The notes below the pieces were generated by a model. It saw only the letters and a list, made by a program, of their open reading frames with translations. It made no database searches and was not told the DNA's origin. A stretch of 64,000 nt of DNA, from the NCBI RefSeq assembly GCF_024713945.1, contig NC_134685.1, positions 1,426,001 through 1,490,000 on the forward strand, read 5' to 3'. Positions 1-64,000 of this stretch are shown one piece after another. Every line of letters begins with the position of its first letter. Positions within the stretch are counted from its first letter, which is position 1. Source of the stretch: Dermatophagoides farinae. Lineage: Eukaryota > Arthropoda > Arachnida > Sarcoptiformes > Pyroglyphidae. Both the position numbers and the translations under genes were made by a program.

Positions 1-1963
1 AGTTGTGGGGGGGAGGGGAGTGAATATCCACTGAATTTTTATTTATTTATTTTTTTGAATTCAACAAAATGAAAATTTCCATTCATCGTCATTGACCATT
101 TCAAAGAGGGCAGAAAGAAAAAAAAATTTGTATCTAGTTATAGTTAGTTAGTTAGCATCTATATATCATCTAGGTCGATCTATAGCTATCGATAGCTATC
201 TGCATATATTTCGAATGTCAAGGACAATGATGATGTGTACGCACTTAAAGATCCTTCTTTGGCTCAAGGTGCTCTTGTTTTTTTTTGTTTCTTTCACTAA
301 TTTTTTTTTTAAATTTTACAATTTTATCACGCACACACACACACACATGAAAATACATTTCTTAGGGTATGATAATTGAATTTTCTCTCTTTCTTTTTTT
401 TTGTCAATTTTTGTAAATCAAACGGTTGTGGTTAAGTTTTGAACATTCGTGTTTTTTTTTCTTATATCCTCATAGTTTTTTTTTTTTTTTTTTTTTGGTT
501 GTTTTGTTCTTGTGATCATTTTATCATTTCAATCACACACATATATAAACACACGTACACACATAATGGTTATTACTTATCCGGTATAAAAAAAAATAAA
601 AATAAATAAGATACGTGTGGCTATTACCCGTGTGTGTGAAACTTTTTTTTTTGTTTTTTTTTGTTTCGTTTTTGCATTTCACCCATACACTTAATTTAGA
701 ATTGACGATAATTGATAAATCAGAAAAAATCACAAGATAAAATTTTTTATAAAAAATAAAATCATCAAGGGACAAAATGTTTATTTTCTATTTTTGGATA
801 TCAAATAACGTTCACAGTCCAAGATTTCAAGTCAATTTAAAAAAAAAAAATTTTTTTTCTTCCTAAAATTCATAATCTGTTGATCGATGATGAATTGATT
901 GATTTCAGTTCAAAAAAGGCATTTTTATTTATATTTATAGGTAGCATATAACTTTTTGATGATATCAAACTAATGATGATTATGATTATGACCTTGGTCT
1001 TTGTCTTTGAGATAACCAGTAGTGTGCCGGTATGTGTGTGTGTGTTAGTCATAGTTGCCCATTTCTATGGTCAACACGTATGTGCATGTATTTTACATAT
1101 TTAAAATATAATATACCCCCACATGATTAGTTGGAAACAAAAAAATTTTTTTGTTTTGTTTTGTTTTGATCATCAGATCTATTCCATCCGTTTTGTGTAC
1201 GATCTCACAAATACAAACATATCTTTTCCTTTCATTTTTTATAATCCAATCAGTCAATCAATCAAATTAATCAAAGAACAAAAAAAAAACAAATTGAAAA
1301 ATGCAAAAAAAAAAAAATAATTCATAACCATCCAATTCATATATGCCTCTACCACCATTTATGATTGATCAATTGATAGATTGTGACCAGAGAAAGAAAG
1401 AAAGAAAGAGAAAGGAAAAAATGAAATTTTTTTTGTTTTACAATAATATCATTTATTCATTCATTCATTCAAAATATCCATTGAATCTTAATAATTTAAA
1501 AGAAAAAAAAAATTTTTTTTTCTTTTCTTTTAATCGACAACAAATATTCATCATCACACACACACACACGCACACATCAACCAAAACACAAGAACATCTC
1601 ATCATCATCGTCATCGCCATCGTCATTGTCAACATTAATCTATGTGTGCGGTGTGTTCATTTAAATTCATTGTCATCATTTTCATTCGAATTTTTTTTAT
1701 CATCACATAAAAATAATGAGCTTTTTTAAATATTTAAAAATTTTTCACTTTTGATGTTGTTGTTGAAGGGTTGTTGAAAATTATTGGGATTTCTGATTTT
1801 GATATATTTTTTTTTTCATTTCTGTTTCCATTTATTTTTGTGATCGACTACAATAATAATAACAATTACAATTGTTCCATTTGGATAGATTGTCCAGCCA
1901 TTGGCTCAAATATTGATTTCATATATTGAAAAATTGAAAAAATTTTCCATAAACAAAACAACA
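1..1963. other. Upstream region of the acyl-CoA synthetase gene
   Basis: No coding sequence is supported here. The first 20 bases are G-rich, followed by poly-T and poly-A runs, short CA/GT tracts (for example near 331-346 and 1556-1570) and an 18-bp palindrome at 182-199. The TAG/AG sites just upstream of the ATG at 1964, including AG at 1896-1897, could be the acceptor of a 5'UTR intron, but the pyrimidine tract is weak. I see no convincing TATA box. Open frames in this stretch consist of repeat translations. Confidence 0.6.
182..199. repeat. 18-bp perfect palindrome centred on ATCGAT
   Basis: The sequence ATAGCTATCGATAGCTAT equals its own reverse complement. It sits 1.8 kb upstream of the ACSL start codon. 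It contains TATCGATA, the DRE-type core promoter/insulator motif known from insects. Regulatory use here is an inference. Confidence 0.5.
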
Positions 1964-2353
1964 ATGGCCACATTTTTACGACGTTCATTGATTACCATAT
2001 TTATGGCCATTTTTATATCGGTCGTACAAACATATACATGGATTACATTGCCCATTTATTTTATATTACAAAAACCATGGTTAAAACGAAAATTGAATGC
2101 ACGTAATCGTGTAAAAATCTACAAACCATCTCCATCGTTGACAGTACCATCAATTAAATCGGAATCTATTAATTCATATCATCATCATCATAATAATAAT
2201 TATGATCAATTAAGTAATGGCCTATCATTATCGCCAATATATATCCGTGATGATTGTGGTGAATATAATCATCCAATATTTAAATTTGAAACTTTGACCG
2301 AAATAGTTAATAATATACCTAATCTTTATGGTCCAGATGTCCCATGTCTTGGT

Positions 2354-2399
<46 letters not shown>

Positions 2400-4795
2400 T
2401 GTAATTTTAAATAAAAAAATAATTTTTCATCCCATTCAATAAAAAGGATATCGTCAAGTGCTATCTGAAGAAGTAGCATTAGATTCACAAGGACAAATCA
2501 GACGAATGGATGGTCGACAATTGAAACAATATCAATTGAGTGATTATAAATGGCTTACATATTCACAAGTGACTGATGTTACCAATAATATTGCCCAAGG
2601 TTTAATAGCGAATGGAATTAATGAATTAAGCCATGTAATGATCATATCGGAAACACGTATTGAATGGATGCTTTGCTTTCAATCATTACTTCGTTGTAAT
2701 GCTACATTAGCCACTGTATTTTCCAATCTAGGTAATCAATCAATAATTTTTAAACTTTAGATTTATTTATTTATAAAATTTTTTTCTCATTCGAAAATTT
2801 CAAATTTATTCATTTTTTTCGTTTTTCAATCAACAGGTGTCGACGGTGTAGCTCATGGTATTGAAGAAACCGAAGTTGAAACTGTGATTGTATCATTGGA
2901 ATGCATTACATTGCTAAAATCAGCTCTTTGTCATGCGAAAAAACATTCCGTTAAACGTATCATTTATATGGATGGTCTGCAAAAACCTGAAATTGATATT
3001 GAAGAATCAATTAAAACATTTGCTTTAAGCGATATTGAAAAAATTGGTAAACAATTAATCGAAGAGAATCGCCAACAACCATATCCATCAGCCAAATTGG
3101 ATAAAACGATGCTTATAATGTATACATCCGGTACAACTGGTCTACCAAAAGCCGCTACAATGACACAGCGTCAATTTTTGGGCTCATTACGTGCATTGTT
3201 TGTCCTAGTCAGACATATAATACATGAAGCACCATTTCATACATATATTTCCTATCTACCAATGGCACATGTACTTGAACTAACGCTCGAAGTATTTTTC
3301 TGTGTTGGTAAGCTTATCAAATACCGTTATACATCGGATATGATTTGATTTGAAGATGAAATAAATCTTTTTTTATTCCCCGTTTAAATTAGGTGGTGTT
3401 CGACTTGGTTATGCATCACCATTCACATTGACAGATTCTGCACCGGGTCTAGCACGTGGTCAAAAACCTGATATAAAATTGCTACGACCAACGGTAATGA
3501 CAACCGTACCATTAGTTTTGGATCGAATCATAAAAGAAGTTAATGACAAACTACGTTCACGGACACCGGTTTCACAGCCAGTATTTCAATTTTTAATGAA
3601 TTACAAATCAATGTGGACACGATTGGGTTATCGTTGTGATATTGTTAGCAAATTATTATGTACCAAAGTTCGTGAACAACTTGGAAGTAATCTACATTTT
3701 GTCATTTGTGGTGGTGCACCATTGAATTCTAATACACAAGCGACAATAAAATCGGCTTTGGATGTAACATTAATTCAAGGTTATGGTGCCACTGAAACAA
3801 CTGGAGCTGTTCTTTGTATGGATTTCGATGATCTCGAATATGGACGTGTTGGTGCTCCACTTGGCCATGTTTATTTTCGATTACGTGATTGGCCTGATGG
3901 TGGTTATTCAGTGAAAGATAAACCAAATCCACGTGGTGAAATCCTTATCGGTGGTGATCTTGTTGCCATCAATTATTTCAAAAGACCAGAACAATCAAAT
4001 GAAGTTTTTATTACCGATCAAAATGGCATAAGATGGTTTCAAACTGGTGATGTTGGTGAATTATATCCAAATGGTACGATAAAAATTATTGATCGTTGTA
4101 AAGATCTCATTAAACTACAGAATGGTGAATATATTTCACTTGGAAAGGTAACAACAAAAAATTAAAGTTGAAATTTTCATGAGTTTTTAATTTCTACTTT
4201 TATTTTCTTCTTGTCAAAAACACAGGTCGAAGCAGCATTAAAATTCTGTCAATTAGTCGATAATATATGCGTTTATGGTGGTACATTTTCCAATGATATA
4301 GTCGCATTAATTAGTCCTAATCGTAAAGCTTTAGAACAATTAGCACAAACTATTGGTAAAAATCATCTTTCAATTGAAGAACAATGTAATGATCAACAAA
4401 TACAGCAAATAATATTTGATGAAATAATAAAAACAGCAAAACAATTATCATTGGGAAAGAAAGAAATACCAAGACGTGTACGATTAGTACCAGAAATTTG
4501 GTCACCAGATAATGGAATATTAACAGCTGCATTGAAATTGAAACGTCGTATTGTTGAACAAATGTATAAACAACAATTATATGATTTATATAATGCAAAA
4601 AAATTTAATCTTATAACAACAAATGGATATGATCAGAATAATAATAATACAACAACAACAACATCGAAAACAACAACAACAACAACAGCGACGACAACAA
4701 CTACCACCACCACCACCAATGGTGGTAATGATGTTAAACATACAACGGTGACGAATGGATCAACTACAAATCATCATCATCATCATTCATCATGA
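1964..4795 (+). CDS. Acsl: Long-chain-fatty-acid--CoA ligase (ACSL3/4 type), 5 exons, 822 aa
   Basis: This enzyme activates long-chain fatty acids with ATP and CoA to acyl-CoA, normally at ER or lipid-droplet membranes. Exons read 1964-2351, 2447-2731, 2837-3307, 3393-4147 and 4226-4795; all introns are GT-AG of 78-105 nt, in phases 1, 1, 1 and 0. The start is the ATG at 1964 (acaATGG context); the frame is open 21 codons further up but has no ATG there. Residues 7-33 form a hydrophobic anchor. The AMP-binding P-loop YTSGTTG is at 320-326, GYGATE at 511-516, the TGD adenylate motif at 599-601, and KLKR with the C-terminal catalytic-type Lys at about 737-740. Spliced text aligns with vertebrate ACSL3/4 across its length. 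Oddities are Ala after the P-loop Lys where Gly is usual, DRCKD instead of DRKKD at 615-619, a His/Asn insert near residues 67-85, and a Thr/Asn/His-rich tail after about residue 766. Two elongase genes follow on the same strand. Confidence 0.95.
2356..2396 (+). repeat. (GT)n microsatellite abutting a splice donor
   Basis: About 20 GT units begin directly after the GTAAGT donor of ACSL intron 1 and fill nearly half of that 95-nt intron. UG repeats in RNA bind splicing regulators such as TDP-43 and CELF proteins in other animals; an effect here is untested. Confidence 0.9.
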
Positions 4796-6353
4796 TTCAA
4801 TATTGATTGAATCCTTGAAATGCCATAATCCATATCATTGCCATCCATGTCATTCGTTTATTTGACGAAATCGAATATTGGATATATCAAATATTGTCTT
4901 ATTGATTGTTCCTTATTACTCTTCGTATATATTGATTATTATTTAGAATTTTTTTTTATTTGATTTTTTTTATATATTATTATTATTATTATTATCTATA
5001 TATCATTCGACGATCGCCAATCCAATCATATCAATCTTTTGCGCCAATGGATCATCCATGTATCGATAAAACATTGAATATTATCATCACCAAATGATTT
5101 TATCATCACCAATGGATGTGTAGGTGTGTGGATATAATTTATTTATATAGTATATATAGATTGATTATATGATTGATAACTATAATAATTGATTGATAAT
5201 AATTTATTTGCCAAATGAAATATTTTTTTGAATAAAAAAATTAGAAAAAAAAAATTTCATTGAAAAAATTCATCCAATGTGTGTGTCTGTGATTCCAAAT
5301 ATTGATCTTGATTATTATGATTGCGTCATATGAATGTGAATTTAAATTTTTTTTTTCCGTTTTTGTTGCTCTTGCTGCTGCTACGATAATGAAACAACAA
5401 AATAATTGTCACACATTCTTAGTGTATGGATGGCCATGAAAATTTTTTTTTTCCGTTTCATTTTGTCATATTTCTGGTTTTTTGTATAATTGTTTCATTT
5501 CATCATCTATCTATCCATTTTAATTTTATTTCACTTGTTTGAACGACAATTCAAATATGAGAGAACAAAGAAAGAGAAAAGAAAAATGAGAAAAAAAAAG
5601 TAAAGTTTGGGTATTTCACATAAGGTTTCTCTCACTGTCTATTTCTATTTTTTTTTTTTTGTTTTTTAGTTTGCAAAAAAAAAATTCCATACAATTGTAC
5701 ACGCCTTTCCATTTTGGTCATATTGTATGGTATGATTTTTATCACCTGATGTGAATATGAATAGTGAAACAGATGAAAAAAAAAAAATGAAATGAAATGA
5801 AAATGCAAACAAACAAACAAACAAACAGAAAAAAAGAATCATTTTCCTTCATCAACATCACCATCATCATTATCACCACCATCATCGCTACCACCACCGC
5901 CACCACCACCACCATAATAATAATAATGATCCATTTTCCTGTTTCAGTCGTTAAATATAGACGGTTACATAAATTTTTTATATCGCTTTCTTCTAACATT
6001 TTGACCAGTACTAAATTACAATTTGAAATATCAATTTGAATCGATATTTGTTGATATCATTATCATTGATTATCATTGATTATTTAATGATGATTCCATA
6101 ATAATAATGTATGAATATTGAAAATTGACAGCCATCTGATAGCCATTATATATATAAATAATATAATATATTGTGATATATTACGATATAACCAGTGATT
6201 TTATTTTTTTTTATCTTTTATCGTTGCATTGATCTTACAAGAATTTCATCTTCAATCAAATTCTTTTTTTTTTTTTTTTTTTTTTTTGTTAAAATCCACT
6301 TTTTTCCATCGTTGTTGTTGTTATTGTTATTATTATTAGAAGATTGAATAAGA
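4796..6353. other. Intergenic region between ACSL and the first elongase
   Basis: It holds the ACSL 3'UTR with a polyadenylation hexamer at 5231-5236, AT-rich and microsatellite DNA, and the 5' flank of the first elongase. A TATATAAA-like string at 6151-6158 lies about 200 bp upstream of the elongase ATG and is a weak promoter candidate in very AT-rich context. The open frames around 5630-6040 are CAA/CAT/GAT repeat translations and are not considered genes. Confidence 0.6.
5231..5236 (+). terminator. Polyadenylation signal AATAAA, ACSL
   Basis: A canonical AATAAA lies 436 nt downstream of the ACSL stop codon. AT richness makes chance hexamers common, so this is a candidate. Confidence 0.4.
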
Positions 6354-7260
6354 ATGGCAGCCAATTTACAAAGTGAAAATTCAAATCGTGGCATACGTTA
6401 TTATGTATCACAATATTGGCAAGAAAATGGTGATCCACGTTCAAATGGTCTACCATTGATACGTGAAGGACCATGGCCTACATTATTTGTCATCGGTATA
6501 TATCTATTTTTTGTCACACGTATGGGACCATCAATGATGCGTAAACGTGAACCATATCAATTACGATGGCCAATGTTAATATATAATACATTGATGGTCA
6601 TAATAAATGGCTATTTTCTTATACAATCAATGGTAAGTTTTCAATATTTTCATTACATATCTATTTATCAAATATCCAATATCCAATATTCAATATTATT
6701 ATTATTAGTATTGGCTAGATTTTGGTCGTGAATTATTCAATTTTAGAATGCCACGTTTAAATGAATTAAAATTACATACAAATGAAGCAAAAGAATTCAT
6801 CTGGTCATGTTATCTATATTGGTTGACAAAATTCATCGATCTCTTGGATACGGTATTTTTTGTATTGAGAAAAAAATACAATCAAATCAGCCTATTACAT
6901 GTTTATCATCATTCAGTTGTACCTATACTTGGTTGGCTATATCTTTGGTATCGTGTTGGCATACCGGCCATTTCATTGTTTTCATTTTTAAATTCTGCCG
7001 TACATGTTATGATGTATAGTTATTATGCATTGGCCGCATTAGGTCCACGTATACAGCCATATCTTTGGTGGAAACGTTATCTAACAATGATACAGATCAT
7101 ACAATTCATACTATTAATATCATATGGTGTTGCCGTATTCATTGTTTCTGATTATCCATCCGGGCCATTTTGGTTTGCCGCTAGTCAGCCGGTTATTTTT
7201 TTCTTTTTCTTTTCACATTTTTATATGAAATCTTATAATTCCAATAAAAAATTGGATTAA
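6354..7260 (+). CDS. ELOVL very-long-chain fatty acid elongase (ELOVL1/4/7 class), copy 1, 276 aa
   Basis: This is the condensing enzyme of microsomal fatty-acid elongation, joining acyl-CoA to malonyl-CoA in the ER membrane. Exons are 6354-6632 and 6709-7260, split by a 76-nt GT-AG intron in phase 0 after residue 93. The family boxes are in order: KFIDLLDT at 134-141, the histidine box HVYHH at 157-161, HVMMYSYY at 192-199, and TMIQIIQ at 219-225. Multiple hydrophobic segments fit the seven-helix ELOVL fold, and 276 aa is a normal length. Asp137 replaces the usual Glu of KxxExxDT, a conservative change. The C-terminus KKLD is a canonical KKxx ER-retrieval signal. The start ATG is the first in frame and is followed directly by a typical ELOVL N-terminus. 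A second elongase lies 3.9 kb downstream on the same strand. Substrate chain length cannot be read from sequence. Confidence 0.95.
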
Positions 7261-7372
7261 TTAATTAATTATCAATGAAACAAAAAAAAAATTGAAAAAT
7301 TTGCAACTTTCTTATCATCATACACGAATATATATGTAATTTAAATTTCCACTTTTTTTAATTTTTAAAAAT

Positions 7373-7378
7373 AATAAA
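7373..7378 (+). terminator. Polyadenylation signal AATAAA, ELOVL copy 1
   Basis: The hexamer lies 113 nt after the stop codon, a usual distance for a short 3'UTR in a compact genome. It is a candidate only because the flanks are A/T-rich. Confidence 0.4.
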
Positions 7379-8019
7379 AAAAAAGATTTCCAACACCGGG
7401 TTGTTTCCCTCTACGGAAAAAAAACGGTGACAATTCATCGTCATTCGAAATTTATTTAACAATGTAACAAGAAGGGAAATGGGAAAATTTTTTTTTCTTC
7501 ACTTTTTTTTCTCGTTATATTCTGATGACATCACCACAGGTACACGCATACACACACACAGACCATCGGTTGATTGATTGATTTACAATGATCAATGATG
7601 ATAAATTTTATATTCCATGAATAAAATGTCATCTTTATCATCATAAGGACATGGACATTTCTTTTTTGTTTCGATTTGCGATGTTGACCAATACACACAC
7701 ACACACAAACACATACACACATAGTGTATCCTGGAAATATCGTTGCCGACGTAAACAACAATCATCATTAATAAACGGAAAACGGAAATAACAAGAAAAA
7801 TAAAATAAACATTTATTTATATATATTGCACATAAGAATGTAATGATAATAATAATAATAATGAATGTAGATTAATGGTACGCCCAATTATGCTGCAATG
7901 TTTTTTGTTTTTTGGTTTTGGAATACAAATGACATTGAAATGTGATAATAATATTTCCTCCTCTACTTTTTTTTTGCTTTCCTTCCTACTACTACCAATA
8001 TCAGTCAGTTCCTTTGTTG

Positions 8020-8020
8020 C

Positions 8021-8054
<34 letters not shown>

Positions 8055-8055
8055 A
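8020..8055. repeat. (TTG)n trinucleotide repeat
   Basis: About 11 near-perfect TTG units with one CTG interruption at the start. On the minus strand it reads as CAA. Confidence 0.85.
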
Positions 8056-9169
8056 CAATTGTTACAATTTGTTGCAAATAAAAATATCCAAGAATAGAAT
8101 GAAAATAACGATGATGATGATGATGATGATGAATATTGATGACCTTGAATCGGTTGTAAATAGTTAACAAGTCAACCGTATGAGACAAAACAAGAAACAA
8201 AAAAAAATTTTTCCTTCTGTAAAACAATTTCCGGTTGCTACAGAAATTCAAATAAAAAAAAATTTCCAAATGAAAAATAAATGGGGACAAAAAATGAAAT
8301 TTTTTTCTTTCTCAGATTTTTTTTCTGGCTAGCGGAACGAAATAGTAAGCAAAAAAAAATCACTATATTCCGGATATGCGTGTGTGTATGTGTGTATGAA
8401 TTTCATTTAATTTGAAGGTAAATCACCGAAAAAAAATATTAAAAATTTTCAATTGAAGATGTTCATATTGGTGGAAAAAATTTCATTTTAGTTTTGAACT
8501 TTGTTTCTTATTTATTTACCCGAATAAAATTTAAAAAATTTCATCATCATCATCATCATTCATTTGATGATAACATTGTCCAATATAATTAATGGCAAAC
8601 AATGGCAAAGGCAAATAAGTTTTTTTTTCATTTTTTTTTTTTTTTGACAACTAAATGTCAGAAATGAAAACATAAAGAAAAACACATATATATACAGACA
8701 ATATACAGTGGTTTATGATGGAAAAAATTTTCAAATTTCTTTCATTATGATCAACTGTCTGTCTTGAATTTTTATTTTTATTTTCTCACATTTCATCATC
8801 ATCATCATCATCATCATTTATTGACGAATAATTGTCAATAAAATAAGAAAAAAAAATTGATTTATAATGAATAATGAATATAAGACAGAAATAAAAAATA
8901 TGAAAATGTCACAGGTTTTTGTAGTTGCTGCTGGTGGTGGTGGTGGTGGTGGTTTTTTTAAAAAAAAAAGATGAGAAAAAAAATCCTATGTGTAATGATG
9001 ATGGTGATATATACATGACATCAATGATGTTTTCGACCTTCTTTTTTTTTATTTCGTTGCTGTTTTGTTGTTGTTGTTGACGTAGGCCATGGCCATTGCA
9101 TTTGGTTTTTTTTTTGTTTGTTTGTTTCAACACAATAATTGATCACATCAAATGTGAATCAACAATCTG

Positions 9170-9170
<1 letters not shown>

Positions 9171-9204
<34 letters not shown>
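9171..9204. repeat. (GT)n microsatellite
   Basis: Seventeen uninterrupted TG units in the elongase spacer. Confidence 0.9.
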
Positions 9205-9205
<1 letters not shown>

Positions 9206-10118
9206 TTTATGGTAAGAAACAAAAACAAAAAAAAAATGACCAAAGAGGATTCTATTTTCAACATGGACAAAAGACACAGTAGCATATATGCACCATGTCA
9301 TATATGATGATGATGATGATTGTGGTATGACACAAATCCGGTTTTTTTTCCTCTTGTTAATTTGTAATAGTGAAATAGAAACAACAGAAAAAAAACTAGA
9401 ATAAAAAAGAAGAAATTTTCCTGCTGTTTCTTCATCTTATAAATCCATCGATTGAAGAACAATGATGATTTTGAATGAATGTTCTGGATTCTTAAAAATT
9501 TTTTTTCTCTCACTCTCTCTCTCTCTCTTTCCATTGTCCTTTATCTTTATCTTCATGTAGATTCTATTTTTTTTGTTGTTTGTTCTCATTTAATCCGTTG
9601 AATTAAAAAAAAATCCAATCCAAATCAATCATATTTGGATATAAAAATAGTAGATTTTCATCAGATTGAATCTTTGAAAAAAAAAGAAAATCAGATCAAA
9701 TCGAACCACGACCAGAAAACAGAAAGCAGAAACAATTCATCATCATCAATCAATCAAAATTGACACAAGTGCAACAAACATTTTTTTTTTTTTTGGGTAA
9801 GTACCGATCATTCATTCATTCATTGTGTGTGTGTGTGTGTGTTTTGACAACCAAAATAATAATGATGTGTCCGGATCAACGAACCAAAAAAAAATAAAAA
9901 TTTAGGTGTGCAAAATAATTAGGAATCCACTAAACAAATTACATGAATGGATCTTCTCAACAGGTTGCCTTGTAATAATAATAATTGTTATTATTACTAT
10001 TACTGCAACAACAACAATAACAACAACAACAGGTTCCAATAAAAAGATTCGTTAATAATCAACAAATCATTTGATTGTCAGGTATTAAACAAATCATTTG
10101 ATTCTGGTACATATCATC

Positions 10119-10138
10119 ATCATCATCATGATGATGAT
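10119..10138. repeat. ATC/GAT inverted dyad, 20-bp palindrome
   Basis: An (ATC)n run switches to (GAT)n at a central CATG, giving ten perfect base pairs without a loop. It could extrude as a hairpin or cruciform; function is unknown. Confidence 0.6.
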
Positions 10139-10761
10139 TTGTAGATGAAAAAAATTTTTCTCACTCTCTCTCTCTATTTCTACTGTTTTGTTGTGGTGAT
10201 GTTTCTGGTTTGTGATTTATTATTGTTTTTTTTTGTTCACTGGATGTTTCTCTCTCTCTCTCTTGTTTCGTGAATTCATTCATCCAGATGTTTTTCTCTT
10301 TCATTCATTCATTCATACATTCATTTTTTTCCAAGAAAAAAAACTATGGACATTGTCATTTTCATGTTCAATAATTGTCCAATTTTTTTTTATATTGGTC
10401 ATATTCATAATCATTGATAAAAAAAAAAATTTTGAATGAAACAAAACAAAACGAAACAAAAAAAAATTTCAAATTTGTCTGATTTAGTCGTCGTCGTCGT
10501 CGTCGTTAAATTTGAATTTCTTTTTTTTTCCCCCATTTCTTTATTATCGCTGTACATACAAGCGACGGTAGGTGTTTTTTTTAATCTGTTTCTCTCTTTT
10601 TTATTTATTTTCTATACACCTGTATCAGTGGACTGTAGTGTTACGTACAGGTCTATGAAATGGCAATGAAATAAAACGTTCGTTTTTGATCAGATTAAAA
10701 AATTGTGTATGTGTGTGTGTGTGTATTTTTTTTTTTTTTTTTTTGTCAACAGCCAACCAGT

Positions 10762-10772
10762 TATATATAAAA
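10762..10772 (+). promoter_or_regulatory. TATA-box candidate for ELOVL copy 2
   Basis: TATATATAAAA stands in a less repetitive stretch 426 nt upstream of the elongase ATG, with TTTCA/TTCATT strings about 30 nt downstream that could serve as an initiator. The resulting leader would be about 400 nt or would contain a small intron. Confidence 0.35.
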
Positions 10773-11197
10773 GTTTTTTTCTTTTTGGTTTATTTCAACT
10801 TTTCATTGTACTGGTATTGACCAAAATTCACCGAAAATTGATTCTATTTTTATGAAAAATTCCAAATTGAATTTTTTTTGTGTTTTTGTTTTTTTTTGTT
10901 CGTGTATCCTCACCATCATCATCGTTATCATTATCAGCAAATTTTTTTTTCCTTGTAAGTCACACTCTTTTTTTTTGGTTTCTTGGTCAAATGACACAAA
11001 ATCTACCGTTTTTTTTAGTTATCGATTTCACATGCAACATGAAGCATTAGTAATTGATTTTTTTTCTCGTTTTTTCAAACCAAAAAAAAAAAAAAAAAAA
11101 CACAGGAAAATTTGAAAATTTTTTTCTTGTATAAGTTTTGCCGATAAAACCAGATTTGATTTAAAATTTTTTTTTTTGTTTGAAAAATTAAATCGTG

Positions 11198-12105
11198 ATG
11201 TCATCATCAACATCAGCACGTATTATACCGGTTGATCATTCAGTGAATTATTGGGACCGTTATTGTGATCCACGTACTGTAAATTTTTGGCTCATATCAA
11301 ATGGACCATGGAAATTGGCCACTTTTACTGGTGCCTATTTGGCCATAGTATTCATTGGACAACGATGGATGCGTACACGTAAACCATATGAATTACGTAC
11401 ACCAATGTTTATCTATAATATCATATTGGTTACCATTAATGGTTATTTTCTATTCGAATCATTATTATGGATAAATTTTGGTATACGTTTATTTGATTTT
11501 AAATTTCCATCATCACAAGATCGTTCCGTGAATGCAATGCATATAGTACATATGTTTTATTATTATCAATGGACAAAATTTATTGATTATTTTGATACAT
11601 TTTTTTTCATATTACGAAAAAAAGATCGTCAACTAACGGCATTACATATTTATCATCATATTTCTGTACCGATTATTGGTTGGATTTCATCATGGGTATG
11701 TTTGTGTATTAATGATTCGATTCGTTTTTTTTTTAATTTATTGATTTTCGTTTTTCCACATAGACAAATCCAACAATGCCAGTGCTTGGCCTTTTTGCAA
11801 TGCTCAATTGTTTTTGTCATGTAATCATGTATACATATTATGCACTTTCATCATTTGGTGAACATATACAGCCATATCTTTGGTGGAAACATTATATAAC
11901 ACGTATACAATTAACACAATTTGCAATAATAGGTACATATGGTATCTGTTTACAATTATTTCATACTGGTTATCCATTATTATATCGAACATTACCAATA
12001 TCACAGGCAATCATATTTCTTTACATGTTTGGCCAATTCTATATTCGATCCTATTATCGTAATAATAATAATAATAATCGAACGATAAAACAAAAAAACC
12101 AATGA
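11198..12105 (+). CDS. ELOVL very-long-chain fatty acid elongase (ELOVL1/4/7 class), copy 2, 279 aa
   Basis: This is the second ER fatty-acid elongase of the tandem pair. Exons are 11198-11695 and 11764-12105 around a 68-nt GT-AG phase-0 intron after Trp166. The start is the ATG at 11198; the frame is open just above it but offers no other ATG. Motifs are KFIDYFDT at 127-134, HIYHH at 150-154, HVIMYTYY at 185-192 and TRIQLTQ at 212-218. As in copy 1, Asp replaces the usual Glu of KxxExxDT. The tail is Asn-rich and ends KQKNQ, a KxKxx ER-retrieval form. Comparison by eye with copy 1 shows the same block order (PYLWWK shared) with clear divergence elsewhere, so the duplication is not recent. 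The intron is not at the position used in copy 1. ELOVL specificity cannot be assigned. Confidence 0.95.
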
Positions 12106-12387
12106 TAACTGATTGAATGGTGATTTTTCAAAACAAAACAAAACAAAAAACACATTGATCTTTACCATTGATAGATGGCGCAAAGCTTCTTATTTATCAC
12201 ACAATATTCTCTTTTTTTTAACTTTTGGTCTCTTTAGAATTTTTTTTTTGTTTCAATTTGTTCTTATATTGTAATCCAAGATTTTGTTCTTCAATCATCA
12301 TCAAATCCAAGACAGAAATGACATTTCTTCGTTTCACAATGTTGTATTTCGTTGTTATTATTATCATTGTGTTTGTTTTATATATCG

Positions 12388-12393
12388 AATAAA
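12388..12393 (+). terminator. Polyadenylation signal AATAAA, ELOVL copy 2
   Basis: The hexamer lies 283 nt after the stop codon. A second AATAAA follows at 12480-12485, so end choice may vary. Confidence 0.4.
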
Positions 12394-14841
12394 ATGTGAA
12401 TTGTTGTTTACCGATATTTTTCTTCATTCATCCGTAAACAAATTGTGTTTGTACATTGATCTATCCATTGGATGACAATAATAAAAAAAAGGTATCTGAA
12501 AAGAAAAAAAAAGTTTTTATTAATCTTTTAACTTTGAAATAAATGATGATAACTTTTTTTTTCTTTCTTTCATTGATTCCATGATGATGAAATTGTTCAC
12601 TTTTTTTTTCTTTGGCCATTCAACAATCCTATAATGTTACGGTGAATTAAACACACACACAAACAAACAGACAGACATCGATGGAATTCAAACCAGATTT
12701 TGTATAATGGGCCCATATTCTTCTTTCACTTTCATTTTGATTGTAAGAAACAAAAAAAAAAAAAAAGAAAAGGTTTGTCATCTTGTTTGTTTGTTTGTTT
12801 TTGTTTTTGTTTTCTTCTCCATAAATTTTTATAGTCACCCATCACCGATATAATAATAATAATAATCACAATCGATTCTGATCTCTATACGATAGCCAAA
12901 AAAAAAAAAAAGTTGTGACTGTTGCTGTTAATAAGCGAATCGAATAGAAACAAAAAGTGGAAAAAAAATGATTCGATTATTTCCGAAAACTTTTCCGTTG
13001 TGTATGAGTTTTCTATTTTTTTTTTTTTTTTGCTGGAATTTCTAATACAATTTTTTTTTTGTATTTTTTCCAAATTCTCAAAATTCAACAACAACAACAA
13101 CAACAACAAAAAATTTATTGACTTGGCACATTTTTCTCTATTTCTTCCCTTTCATCCACCCCCGCAGCACACATTTACGAGAAACGAATATTGACATTTT
13201 GACTAATGGACCTAAGAGGTTAACAACAGTGTACTGTATGTGTTGATTTTTTTTTTAAACTTTCTTCTTTTTTTTGTTGAATCTGGAAATTCGGTTCGAT
13301 GAACATTTCATTCCAAACGCCCACCCATCCATCCACACACGCGTTTAAAATGGAATACCTAAAAAAGATTTTTCTTTCACTCTCAATAGTTGTTGTTGTT
13401 GAAACTTTTTTTATTTATTCATTTGGACTGGCGTGAAAAGTTTAATTAGTGTTCAATGTATTTTGTTGATCACACACACACATACACACACTGTGATCAT
13501 TCAAGTGTCAAGATCATTAACACCAAGCAGAATTTTTTTTTTTTGGTTTAAATTCTTCATGACATTACGGCAATAATCAAACTGGAATGTAATGTAAAAA
13601 AATTGTTAATTGTGAATGGTTTTAATTGCAAACAACAACAACAACAACAACAACAATTAACATTGAAAATGGCATCATTTTTTTGATATTATTGCTGTCA
13701 TCTGGTGCCCATCATTCATATCAATCAATCAATCGATCGATCGATTATGATTATTATTCATTAGTTGTTATTGGCTAAAATTGAATTATTTCGATTCAAC
13801 GTTTAATTATTAAACTTTATCGCGAGAAAAAGACAATCAAATTGTCAAATCATGATTGATTCTATAGTAATAATAATCCACACACACACACACATATCGA
13901 TTTGATCGATTTGTAATCAATCAAATTAAATGGCCGCATGGAATATCAAATATCAGTCATATGATGATGATGATGATAAATCAGATGAAAGCTAATACAT
14001 ATGAAAAAAACAAAATTCTCTTCTGTTCCACAAATAAAAACGATATTTATTGTTTTCAATCATAATCCATCAAAAATCATGGAAAAAAAAGTATTCGAAT
14101 TTCATTCAATGATGATGATGATGATCATGTTACAAACACACGCACACACACACATACACACACACACGTGCCATTTTCATCGTTCGATATTATCCCTGTA
14201 ACCAATCTGATGGGTTAATCAATCAATCAATCGATGAACAACAAGATAAATGCCATGTTTTGGTATGCAATACACACACACTTGTTGTTGTACGTTGCTA
14301 CAAAAAAAAATAATTTATTTTGATGGCTTTTTCACAATGTATAAAAAAAAATTCATAAAGCTGATTTTCCATTCGATATTATAAATATATGCAAATTATA
14401 ATTGAATCAATCAATAGCTCATTTCCATCATCATCATCATCATCATTTTTTATTTGACAAAAATTTTCAACGATAATGACATGATTTTTGCATAATATAT
14501 AATTATTTATTATGCAAATCAATTCTAATGACAATAATAAAATGTTGACGATATTTATACAGAAAATTCATTAATTAGAATCTATCAAACAGTAACAAAA
14601 AAAAAAAAAGTTTAGTTATAAAATTCATGGATCGTGTCAAAAGAAAAAAAAACAGACAGACAGACAAACCTCATAATTGTTTTATTGGTTTGGTTTATAT
14701 ATTATTCGTCGATTATCGTAAAATTCTACGAATCATCATCATCATCAAATTCATGACAAGAATATTAAATATATAAAAACAATCGATTGTTTGATTATCG
14801 ATTGTTTAATTATATATATTTGATGATGATGATAGTTTCGA
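12394..14841. other. Gene-poor repeat-rich region, part 1
   Basis: I see no gene. It holds CAA runs at 13084-13109 and 13635-13656, CA tracts, GAT/ATC runs, and ATCGAT-type palindromes near 13733-13745 and 14777-14792. Open frames are repeat-driven. Confidence 0.55.
14777..14792. repeat. 16-bp palindrome AAACAATCGATTGTTT
   Basis: Perfectly self-complementary; each arm contains ACAAT, a Sox-type HMG-box core, facing the other across ATCGAT. A further ATCGATTGTTT half-copy follows at 14797-14807. A regulatory role is inference only. Confidence 0.4.
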
Positions 14842-15583
14842 ATGTATCGTCGTTTATCGTTTTATCGTTTATTTTGTTATTATTATTTGTCATTTGAGAC
14901 TTTTTGTATACTTTGTCAAAATTTGATACATTTGATTTTGTTTTATTATTGTTCAAAAGAATCGCAATATATGCAATCTGATGATGATGATGATGATGAT
15001 GCCGTATTCAATGATCATTCATTCGTATGATGATGATGATGACAATTTTGGTTAGAATTTTATTCAATTCAATTCAATTCGAACGTGATTATTGTCAAAT
15101 TTTTTCTTTTTTAGAATTGGCGAATGAATCGGGCCACTTATTTCTTTTGCTACATGATATGATGCAAGTAAGTAAAACGAATAAAAAAAAATTCATGATT
15201 GATTCAACTTTTTCTTTCTATTTTACAGACGACGACAACGACGACGATGAAAAAGTGAAAAAAAAGAAAAAAATTCAATCTGAAAATAATTGGACCGTTA
15301 TTCAATTTTGATTGATTCTATTCACATAACATACATGAATTGTTCATTTCATTTCATTTCAATAGAGAATTCTCTATGGAACACTATTGAAGAAAACAGG
15401 ACAATTTTTTTTATTAGTTTCATTTTGATGATTATTCTCATTTCATTTCATTATTATACCAAAATACCGGTTTCAAACAATGATGAAACAATCATTTCCG
15501 TTTCCGTTCATCATCATCATCATCATCAGTTTTTTTTATCACATGAAACACATGTAACAAAGAAATATATTGGTGGTAAATGA
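14842..15583 (+). other. Coding-like island, possible small spliced gene, unassigned
   Basis: I do not recognise this. A 53-nt segment at 15115-15167 is flanked by a good acceptor (TTTTTTAG) and a consensus donor (GTAAGT). It reads ELANESGHLFLLLHDMMQ in the only open frame. The next acceptor, TTTTACAG, ends at 15228, making a 61-nt intron, which fits the intron sizes of the confirmed genes. An upstream donor GTTAGA at 15051 would give a 64-nt intron. Joining in frame gives an acidic segment and soon hits a stop, so the model is weak. The frame 15335-15583 (82 aa from ATG) contains one hydrophobic stretch, FFISFILMIILISF, and could be a separate short membrane protein. This could equally be a spliced noncoding RNA. 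Confidence 0.2.
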
Positions 15584-17984
15584 TGATAATATAGAAACAA
15601 AAGCAAGAAGAAAAAGAAAATTTCAATTTGAAAATTGTGATCGGAAGTTTTATTCAACACTCTGACCTGTGTGTGTGTGTGTGTATGGGTGTATGCGTAT
15701 CGTAAGTGCCATCAATCTGAATCATTTTTTTTCCATTTTCTTGTTTCATTCATTATCTCATTATCTAGAGACATTTATAATGAAATGATGAAGCTGAATG
15801 AATGGATGAATGAATGAAAATGAACATCAATTATCGTTAACGTTTCGCTTGAATGATGCAATGATGATGATGACAATATCGCTGGCATTCCTTTTTTTTC
15901 TCTTGTTATTCAAAACAGAATTTCAAACCCTAAAAAAACCAACGTAGAGTTAAAATTGAGATTAATTCCATGTGATTAATCATCATCATCATCATCATTG
16001 GCAAGAGCGAAAAAAATTGATAATTCTTCATATATCCTGCCACAACAATCTCTCTTTTTTTTCTGCGGTGAACATTTTTTTTGTTTTGTTTTACAATTCA
16101 TTTTTATTCATTATTTTGAATTTCAAACATTCAAACCAAAAGACGCAAGAAGAAAGCACAAACCATCGCTTTCATTTCATTTCATTTTTTTTTTGTAATA
16201 ATAATCATCATTCGATTCAATTATTATTACGATGATGAAATGAAAACTAATCGGATTAATTATATGATGATTATAATTCATCATGGCCATCAATCGGTTT
16301 GCGTGTATGATTTTGATTGAATTTCTGGTTGCAACGATGAAAAAAAAAGCATTGCACAAATTAATGTGTGTCTGTGTGTGTGTGTATTCAATCATTCACA
16401 TTCAATCGGATTCATGTGGATTATAACGTTATTAAATGATAAAAAAAAATGGACAGATTCTATTTTCAGCCAACCAAGAGATGAAATATAAAGAACCAGA
16501 ATGGAAAATTGTTTTCTTATTCCAACAAAAAAAAAGATTTGGTCATCATCTATATTTCTTCTCCGTGAGTATTTTTTTTGGAACAAAGTTTAAATATGTT
16601 TTCATGCGTGTGTGTATGATTTATATCATCAGCTAAATTAATCCGGATCAAATCCGTATGGTTCCGTTTTCTTTTTTTATTTTTTTTTTTCTTCTCTCAA
16701 TTCTTTCTTTTGAATCATTCGATTCTATTTCGACACCATTCTATCGATTAGATCGATTTAGTTTGTCAAAAAAAAAAAATTGATGATGACGATAAATTGG
16801 TCTACACCAAAACTCAATTTAAAATGACAAAAGAATCCTACTACTACTACCTAAAAAAAATAGAATGAATATAAAAAAAACGGTAAACAATTTTATAAAC
16901 AAACAAACAAATAAAAAATTTTTTTTTTTTTGCAGAAATGAAAAACTTGGCAACTTTGCAATTCTAAATAGCCATCATCATCATCATCATTCAAATTTGA
17001 ATTTGAATTTGAAAACACATATTTTATATGGGCGTAACTTTTATTCTTCAAACAACAACAACAACAACAAAAGCTATTTTAACACAAGATTTGATTTGAT
17101 TTGATTCCATTTTTCAGATTGAAATACTTTATTTCGATTTTGTTTCACAGCCAAAAAACTTATTTTTTTTCCTGATAATATATTCACACAAACACTGAAG
17201 AAAATGGATGAATGAAGAAAGATAGAGAACCAAAAAAAAAAAAAAAAAAATATCAAACAATCGGGATGAACGAAAGAAAAAAAAAATTTAATTCACTTCA
17301 CAAAGTGCTGTTGATGGTGGTGGTGATGGTGGTGGAGCATCGAAATTTACAATTTTGTATCGACTGTCGATCCAACAACAACAACAGCAATTTTTTTAAA
17401 TTCAGCAGAATTTCAAACACACACACACACACACTTCACTTATGGATTTAGTGGGAGAGAGAGAGAGAGCAAAAAAAATGAATAATTTCACTTTGATTCT
17501 ATTGTTGAAAGTCCATTTTTATATTCGTTCAAATCATCATTCATTCATATACATTCGAAACGTTTGTTCGTTTGTTTAAAAATGTCAAAATTCGATACTT
17601 TTGAATCGAATAATTTTTTTTTCTTTCATTTCCATTTTTAAAAGAATAGATAAAAAAATTCTTTGATTCTTTGATAGTTGTACCGTTGTTGTGGTAGCAT
17701 CCTTTTTCTTTTCGTTGTTCATTTCATTTCATTGTATGTGTGTCTGTGTCTCTGAATTTTAATTCATTTTAACTGAATTTTTTTTCTTTTTTTTCTCTCT
17801 CTCTCTCATATTTCTTTTTCATTGATTAGCAATTCAAACCATTTTTTTTTCTTCATATACTCAGGGGGATGAATAGAGAAGAGGTAATGGGATGGATGGA
17901 AGTGTTGAGCATTTGAACATTTGAATTTGATTCAAATAAATTTTCATAAAATGGAAATGCAAAATATCAATCATTCAAAAAAAA

Positions 17985-18008
17985 ATATCGATACTTTACT
18001 ATCGATAT
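17985..18008. promoter_or_regulatory. Inverted pair of DRE-like TATCGATA sites
   Basis: ATATCGATA at 17985-17993 and TATCGATAT at 18000-18008 face each other across six bases; a third CTATCGAT follows near 18018-18025. TATCGATA is the DREF/BEAF-type promoter and insulator motif of insects. No transcription unit starts visibly nearby. Confidence 0.3.
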
Positions 18009-19367
18009 GTTGTTGAACACTATCGATTGTGGATTTGATGATTCACCCCTCTGTTTCAAAATTCGAATCTAAAGATTATTTTTTTTGGTTTTCTTTCATT
18101 TTATTTGGACAAATATTCGATTGTTTTATACTTGCAAATATAATAAAATGTGTATATATGTATGCTGTTATTATGTAATTTATTTTGCTTTAAGCCAAAG
18201 GATAATAAATGAGAAATACCAAAAAAAAAAAACCAATGAATTACCGAATCGGTTCATGTGGATTGTTCCATGTGGATTTATTTCATTTTATTCAACTATC
18301 TACATTCTGTGTGCAGGGGAAAACAAACCAATCGAATTGACGACGACGACGACGACGATATAAGAAAAGTGAATTATCATTTCGAAATCGAATTCTACCG
18401 ACCGACCGAACGAAGACTATAACTGAATTGAATCGAAGAATAAATGATGATGATGATTGTAAATGGCTCCAATTCTTTATTCATCATTCGTGCATTATTT
18501 TAGCGAGAAAAAAAAACATGATTCCCTAAGAATCTGAACGTTTATAGCATCATTAGCATTATATTCAACCAATTCCAAAATGTTCATTGTACCTAAATTC
18601 CACTATTCATTCATTTGATCCAAATAAAAAAAAATTCCTATTGTTCGTGAGTAAATTGAAATAATTTAATTACTAATCAAATTTTGCATTTCTCTTCCCA
18701 GACGATAGTGAATTGCTAATGTATAAATTGGTGAATGCAGCCGAATAATAATAATAAGTGAGATTGGTTCTAACAATTGGAACTTTGAACGAGAGAAAAA
18801 TCCCTAAAACATCATTACCATCGTCATCGTCGTCGTCGTAACTAATCGATGGGTCACATTCAATCATTTTGACTTTTCGAAAAATTCTGTTATATGTATG
18901 TATGTATGTAAAAGGTGTAGGTGTTGCCCATTACAAAATTGAATTTCTTTCATTGTTTTTTTTTATATTCACATTCAGGTCGCTAATATATTTTAATTCG
19001 TTTCGAATCAAAAGTTTTTTGTTTCAACATTTCTTGGTCGATCATCAATGATGATGAATTCAATTACAAACACCAAAAAAAAACAGCAAAAACGTTTCCT
19101 TACTGAGAGAGAGAGAGAGAAAAAAAAAGAAAATCTATTAAAAGTTTTGCCGTCGATGACGATGATGATGATAATCATGGCGCTTGATGGGGTGAGTTGT
19201 ACACGAAGAAAAACAAAACAAAACAAAAAAAAATTCACTTTAAACATTTGCCAAATAGGAAAATTTCCTATTTCAATATTATTACACACTGCTATATATT
19301 TGATTAAGAGTTTCATTTGTGTGTATTATTTGTTGAAATGAATTTTTTTTTTCTCTCATTTCATTTG

Positions 19368-19385
19368 ATCGATTGATCAATCGAT
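19368..19385. repeat. 18-bp palindrome ATCGATTGATCAATCGAT
   Basis: Perfect self-complementarity over 18 bp, two ATCGAT units flanking TGATCA. It is one of several ATCGAT dyads in the gene-poor block. Confidence 0.45.
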
Positions 19386-22300
19386 ATCATGACCATCAAA
19401 CTCTTTTTTTATGTGGCGTTTCAATTCCTTGTTTCTTTTTTTTTCGTCGTCGTCGTCGTCGTCAACATCGTCATCATCCGCGTATGTATTGTAAGGTTGT
19501 TGAAGTTTTTTTTTTCTTATTTTTGCTTTTTTTTTAATTTCAATTCCATTTCAATACTAGAATGGTGGTGGTGATGTATGTGATGATGAAGATAACAAAA
19601 AAAAATGACGTTGAAATTAATCAATTCAAGTGAAGAAAAAAAAATGGTAAAAACCAACATAATCGAAATGGTAATGGGTACCACACGAATGAAAAAAAAG
19701 CTTCAGGAAAGAAAATAAAAAAAAAAGTTTCGACATAGCAATCAATTGATTTTTGAAATACATTCGACTGCTGCTGCTGCTGCCTTCAAGAGAATGAAGA
19801 AAAAAAAACTACGATTACTAATCACGAAAACAAGACAAGCAGAATAATTCCCGAATTCCATTCCGACACACACACACTTTAATCTCACCTAGAATATTTT
19901 TTTTTAAAAAGAATCGAATCGATCTTCGATTCGATTCCACACCCGAAAAATCTTTTTCGCTCATTTAATTATTTCCATTCATTCATTCATTCATTTATTA
20001 TTATCTCTAAATGGCTTCATTAGTCATTTTTTGTGTGTGTGTGTGTGTGGATCGAATAATTTTCGAATATAAACACACACACACACACACAAACACAGAC
20101 ACATGATAAAAATTATGGATCCAGGAACGAAAAAAAAAAATTTTTTTTTTCATCTGATTCAAATATGTCTCAATTAGTCTCGATTCTACTATTACTAACC
20201 ATGGTTAGAACTAATAAAAAACAAAAGGGCACGACCCGAGTCGTTCTCGTTTTTTTTTTGTTCTGTTATTTTAAGAATCAAGAATTCATTCATGTTAATG
20301 TGTTTGTCTAATATATCCATTATAAAAGACAACTATGAATGCAGAGGAAAAAAAATTGATGACAATTGATGATCAATACGGTAATAATAATAATAATAAT
20401 AACAGAATATTCTGATAATGGATCTTATATATTTATATGATATGATTGAAATAATTGCTTTTTATAGATATTATTCTGTCGATTATTCTTTTTTGTTTTT
20501 TTGTTTTGTTTTCATTCATTCATAAGAATTATTATTATCAATATTATTATTTGATCGAAATTGTCATCAATAATAATCATCATCATCATCATCATAGTAA
20601 TCATTGGATTCTATGATCATCATATACCTACACAAGATAAAATACACTGAACCCACACACACACACACACACAAAATGGCCATTATTAAACAAATACGAT
20701 ACTCATATTCTGTTGTTGGAATGGAACAGAATTCATACTTCCTGTGTATGTGTGTGTGTGTGTAATGTTTGAATCAATGAAATGAATGATGAACAAAACA
20801 TTGACAATCTATCCATCTTAATCGTTATCTATGAACGAACTAGATGATGATGATGATGATGATTAAATTCGATGAGAAAAAAAAATTCGATCGATGAGAA
20901 TCATGCAAAAAAAAACGAACCAGAGTGGAGAAAAAAAGGATTAATGAATTGTTTCACGTTCTATTCGATTAACATTCTATTTTCCTGTAATTCTGTAGAT
21001 TCATTTATCTTTTTTTTTCTTTGGTTCACCATCATCATCATCGTTGTTGTTGTTGTTGCATCGATTGTTTTCGGCTTATCTAACCCATTTTCTCGTTTTT
21101 TTTTGTTGTTGTTGTTCGGTGTTTTGCTAATGTTTCGAGCTGATCATCATCATCATTATTAATGCTGAAGCTTTTCATTTGTATTTTTTTTCTCTCTCAC
21201 ACACACACACACACACAAAATCGGTATTCATATTATTCAACAAGAATTTTCATTTTCATCCGATGTTGTCATCATTTTGATTGTAGATTATTCGACAACA
21301 ACAACAACAACAACAAAAAACAACCGTATGATAACCGGGGAAAAAAAATTATCGATCAAAATTAAACCATTGGTATATTTTTTTCCCTTTTTTTTTGCAA
21401 ATTTTTTCTTTCGATTATCTGAACAGAATTTTCACTTTTAGCGGGAACAAAATTTTTCTTCAAACCAGAGAAAAAAAAAATTTTCTCCATAACAAGACCA
21501 ATTTTACTGATTCGAATCGGCCATACTTTTGGCAGATTGGCCATTATAAGTTATGCGCGGATTTTGTTTTGTTTTTTTTCATTCGATTTTCTCGAAAAAA
21601 AAAACACCAGAAACAATGTTCCCATTGGTACCCAGACCAGACCATACCAGACCAAACAAACTAAAGACACTAAAAAAATTCTTCGTAACATGTATAGCTA
21701 GCTAGCTATATATAGAATGAAAGAAAACGAAACGGCCCAAAAACTGATTCAACGAATCAGAATTCTTTAGCAGACGACAAATCTTTGGATGACGTAATCG
21801 TCCAGACATCATGATTTGGTTTGGTTGAAAGAAACAAAACAAAAAAAAATAAAAATAAAATAAAAAAATATTTTTCACCATCACCAACCATCATCGTCGT
21901 CATTATAATTCATTTGTAAATATAGAATGGTAGTGATCAAAAAAAAAAAAAAATTTCTATTTTTTTCAATCAATTTGAAGAGAAACATTTACAGAAACAA
22001 ACAAAACAAAACAAAAAACAACAACAACGAATACTTGTACATGTAAAATGAATGAATGAAAACGGTGTGTTTGCAAAACATTTCTATGAATGAATTTTCG
22101 TTTTTTTTTAAATATTGAGAAAAAAAAACTAAACGACAAAAAGAGAGAAAGAGAGAGAGAAACAGCAAATAGTTTGAAAACAAGTTTTCTATCCTATCAC
22201 TATACTTAATTTTTTTTTTTGATCATTTCAACTGATCGTTGTTGCTGTTGCTGTTGTTGTCGTTTGATTGATTTGATCAAATGAATCAGATTTATGCATC

Positions 22301-24628
22301 AAATTTTAGGTTTTTTTTTCGTTGTTGTTGTTGTTGTTGTTGTGGTGAATTTTAATTTCGAAATTTTTTTTTTTCGCTCTTTAATTACACACATCGATTG
22401 AAAAAAATCTGAATTATGATTTCTTCGAGTTTATTAACGACAAATTATCATTAATCATCAATAATTATCATTCTTTGTGTGTGTGTGTGTATATGATTGG
22501 TTTTTTGGTGGTTTTCTAATGGAAAAAAAATTTTTTTCTTTATCCAAAATTCATCGTGATAATGTGATCAAATCGATTTCGACATTCATACACACACACA
22601 CATAAACACGTGGTTTGTTACGATTGTTGCTAATCAGTGTTTTGTGTGTGTGTGTGTGTGTGTGTATGTGATTCTAATGTAGAATTTCAGAAAAAAAAAA
22701 TTTTCTTCATTTCATCCATATTTTAATTTCTCATTTAACGATTCATATTATTTTCGTTTTGAAAACACGTGAAAAATCCTGGTGTTTGTGTGTGTGTGTG
22801 ATTTTGATTCTTCTTGAATTTTCATCAAATTATTATTATTGTCCAACAACAACAAAAAAATTTTCCATTCAAATATTAGTGATTATTAACCATTCTTATC
22901 AACAAAAGGTAGGTGTTCATTTCCTGTATTCCTGTATTATACAAACAGATTCAGAATGTCAATCAATAACCTATTATCATCGACTCACACAAAACACTCA
23001 GTTGATTATAATAATAATAATAATAATAATCATCATCAAAAAAAAAAAAAAAAAAAATTCAATGACAATGTATCTGAGATGAAATGTGTGTGATTGATAA
23101 TGCAAAACAAAACAAAACAAAACAAAAAAAAAAGACAATTGCAAAAAACCAATTGTCATCATCGTTATCATTCAAACCTTGCCATTGATCATTATGATTT
23201 TGATGGGAAAAAAAACTATTGAATGATGACGACGATGATGGTAATTTGTCCTTGAAGATTTATCATCATCATCATCATCATATTTAAATTGTTCTGCAAT
23301 ATTCAAACACACACGATACGGTAGCTAGAATTTTTTTTTTTCACAAAATCAAATTACTTACTATATATTGAAATCAGCAACAATGATATCAACAAATGAT
23401 AAGTGTTTTTGTTTTCTGTTTCAACTGTATGTCTGTTTGTTTTTTTTTGAAAAATTCTACCATTTATTGGAAACTTGGTGGTCGGAACAAATTTAAATTT
23501 TCCACAAATGGATACTTTATGAATAATATCGATTCAATGGAATTGAATCGAATCAATTATCATCACAAATTTACTACTTAAAAATTTACTGTTTATCAAT
23601 CAATCAATCAATCAATCAAATTCAATTTGGAAACTCAGTCATATAGCCACTATTCATAGCCAATGATAATCAATTAATCGTTAACATCTTTCGCATCTTA
23701 TACCATATTTGATATTTGATAATCTACGTGTTTGAATTTTTAATTAATTTATAATCGATTTACTATAGATTAATCGTGGTTTGTTGTCATAGAATTTTGT
23801 TGTTGTTGTTGCGATTGTTGTTGATACTTGTGTAATATATATCCATATGCACCAAAAGCAGAAAAAAAATACCACCAACGCAGTAAACAATTTGTCATTG
23901 AATGAAAAAAAAAATAAAAATAAAATTCAAAACACCATCACTATTGCCATTTTATTGTATGTGTAAATGATTAAGTTTCATCATCATGGTTCATTTCATC
24001 TCAATGAATTGGATATTTGCGTGACATTCTTTTTCGTTTTTTTTTTTTTGATGAATGAAAAAAAAAATCGATTGATTTGAATCATTCAGACGTCATTTTA
24101 TTGCCAATCAAATATTGTCAAAGTAATCGAAATTATCATCTAGCAACAGTAATAATTATCAACATAAGAATCAACTGATGAAATCGTTGATGGTGGTGGT
24201 GGTGTGGTTTGTATACTACAATATTTCCTCTTTACTTTTCCATCGATGATGATGATGATATAATCGAATATTGATCAATTTTTTTTGCCCTTCTTACCAC
24301 TAACTGACCAATTGATGAATTAATTTTCATTTTTGATTTTGAAAAATACATTTTTGTTACATCTCAAAGATGAAATATATTTCAGGATGTATGTATATAT
24401 ATCTAGTATAATTATCATGATTACCATTTGAAGAATTGAATTGCAACTAGTGTTGTTGTTGTTGTTGTGGATATAATTAGTTCATTTCAGCAGTAGCAAC
24501 AAGCAACAGGCATCATTCCAGTTGCAATTTCATTCATTTCATATATATCAGGATTTAAAGTTGAATGGAAGGACACACACACACACACGGATGAACTTGA
24601 AAATAAAACGTTTGATAATGCAATTTCC

Positions 24629-24653
24629 CTCTCTCTCTCTCTCTCTCTCTCTC
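24629..24653. repeat. (CT)n microsatellite
   Basis: Twelve CT units followed by CACT units. The minus strand reads GAGA, a motif bound by GAGA-type factors in insects. Confidence 0.85.
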
Positions 24654-27600
24654 ACTCACTCACTTTCTTGCACTAATGATTTAATCATCAAATCAGATAT
24701 ATGACAACAACAATATCAAGGTCAAAAATAGGTGTAAATTCACCATCCTCCTTCTATTTTTTTTTTATTTCACATCATCATTTTTTTTAATGGTCATATA
24801 ATTAATTATTTTTTTTCTCTAGATTATTAATGACACAACCAGTGTGTGGTGTACAATTAGTGGCCAACACCGTTTTTTTTAATTAGAGAAAAGAAAGGAA
24901 ATCCTGTGAAATGTCGAATGAAACAACAACAACAACAACAAAAACAAAAACAAAAACGAAGGGTCTAAATTTCAATCATATGGTTCACATTGTCATGTGA
25001 TTGTTGTCGTGGAACAACATTTGATTTGTTTTTTCAATTTAGAAATGAATGAAATGTTTTCACATTATTGATTGATTGATTGATTAGCATAATGGAAAGA
25101 AAAAAATGAAGACATTTTTTTTGGTCAATTTATAGTGACCGGTGGTTGTTGTTGTTGTTGTTTTTTTTGTCTGTTTCATTGCGTGCTGAACAAAAAAATG
25201 ACATTGTTTTTTTTAATCAAATAAATTTGTTTTTCTTCATCGAAAAAAAATATGAATATTTTTTTCCATTAGAAAAAATACAAGATTTGGTCATTCATTT
25301 TCATTTGGACATGATTATTTCTTTCTATTTGATTCGATAAATTCGATTTATCTAGAAAATTTTTGGATCACAAAAAGTTTGATTCCATCAATTGATCCAA
25401 TCATTAGAATTGAGCTTCTGGTACATGCACATACACACAATGGCACATGGAATGGCAACGAATAATAAATTATTAATTAACAATTGAAACCTAGATCGTT
25501 TTTTGCGTGTGTGTGTTTGTGAATAACGACAACAACAACAACGTTTCTCATTTTATTCAGAATATATTGATTGATTGATTACCAACCAGCCAACCAACCG
25601 ACCAGCCAACCAACAACAACAGCAAAATAAAATCGATCAATCGATAAATTATATACGTACTGTACAACATAAATCGATTCCCTAAGATATAATAATTCAA
25701 CAATCGATTGATTGATTGATTCATTCGATCCGTATATTATTATTCACTATGTGTGTGTCTTAATAATAATACATTTTTTTTATTCACTGGATCAAAGCTA
25801 ATTAATAAGAATCTTTTAGTGGGAATGATTTAGTTTCAATTTCACATTTAGGTGGGTATAGCAGTAGCAGTAGCAGCAGCTGGAAATTTTTTATTTTCTC
25901 GTCGAGTAACCCTAAAGGAGAGAGAGAAAGAGAGAATAAAACGGTATTAGGAGATGTGGCAAAAAAAAATCCAATCCCCTGAATATATTGAATATTCTGA
26001 TTGGGATTTTTTTCTACAATAGAATTTTATTAACAACAACAACAACAGCAATAATAATAAATGTAAGTGGATCATTTACTATTGATCATCATCATCATCA
26101 TAGTGGTCGGTCTGGTGTTTGAGAATAGAATTCATTTTTTTCTATTTAACAAATAGAATGAAAATTCTACAAGCAGCAGCAGCAACTGTTCATATTTCCA
26201 GATGACCAGCTGAGCAAGTTTTTTTTTGGTTCAGAATTCATTTTTTTTTTAAATTTCATTCACCAGAATGGAACAAATGTGTTTCAAGTGAAAAATGTAA
26301 AAAAAAATCAAATATTCAAGCGAAAAAAATATTAAAATCTGATCCACGTTGTTGTTGTTTGTCAGAGAATAATAATTTTGGTCAAAATTCTTTAATAATA
26401 AAAAAAGAAATTTCACTTTTATGCGATGAATTCTTTTTTTTGGCTGGGGAGGAGTGAAAAAACACCAACAGAATTACGAAGAATAATTTTAAAATTACCG
26501 TTTGTTGTTGTTGTTTTCAGTCGTTCGTTCGTAATATTTTCTTTTCCCATTTTCTGTGTGTGTTTGTTTGTCATCAACGAATCTTATAATATTATTTGGT
26601 AAAATTGGGTATACTGAATCCATGGTTCCATATGTTGCTAATGATTGTATATGGAACCTTGTTTTGTATCCAATGATGATGATGTCGTTTGGGTTATTTT
26701 TCCACTATGCACCCAAAATATATATGTGAAATGAATTCACCATTCTATTTTTTACCGTTAGTTTTTGAAATGAAACGAATTGATCCCTGATCATTTTTCT
26801 TTCTTCTTGTATATATGTGTATGTTTATCATCATTAATTCTGGTAAAGAATTTCACATCTTTCGTCATACGATGATGATGATGATGATAATAATTAAAGC
26901 TTAAATCCATCGACCAATACAATAAATGCATGTATGGCTTTATTATGTCAACAACGAAAAAAAAAAATTTTTTTTTTTGGTCTTTTTTTTCACTGCCATA
27001 CCAGAGACAATTAATAATCAGGTATTATCCCAATGTCAACGAGAATGTTTTTTTTCCCATTTTCAAATGGCTGTTTGTGTGTTTGGAAATTCTGGTCAAC
27101 CCGCAAATAAAAAAATTCTTTTATTTTCTACTAGGTTGATATTTTGCGAAAACAAAAAATGATTTATATTCTATGGTGGGCATTGAGAAATACTGAGAAA
27201 GTTGGATGGATTTAAGGTTACAACAGAATTGAGATTCTATAAATTGACTGTTTTTGGAGCCCAATCACAAGACAGAATTTTTATTTGAAATAGAAAAAAC
27301 AAAAAACGGCCAACGTAATAAACAAACAAACAATCAGACTTGAAATAAATTCATTGCTGATATATAAATATTTAATTCTGGTCAATTTTATTCAGCCACA
27401 TGTTATACAGAATCAAAAGAATTGTAGCAATTTAGTATTCAGATTCCAGTTTGACAAAATGTAATTACAGCTAGTTCGGCAAAGTGAGAATTTATTTAAT
27501 TTATTTTTTTTGCCATTTTACAAATTTCACAACAAAATAGTCGGTTGTTTGGTGTTGATCAATTTTTTTTTCACTCACACTCCCACACACACACACACAG

Positions 27601-27662
27601 AATAAAATTTTCAATTGTAATTCAAATTTTTGAATCGCCTCGAGCCATTGGATCGTTTAAGC

Positions 27663-27697
<35 letters not shown>

Positions 27698-28968
27698 AAA
27701 AGTTATTAGATTTTTTTTCAATTTAAAAAAAAATTTCTTAATATCAAAAACTTGATTCATATGAAAAGTTTAAATTGAATTTCTATAGTGAGAAAACGAC
27801 AAAATTTTCATTTACAAAAATTCAATAACAATTTATTGGTGGTTGCCGATCAACAAATGATCATCAATTTTGCACCTTCAAGCAATGTATGAATATATAA
27901 CTTAATCGAATGGAATGGGAATTTCAATTTTTTTTTTTTTTTTTTTTTGACAATTTCAATTGATTGTAAGAGAGAATTCAATTGGAAATTCTCGTTTGTT
28001 TGTTTGTTTTATCTTATTACATTTCTGTGATTTTTTTTTCTTGTCTGTTTGTTGTTGGAATCGACGACACTTTCAGGCCCAATTTTTTTCTCAGTGTCAA
28101 TTTAAATTAAGATGGCACATATTCACAAACACACACACAGAGAGTGACATTAGAACGACAACAATCTCATTTTGTCCACAATCACAAAATTTTCTTTTTC
28201 TTTACATTCTTCTTTAGATCCATTTAGATTCTTCATTCTCCCATTCCGGTGATGTGTGTGTGTGTGTTTGCTTTTCAGTTTGTTTTTTTTCTTTTGTTTC
28301 GTTTCGTTTCATTAATTACAGCCAAAGTAGAAAAGAAAAGAAAAAGTTAAATCTAATTTAAATCAAATTCCAGCATTTACTGTCGTTAATGTGAATATTC
28401 TGTGTGTGTATAAATGTGATTTTATGTTTTGAAAAATCTTGAAAAAGAACGGTAAAGAAAAAAACGTTTTTTTCTCTTTCTTTATCATCATTCAAAGGAT
28501 TAAACCAGAAGGAAAAAAAGGTTAATTCAATTTAGCAGTGAAAATCGAAAATTGGAATAAAAAAAAGAAGAAAAAAAAATTATCAGAAAAAAGTGTGAAA
28601 ACAGAAAAACAGTACCGAATTGAGAATGTCAAGTGTTATTTTTTTTTTTTGCTGTGTCTGATGTTTAGATATTCACACAAGAATCAAGAATATGTTTAGT
28701 GCACTACATATATACTGGATGTGAAATGAGATTTAATTTTACCACCAAAATAAAAGTTTTATCCATTGAGCTAATCTTGAATCAAAAGAGAACCAAGAAA
28801 CAGATCTGTTAATGTCAGGTTTTTTTTCTGTTTTTTTTCTGTTCCAAATTTTTTTTGTTGCCATCGATAATCTGTTTTGATTTCATTAAATGAAAATGAA
28901 AAATTTTCCATCGTAAAATTCCTGACGGAAATCATTGTAATAATCATCAAATGCACACATACAGTGAA

Positions 28969-28994
28969 AGAGAGAGAGAGAGAGAGAGAGAGAA
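28969..28994. repeat. (GA)n microsatellite
   Basis: Thirteen AG units in a row, beginning at the end of a CA-rich tract. Confidence 0.85.
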
Positions 28995-31900
28995 GAAAAT
29001 AAAAAAAAAGATCGACAATCATCAAGATCATTATCATCATAATAAATTAATTAACATTTTATAACTGTGTGTGTGTGTGTGTGCGGGCAAACAACAAACT
29101 TTTTTTTGGGAAAATGGGAAAACTTTCAGTCATCGAACAAATAACCCTGGGATTCAAGATGATGATGATGAATAAATTTACTATAGTTGTTCCAATGATG
29201 ATGAAGAGGCACAAACACACACACAGAAAAAAAATATGGATAAAATCCGGATCGATCCATCGGAAAATTCTCTCGAGTATATAAGAATGAAAACTGGCAG
29301 TGGTATGGCACACGATGGACAATCGAAAAGCCGAGAAAAAGAAAAAAAAGTTCCAATTTTTTGTATTTTTCGTTTTTTTTTCTTCGAAAAAAAGAACATT
29401 TGCCCATCAAATCAATTCAATTCAGCACCATCAAATTATTGAAAAGAAGAAGAAAAAAAATTGAATGGCTGAATGATAGGGACAAAAAAAATTTGTCAAC
29501 ATTGAAGTGGTGTGTGTACTGTGCTCATTAAAATTGATAAGTTTTTTTTTTGAGATTTTGTTGCCATCATCATCATCCAAATCATCGATTTGATGGACTT
29601 TGAAATGATTTAGATTTTCGAGAATTTCGTTTCTCCCTCTCACTCGACCATCATCATCATCATTCCATCGTCATTCAATCTGGTCATCATAATTATGGCA
29701 TTATTAGTGCAATAGATATGAGTGTGTGTGTGTCTATTGAGTGGAAAAGATGAAAAAAAATGAATGAATTGAAATAAATCCCTATGGATTTACTGTATTT
29801 ACACACAGACACTAGGGACACAGACAAACTTTTTTTCTTCTAAATCCCACAATATCAGTAGAAACCTGTGCACATGAATCCCGATGATCCATATGATGAT
29901 GATGATGATGAACTCAGGTAATGGATAATTTGGAATTTTTCAATGATAATGATGATAAAAAGGGCGGTACATGGAACCGGATGATGATGTTGATGATGAA
30001 CTTTTCAACATTTGTTTTTCTGGATTTTATTGCTGTTGTTATTCTCGTTTTTTTTTTGTTGTTGTTGTTGCTGGGCTATTTAATTCTAATCCAGAATTTT
30101 TTTTTTTTTGCAAAATCAAAATGGCTTTGAATTTGATCATTTAAAGATGAATGAAATGTATGAACAAAAAAAAAATTCCGGATGTACAGGAAATCCTAGC
30201 CATTTTCTTGTTTAGTTTTCTTTTTAAAATCAAATAAATGGAAATTGATCCATTCTCTGTTCATGTGTTGTGATCATCATCATCATCATCATTTGTTTTA
30301 TAATACCGTAACAACAGAATCCAGATCCCAGATCCATTGATGATGATGATGATCACTGGAATTATCATTATCAATAGCCATCTTTTTTTTATAGTGAAGG
30401 AGGTGATGGTGTTCATTCATTCATTCCATATATAATGGACAATAATAATGATAAACCCGCATTTTTCAAGAATAAAGGAAAAAAAATGTAACATAATGGT
30501 CAATAGTAGATTTAAAATGGACATTATGACCACCATCACCACCATCATCATTTTCCATCATTTTAATATGATCATCATCATCAAATGGATGTTTCTGTTT
30601 ATTCCAAATGGCATCCAATGGTATTTCTGGAAACATTACTTTTGAGTAGTTTGAATATACATTCATCTAATTGTAAAGTTAATACCATGTGTGTGTGTGT
30701 GTGTGTGCATTAGTATTGATGACCGAAAATTGGATAATTGAAGTAATGAATATATGTGTGTGTGTCGAATGTGTACAAATCATTGCTATTATCATCATGG
30801 ACTTTTAGATGTTTGGAATTTGTGTTTGTGTGTGTGTGTGTGGGACGATTCTGTATGTCAATTTTTTTTTGGATTCATAATTTCATTCGGCAAAAAAAAA
30901 ATTTTTTCAAATTTTTTTGCCCTTTTTTTCGTGTTCCAGAAAATGGATGATGACCGGAAATTGTTGTTGTTGTTGTTGTTGGTTTAATGTAAAGAAAAAA
31001 AGAAGAAAAAAAATGAAAAGTGTTTCTGGCCCGTAGGCAAAAAGAGACGGTAATTTTTTTCTTTTGTACACACACACACACACACACACACAATAACGAT
31101 AATGGGCGTTTGTGTAAATTGAATTCGGGAACGGAAAATTTTTTTTGATTTCATTTTTTCTTCTTTTTGTTCATCATACAAATCATCATCAATTTTTTTT
31201 AGACAGTGAAAATTGAATTTTGCCATAAAAAGCTTCGGGCTACTTGCTGTTTTTGGTGTTTGTTGTGACACATACACACATACACACACACACGAACAAA
31301 CAAACAAACAAATACAGACAGACAAAACGTGCGAATAATTGATTACAACCATTGACGGGATCATTGAATCTAGAACCGGACTTTTTTCGTTTTTTTTTTC
31401 TCTACACATAAATTCTGTTTCTGGTTGTTAAAAAAAAACGAAAAAAGTCAAAAAAAAAACTTTGATATCGATTCTAATTTGGAAAAAAATAATCATAAAA
31501 GTAAATTTAATTTTCAAATGAAATCAGAAACTTTCTATTGTGTTACAAGAAAACAGAAAAAAATTAAATTCTAAAAATGTAACTAAAAAAAACGACAACC
31601 CCTGAATCAGAATCTCTTGACAGAAAACAAAGAAAAAGATTAAATTTATTCCGTACAAACAAACAAACAAACAAACTTTGTTTGTTTGAAAAGCAAAAAA
31701 AAAAAACGATTGATCATGGATCTGATTGAATGAATGAAGATGAAGATCGATGTGTAAGTTTTTTTTTCACAGAATCAGTTTAATACATGTGTGTGTGTGT
31801 GTGTGTATGGTTGGGTGTAAACTTTCTTAGAACGGAAATTGTTTATTTTCTTTCCTTTATCGATATATATTCGATACGTTTGTTTGTTTGTTTGTTTGTC

Positions 31901-32808
31901 GATTTTATTTGTTTTCAACACATTTAATACTATTGGCTACTGTTGTTGGTAACGGTAAGAATTTAATACGGACTGTTTGAAAAAAAATATCTGGCAAACA
32001 ACAACAACAACGGCAACATCCCTTCATTGACCATCATGGTATCATGGTATTTAAGGATTCGGATTTTTTCTCTTTTTCCATTTTCTTCATATATATCGAT
32101 ATGTGTGTGTGTGTGTGTGTGTGTGTATTACCGTGGTGTGAAAAAAAAACAGGAAACATATTACAGTCAAACATACATTGACTGTCAACATTGGTTAATC
32201 TAGATAAATTAAGATTAATACAGCATAAAGAGAAAGCAACAACAACAAAAAAAACAAAATAACATTTGTGGATGTAAGGAAAATGGTACGACAACGAAAA
32301 CAACAACAACAACAACAACAACAACGACAGCAAAAGAATCCTGAATTTCATCATCGATTCTTGTTTTTTTTTTACTGGGTAGCAGTAGTAGCTGTTGTTG
32401 TGATCATATCACACACCAACCAATGGCCAAGAATCACGAACGAAAATTTTTTTTTTTTTTCTTTTTCATTTCATTTGATTCTTTCGTTTTTTTTTTGTTT
32501 TCGATAGTTAGAGATTTTCTTTTCACACTTATTCTTGTGCTGCTGTTTTTTTTCTGTTTTGTTTTTACCCATTTTCACGATCGATCGATCGATTACCAAA
32601 AAAAAAAAAAAAAAAATGAAGAAAGAATAAAACGTGTCCTAACACTGTGATTGAGATTATTGATATAAATGTGTCTGTGTGTGTGTTTGTATCACCCTGA
32701 AAAAAAAGAAAAGTTATTTGAAATCAAATAAATAAAGAGATTAAGATCGACACAGGATTCTTACTTACACACACACACACACACACACATTCTATTTTCA
32801 TTTATTCA

Positions 32809-33270
32809 TTGGAATTTTTTTTCTCGATTCTGACATCAATAACAGCAACAGAATTTCATTTATCCATCTTATTATTATTACATGATGATGATGTGGAAAC
32901 ACATTGTAATCAAAAAAAACAACAACAACAACAAATCGACCATCAACAACAATTTGATGATTCATTTTATATTTCTTCATTTTCAATGATGATGACAGAA
33001 TATTTTCTTTTTATTTCATTTCAAAAAAAACCGGTCGATTCAGTAAATTTTGTCCTTGTTTTATTTATATATGTATATATGGCTTGTTGTTATCGTCATC
33101 CTATAGGATGTGTTGAAAATTTTTTCCATTTGTTTAATATATATATGGCCATATATTGTTGTCATCATTGTTTTTGTTGTTGTTGTTGTTGTTGTTGTCT
33201 GAATCGATGGAATAAACATGTAACAACATTGGATGGCAAAACAAACAAACAAGCAAACAAGCGAAAATAA
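32809..33270 (+). other. Open frame of 154 codons, unassigned and doubtful
   Basis: The frame is open for 462 nt but does not begin with ATG; the first ATG codons come mid-frame in a short ATGATGATG run. It contains Gln runs, two hydrophobic segments around VNFVLVLFIYVYMACC, an eight-Cys run from (TGT)n, and a Lys/Asn-rich end. About a third of it is translated trinucleotide repeat. I recognise no domain. It could be chance openness caused by CAA/TTG repeats lacking stops. Confidence 0.12.
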
Positions 33271-33765
33271 AAACATGGACAATAACAACTCAATACTACT
33301 AAAGCAGTAAAGAATGGACAATAATCGATGATCAAAATCGAAAGAAAATGAAATGAATTGAATTCTAAATGTAAATGGTTGTCTAATATATAAATATTAA
33401 CAAGCCAAAGTAGTGTAGAGAAAAACAAGGAGACAGGAATCCAATATTGGAAGAATATCTCGATACATACGAATGTGTGTGTGCGTATGAACCTGTGATT
33501 TTTTTTTTTTTTTTTTTTTTTGGTTTCAGATTTGAATTTTTCCATTTTCCATTGCATTGTATGAAATTTAACCAGAAAAAAATAAAGTCATGGTAAAATA
33601 AATTTTCATTTTTTTTTATTTTGACATGACCAACCAACAACAACAACAACAACAAAAAGCCTCATTTGATACACACACCCACACCTACATCCAATTCAAC
33701 CTCGTGTGTCAACCAGAGAGAAAAAAAAATGATTATGATTTATGTTGAAACAACACGGAATATAC

Positions 33766-33766
33766 G

Positions 33767-33811
<45 letters not shown>

Positions 33812-33812
33812 A
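33766..33812. repeat. (CAA)n repeat
   Basis: About 15 CAA units with one CGA interruption, just upstream of the candidate exon at 33903. Confidence 0.85.
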
Positions 33813-33841
33813 TAACGAACGATGACAACATTATTCGATTT

Positions 33842-33868
33842 TCATCATCATCATCATCATCATCATCG
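33842..33868. repeat. (ATC)n repeat
   Basis: Nine uninterrupted TCA units. Confidence 0.85.
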
Positions 33869-33902
33869 ATAAAGTTTATTTATTCTCTTCATCATCATCA
33901 TC

Positions 33903-34043
33903 ATGGACTTTATTATTATCGACAAACATACTGGCTCACATTTACAACACAGAAGCATTGAATTTCAACAACAACAACAACAACAACAACAGCAACAAAA
34001 AAAAAAGAAGCAAAAGCAAAACTTCAATCAGAATATGGTATGA
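33903..34043 (+). CDS. Candidate short ORF or first coding exon, Gln-rich, 46 aa
   Basis: An ATG in good context (atcATGG) opens MDFIIIDKHTGSHLQHRSIEF, then eleven Gln, a Lys-rich patch and FNQNM. It ends at a stop at 34041-34043, or at a possible GTATGA splice donor directly after Met45 (34038). It follows CAA and ATC tracts that would suit a 5'UTR. A phase-0 donor here cannot be joined in frame to the SPSB acceptor at 53003, which needs two preceding codon bases. I recognise no family. An overlapping second frame (about 33958-34161) is also open, which weakens the case. Confidence 0.18.
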   Translation: MDFIIIDKHTGSHLQHRSIEFQQQQQQQQQQQKKKKQKQNFNQNMV

Positions 34044-37000
34044 TTATAAATCAAATTCAGTTCAATATGTACTGACTGAAAAAAATCAACGTTCAAATTG
34101 TTGTTGTTGTTGTTGTCGTTGTTGTAAAAAAAGTTCCAAAATTGTAGTAATAGTAAAGTAAATTAGAAATCATGTTTCCACATCTTCACACTTTTTTTCT
34201 CTTTGATTCTCCAAGTTGTCAACTCTTTTAACACTTATCGTATAGCTTCTCTGTTCCAAAAAAAATAAAAAAAAGTTCCAGATGGAATGATGAACATGTT
34301 TGAACTCTGTTTGTTGAATTTCATTCTGTTTTCTCTCATCCAGAATAGAATAGAATAGAGCTATACATATCACACACATCCAACTAGGATCATTTTTCAA
34401 CCAACATTCGATAATTTCTTAGATTTTTGTTTTCCAAAGTTTCCAAAGAGGTTCGCGTTGTGTCACAAGAACGTTTTTTTTTCTTCTGCAGAGACATTTG
34501 AAATGAAATGTTTTTTGTTCTGTTTTTTGTTTTTCTGTTTTGTGTGAAAAACAAAATTAATGACAACAACAAGCAACGACCAATAATACCAATGGTTATT
34601 TGTTCATTGTGTAAGTTGAAATTGTTCACATTTTGTTCATTCACAATTCTCTCGGTGTTTTTTTCTCTCATTCTTTTCTGGTCAATTTCGATCTGAAAAA
34701 AACAATACAATACAAACACACACAAACAAAACAAAACATTCTATGAAATCGATCTGAGAGTCGATTATTTTTGCATTTCCAAAAACAGAAAAAAAACATT
34801 CATTTGTTAGCCTGGAAAACAAAAAAAAAATATTCGCAAATATTCTATTGTTTAGTAGCCACCAACGAATATACGATGATTATTTTTTACTATATGTGTG
34901 AGTGAGTGAGTGAGTTAGGCGTAAATTGATGATGAACTTCTGATGGCCATGAATGAAGAAACTTGAGATTTTTTTTTTTTTTTTTTTTTGGTTTTCTCCC
35001 AATGATGTGAAATAATATTCTGAAATTGTAAAAGTTTTTATTATTCAACAAACAATGAACAAAAAAATCGATTCTATCGATTGTTTCGACACTCTCTCCG
35101 ATTAAGTTTTTTTTTTGCTTCTAATTTTTCTGCCGGGTGTTTTGTTGTTGTTGTTGTTTTTGTTGATGATGATAATCATGAAAAACAAACAAAAATTCGA
35201 TTTTTTTATTCCACGCTTCATTCTTATCTGGTTATATTCACATCCATCCACCCGATTCATTTATTCATTCATTCAATTCGATTGTTGTTCGAAGAAACAG
35301 CAACATGAAAATCCTTTTGTTGTTGGCGATGTTGTAAAACAAGAAAACAACAACAACAAACAAACGAAAAAAAAATTCGAGTAATATATTCTGGGGTCGA
35401 ATATTCTAATCCCCGAACATATCGAATCGTCTTTGTCCCAAACACACACACACAAACAAATCTTATGCCCATAATGAAGATCATTTTCATCGGATAAAAA
35501 AGAAAAGAAGAAAAAAATACCAACCGTTATTCTCGTAAAATAAAATGAATGTGTCATTATTTGTCGTTCGTGTCTTAATCGTGTAGGACCAAGAAATTTC
35601 ATTTGAGCAACAAAGAATGAAAAAACAAAAAAAAAAAAAAAAAATGAAAAAAAAAACCTAATCAAACAAAAAGCTTGCATTTTTTTTCTTCTCTCTTCCT
35701 CTCTCCCTCTCACACTTTTCTCCAGCCACAAAAAAAAATCGAATGAATCCAAGCCAAACGGTGACAGGCCTAAAAATATACAACACACACACACACATAT
35801 GAGGATTACATCATTACATGAATTTCGAATTTTCATTTTGGATCCAAATTGGAATTGGGAATAATAATAATAATAAAAAAAATTATTCAAGCCTAAATTA
35901 GAGTATAATCTAAATTGACACATTCATCTCCGGTAATGATAATTTTTTTTCTCTCTCTCTTTGAATGAATACTAACCATTAGAATCGAATCAATGAGCAA
36001 AAAAAAAAAAAAATAAAAAGTTTCTCGCTCGCTTCATTCATCATCATCAACATTCGAATCAAACGATTCCGGATTCCATATTCTTATTGTTTTGATTTCT
36101 ATCCAGATTTTGATCGAAAACAACACATACACACGGTTCTGTGTTTTCCGTGTATATCCAAAAAAAAAAATATGTGTGCCCGCATTAATTGTTTTCCATT
36201 TTTCTTCGCACACTTTTTTTTCTAATGATTCTGATTCTGGTGATTTTGAATTTTTTTTTTAAGAAAAAAAAAATTTTCTTGTTTTGACTTTTCACTTGAT
36301 TCGTTGATGCTAATCATAATTATAATAACAAATACATACCGGAAAAAAAACATTCAAAAATAATATGTGATGATGATCATGTGAATTACCAATTTTCACT
36401 TTTCACCCACATCATGTTAAATATGATAATAATCAAATTTGCATATTATAATGGTTGTCGTTGCCGTTGCCGTTGTCATGATCATCATCAATGTTATTTG
36501 CAGCAAATAAGTAGCAGCAGCTGTCGATGATGACATGATAATCATCATACATACATATACAAAATACACACGGTGATAATGAGAATTTTGTACAGAAAAA
36601 CAAAAAATTCTTGAAAAATTCCAATTCATTTTGGAATAATAACAACAACAGCAACAAGATGCTGATGCATTAGAGTGGAACAAAAAAAAATTCCAAATGG
36701 ATCGAAATGAATTTCAATTTCATTCAATCAATCCAATAGACACACACATACACTGAACGTAATTAGCCATATTGCGTCATGCAACGACAAAAAAATGGCC
36801 CATAATTATCATTATGTACATTCACATTATATAACGAAAAAAAAAATGTGGACAACAACCAAAAAAAAAAAAAAAAAAATCACACAGAATACACATACAC
36901 ACCTAATACACCAGCATTAAGCATCATCATCATTGTTGTTGTTGTTGTTGTTGTTGTCATTATTATATTTAGGTTTTATATTCATTCCATTTGATGATAC

Positions 37001-39543
37001 ACACACACACACACTGGGAGAGAGAGAGCATAAAATAAGTGCAAACTTCAATTAAGATCAATAACAATCAACTACCAGTAATACAAATAGTGGCCATAAT
37101 GACATACCATCATATATTATGGTGATCTTGAATCACCACCAGAAAGGGAGAGAGAAAACAATATTCTCAATGAAATTCTCGAAGAATATTCCGAAAAGTG
37201 GAAAATTTTCATTTTTATTCGATTCGCACCATTCATTCAACCAAATGAAATGTCGTTTTTTTGCGTTTATTTTTCGTTGTTGTTGTTGTTGTTGTTGTTG
37301 TTCAACATCTTTATCATTCATTCATTCACTCATTTTGCCTTGTGTGTGTGTGTGTGTGTATGTGTGTGTGGAAAAACCAAATCAAACCGAAAGAAAAAAA
37401 AATCGGTTATGCCATCATCATCGTGAAAGAAAGAAAAATGAAAAATTCGTGCATTGAATTTATAATTGATTTTGTTTTTTTCGTTGGGTTCCTGAAAATA
37501 TAAAGTGAATATAAATGTGACAATGAAAATGAAAACAAAAAACAACCAGACATAAAGTAAAATGATCTCCATCTCCATCTCTCTCTCAGTGTTTATACGG
37601 TTTTGGTTTTTTTTTTAATACGTGCACACGGTTTAACGGGATTTCCGTGCACAAAAAAAAAAATGTTGATGATGATAATCATCGATGATGAAAAACATTG
37701 ACAATTGTTTTTTTTCATATATATTTAAAGAATATTCTTATCCTACCCCCGGATATTCTTATTGTTTTGTGGGCGTTTTGTTGTTGTTGTTGTTGTTTGG
37801 TGTATACGTGTATGTTGGTGGTGGTGGTGGATCACATATCATTACGTTCATAGTATCCGTGACACGCGTCACAATCAAAAATAACCACCACCATCATCAT
37901 CATTCATTCATTTTGATTTTTTTCGTTTTGTTTGTCTCTTTTTTTTCCTCCAAGAATATAAAAAAAAACAATTTTCATTCATTACAGATTTTCAAATCCA
38001 CTTCCGTCATGATTTGCTTCAAATTGCTTGTGTTTTTTTGTTTTGTTTTAGTTTGTTTGTTTTTTCGTATGTCCGTTGATGAAAAAAAAACCTAAAAGGG
38101 AAATTTTTCCAAAAATTCAAATTACTAGTGACCAATGGCCAAAAAAACAATTCTGTTACGTGATTTAAATGTTTAATGAGATCTAATATTTATGTTGATT
38201 TGGTAGGTCACCACAATTCATCAATCTATCAACTACCAGCCAAAAAAAATCAGATAATCGAATTAAAAATTAGAATCTGAAAAGATTTTTTCGCATTCGG
38301 CAATTGTTACAATTTTGAGTTTAATTTTTTTTTGTTGTTTTGTTTTTTGTTTTTGTTTCAAATTTAGGACTAATTTCATATGACCTTGCGTAGTTGTTTT
38401 TGTTTACTCATCCCATCACATTGATTTCCTGTTATAATCAAATTTCAACGTTCAGGGTTTTTTTTTGTTTGTTTGTGGTCGAAAGATTTTTTTTTTATTT
38501 TAAATTTCACAAATGAAAAATTCAGTCAACCAACAAATAACGGTATTAGCAGTGATGTACAAACACAAAAAAAAAATTGCAATTTCCATGGACGTGACTT
38601 TAAGAAAAAATTTTCTTTGAAAAAATGAAAAAAAAAATATGAATCGAACATGAATATCGGTGATTTTTGTTTCGTTTTTGTGGGTTTTTTTTTCGGAATC
38701 ATCATCCAGTATGCATTAATGTAATTAATGTTCAATCAACAGGATATACACTTATCATCACAAGAATGGATTAATTCTAGGTTTTTTTTTCGTTACGTTA
38801 ATGTATATATTCTGATTTTTTTTCAGGAATCCAACCAACCATCCAGGGAACTAAAAAGAATCCAACGAGAAATGAGAATGAATAGAAAAAAATGACATCC
38901 GAGAATCATCTCTATTCTACTACTAACAACAACAACAACAACAACGACGACGACCACATTTGGTAACATGATATATGGCTTTTGAAGATGATGCGGCCTT
39001 TTGTTTATGGTAGTAGTTCAATTGTATATTATCAATGGGAAACACTTTGAATCAAAGCTTTTTTCATTTTTTTCCTACGACAATGAATTCTTCATTCTTG
39101 TGAATGATTAATATGCAAATTTTTTCTACTTTTCGCTTTTTTTTCACTTTTTGTTTTGCATTTTTCAAGTGTATATTTTATACCGGATGATGAATATAAA
39201 CACACACACACACACAAACGCATCACTGACGGTTCAATCTTGGGGTTCTATTTTTTTAGATCCGGAATATTCTCGTGTTTTTTTTGTTTTTTGTACAAAA
39301 GTCATATATCATTTTTTCCACCACCACCACCACCAACATCATCATCATCATTCAGTGTATCAAATCCGAGAATCAATTGATACCAGTCAATATCAAATTC
39401 ACATTCGAATCGGTTAATTCTGTTTTTAAAAAAGCGAAAAAAAAATTCAGATTCTTGTTCATATCAAGAATGAGAAAAAAAATCGAATTTTAAAAATTTG
39501 AAAATTGACTTTTTTTCATTTAGCATCATCATCATTCTTTTTG

Positions 39544-39575
39544 ACACGCGCGCGCTCGTGTGTGTGTGTGTGTAC
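39544..39575. repeat. CG/GT alternating purine-pyrimidine run
   Basis: ACACGCGCGCGC, then a two-base break, then CG(TG)n. Alternating CG and TG steps are the classic Z-DNA-forming composition, and CG repeats are rare in this AT-rich window. Confidence 0.7.
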
Positions 39576-41128
39576 AATAAATCATTTGGCCATGGAAAAC
39601 TTGTCCAGTTGGAAATGAAAAGAAAAAAAATGGCCAAATTCATGGAATTCATTCATGATTGGACAGGTTTTTTTTCCAGGAATTCCGGAATCAACATTTA
39701 AATTTCGATTCCTTTCGGTCTGTTTGTGTGTGTGTGTGTGTGAAATTCTTTAACAAAATTCTGAATTTCAATTCGCTGAAAAAAAGGGTATCATCATCAT
39801 CATGGAGATGTTCATATATCCATTTGGATTGTGTATCGATGACAATTTATCATTTGACAAATTTTAAAATTCCAACAAATTTTTGTGCGGAAAATTCTAG
39901 AAACTTGAATTTTTCTTTCATCATCATCATCATCATCATTTGCAATCCAATCAAAATTCATTCATCCATTTACTACTGACGAAGAGAAAAAATTTTTTAT
40001 TTTTTTTGAAAATGGAAAAATGAAAATTCTTTCCACACCATGATTAATTGGCTTTTTTCTGTTGTTGTTGTTGTTGTATTTTTTGATTACATTTCTATTC
40101 CCATATTCCACCATTCTAATATCGCTAATTCTGTTGATATTCTGTGGGGAAAAAATACGTTTCAATATGACAAGAACCACAAATAAACAAACATACGAAA
40201 AAAAAATTGAACACAATCATCATCATTTGAACCTATTATTAACGTGTGTGTGTATATATTTACACAAATGATTCCAGAGAGAGAATGAGAGAAAAAAAAC
40301 CAATATTCTATCGATCACACACACACACAGTATTTTTTTTATTCTCTCTCTCTTTAATAATTCTCTCTGTTGTTAAAAAAAACAGAATAAAGAATCATTG
40401 TATAAAACTCAATGATGATGATGATGATGATGATAAAAGCCGTGACAAAGTTTAATAAAATTGGCATTTATTGACTTGATCTTTTTATTATTATTTTTTT
40501 TCTCTTTGATGATGATGATGTATGCATAGATTCATTCCATTCCTGTATTTGGATCAAATTCATGGATGGGGTGTGTGTGTGTGTGATATATATTATTTTT
40601 ATAGCCTCAAAACAAATATTCTGTTTTGATGTTTTGATATTGGATAGCAAACCAAAAAAAAAAAAAAAAATTCAGTATTTCCATGTGCATGAAAACTTTC
40701 TTTGTAGAAATTCTTGTTGATCCAATTCTCTCTCTCTCTCTCTTTCTCTCTGGTTTTATTTGTTTGGACGTCATTTTGACATTTTGTGTGTTTGTTTTTG
40801 GTTTGGTGGACAATGATGGTGCTGGTTTTATCAATTTGATTCTTTTCCCTTTTTTTCATTTTATTAGAAAAGTGCAGTAAAGTAAGGGTGGTGGCCACTA
40901 TAATTTCAAAGAAATCATCATATGTTGATTGCGTCCACACATACACACAGAATGTTATTCTGTTGATGATAAATTCACTTTGGCAATTATTTCATTTTTT
41001 TCCATGTTGTTTAAATGTCAACTTTTTTCTTTTTAATTGATCGAATTTTAATCTCTAACAATAAAACAAAAAAAAAACTGATCGATAAAATGATTGTTAC
41101 ATAATTTATGTGTGATCCAAATTCATGT

Positions 41129-41243
<115 letters not shown>

Positions 41244-41969
41244 AAAACGAATGTCTCTTTTTTTTTATTCTGTTGTAGTGATTCATTAATTATTAAAAAT
41301 GAAAATAAAAAATAATAAAGAATTAAGGTGATTATCATTTTTATTTCTACAATGTTTCCAAAGTTTCATCTTAAATAGCCATAAGGTATTCTGTTTTTCT
41401 GTTCTTCATTCGTTTGTTTGAGAGAAAACATTGCTAGGCAACTTGAATATATTGGAATCGAATCCAAATGAATAATTGTAACCAGCGTTGTTGTTGTTGA
41501 TGATGATGATGATGATGATGATGATAATGATGGCAATTATAGATGATCCTCATGTTCTCCAAATGTTTATGGCTCGATTATTCATTTCATTTCGTTTGTA
41601 TATTAGATTCTTTATACGACGAATGATGATGATGATAATGATGATATTAATTCTCTAAATCGTTTTATTTTTTTTTTTGGTTCTGTCTTTATAAGAATAT
41701 TCTCTACCTTTTTTTTATTTATTTATACAGACAACAAAAAAAAATAAAAAAACAAACTAAAATGGTAGATATATTCTATTATTATTCTTTGCAATATATA
41801 TAATTCTTATCATCATTTAGCGTAATACGAACGAAAGTTTAAGCTTAAATTGTAAATTGGAATATTCTCTTTGTATTATTAGAAACGAAAAACTTAAATG
41901 TGTTTAGCTGGCTGTCTGGCTGACTGGCTGGCTGGTAATTGAGATGTTATCCGTAAATCGTTACCACTT

Positions 41970-41995
41970 ATGATGATGATGATCATCATCATCAT
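41970..41995. repeat. GAT/ATC head-to-head dyad, 26-bp palindrome
   Basis: (GAT)n meets (ATC)n at a central GATC, giving 13 perfect base pairs with no loop. It is cruciform-capable. Confidence 0.65.
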
Positions 41996-42587
41996 CATTA
42001 TGTGTGTGTGTGTCTTTTGTGTTTATACTTGTTTACAGTTTATTTTTGTAGAGGGGAAAAAGTTTAATTTTTTGTTGTTGTTGTTGTTGTTGTTTTCCCG
42101 GGTTAATATTATCAATGCAAATGTGTTTCAATTGAACACACACACAGAAAGAGATGAAAAAAAAACAAATTTTCTGGGTGATAATCGTTTGTCATTTACA
42201 AACACAACGACGACGATGATGATGATGATCGTCATTATCAACAAATTTTCGATTCTTTATTTTGTTCATTTTTTTCTTGTTTTATTCTTGTTGTTGTTTT
42301 TTTTTGATGAACTTTTTTTTCAAAGAATTTTGTGCACGTTCTTTGAATTGAATTTTTGAATTTTTCTGTTTTTCGTTTTTTTTTGATTGAAAATGTAAAT
42401 TGAAACATTAAGACCCAAGAAATATAAAGCCAGTCGAGAGTCAATCAATAAATTCGAAATTGTTGTTGATGATGATGATGAAGAACGTCATTTGTGAATT
42501 TGTGTGTGTGTGTGTGTGTGTTTGGAAGTTTAATTTCGATTTCAATTCAAAAGTTTTTTCCTTTCATTTCACAACCCAAAACAACAA

Positions 42588-42618
42588 CAACAACAACAAT
42601 GGACGGACGTTGTTGTTG
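42588..42618. repeat. CAA/TTG hairpin
   Basis: CAACAACAAC at 42588-42597 pairs perfectly with GTTGTTGTTG at 42609-42618 around an 11-base loop. Confidence 0.6.
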
Positions 42619-42929
42619 GTGGATGATATCAATTCAATTTGAATTGAATTTTCAAGGGCCATAATCGAAGAAGAAGAAGGAAAAAAAATCAATTTGAAAC
42701 TTTTTCGCTCTTTTCAACGACGAAAAAAAAGAGTGCAAAAAAAATGTGATAATTTGCATTTTATCGATCTGGTACAGAAAAAAAACGAGAACCATTGTTG
42801 AATCATCAACCATTGTTATTGTCGTTAGAATATTCTGTTAGAATCGTCCAAAAAATAGTGAACATCATCACTTTGATTAATCAGCATTTTGTTCGGAAAG
42901 GCAAGTGAACAAAATGAAATTCATGTTGC

Positions 42930-42961
<32 letters not shown>

Positions 42962-43371
42962 AACGAAACTTTAAATTAAAATTGAACTGAACGATTCTGT
43001 ATTATATATACAAGAGAAGAGAATATTCTTAGTGGCCAACCAAAAAAAAAAGAATTGATTTTCTATTGTGATCGTTGGTGGTGGTGGTGGTGTGAATGAA
43101 ATTTAAATTTTTTTTTTTGCTCTGTCCTTTGATTTGCGAAAAAATTTTTCTGATTTGATTTGATTTGATTTTTTGGTTATGCTCAAGTTGCACACTTTAT
43201 TTTTCGACATTTTTTCAATCCAATTTGTGTGTGTGTGTGTGTGATATGATAAATGGTACGTGATCATCATACAACGTACACACACACAAAAACGTGGTTA
43301 AATGTAAATTTTGTTGCTGTTGTTGTTTGGCTGTATGGAAAAAACTTTTTTGGTCTCTCGAAATTTTTTGA

Positions 43372-43376
<5 letters not shown>

Positions 43377-43406
<30 letters not shown>
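43377..43406. repeat. (CT)n microsatellite
   Basis: Fifteen uninterrupted TC/CT units. Confidence 0.9.
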
Positions 43407-43410
<4 letters not shown>

Positions 43411-46400
43411 GTGCCTTGGGCTTTTTTTCTGGTTTTCATGTTTTTTTTCACATTCAATACTGATGTTTGATGTTTGTCGGTTGTGGTTTTATCCGGAATG
43501 AAAAATTGAAAAATGAGAAAAAAAAATTCGTTTTTCATAGAATGAAATCAAAAATCGAATCAATTTCATGTCGAATATCGTTGTTGTTGTTGTTGTTCTC
43601 TGGATATGCAAATTGCTTCGAGAATCACAAGTGTTTGTTCCAACAAATATTTGAGCCCATACACAACAACAACAACAACAATAACCAGGAAAAGAATTTT
43701 TTCCTATCAGAAGAACAAAAGAACAAAAAAAAATATGAAAAATTATGTAATACAATCCTATTGGATAATGAAAATAATGATGATGGTAGTTGTTGTTAGA
43801 AATTCCTTACGGGCTTTAAATCGATTGGTATTTGTAATCGATTTAATTCTTCATATAGCCGATTCTATCTCATCTGCTCATCATACACACGATATCATCA
43901 TCATCATCATCATCATCTTTATTATAAAAGAAAAATAACGTACACACGCACACACTAATTAACACTTTGCCATCCGATATATTTGGAGTATAGCTATTTT
44001 TATTACCATCATCATCATCATCATCATTTGCATAAAAGACGAAAACAAACAAAAAAATTTTTTTTTCACTCAATTCACTCACTCATTCACTAACATATTA
44101 TTTCTACTTGACTTGATGGCAATATTTTAATTCCTTTTTTCTAACCCTTTCGTTTTTTTTTTTTTTTGGTATATGTGATTGGAATTAATATTTATATATA
44201 ATAAAAATCGAGCTTGAGAAACACAAACACAAAAACAAAAACAAACACAAACACACTTGAGAACTTGTGATGGTGAAAACACAAGATTTTTTCAACTCAT
44301 CATCATCTGCATCATCTTATTTGATTTAATCTAGCTTGGTGATGGTGGAATATTCTTGAATTTTTTTTTCGTTGATTCTCAAGATTTTATTTCACAACAA
44401 CGTCAGCAGCAATGAAAAAAAACCACTTATCAATACTCATCCATCTTAATGAGAATTAAAAGAATCTGGATAATTAAATGTAAATGAGTCATGATGATGA
44501 TGATCATCATGATCATATATGATATTTGAATGAATTTGTAATTTTTGCCGGTTTTTTTTCTCGACTCTCGCATACATTATGGATCAATGATTTTTTTTTC
44601 TTTCTTGTGATTTATCCATCCATCCATCCATTGGAAGCTGCATCATAAGTTTTTGATTCTGGATGAATAATTTCTTTCCATATTTTCGGTCATCAAACTT
44701 TTCTCTCTCATTCTCTCATTCTGTCGCATTCAGTTTCGGTTTATTTGTTCCATTATTAGTGACATTCACAAGATTATTGGTCAAATGAATGAATGAATGA
44801 ATAAATTCCGAAATTTAATCAAACATAAAGTCAATGTGTCTGTCTGTGAGTGTGAGTGTGAACTATGATGTTTGACATTAGGATCAAAGAAATGGAAAAG
44901 AAAATGAAACTTTGATTCGAATGTTGTGATGTTGATTCTATTTTTTTTCGAGTGTTTGCTGGATGCAAAAAAGCGTAAAGAAAATGATCGTATACCATAT
45001 GTGTGTGTGTGTGTGTGTGTGTCCATTATGAGAAATTAATAATTCTCTCTCAATCTGTGATTGATTTATTTGTTTTTTGTTTTTTTTTCTGGACAAGTAA
45101 AAAGAGATTGTCCAAAAACAGAATGTCAGTCATGATGATTCTGTTTGTTGCTGATGATGATGATGATGATGATGAATTCATCAACAAAAAAAAACCTCTG
45201 TAATTATTCTGGTGGTGGCAGTGGTGATGGTGGTAGCCAAATGAACTAATAATACAATTAATTAGTTATGCAAATCTTGTTTGTTGTATGTGTGTATGTG
45301 TGTGTGTGTGTTGGTGATGATTTTTTATTCTTGATTCTGTCAAATTTGATTTTCGTCTTTTTTTTCGTATAATTAGTTGGCTCAAAGAATTTTTGACGCC
45401 ATTCACTTTGTGCGTACACACACACACACTATATCCAGTAGACAGATTCATTAGGGATTGATATTCTAACCAACCGACCAACCAATTTTAACACTACAAA
45501 TATAATTGATGTGGTAGGAAAATTTTGAACATGTAACACAACCAAAAAAAACCGGACAATAATTATTAATTACTACTATCGGTCACTATTGGTCATTATT
45601 AATAAAATGAAAAATCTGAAACTAATAGAATCGATCGATAATAATAATGATTATATAGAAAAACAGAATTATGGTGGTTGGCCAGCCAGCCAGCTGACCA
45701 ACCAACCAACAGAAAACGAAAATAATAAACGGAAATAATGAGATTGCGAGAGAGAGAAAAATCTCTCTTGGTTTCTAATTAGAAATTACATTCTTTTTAT
45801 TTTCGATGCTGGTGGTGGTGGTGGTGGATGTAGCGAAAAAAAACAGCAACAGCAACAACGACAACGAAAACATAACAACCAAACAAACGAAAAAAAAACT
45901 AGAATGGTCAATCATTTCTAATTATTTCTGGTCATATAAGATTTGTTCCAGAAACAAAACAAAACGGAAAAAAATAATAAATGAATATACCACAGTAGTA
46001 GCAGTGTAGGCGATACCTTTAGATCCATTCATCCAAATGTACCGTGTGTGTGTGCATGTGTGGCATCGAATTGAATTCATTTGAAAAAGAAACAACCAAA
46101 CAAATTGACAATCGACACAAATAATATTACGACACGATTGGGATTTTCTTCTTTGAAAAAGTTTTTCTGGTATAAATATTTTGTACACACACACACACAC
46201 ACACACACCAAGACGTGAAAGATGTGTATTTATTCGATTCGATTTGAATTGAATTTGGCGCCTTTGTAACGAATGTTTTCATTTGTTTGTTGAAAAAATT
46301 TTTGACAGTTACATTTTTTTCCCATTTATTGCCGTTTTTCATCAATAACAATCATTTCGACAGTTTTTTTTCCCGTCGTCGTCGTCATCGATAAGGAATT

Positions 46401-47859
46401 TTTTTTTCTGCAAACGAAAAGAATTTTCTTTTTTTTCGGTTATTATTTTTTGTACGATGTCGATGATGTTGATTAGATTTTCTTTTTTTTTTTTGATGAT
46501 TGTAATTGAATTTTTCGTTTTGTTTTTATTGGGATGAAAAAACAAACATTGTTGTTGTTGATGTTGTTTTTTTGGATTGAAAAGCTGGTGGTCCATAGGG
46601 ATAATTTGACCTCATCATAAGGTCAGAAATGTTGTTGTTGTTTGTTGCTTTGTCCGTATTACCAGCAGTAGCAAAAGGTATTGTTGTTGTTGTTGTTATG
46701 GCCATTGGTCAACTTGAAGGAATTTTTCTTTTCTTTTTCCCATTTTTGTTCCTTTGTTGTTGTCGTTCTACTGAACCAATCATACATTCAAATAGATTTA
46801 ACCAAAAAACCAGGACTACATTTTGACCATATGTTCACTTATAATGGAATGATAATAATCAATCGATGATTGAAGGTGATTTTGTTTCACAAAAAAAAAA
46901 TCTTTACATTTACCTTTGTTATTCATATATATACCAAATATATAATGATGATGATGAATGTTAAGAAACCATTGACCTTTTTTTTTCTTCGACCTTCAAC
47001 CCTTCGATATATAGAAAACAATTATTGGACATACCAAACGATTCGATTTTCAATTTTATATCACTATATAATTCATAAATGATGTAATCTAATATAAACA
47101 TTCGAATTGCAAAGTAGCGCCACGTTGAAAACAAATATTTTGTTAATGATAATGATTATAAAATTTTGGTCATGACCAAAATCATCTTCATCCAATACCA
47201 TTTTCAAATCATTGAGTCAACACTTTATGCATGCATGCAAGTTCATGTTGATCAAAGACCAACATTCAAAAAACAAGTAAAAGAAAGAAAAATAATTTTT
47301 TGTTATTGTTTTATTTCATCATAATTTTTCATACTAGGTTACAATTGGTGTTTTCAACCAAAAAAAAAAAAAAAATTCAATCCAACATTATCACAATGAT
47401 GGATGGATGAATATGATAGCCACGACAACTGTCTAGCATCATTTTTTCGTTTCGTTTCTTTCAATTTCTAGTGAAAATCAGTGGAAAAAAATTCAACCAC
47501 GAATTGATCTTGGGCTTTGAAACAAAAGAATCAAAAAAAGTTTCGTAAGTTTTTTGAATTAAATTTAATTTTTTTTTTGCATGAAAATTTTCAAAATTTC
47601 TCATTTCATCATGAAATTCTGTTGTCTTAACATTCTAAATGTTTTTTTTTTTTTGCAAACGTTACATTTCATCATTGCATGATCTTTAGTCACTTTGAGA
47701 AATTTTTTTTAATCACCATCATCATCAAAATGTGAGCAGGTGATAAGCGAGTAAGATTTAACTTGTTGCTGTTTTGAAGCTGATCTCTGCTTCTGTTACT
47801 GGTGGTAAGGTGATGATGAAGAACCATTATCATCATCATCATCATGACGAAAATCAAAT

Positions 47860-48300
47860 AAAATTCAAGACCAAATGGTCAAGCAGCAAGAGAGCGAGCG
47901 AGCGAGCGACAGAATCATTATATTCAGACAGCAACAAAATAAAGTTCGAGGGTCACAATACACACACACACACACACTTTTAGACAACAGCAGCAGTGTC
48001 CAATGTCAGTGAGCAGATGCTGCGAAAAAAAACCTAAAATATTGCTGTTTTCAACAAAAAAAAAAACAATAATCTAACCGTCAGACGTATGAAGCCAATA
48101 AAGTGAGATAGAGAGAGATACATATAGAAAATATTTGCCGCTCGCGCGACAATCGACATATGGTCTCGAAAAAAAAAATCAAACCCAAATGAACCCTAGG
48201 ACACCAATAAACACGCAAACACACACACACACGACAGCTGTCGATTTGGCTCGTGTTAGCGCGTGACTTTGATCATCATCATCGATCGATCGATGATGGT
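47860..48300. promoter_or_regulatory. CpG-richer block, candidate promoter or regulatory element
   Basis: This stretch stands out from its AT-rich surroundings by clustered CpG: GCGAGCGAGCGAGCGAC at 47894-47910, CCGCTCGCGCGAC near 48138-48150 and GCGCGTGAC near 48260-48268. It also holds CGACAGCTGTCG at 48232-48243, a 12-bp palindrome around an E-box CAGCTG, and a 22-bp ATCGAT dyad at 48277-48298. It lies 4.7 kb upstream of the first visible SPSB exon, so it could be a distal promoter of that gene. No TATA box or exon is seen. Confidence 0.25.
48277..48298. repeat. 22-bp palindrome built on ATCGATCGAT
   Basis: CATCATCG arms flank overlapping ATCGAT units; eleven perfect pairs with no loop. 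Confidence 0.6.
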
Positions 48301-51300
48301 CAAATGGTGTTGTTCAACAAGGCCAAACAATGGTATTTTTATTCATTCATCCAAATAGCTTCTTGTTGTTGTTGTTGTTGATGATGATGATGATGGCACG
48401 TGGTGTTGGCTACATATTATGGAACCTTTGGTTCTTAGTTCCATAACCATAGTAGGGAATAATAAGTTCCAGAAATTGTGTGTGTGTGTGAGCGTTTTTT
48501 CTAAGACACCACCTCTCCCTCTTTCATCATTTTTTTCACCCATATTTCTTTCTTCATGATTCAGGAACAAACAAACAGTAATAATACAACAATAAAAAAA
48601 AAATATAATTGAAATCCCGATATTTGAAACATTATTACAGTCTCAGTCTTTTGCCATGCGACCGGCATACGTTCATTGTCGTTTTTTTTATCGTATTATT
48701 TATTTATTGTCTACCCCCTCTTTATCTGATAGGCATATGTCTGTATGTACCTGGGTGGACATCTGTTCGTATTTTTTTTTCATCCTGGTTGTTGTTGTTT
48801 CTAGATTTCTAGGCCATCGAATTTTTTTTGATTCATCAATTGTTGAATTTGATAATAAAAAAATGGGGGGAAAAAAATACCCATAGATGGTCGTGTGGCC
48901 CTAAATGCAGTATTTTTTTTTTTTTTTTTTTGTTGCCGAATGAACAAATGTTGTCTATCGGTCATATTTCGTAGACAAAATTTTCTATCCAGTTCCAGAA
49001 TCAAGCAACAACAAGCAGAAAATTGCTAAATACATTTTGTAATTGACAAAATTTTCATCATCATCATTATTCTTATGATGATGATGATGAAGATGTCACC
49101 TGATTTTCGTTTTTTTTTCTCACATTTTTCTGATAATTTATCATCATTATCATCATTTTGATTTTATATTACGAATATGTACTATTGTAGGGTGGTTGGT
49201 GAAATTTTCTTTTTTTTTTTGTTGCACCAAATTATATGATTCTCCATTGTCTTTGTTGTTATCTTTTGATTTTCATAAAAAAAATTTTTCAATGATTAAT
49301 GATTGCAGAATGCACAAGTTTTATGAAATTTTCTGTTTTTTTTATTCTCCTATGTTTGATTGACATTTTTAGCAAGAAATTTTGAACTAAATTTGAAATC
49401 TTTGATCTTAAATACCTGCTGCTGCTACTACTGCTGTTATTTGCTGTTATCCAGGTAAATAATAATTACCATTAATAGAAAAAAAATCGTGGATGACAAG
49501 ACACTGCATAACGACAAATCATTGGGCATCGAACCCTGAATGAAAATGAAAATGACCTATGTCATATTAACCTCGTTTTTTTTCGTCCATTCCATGATGA
49601 TGATTTTTTTTCGTTGTTGTTGTTGTTGTTTTGTGTGTGTGTGTGTGTCCAGTTTATTGTTCATTCACTGGACACTGAACTCTTTTTTTTGTCGCTTCCT
49701 CCCTCCCTCATAAGCAAAAAAAAGATGATGATGATGATGGTGTGTAGGAGGAAAAAAGAAAAACGATAAAAAAAACTGGATTCAAATCGGTCATACCGAT
49801 TTGGAATAACCGCCAAATCCCGTTATTATTATTATCATTTAAAACAAAAAAACGGGAATCTCTCTTTATAAATAAGAGAAAAAAAACCTGTTCTTTTCTT
49901 GAAATTTTCTTGCAAACAAATCCAAAAAAAAAAAATAACTGAGAAAGAGAAAAATTGAAAGAGAAAGTCTTGGCGTAATTTCTATGATGATGATGATGAT
50001 AATAATAATGGTGGTCAATAACCCTTGTATGAGAAACTTTAATAATAATAAAATGGGCAACCTCAATATTATAAGCCTTCGTTGATTGTGGTATGAAAGT
50101 TTTTTTTTTCGTTTTGTTTTGTTTTTTGGTTTTAATCTTGTTTTCTGGGTTCGGTTTCAAGTGAAATTCATGATGATGATGATGATCTGAACAAGGAGAA
50201 GTGGGACGATAAGCCATTTTTATCATTATAATGAATTGAAAAATAAACAGAAACAGAATGGCTTATTATTAGTGTGGTTTGTAGTTAATTTTTTTTTCCT
50301 TCGTCTTAGTCTTGTCGGTTAATGCTTTAATTACCCGGTTTTTCGATTTTTTTTTTGGTCTTAAATCTAACAAAAATATCTATTATGCTAACTATTGCCT
50401 AGATTTTTTTTTTCTCATTTTCAGATGGTGTTAATTAAACAAATCGAATGGTTCCATGGTAACCACCATCAATTGAAAGATCATTGGCGACATTTTTTTT
50501 TCGTTTAAAAAAAAAGTTGCCACGCAATCTTGTGTCTCTGTGTTGTTATATTACATTATTATTATTATTCAATGCACATAGAAAGGCTATTTTTATAAAA
50601 ATAAAAAATAAATTTCCGCCGGAAATTGATTGAGTGTGTGTTTTTTGGCCAAATTTCCGTAATGTTACCAAAAAAAAGTGTCGATTAATGATTGTTGTGT
50701 GAATAGATCAATTTCCGTATCGTGTGTGTGTGTGTGTGTGGCTATGTGGATTATTATAATGGAACTTTCTAACAATCCAACAAAAAAAAACAAACTTTAG
50801 ATTTATCAATCCTTGACCATACTTTTGGATTTGTTTGTTTGTGTGTGTGTGTGTGCAATGCATTTTTTTTAAAAAAAACATGTCCGGTCATTTTGATTGT
50901 GTGTGTGTAACCGGAAATTATTTTCCACAAATCCACCAATGATTCTTTAATTTGTTTTTACAATTTTTGAATGTGTGTGTGTATGTTTGCTTGTTTGTCA
51001 TCATCCGGATATGTGTTAGGTAGCCGTTTTCTTTTCTTTTGTTGTTGTTTGTAAAATGGTTTCATTTCCTTTTTTTTCGCTGTTGATTGTTCTTTGGCCT
51101 GGGACCTTTGACCTCTTTATGATGATGGTGATGATGATGATGATGATACCGCCTTACTTATTATTATCTATAGAAATCAGAATAGGGGCCATCTACTTGT
51201 TCGATTGTTATTTCCCTTTTTTTTATCATTTTCTTTCTCCGTTACCTTGCCCCCCAATCCCAATTTTGTTGTATATATACCTTTTATTATTTGTTTCAGT

Positions 51301-51412
51301 TGTATGTGACATGTTTAAAAATTTGCACCGAAAACCGACATAAAACTGATTGCCATTGCCAAAATTGTAAGTAAAAATAAAAAAAAGGCTAGGCCATTTG
51401 GGGCTAGGTCTT

Positions 51413-51448
<36 letters not shown>

Positions 51449-53002
51449 GTGTTGGTAAATTGAAATTTTCAAAAAAAAGAGGAATACAAATACAAACATC
51501 TGTTGCATGTTGTTCAATGAATTTTTTCCCCCTTCACATTTTCCTTTGTAACACCCTCCCTCCCTCTATTTTGTTTGGTATATTTAAGATATGAAGAAAA
51601 AAAAAGTAAAAATAAATCTCAACACAATGTATTCTCCAAAAGGCATTGATGGATGAGGAAACAAAATGGGTGGGGGGAGATGATGATGATGAATTTAAAA
51701 ATAAAACCCAACACATTATTATTGTTTTTTTTTCGGTATTCGGGCAAAACAAAATAAGAAGTGAGGAGGAGGATGAGAGAAAAATCGTTGTTATTATTAT
51801 TCACATTCATTCATTCGATCAACAGCTGTCCATTTACTTTACTCATTGCTCTTTACCTATCTTTATTCTTTTTTGCAAAAATTTGAAACACAGAAAACTT
51901 TCGACATAAACACAATATAAATAAAATAGCGAGAGAATGAATACTACAGGTATGTTGATGATACTCTTTCGATATAAATATCTGGATCACATTTGGATCG
52001 ATTCGATGATATGCGAGGTAAAATAAAGTTATCCTGTAAAAAAAAACACAAACACACACACAGTTATTATTATCATCAAACAAAAAGAGAATGGGCGAGA
52101 GAGAGAAAAAAATATCGAAACTGAGAGTTTTACATTATCAAGAGAAATACGAAAGAGACCACGGCTACGATGATGATGATGATAATCGTTATGAGACCAA
52201 ACGTGCGTGGCATGTTTATCGTTTAGTTTCGTTCGTTCGTTTGTTTGTCGATTTCGAAATGTGAATGATGATGAGTGTGTGTGTGTGTATATGTGGTTGA
52301 AATGAATGAATCTTTCAAATGGTAAAAAAAACATTTGAGTGTCGTAGTTCAATGGTGTTGGTCATATGAACAAAAATCATCAATTCAATCGAACACTGAT
52401 TCTGATGATTTTTTTGTTGTTGTTGTTGTTGTTGTTGTTTGATTGTTTGTATTGATTTAGTTTAACGGAATCGTTATTTGTTTTTTGTGCTCGTGTTTTT
52501 TTTTTTTTTTTGTATTCATCAAAATTTAAAATAATAACCGTTATAATATTCGAGATTCATTCGTTCATCATCATCATCATCGTCATCGATTAATCGATTA
52601 ATCGATTGTTTTTGATGTATCTGTGTTTTTGTGTGCATGCACATTTGAAGTAGTAATTTTGTTGTTACACGGTTTTCCGTTTGCTTTTTTTTTTCGTTCT
52701 GTATTCATTTCTGTTTCTGTTATATTTCATCATCAATCCTCGTGTTTTTCTCTTTCTCGCTTTCTCTCACTGTGTGTGTTTGATGCGTTTTTTTTTATTC
52801 GTTTGTATTTCCACATCACCAAATTCTGATGACTTGATTGATTGATTTTTTCTGGTCTCAAAATGTTTTCTTCGTTTGCTGATTGGTATGATGATGATGT
52901 GATGAATTTTACATTTTTCTAAATGAATGAATTATTTTTTTTATATCTGGATACCATTTTCATTTTTTTTTTCTTTGAATTTTTTCTTTTTCATCATTTC
53001 AG
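48301..53002. other. Region upstream of the first visible SPSB exon
   Basis: No gene is supported. It contains GT tracts (for example 51419-51444), GAT/ATC runs, TTG runs (52413-52439) and the 22-bp dyad at 52585-52606. The acceptor TTTCAG ends at 53002, so at least the final part is an intron of the SPSB transcript. Confidence 0.5.
52585..52606. repeat. 22-bp palindrome: three ATCGAT units joined by TA
   Basis: ATCGAT is repeated three times with TA spacers, giving perfect self-complementarity and two TTAATC/GATTAA homeodomain-type cores. It sits about 400 bp upstream of the SPSB exon acceptor. Confidence 0.5.
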
Positions 53003-53912
53003 GTCGTCACAACAATCGGCTGTGAATACACAACAACAATTACAAGGAACATCATCATCATCAACGGATGTACAATTTCATCAGCAATTAACAATTTCTT
53101 CATCAACATCATCATTAGATAGACATCATCTTGAATCATTACCAGAATTATCATTCTATTCGATTGGATCCAATAATACAACATCATCATCATCGTCATC
53201 ATCCACTAATAATCATCATCAATTTATAATCAAAGATAATAATCAAATATTATCACAATCACAGCAACAACAACAACAGGTGTCAATTTATCCAACAATA
53301 CAATTATCAACTTTGGCCGGAAATCGAAATATTGAAACACTTGTACATCATCAACAACAACAACAACAACAACGGCCATATCTATCGTATCATCAACAAC
53401 GGCAATCATCATCATCATCATTGCCATCAATAGGTGCTATTTCATCATCATCATCAACATCCACAACAACAATTGTTCCAACAAATCGTTTACGTTCATT
53501 GATACAACAACAACAAAACAAGTTATCGGCAACAGCAAATCTTCAACATCAACATCAACAACAGCAACGAATAAATCAAACGAATCAATTGAAATTGAAA
53601 CAACAACGACGTACAACAATACATCGACAAGCTATAACCGCTACAAATCAACATTGGACAATCAATAGTATTTGCTGTTGTCCATTTAGTCAAAGATTTC
53701 CGCATTCATTTTATCAACATCATCGTTATAAATTGGATAATCTAATACGACATAATAATAGTTCTTGGCCATCGTCATCGTCCACATCGTCAGATTCATC
53801 ATCAATATCGGCTGCAACATTATCATTAAATCGTTTGATTGCTGCCGATTCTCGACAACAATTACAACAACAATCAATATCGGATAATCAATATCCATTT
53901 TCAAATATCATA
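53003..53912 (+). other. Exonic Gln/Ser/His-rich open frame ahead of the SPSB core (leader or N-terminal extension)
   Basis: After the acceptor at 53001-53002 the SPSB frame stays open for about 303 codons with no ATG before 53913. The text is rich in Gln, Ser, His, Asn and Thr from CAA, TCA and CAT repeats. To be translated it needs an ATG in an unseen upstream exon, joined in phase 2. Otherwise it is 5'UTR, since CAA/TCA/CAT repeats seldom create stops. A short less repetitive segment around 53640-53740 ([12 protein letters not shown]) slightly favours coding. Confidence 0.5.
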
Positions 53913-56900
53913 ATGGGACAAAAATTTAGTAATTTTATGGGTAGTAATAGCGGAAGTAGTAGTAGTAGTGCTGCTATAATCAATTCAACAACAACAACAG
54001 CAGCAGCAGCAGCAACAATGGCACCTATAGTCAATGATATTGGTTCGATGGTTGTTAATAATTCAAATAAAACTGTGATGCGTGATCATCATTATCAACA
54101 ATCATTACCATTCCATAGTACATCACCATCTCATCATCATCATCATCATCATCAGCATTTTCATCATCATCAAGATGTTTCACCATTTACACGTTCATCA
54201 TCTACACAATCAGCGTCTTCTTCCGCATCATCATCGCCATCGATATCCGGTACAAATTCACCGGCATCAATGTCACCATTACATAATAACCATAATCATA
54301 ATCATAATCATCATCATTCTATACAGATGATGAATGATACATCATCAACATATCATTTTTGTTCAAATAATGGTCATTGTGCCTTAGAAGAACCAGAAAG
54401 ACCTGATAGATTAGATTCATTATTGGATATGCCACCGGCATCATTACAAATACAGAAACAACATGGTTGGAATGAGAATGATCGTTCATTAAATATAATT
54501 GTTGTTGAACAGGATCCACGTATTGTACATCGTCATCCTGTTGCACAAAGTACAGATTGTGTACGTGGCCTAATAGGCTATTCAAAAGGTTTACATGTAT
54601 GGGAAATTAAATGGCCATTACGGCAACGTGGAACACATGCATGTGTTGGTGTTGCAACCGCTGAAGCCGCCTTACATTCAAATGGTTATCATCCATTGAT
54701 CGGTGCAACGGGCGAATCATGGGGCTGGGATCTTGGCCGTAATCTATTATATCATGATCTTAAATCACAGAATTATGGTCGTCAATCACCACGTGATAAT
54801 AATAATTATGGCCGAATTTATCAACATCAATTTGCACATGATCCACAATTTGTTGCACCAGAATCATTTTTAGTTGTATTAGATATGGATAAAGGAACAT
54901 TATCTTATATGGCACATGGCCAATATTTAGGTATTGCATTCAATACTGATGATGGTATTAAGGGTAAAACCTTATATCCAATTATTAGTTCAGTATGGGG
55001 ACATTGTGAGATTACTATGCGATATATTAATGGATTAAATCGTAAGTAAATCATATCAATACCAATTATTATTATTATTATATAATCATTATTACTAAGA
55101 CATTCTATTTTCGCTTTCATAACTCTAATGATTATAATGATTATAATGATGATGATGATGATAATAATAACTAAACCACTTTCTCTTGGTGTGGTGGTAT
55201 AGCTGTTATTATTATTATTATTATTATTATTTATACATGTTTATATGACCATTTCAGTCATGAAAAACAAAAATTTTGGTAGAAATATCCAGTCTTCCTA
55301 TTTTGGTCATTTTTTATTTATTTATTTATTTTTGATTCATCAAAAAAAAAAACTAGTTTCTCTTTTTTTTAGTTTTGACTATATATTTGTTTCATTCCAC
55401 ATTCTGGTTTTTTTTACCGTTTTTTTTCTACATTCATTTATTTATATAAAGGGAAATCAGGAAAAAAAATCTTAGCAGAAGACTTGTTGTATATTAATGA
55501 TTTTGACAGTAAAAAAAATAAAATATAGCCCATCATTGATGAAACGACAGATTTATTCGTCGTCTGTCTTTATTCATCTGTGTGTGTGTGTGATGGGCGT
55601 AATTTTTTTTTTGTGTGTGTGTGTGTGTAAATAAAAATAACGAAAATGAAAACAAACGGCAGTGTGTTGTGTGAATTCATTGATCTGACGATGATGATGA
55701 TGATGGCTCCAAAAAAAAAAGTTGATTCTATTCGATTTTAATTTCATTTCTATTCATTTTTTTCTCTATTTTCTCTTTTCAAATATAGCAATTAGGTCAC
55801 CAAACCACTTGTTGTTGTTGTTGTTGTTGTCTAGTTGTTACTAGTCTACCTTATAAATACCGATTTTTTTTTCATAAGCCCAGAAACGAAATAAAAAAAA
55901 AATCCACATGGGCGCTTTAGTTATTTATTATTTGTATATATATGTGGATATTGCTTCATTTCATTCAATACCATAACGCATCATCATCATCATCATCATC
56001 ATATGTGAATATATTGGACTTTATTTTTCTTTCGTAGTAGTAGTTGTTGTTGTTGTTGTTGTCGTTGTTGTTGTTGTTTTCATCATTCATTTTCTTTTTT
56101 TATTTCGTTCGTTAACATCACATCATTAGATATTGATTGTTGTATTATTTAATAGTATACATGTGAGTGCAAACTATAAATTTTCCCCTTTTCAATGATG
56201 ATGATGATGATGATGATGATTTCCACATTGTAGAAATCTTTGGAAATATTGTCATCATCATATAGTATAAAGACCTGAATGAATTGAATGGAGCCATAGC
56301 TCATTCACACCTGGATATATTCATCAATGTTGATAGTGGTGGTGGTGGTGATGGTGATGGTGTGATGTTTGATCACTTTCTCTTTCAAAATCACAAAGCA
56401 TTACCTATCTATCTGTGTGTGTGTGTCAGTGTTTTTTCTTGTTTCATTTGATTTGATGATTCAAATGATGATTGACAGTCTATGAATATTTCTCTTTTTC
56501 TAGAAACGAAATGTTTCTATTTTTATATTCATCATGTCTGATGATGATCCATTTCATTCATCATAGTTTTTCTCTCTCGTGTGGATTCAAGAAAAAAAAA
56601 TTTATTTCTATCTTTTCAATATTATATCATCATCATCATTAACATGTCAATATGTTGTTTTTGTTGTTGTTGTTGTTGATTGATAATGGGTTGATGATCG
56701 AAATGGATGAATTGACGACAAACATGAAGAAATGTTCAGGATTTTTTCTCTCTCTATTTTTACGTTTTATTATTTCATTTCATGCTAGAATAAAAGGATT
56801 GAAAGTTGATGAAAAAAAATTGGATTCTTGTGTTTTATGATTCTCGTGCTAAAATCGCTGGAAAATGAAACAAAATTTTCCTTTAATTAGCAACAGGTTA

Positions 56901-57488
56901 TTATTAATCATCGTTGATTATACATGAGGATGTCCTGTTTTATTTATTTTTTGTATGTATTACCGATCAACAGTGAACAATGGTTTATCGATTATCATGA
57001 TGATGATGATTTTAATCGATCAACAATGGTTAATGACTTCAGGTTTTTCATTAATATTTTTTTTCGTTTCTATGAAAGTTTTTTTTTTGTTCACCATAAC
57101 GATGATCATTCATCCATTTCCTTTTTTTTCATTTTTTTGCGAATTTATTCCCCTTTTTTGCATCTTTTTTTTTGATCCATTAGTTTTTGTTGTTGTTGTT
57201 TCTGGAACATTATTATTATTATTATTATTATTATTGTTGCCTGGTTTACGTAGGTTGATGATGATCATCGTATTTCATTCATACTTTGAGCTAATCGATT
57301 TCAAATTTTGAATTGAATTTTTTTTTCAAAATAAAAAAAAATGATGTATAATGGTAAACAGAAAAAAAAGTATTTTTACCATTTCCGCCATCTGTTCACT
57401 AATTTTTTTCCATCATCATTACCCAGTGTGTAAAGAGAAATGGATGATTTTCTGAATGAAACGTGCTATTCACTCTCTTTGTGTGTGT

Positions 57489-57527
<39 letters not shown>

Positions 57528-58605
57528 TGTGTGTGTGTGTGTGTATGTGTGTGTTTGCACTTCGACCTCAATGACCCGAAACTCGACTTTTAGTATGAGT
57601 GTGTGTGTGTGTGTGTGTGTACTCGACTGCTTTTGAGACTTTTTTCTGTTCTGTCTTGTGAAATTATATGAATGAAATGAAATGAAATTTTTTGTTCTTT
57701 GGTCTAAGACGTATTTCGTTTCCTGTTCAGTTAGCTAGTTGGTTAGTTAGTTGATGAATATTATAACCCTGTATTCATTCCAATGACCTTTGACCGATCC
57801 TGATTTGATCTGTAATCCGGTGTCGTCATTGTTGTCGTCTCTCTTGCTTTTTTTTCCACTTTTTTTTCACTAATGTTCTTATCGGATGTTGTTGTTGTGA
57901 AAAGAAATGCTATTGGAATGAAAAAATGAATATAACGTACAATAAAAAAAAACCAAAGAAAAAAAATCGGAAACATTTCCTTGAATTCCAGAAAAAAAAT
58001 ATGTTTCAATCAGTGTATGTTGATAAAACCAAACCAAACCAAACCAACATCGAAGATTTGATTAATCGTTTTTAATTTAATTATCACATTATCCAACTGT
58101 AGTATGACAATTGTACTCTTGGGAACTAGTTTCATGTGCTCCATTCAAGAATGATTGATTTGACCATTGTGAATTGTAAACGCGTGAATGATTCTCTTGG
58201 AATTCGGAATTTTCTCTCATTCTAAGAAGAATGCAATATAATTGTCTTATTATTCAATTAGCCAACGAAAAACCAATCCATGATATTAAGTCTATCATGT
58301 TTCACAATGGTGGTCAGTGTGCGATAAACATAACGGTCATTGTGATTAATGAGATTTTATTCACTTATTTTTTTTCTTATTTTAAATGATTCAATTTCTT
58401 GAAACTAATTTCGTTTTTTTTTCATTCTATTTATTATATAGCTGAACCATTACCATTGAAAGATATAGCACGTCGTATGATACGTAAACAATTGGGTCGT
58501 CATCGATTACATATGATTGAAACGAAATTTGATCTACCGTCCATATTGACAGATTATCTACAATACAAAGATCAAGTATTTAATTTGAATTGGAAACCAA
58601 TGTGA
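53913..58605 (+). CDS. gus: SPRY domain-containing SOCS box protein (SPSB/gustavus), at least 430 aa
   Basis: SPSB proteins are substrate receptors of Cullin-5/Elongin B-C E3 ubiquitin ligases; the SPRY domain of gustavus binds the DINNN-type motif of Vasa. Exons are 53913-55041 and 58442-58605, joined in phase 1 across a 3.4-kb GT-AG intron so that NGLN-PEPLPL is restored. The chosen start gives MGQK, the same N-terminus as fly gustavus and human SPSB1, in good context (A at -3, G at +4). The pieces run: low-complexity insert at about 11-160 (Ser, His and Asn runs), SPRY at about 164-376 with [39 protein letters not shown] and [11 protein letters not shown], then a SOCS box to residue 430. 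An insert between the LYHD and VAPESF blocks makes that loop longer than in fly and human. Family members are usually about 260-280 aa. The start remains open because of the upstream frame. Confidence 0.93.
55042..58441 (+). other. SPSB intron, 3.4 kb
   Basis: GTAAGT donor at 55042 and TTATATAG acceptor ending at 58441. It is far longer than the other coding introns (61-105 nt). It holds TTG runs (56042-56079), GAT runs, ATT runs and a GT array at 57480-57555. No nested gene is visible. Confidence 0.85.
57480..57555. repeat. Interrupted (GT)n array in the SPSB intron
   Basis: About 76 bp of GT units with TA interruptions at regular spots; a shorter pure GT run follows at 57598-57620. Confidence 0.9.
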
Positions 58606-58893
58606 ATGTGAATAAATCAAAAATTTGCACACCCACACACACACATACACACGTGGCAGAAACATATTAGTATTGTCATAAATTAATTATCATCATCATC
58701 ATCATCATTGCTGTTATCCATCCATCCATCTATCATTTTTGTTTTGATTGACAAAATTCTTTCACATTTTTCTTCGATTAACAAACAAAAAGTTCTATCT
58801 ATCACATCACATCATCATTATCATTCATCACAATTCGGTTAATTCTGGTCAAACAAACATATAACACATATTCACATCCCATTTTATTTGTTT

Positions 58894-58930
<37 letters not shown>

Positions 58931-59840
58931 TATTTTCCTAATTGATTATATTTCTACATTGTGTTTTCTTATAAATTCTAAATTGATAAATGTTTTTTTT
59001 TGATAATGATGATGATGTTTCGATTCGATTCGAAAATATAAGCCAATTTCAAAATATTTGTAAAACAACAAACAAAAAACAATTTAATAATTATGAGATA
59101 AATTAAATCTTAACCAAATGGCAAAAAAAAAAAAAAAATTTAACCAGCTGGCATTGTTGTTTTGTTGTCGTCGTTGTCGATGTTTTTTTGTTTTGTTTTG
59201 TTTATCAATCACAAAACAGATTTGAAAATAAAATGCCTGCCCCACCCCCAAAATACATCTGTTCTGTGTACTGTCTGTGATTATATTTTGCTATTATTAT
59301 CATCATCATCATCGTCATCATTAATGATTATCATTTTTACCATTGGAAGTAGATCATCTTTTTTTTCCTGGAGAAAAACATCATCATTAATCAATTGATT
59401 GATTGATATTTGCTCACACAACCAATTTATCATATAATTATCACACATTGTTTAGCCATCATCATCATCATCATCATCGTCATTCATTCAAGATGAAAAA
59501 AATTCTATTTAACACTGAATAAAAATCAATTTTTACACACTGAATAATACATTGATGAATGCCACCATTACACAAATCACATTATTACAAATCACAAAAT
59601 ATTTGTACAATTTTCTATTCCTGAAATATAAACATAATACATTGTCCATTACATACACATTTTATAATTGATTAATTAATTAAAATGAAACTTTTTCAAA
59701 ATCGGATCCATTTTTCAAAAAAAGAAATTTGTCATGTGTCAACAGATGGCAGAACTTTTCATAAATTGAAATTTTAAATACCGCGCAAAATTTTAAATTT
59801 TTATAATTCTGTAACGATAAATTGATTTTTTTTCAAACTT
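58606..59840. other. Convergent spacer and 3' ends of SPSB and the pseudokinase
   Basis: Holds the SPSB 3'UTR with candidate AATAAA hexamers at 58611-58616, 59227-59232 and 59518-59523, a CA array at 58895-58926, and ATC runs. No coding sequence is supported. Confidence 0.6.
58895..58926. repeat. (CA)n microsatellite
   Basis: Sixteen CA units in the SPSB 3' flank. Confidence 0.9.
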
Positions 59841-59846
59841 TTTATT
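59841..59846 (-). terminator. Polyadenylation signal (minus strand), pseudokinase
   Basis: TTTATT on the plus strand is AATAAA on the minus strand, 57 nt beyond the stop codon of the minus-strand gene. Confidence 0.45.
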
Positions 59847-59902
59847 CCCATTTATCTCGCTATCTTAGTATATGTTTGTTGTGTATGTGTGTGTGTGTAT
59901 GG

Positions 59903-61482
59903 TTATGCTTTTGTTTCCTCTTCTTCGGGTGCAACATTTTCTGCCATTTGTGATTCGGTAACCATTTCCTCGGCTGTTAGATTTTCTTCTTCACCAACTG
60001 CTCCACCATCTTGGATTCGTTGTTCAGTAGTATTTGCATCAACATCAGCTACTTCTTCACCTTCACCGACAATTTCTTCGCCTTCAGCCATGGTAGTAGC
60101 TTGAATTTCATTATCAGAAGTTTTACCCATAATTTGACCATCAGATTGTCCAAGATCAACAGCTGATATTGCACCAATTCTTGATGATTCTCTTTCAATT
60201 AATTCAGTACTTGCTTTTATACTTAATGGTATTAATTTCGTTGTCGGCACATCAAAATAACGATCAGCAAGTATACGATCACATTCGATACGATTTTTAG
60301 GATCTATACTGAATATTCGATTACATAAATTACGAACATGTACATTCATTTCATGTTTTCGAACAAAATCACGCCATTGATTAGAGAATTTTGTTCGTTC
60401 ATCACGTACATTGAATGGATAACGTTTTGTACACATTGCCACTAATAATACACCCAATGACCAGATATCCGCTTTGGATGGATCATATTGTCGTTGAAAT
60501 GCTTCTGGTGGTAGAAAATAATTTCTTCTTACACGACGTTCAACATTTTGTAATAATAATTTTTTTGCATCAACTTGATAGTAAAAAACGGCTTTACTCC
60601 AACCACATAGTTTCAATTGATTATTCATATCGAATAGAATATGCTGTAATTTTATGTAACGATGTGCGACGCCCAATTTTTGTAGCACACCAATACCGGA
60701 CACTATTTGACGCATATATTCACGTATTTCATTCGGTTGCATTGGTGTTGGTGATCGTACCAGATCATACATTGTTGGACTAGCTTGACATTCATCCATA
60801 AAAATGTATAGTTTCACTGCTTCCATCTGGTGGTGGTGATGTCGATGATCAAACCAGGATTTAAAAAGAGAAAAAATTCGAAAACAAAAAATTTAAAAAA
60901 AAATAAATAAAGTAAATAAATTTATTATACCTGAAATATTTCATAAATTTTAAGAAAAATCGATGTCGTTGGACCACGTCTTATTGTCGATATGAAACGC
61001 ATGATACGAACAGAATAACGAAGTAAATTTGAACGAAATCTTGGTGAACATTCAGCTAGATTGGTTATTTTCACTACCATCGGTGGTTGTTCCAAACCCG
61101 ATGATTGTGAATTAACATCTTGTTTGTTGGCACGAAAAATTTGTGAATATTCTGTCTGATTCAATATACATGAACGATCGATCCAAAAACCGGTCGTATT
61201 GATGGCCATTTCATTTCGTATCATAACGGCACCAGACATTGATTCAATTTTATGAATTTTACTAACAATAGTTGATGGTATCGATAATTTACTACTACGA
61301 TTATGATGATGTGATGAATGTTTTGATGATGATTCATCTGTTTGTAATGGATCATTATCTTTACTTTTTTTCGATCGATGTCTTTCACGTTGATTTTGTG
61401 ATTGTTGTTGTTGTTGTTTTGCTTTGGATTTACGTTTTATTGTTCGTGATTCTTCATTATTATCATTTCGATTTCTAGCCAT
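59903..61482 (-). CDS. Serine/threonine kinase-fold protein, predicted pseudokinase, 491 aa
   Basis: Exons are 61482-60931 and 60826-59903 with a 104-nt GT-AG intron in phase 0; the join restores the beta4-beta5 region (FLKIYEIFQ-MEAVKLYIFMDE). Residues 1-75 are basic and Gln/Ser/His-rich. The kinase core spans about 95-370. The ATP-site Lys survives (VVK, 138), but the Gly-rich loop lacks its glycines (LNQTEYSQIF), the aC-helix Glu is not evident, HRD is HRY (239-241), the catalytic-loop Asn is His246, and DFG is Gly-Trp-Ser (259-261). Structural anchors remain: PPE at 290-292 and DIWSLG at 304-309. Residues about 395-491 form an acidic Glu-rich tail. Remaining text looks most like CAMK/TSSK-type kinases, a judgement by eye. 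Since both catalytic aspartates are missing, phosphotransfer is unlikely and a scaffold or allosteric role is more plausible. The ATG (aagATGG) is the first in the frame. Confidence 0.85.
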
Positions 61483-61527
61483 CTTGAGTGGCTTCTGTTG
61501 ATAGTTACCGATGATAATGTATTCGAA

Positions 61528-61590
61528 CTAGAAATAACAAAAAAAAATCATTAATGATTATAAATAGAAACACACACACACATGATTTAC
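61528..61590 (-). other. Probable 5'UTR intron of the pseudokinase gene
   Basis: On the minus strand TTGCAG|GTAAAT (donor at 61590) and TTATTTCTAG|TTCG (acceptor ending at 61528) bound 63 nt, the size of other short introns here. The leader exon that follows ends at the start ATG at 61482. Confidence 0.45.
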
Positions 61591-62348
61591 CTGCAATGGA
61601 AACCAAGAATGGAAATTTTGTCGATAATAATAATAATAATAAATACTGATTGATTGACCGTTTTATTATTATTATTATGGCAATCACCGTCATATGAATG
61701 AGAATAAAAAATCAATTTCAAAATCAGTATTTCAAGGAATTTTTTAATTTTGTTTTTTTTTACTGTTGTAAAAACAAATAAAAATTTGGCCAATTGTTTC
61801 CATTCATTATTCAAATGAAATTAAACAAAAACAAAAAACAATTGAAAACACAATAACCGCATTAAATATATGAGTGCAATGACAATTATGGTTTGTGTAT
61901 TTTATATTAATACAAAAAAATCGATTTTTTTTCAATGATATTCTTGTGAAAATTTTTTTTTTTTGCTCTGAAACATTGTCATAATTTCATAATCAAACTT
62001 TATTATTATTGATTGATGAATCGATCGTGGAGATATTATCCAACTACTCTTCATATATGACGGTTGTCAATGGTTTTAGTTTTTTTTTGTCTTTTTTTTA
62101 TTTAAATATATATATCTTGTTTATATGTTTATATTTATGGAATGAAGAGGGATATATAATGAATATATTTGACGACTATTAAGCTACACGAAGAATATTG
62201 AATTCTGTTGTTGATCTCAAGATGAGAATCATATGACAATGATCTCCGGTAATCATCATGTTGTCGTGTCAACAATATAATAAAGTCATCAAACCAATTT
62301 GACATTTGTAAGGATTTTTTTTTTTTTTTTTTTTTTTTGATCGTCGTG

Positions 62349-62356
62349 TATATAAA
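62349..62356 (+). promoter_or_regulatory. TATA box of the receptor gene
   Basis: TATATAAA stands 90 nt upstream of the receptor ATG, in a GC-moderate setting (gtcgtgTATATAAActcg). TCATTC/TTCAG strings at about 62394-62405 lie at initiator distance. This is the clearest core promoter in the window. Confidence 0.55.
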
Positions 62357-62445
62357 CTCGAAAAAAATGAATATGAATTGATGTCACTCGTTTTCATTCA
62401 TTCAGAATTCTACTCATACACATACACACACACTTACATGGAATA

Positions 62446-63864
62446 ATGGATTCTCGATTTTTTAGTCGAAATTTACCATCACTCTGTTCATCGGCTAAAT
62501 CCTCATCCACTCATCCATTATCATTGTCTTCAGAATCATCATCTAAAGATGAATTAAATCAGATAAAATCATTAAATATTCGTTCAATTCATCATCATCA
62601 TCAAGATTCCATAAATTTTGCATCACGATTAATTTTATTTCAAACATTTTTAGGTACCACTTATCGTGGTAGCTATTTTCATTATTTTTCACATTCTAAA
62701 TTTAATCATAAATGTCTCAAATGGCTATCATGTCTATATGAAATGATCACATTCATTGGCATATTATTATTCATGCGAAATACGTTTGATAATTCAATAT
62801 TTCAAAGTATGTTCAATTATACAAACAAAACTTATACAATGATATTTGTATTCAAATTGACTGGCTTTTGTCTATTGTTGGAACAAATTGTTATGAAATT
62901 CATGACATTATTTCATGGTTACAGTATTGTTGGTGTTGTTTATGAAATTGCTAAAAATTCTCATTGGAAAAAACGTTATGATTGCCGTTTTATGTATCTT
63001 TATGCATTATTTCAGCTTAGCATCAATATTATTTGCTTTTTATTGATAACTAATTATGTTGGCTATTCTATCTATATGAAAATAGCTTATGTAGCCGGGG
63101 CAATCATTTTTGGTACAAGTAAACTTTCCGTTGCAACAATACATTCATTTGTATCGGTTTTAATCAATCATCGTATTCAAGGTATTTTTATTTTTATCAA
63201 GAATTTTCAATTTTTAATTAATGAAATTTTTCACACAGATTGGAAAAATCGATTCCATCAATATCAAAATTATTCTAAATTGTTACGTGAAATTATTGAA
63301 CAACGTAATCATCTAAAAGAATTAAATCAACGATTATCATTGATAATGTTTGTGAAAGTTATTGTTAATTCAATTGAATTGGCTAGTTTGATTTGTTTCA
63401 TTGAAGATATGTATTCAACTGGACAAGATTCAGTAATAATAATGGCCATATTTTGTTTTCTATTAAGCACTTGGTTTGAATTATTTATCGTTTGTACATC
63501 ATCACAATCAATACAAGATCAAATGAATGATTTCATACAATACATACAGGATTGTATTGCCATAATGTCGGATAATAATGAAATGATTATTTCATCATTA
63601 AGTATTGATAATCAAAATAATAATAATGGCAACAATGATGATAATGGTAATGATAATCAAACAAAAACAACAAACCATCAACAACACATTGTTAACAACA
63701 GACGTTATAATGATGATGATTATCGTTGTTTAGATCAAATACAACGATTAGAAAAGAATTTCAATTTCAATGTTATGGGATTCATTGTATTATGTAATGT
63801 AACATTATTAACAATATTAGGAAATGTATTAAGTTTTGCCATATTGCTTATACAGACAAAATAA
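62446..63864 (+). CDS. Gustatory receptor-like seven-transmembrane protein, 472 aa
   Basis: This is an intronless membrane protein with about seven hydrophobic helices, near 93-110, 131-155, 182-206, 213-240, 296-320, 328-351 and 440-470, and no signal peptide. This layout fits the insect-type gustatory receptor (Gr) superfamily of ligand-gated ion channels in the plasma membrane. The last helix, NFNVMGFIVLCNVTLLTILGN and onward to ILLIQ, keeps the Gr-like order, but the family TYxxxxxQF motif is reduced to SFAILLIQT. The N-terminal 60 residues are Ser- and His-rich, and an Asn/Asp-rich insert (389-425) lengthens the loop before helix 7. A minimal upstream ORF, ATG GAA TAA at 62438-62446, overlaps the start as TAATG. 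Candidate AATAAA is at 63992-63997. Ligand is unknown; an unrelated orphan seven-helix family is the alternative. Confidence 0.75.
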   Translation: MDSRFFSRNLPSLCSSAKSSSTHPLSLSSESSSKDELNQIKSLNIRSIHHHHQDSINFASRLILFQTFLGTTYRGSYFHYFSHSKFNHKCLKWLSCLYEMITFIGILLFMRNTFDNSIFQSMFNYTNKTYTMIFVFKLTGFCLLLEQIVMKFMTLFHGYSIVGVVYEIAKNSHWKKRYDCRFMYLYALFQLSINIICFLLITNYVGYSIYMKIAYVAGAIIFGTSKLSVATIHSFVSVLINHRIQGIFIFIKNFQFLINEIFHTDWKNRFHQYQNYSKLLREIIEQRNHLKELNQRLSLIMFVKVIVNSIELASLICFIEDMYSTGQDSVIIMAIFCFLLSTWFELFIVCTSSQSIQDQMNDFIQYIQDCIAIMSDNNEMIISSLSIDNQNNNNGNNDDNGNDNQTKTTNHQQHIVNNRRYNDDDYRCLDQIQRLEKNFNFNVMGFIVLCNVTLLTILGNVLSFAILLIQTK

Positions 63865-63991
63865 ATATAGTTGCCACCGCTGCTGCTGCTGCTGCTTCTG
63901 TCCACATTATTATTATGCATTCTCGGTGCACCACTCCCATTACTACTACCTCCCACAATCAAATTCTTACGTGACTTTTTAAAATAATGAA

Positions 63992-63997
63992 AATAAA
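63992..63997 (+). terminator. Polyadenylation signal AATAAA, receptor gene
   Basis: The hexamer lies 128 nt after the receptor stop codon, at the window edge. Confidence 0.4.
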
Positions 63998-64000
63998 AAT

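Follow-up and report, generated by a model that had tools for sequence, protein, structure and literature searches.

Tribbles proteins are CAMK-related pseudokinases said to be scaffolds with a functional C-terminal tail; they keep HRD, carry SLE in place of DFG, and bind COP1 through that tail. The protein of Dermatophagoides farinae described here resembles them as an apparent CAMK-related pseudokinase, but it has HRY and GWS where Tribbles has HRD and SLE, and the Tribbles pattern at these two motifs was not found in it. As for the testis-specific serine/threonine kinases (TSSK), the likeness lies in the CAMK-type kinase domain, the nearest active kinases of the same genome being TSSK-like in appearance, whereas the D. 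farinae protein is devoid of the catalytic residues and possesses a basic head and an acidic tail. A TSSK-class protein-kinase-like non-kinase of 292 aa (gi 12839087), counted without the catalytic Asp in the available part of PMC2754085, is comparable as a TSSK-type protein lacking that residue; it is, however, a lone entry there, and that part describes no family bearing a replacement motif. Concerning mites, TSSK expansions have been reported for D. pteronyssinus (17), S. scabiei (13) and L. deliense (10), and the available portion of the main text of that paper gives no match for "pseudokinase" (PMC12105342). A multicopy family of dead enzymes from a related mite is found in Sarcoptes scabiei, although these are inactive cysteine proteases rather than kinases (PMC5956821, available part). 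Pseudokinases, one TSSK-class entry and the mite TSSK-like expansion are already known; a mite pseudokinase family, of which no report was found among the matches listed in the literature searched, adds to these.

The window, i.e. the whole stretch of 64,000 nt analysed (C9:1426001-1490000), carries the gene on its minus strand at 59903..61482, as do all the gene features given below. The initial annotation had placed a kinase-fold protein at exactly these coordinates, and splicing, translation and the Pfam match gave two exons encoding 491 aa within the same limits. Exon 1 (60931..61482, with the ATG at 61482) encodes aa 1-184, corresponding to a basic Gln-rich head and a degenerate N-lobe, and exon 2 (59903..60826) encodes aa 185-491, which comprise the C-lobe and the acidic tail, followed by the stop. 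They are separated by a GT-AG intron of 104 bp (60827..60930; GTATAA...CACCAG), in phase 0 after EIFQ and containing in-frame stops. The kinase fold and the opposite charges of the two ends, also put forward by the initial annotation, were borne out: Pkinase (PF00069) matches aa 177-375 with 91.7 bits (E 6.5e-26; gathering cut-off 31.7), 914 distinct PDB sequences match at E<=0.001, with CIPK23 and MARK3 on top among the best 60 of 914, and the net charge is +11 for the head (aa 1-90) vs. -21 for the tail (aa 381-491; 59903..60238 with the stop). The structural model of the fold is that of the paralogue L033 only, which shares 44% identity with the window protein over the domain from VVK on and 28% over the exon 1 part.

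Elsewhere in the window, ELO (fatty acid elongase) domains are encoded by two exons (6709-7254 and 11192-11818, plus strand), an AMP-binding exon lies at 3365-4159, and a SPRY domain is located close to the end of a plus-strand open frame of about 707 aa (52923-55043). A further plus-strand open frame (62446-63861) has many hydrophobic stretches and no Pfam match at E 0.01; its product gives the impression of crossing the membrane several times and might be a gustatory-type receptor.

Translation and alignment agree with the losses and retentions initially annotated, to which two further replacements can be added. HRD is replaced by HRY (60656..60664; translation and profile alignment) and DFG by Gly-Trp-Ser-Lys (60593..60604; paralogue alignment), the latter being invariant in the paralogues L033 and L034, and the Gly-rich loop has no Gly at its expected place. 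Beyond the initial annotation, Ser157 (61012..61014) stands in the place of the alphaC Glu and His246 in that of the catalytic-loop Asn. The paralogues are lettered hereafter with the window gene as A, L033 as B, L034 as C, L035 as D, L036 as E and L037 as F, the core pseudokinases being A, B, C, D and F. At the alphaC position, Ser is present in four of the five core pseudokinases (all except F) and in E, vs. Glu in all eight active relatives compared, which also share the catalytic-loop Asn (8/8); His246 and Gly259 are each present in four of the five core members. The kept elements are the VAIK-type Lys138 within VVK (61069..61071; translation, comparison with the actives), the catalytic-loop Lys, and, by translation and alignment, PPE for the APE motif (60503..60511) and DIWSLG in alphaF (60452..60469). 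With respect to an active kinase, the VAIK Lys is found, and the HRD Asp, the DFG Asp, the alphaC Glu and the catalytic-loop Asn are not. From these residues, the window protein should not perform ordinary phosphotransfer.

In the genome (62.4 Mb, 22 contigs), an ML-family gene (L062) matches Der f 2 from the PDB across 122 residues with few differences, in keeping with D. farinae. The genome was searched with the window protein, which gave 62 matches, two of them being the exons of the window gene itself. The best 30 of the 62 were taken as loci L031-L060, and 28 besides the window gene were read; the remaining 32 include exon 1 of L034 and several kinases that the PF00069 set also contains. 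Thirteen kinase-like loci resulted (the window gene, L033-L037, L043, L044, L050, L052, L056, L058 and L060), a family size to be taken as a lower bound. The DFG Asp is missing in all 13 and the HRD Asp in 12, L043 keeping HRD and being classed as a pseudokinase on account of the Asn that replaces its DFG Asp; for the window gene and L052, whose DFG columns are shifted in the profile alignment, the letters come from another alignment. L033, L034 and L035 (36, 46 and 36% identity to the window protein, respectively), as well as the more distant L036 and L037, are without both Asp residues too. By comparison, both are kept in all of the loci L001-L030, the best 30 of 134 PF00069 matches, for which 122 of 437 candidates had been scored; such a selection is biased towards intact kinases. 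Ten of ten further members tested (L034 and L052 lying outside this test set) exceed the PF00069 gathering cut-off. As for relatives outside the mite, one scan of a viral contig collection and one of a prokaryote genome-contig collection gave 107 and 225 pattern matches, respectively, none of which was confirmed by tblastn.

Two local arrangements were observed among these loci. L050 and L058 (C4:458566-460464), about 1 kb apart, are the sole close pair of the 13 and possible tandem duplicates; they are joined at 99/95 in the tree of 50 domains described below, with the caution that both are long branches. Pseudokinase E (C1:1789395-1789961) lies about 2.4 kb from an opposite-strand kinase match (C1:1792314-1793120), a possible local duplication.

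The descent of the family was analysed on 50 kinase domains, all from this genome (13 pseudokinases and 37 others) and with named TSSKs absent. This placed the window gene in a group of eight (100/98), next to a second group of five (100/100), the 13 pseudokinases forming one side of a branch (98/89); the initial annotation had gone no further than the single gene. Together with 13 TSSK-like rows, chosen after the tree was seen, the pseudokinases are separated from the 24 other kinases at 100/98.6 when all columns are used. Two rows do not fit this division cleanly, namely L059, which has HRN and retains the Asp in TDY, and L042, which retains HRD and has DFS; both belong to the 37 others and to the 13 TSSK-like rows. 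Without the catalytic columns, the groups of eight and five persist (99/97 and 100/100), their union is unsupported (53/0), and the grouping of pseudokinases with TSSK-like rows is missing from the free tree but not rejected, the constrained likelihood being 6.59 higher (p-AU 0.717). From the trees with and without these columns, one or two origins are therefore suggested, with or next to the TSSK-like (CAMK-type) kinases of D. farinae. The TSSK label itself is loose, because the TSSK-like row L021 has MARK3 as its best PDB match (TSSK6 not being among the best 60 of 110) and the profile of alignment A3 also has MARK3 on top (best 60 of 271), though TSSK6 is the best PDB match of another row, L024. 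Of note, L042 (C10:1056205-1056690) has LSILW after its DFS, resembling the SxIYW that follows the lost DFG of some pseudokinases; it is a possible intermediate, although the tree does not show such a position.

Several observations bear on whether the gene is maintained. Intron place and phase are common to the window gene and L034 (EIFQ| vs. EIFR|). Of 244 domain columns, 73 are invariant in A, B and C, GWSK included, and amino-acid identity for A-B, A-C and B-C is 41-45%, vs. a shuffled mean of 5.7%. Among 69 columns conserved in at least four of the five core members, 32 match the consensus of the eight actives and 37 differ, so that the pseudokinase family is under its own constraint. Concerning the tails, those of A and C, both acidic, align with a score of 89, vs. 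a top of 65 in 300 shuffles (0/300 as high), and this alignment includes AEEMVTES of the window protein (59951..59974), which is like ADEMTYES of L034; a pattern search for this stretch also met NDEIVKQS in D. The B-C tails are weakly alike (7/300 shuffles as high), and those of A-B and A-D align no better than shuffles (85/300 and 135/300 as high). NG86 dN/dS is 0.34-0.54 in all six A-D pairs, values that are rough since dS is 1.14-1.72, near saturation, and 0.27-0.57 in 17 of 21 pairs of active relatives, also rough, dS being saturated in the other four. At four-fold sites, A-B gave 7/31, near the random expectation of 9.7, and A-C 19/33, with 9.8 expected. The dN/dS check proposed with the initial annotation, run here on paralogues, stands in so far as the window gene resembles its active relatives, and only roughly at such dS; on this likeness the gene does not look dying. 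The initial reading of a pseudokinase rather than a decaying copy is upheld by these ratios together with the open frames, the clean splices, the intron of L034 and the five paralogues L033-L037 with related losses. As judged from sequence, the window gene is a pseudokinase, with a kinase fold, its catalytic residues gone and the gene maintained.

An interaction-based, non-catalytic role is argued for, because four catalytic residues are gone while the C-lobe is kept. With ordinary phosphotransfer not to be expected once the alphaC Glu, the Asp of HRD, the catalytic-loop Asn and the Asp of DFG are gone, the kept C-lobe (PPE, DIWSLG and the alphaF-alphaG region) would serve as a docking surface, the basic head and acidic tail could make further contacts, and the protein may thereby bind active TSSK-like kinases or their substrates, either as a scaffold or as an allosteric partner. 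The signalling scaffold suggested by the initial annotation is likewise a proposal. That the window protein has such a role, probably in the male germline, is put at about an even chance. The germline is probable since in D. pteronyssinus the TSSK-like genes show male enrichment, all 17 annotated ones doing so, a set which may or may not include pseudokinases (PMC12105342, available part). In Psoroptes ovis, 13 putative TSSKs, which again may or may not include pseudokinases, are up in males, the comparison being with tritonymphs rather than with females (PMC6806590, available part).

The protein could instead regulate processes outside the male germline (e.g. in neurons, the gut or the cuticle) that are unconnected with reproduction. 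This is unlikely, though the 13 loci are distributed over contigs C1, C2, C3, C4 and C9, and heads and tails vary among family members, both of which would suit it; the TSSK-like look of the closest active relatives and the male enrichment in D. pteronyssinus cited above speak against it. Slightly less likely is a purely structural part, a kinase-fold brick of sperm or of another cell structure that regulates nothing. Mouse TSSK6, the protein matched best by L024, accompanies EFCAB3 and CFAP97D1 on the doublet microtubules of sperm, which favours such a brick, but the available part of the same paper argues that it works primarily as an enzymatic regulator (PMC13066092). Aflagellate sperm is moreover among the putative traits of Acari in a chelicerate phylogeny (PMC6534568, available part), so that a role in mite sperm would lie elsewhere than on a flagellar doublet. 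An unconventional catalyst, in which the kept Lys and the remodelled site (GWSK) bind nucleotide for a non-standard chemistry other than Mg-dependent phosphotransfer, is improbable: the VAIK-type and catalytic-loop Lys are there and Gly259 and His246 recur in the core members, but all four catalytic residues named above are gone and the Gly-rich loop is absent. A functionless copy in decay, to which the missing catalytic residues and the roughness of dN/dS near saturation could point, is very improbable in view of the two exons open across 491 codons with clean splice sites, the domain columns, GWSK included, that do not vary among A, B and C, the dN/dS resembling that of active relatives and the A-C tails alike beyond shuffles.

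Returning to the non-catalytic partner, the members of the dead-kinase family of D. farinae are probably binding partners rather than enzymes, perhaps in male reproduction. A wider proposal, made tentatively and held to be unlikely as a whole, is that the TSSK-like radiation of astigmatid mites produced a second, non-catalytic arm with eight to 13 members or more. In this arm, DFG would have turned into a new binding motif, and the proteins would be scaffolds or structural parts of a male germline with aflagellate sperm. At the lost DFG, the motif [G/N][F/W]xx[S/A]xx[Y/F][W/Y/F] was recognised by eye in eight of the 13 loci. A multigene clade of dead kinases that shares a genome with its active relatives constitutes a natural series on the non-catalytic uses of the kinase fold and, if male-specific, would bear on how sperm without flagella make use of TSSK-type proteins.
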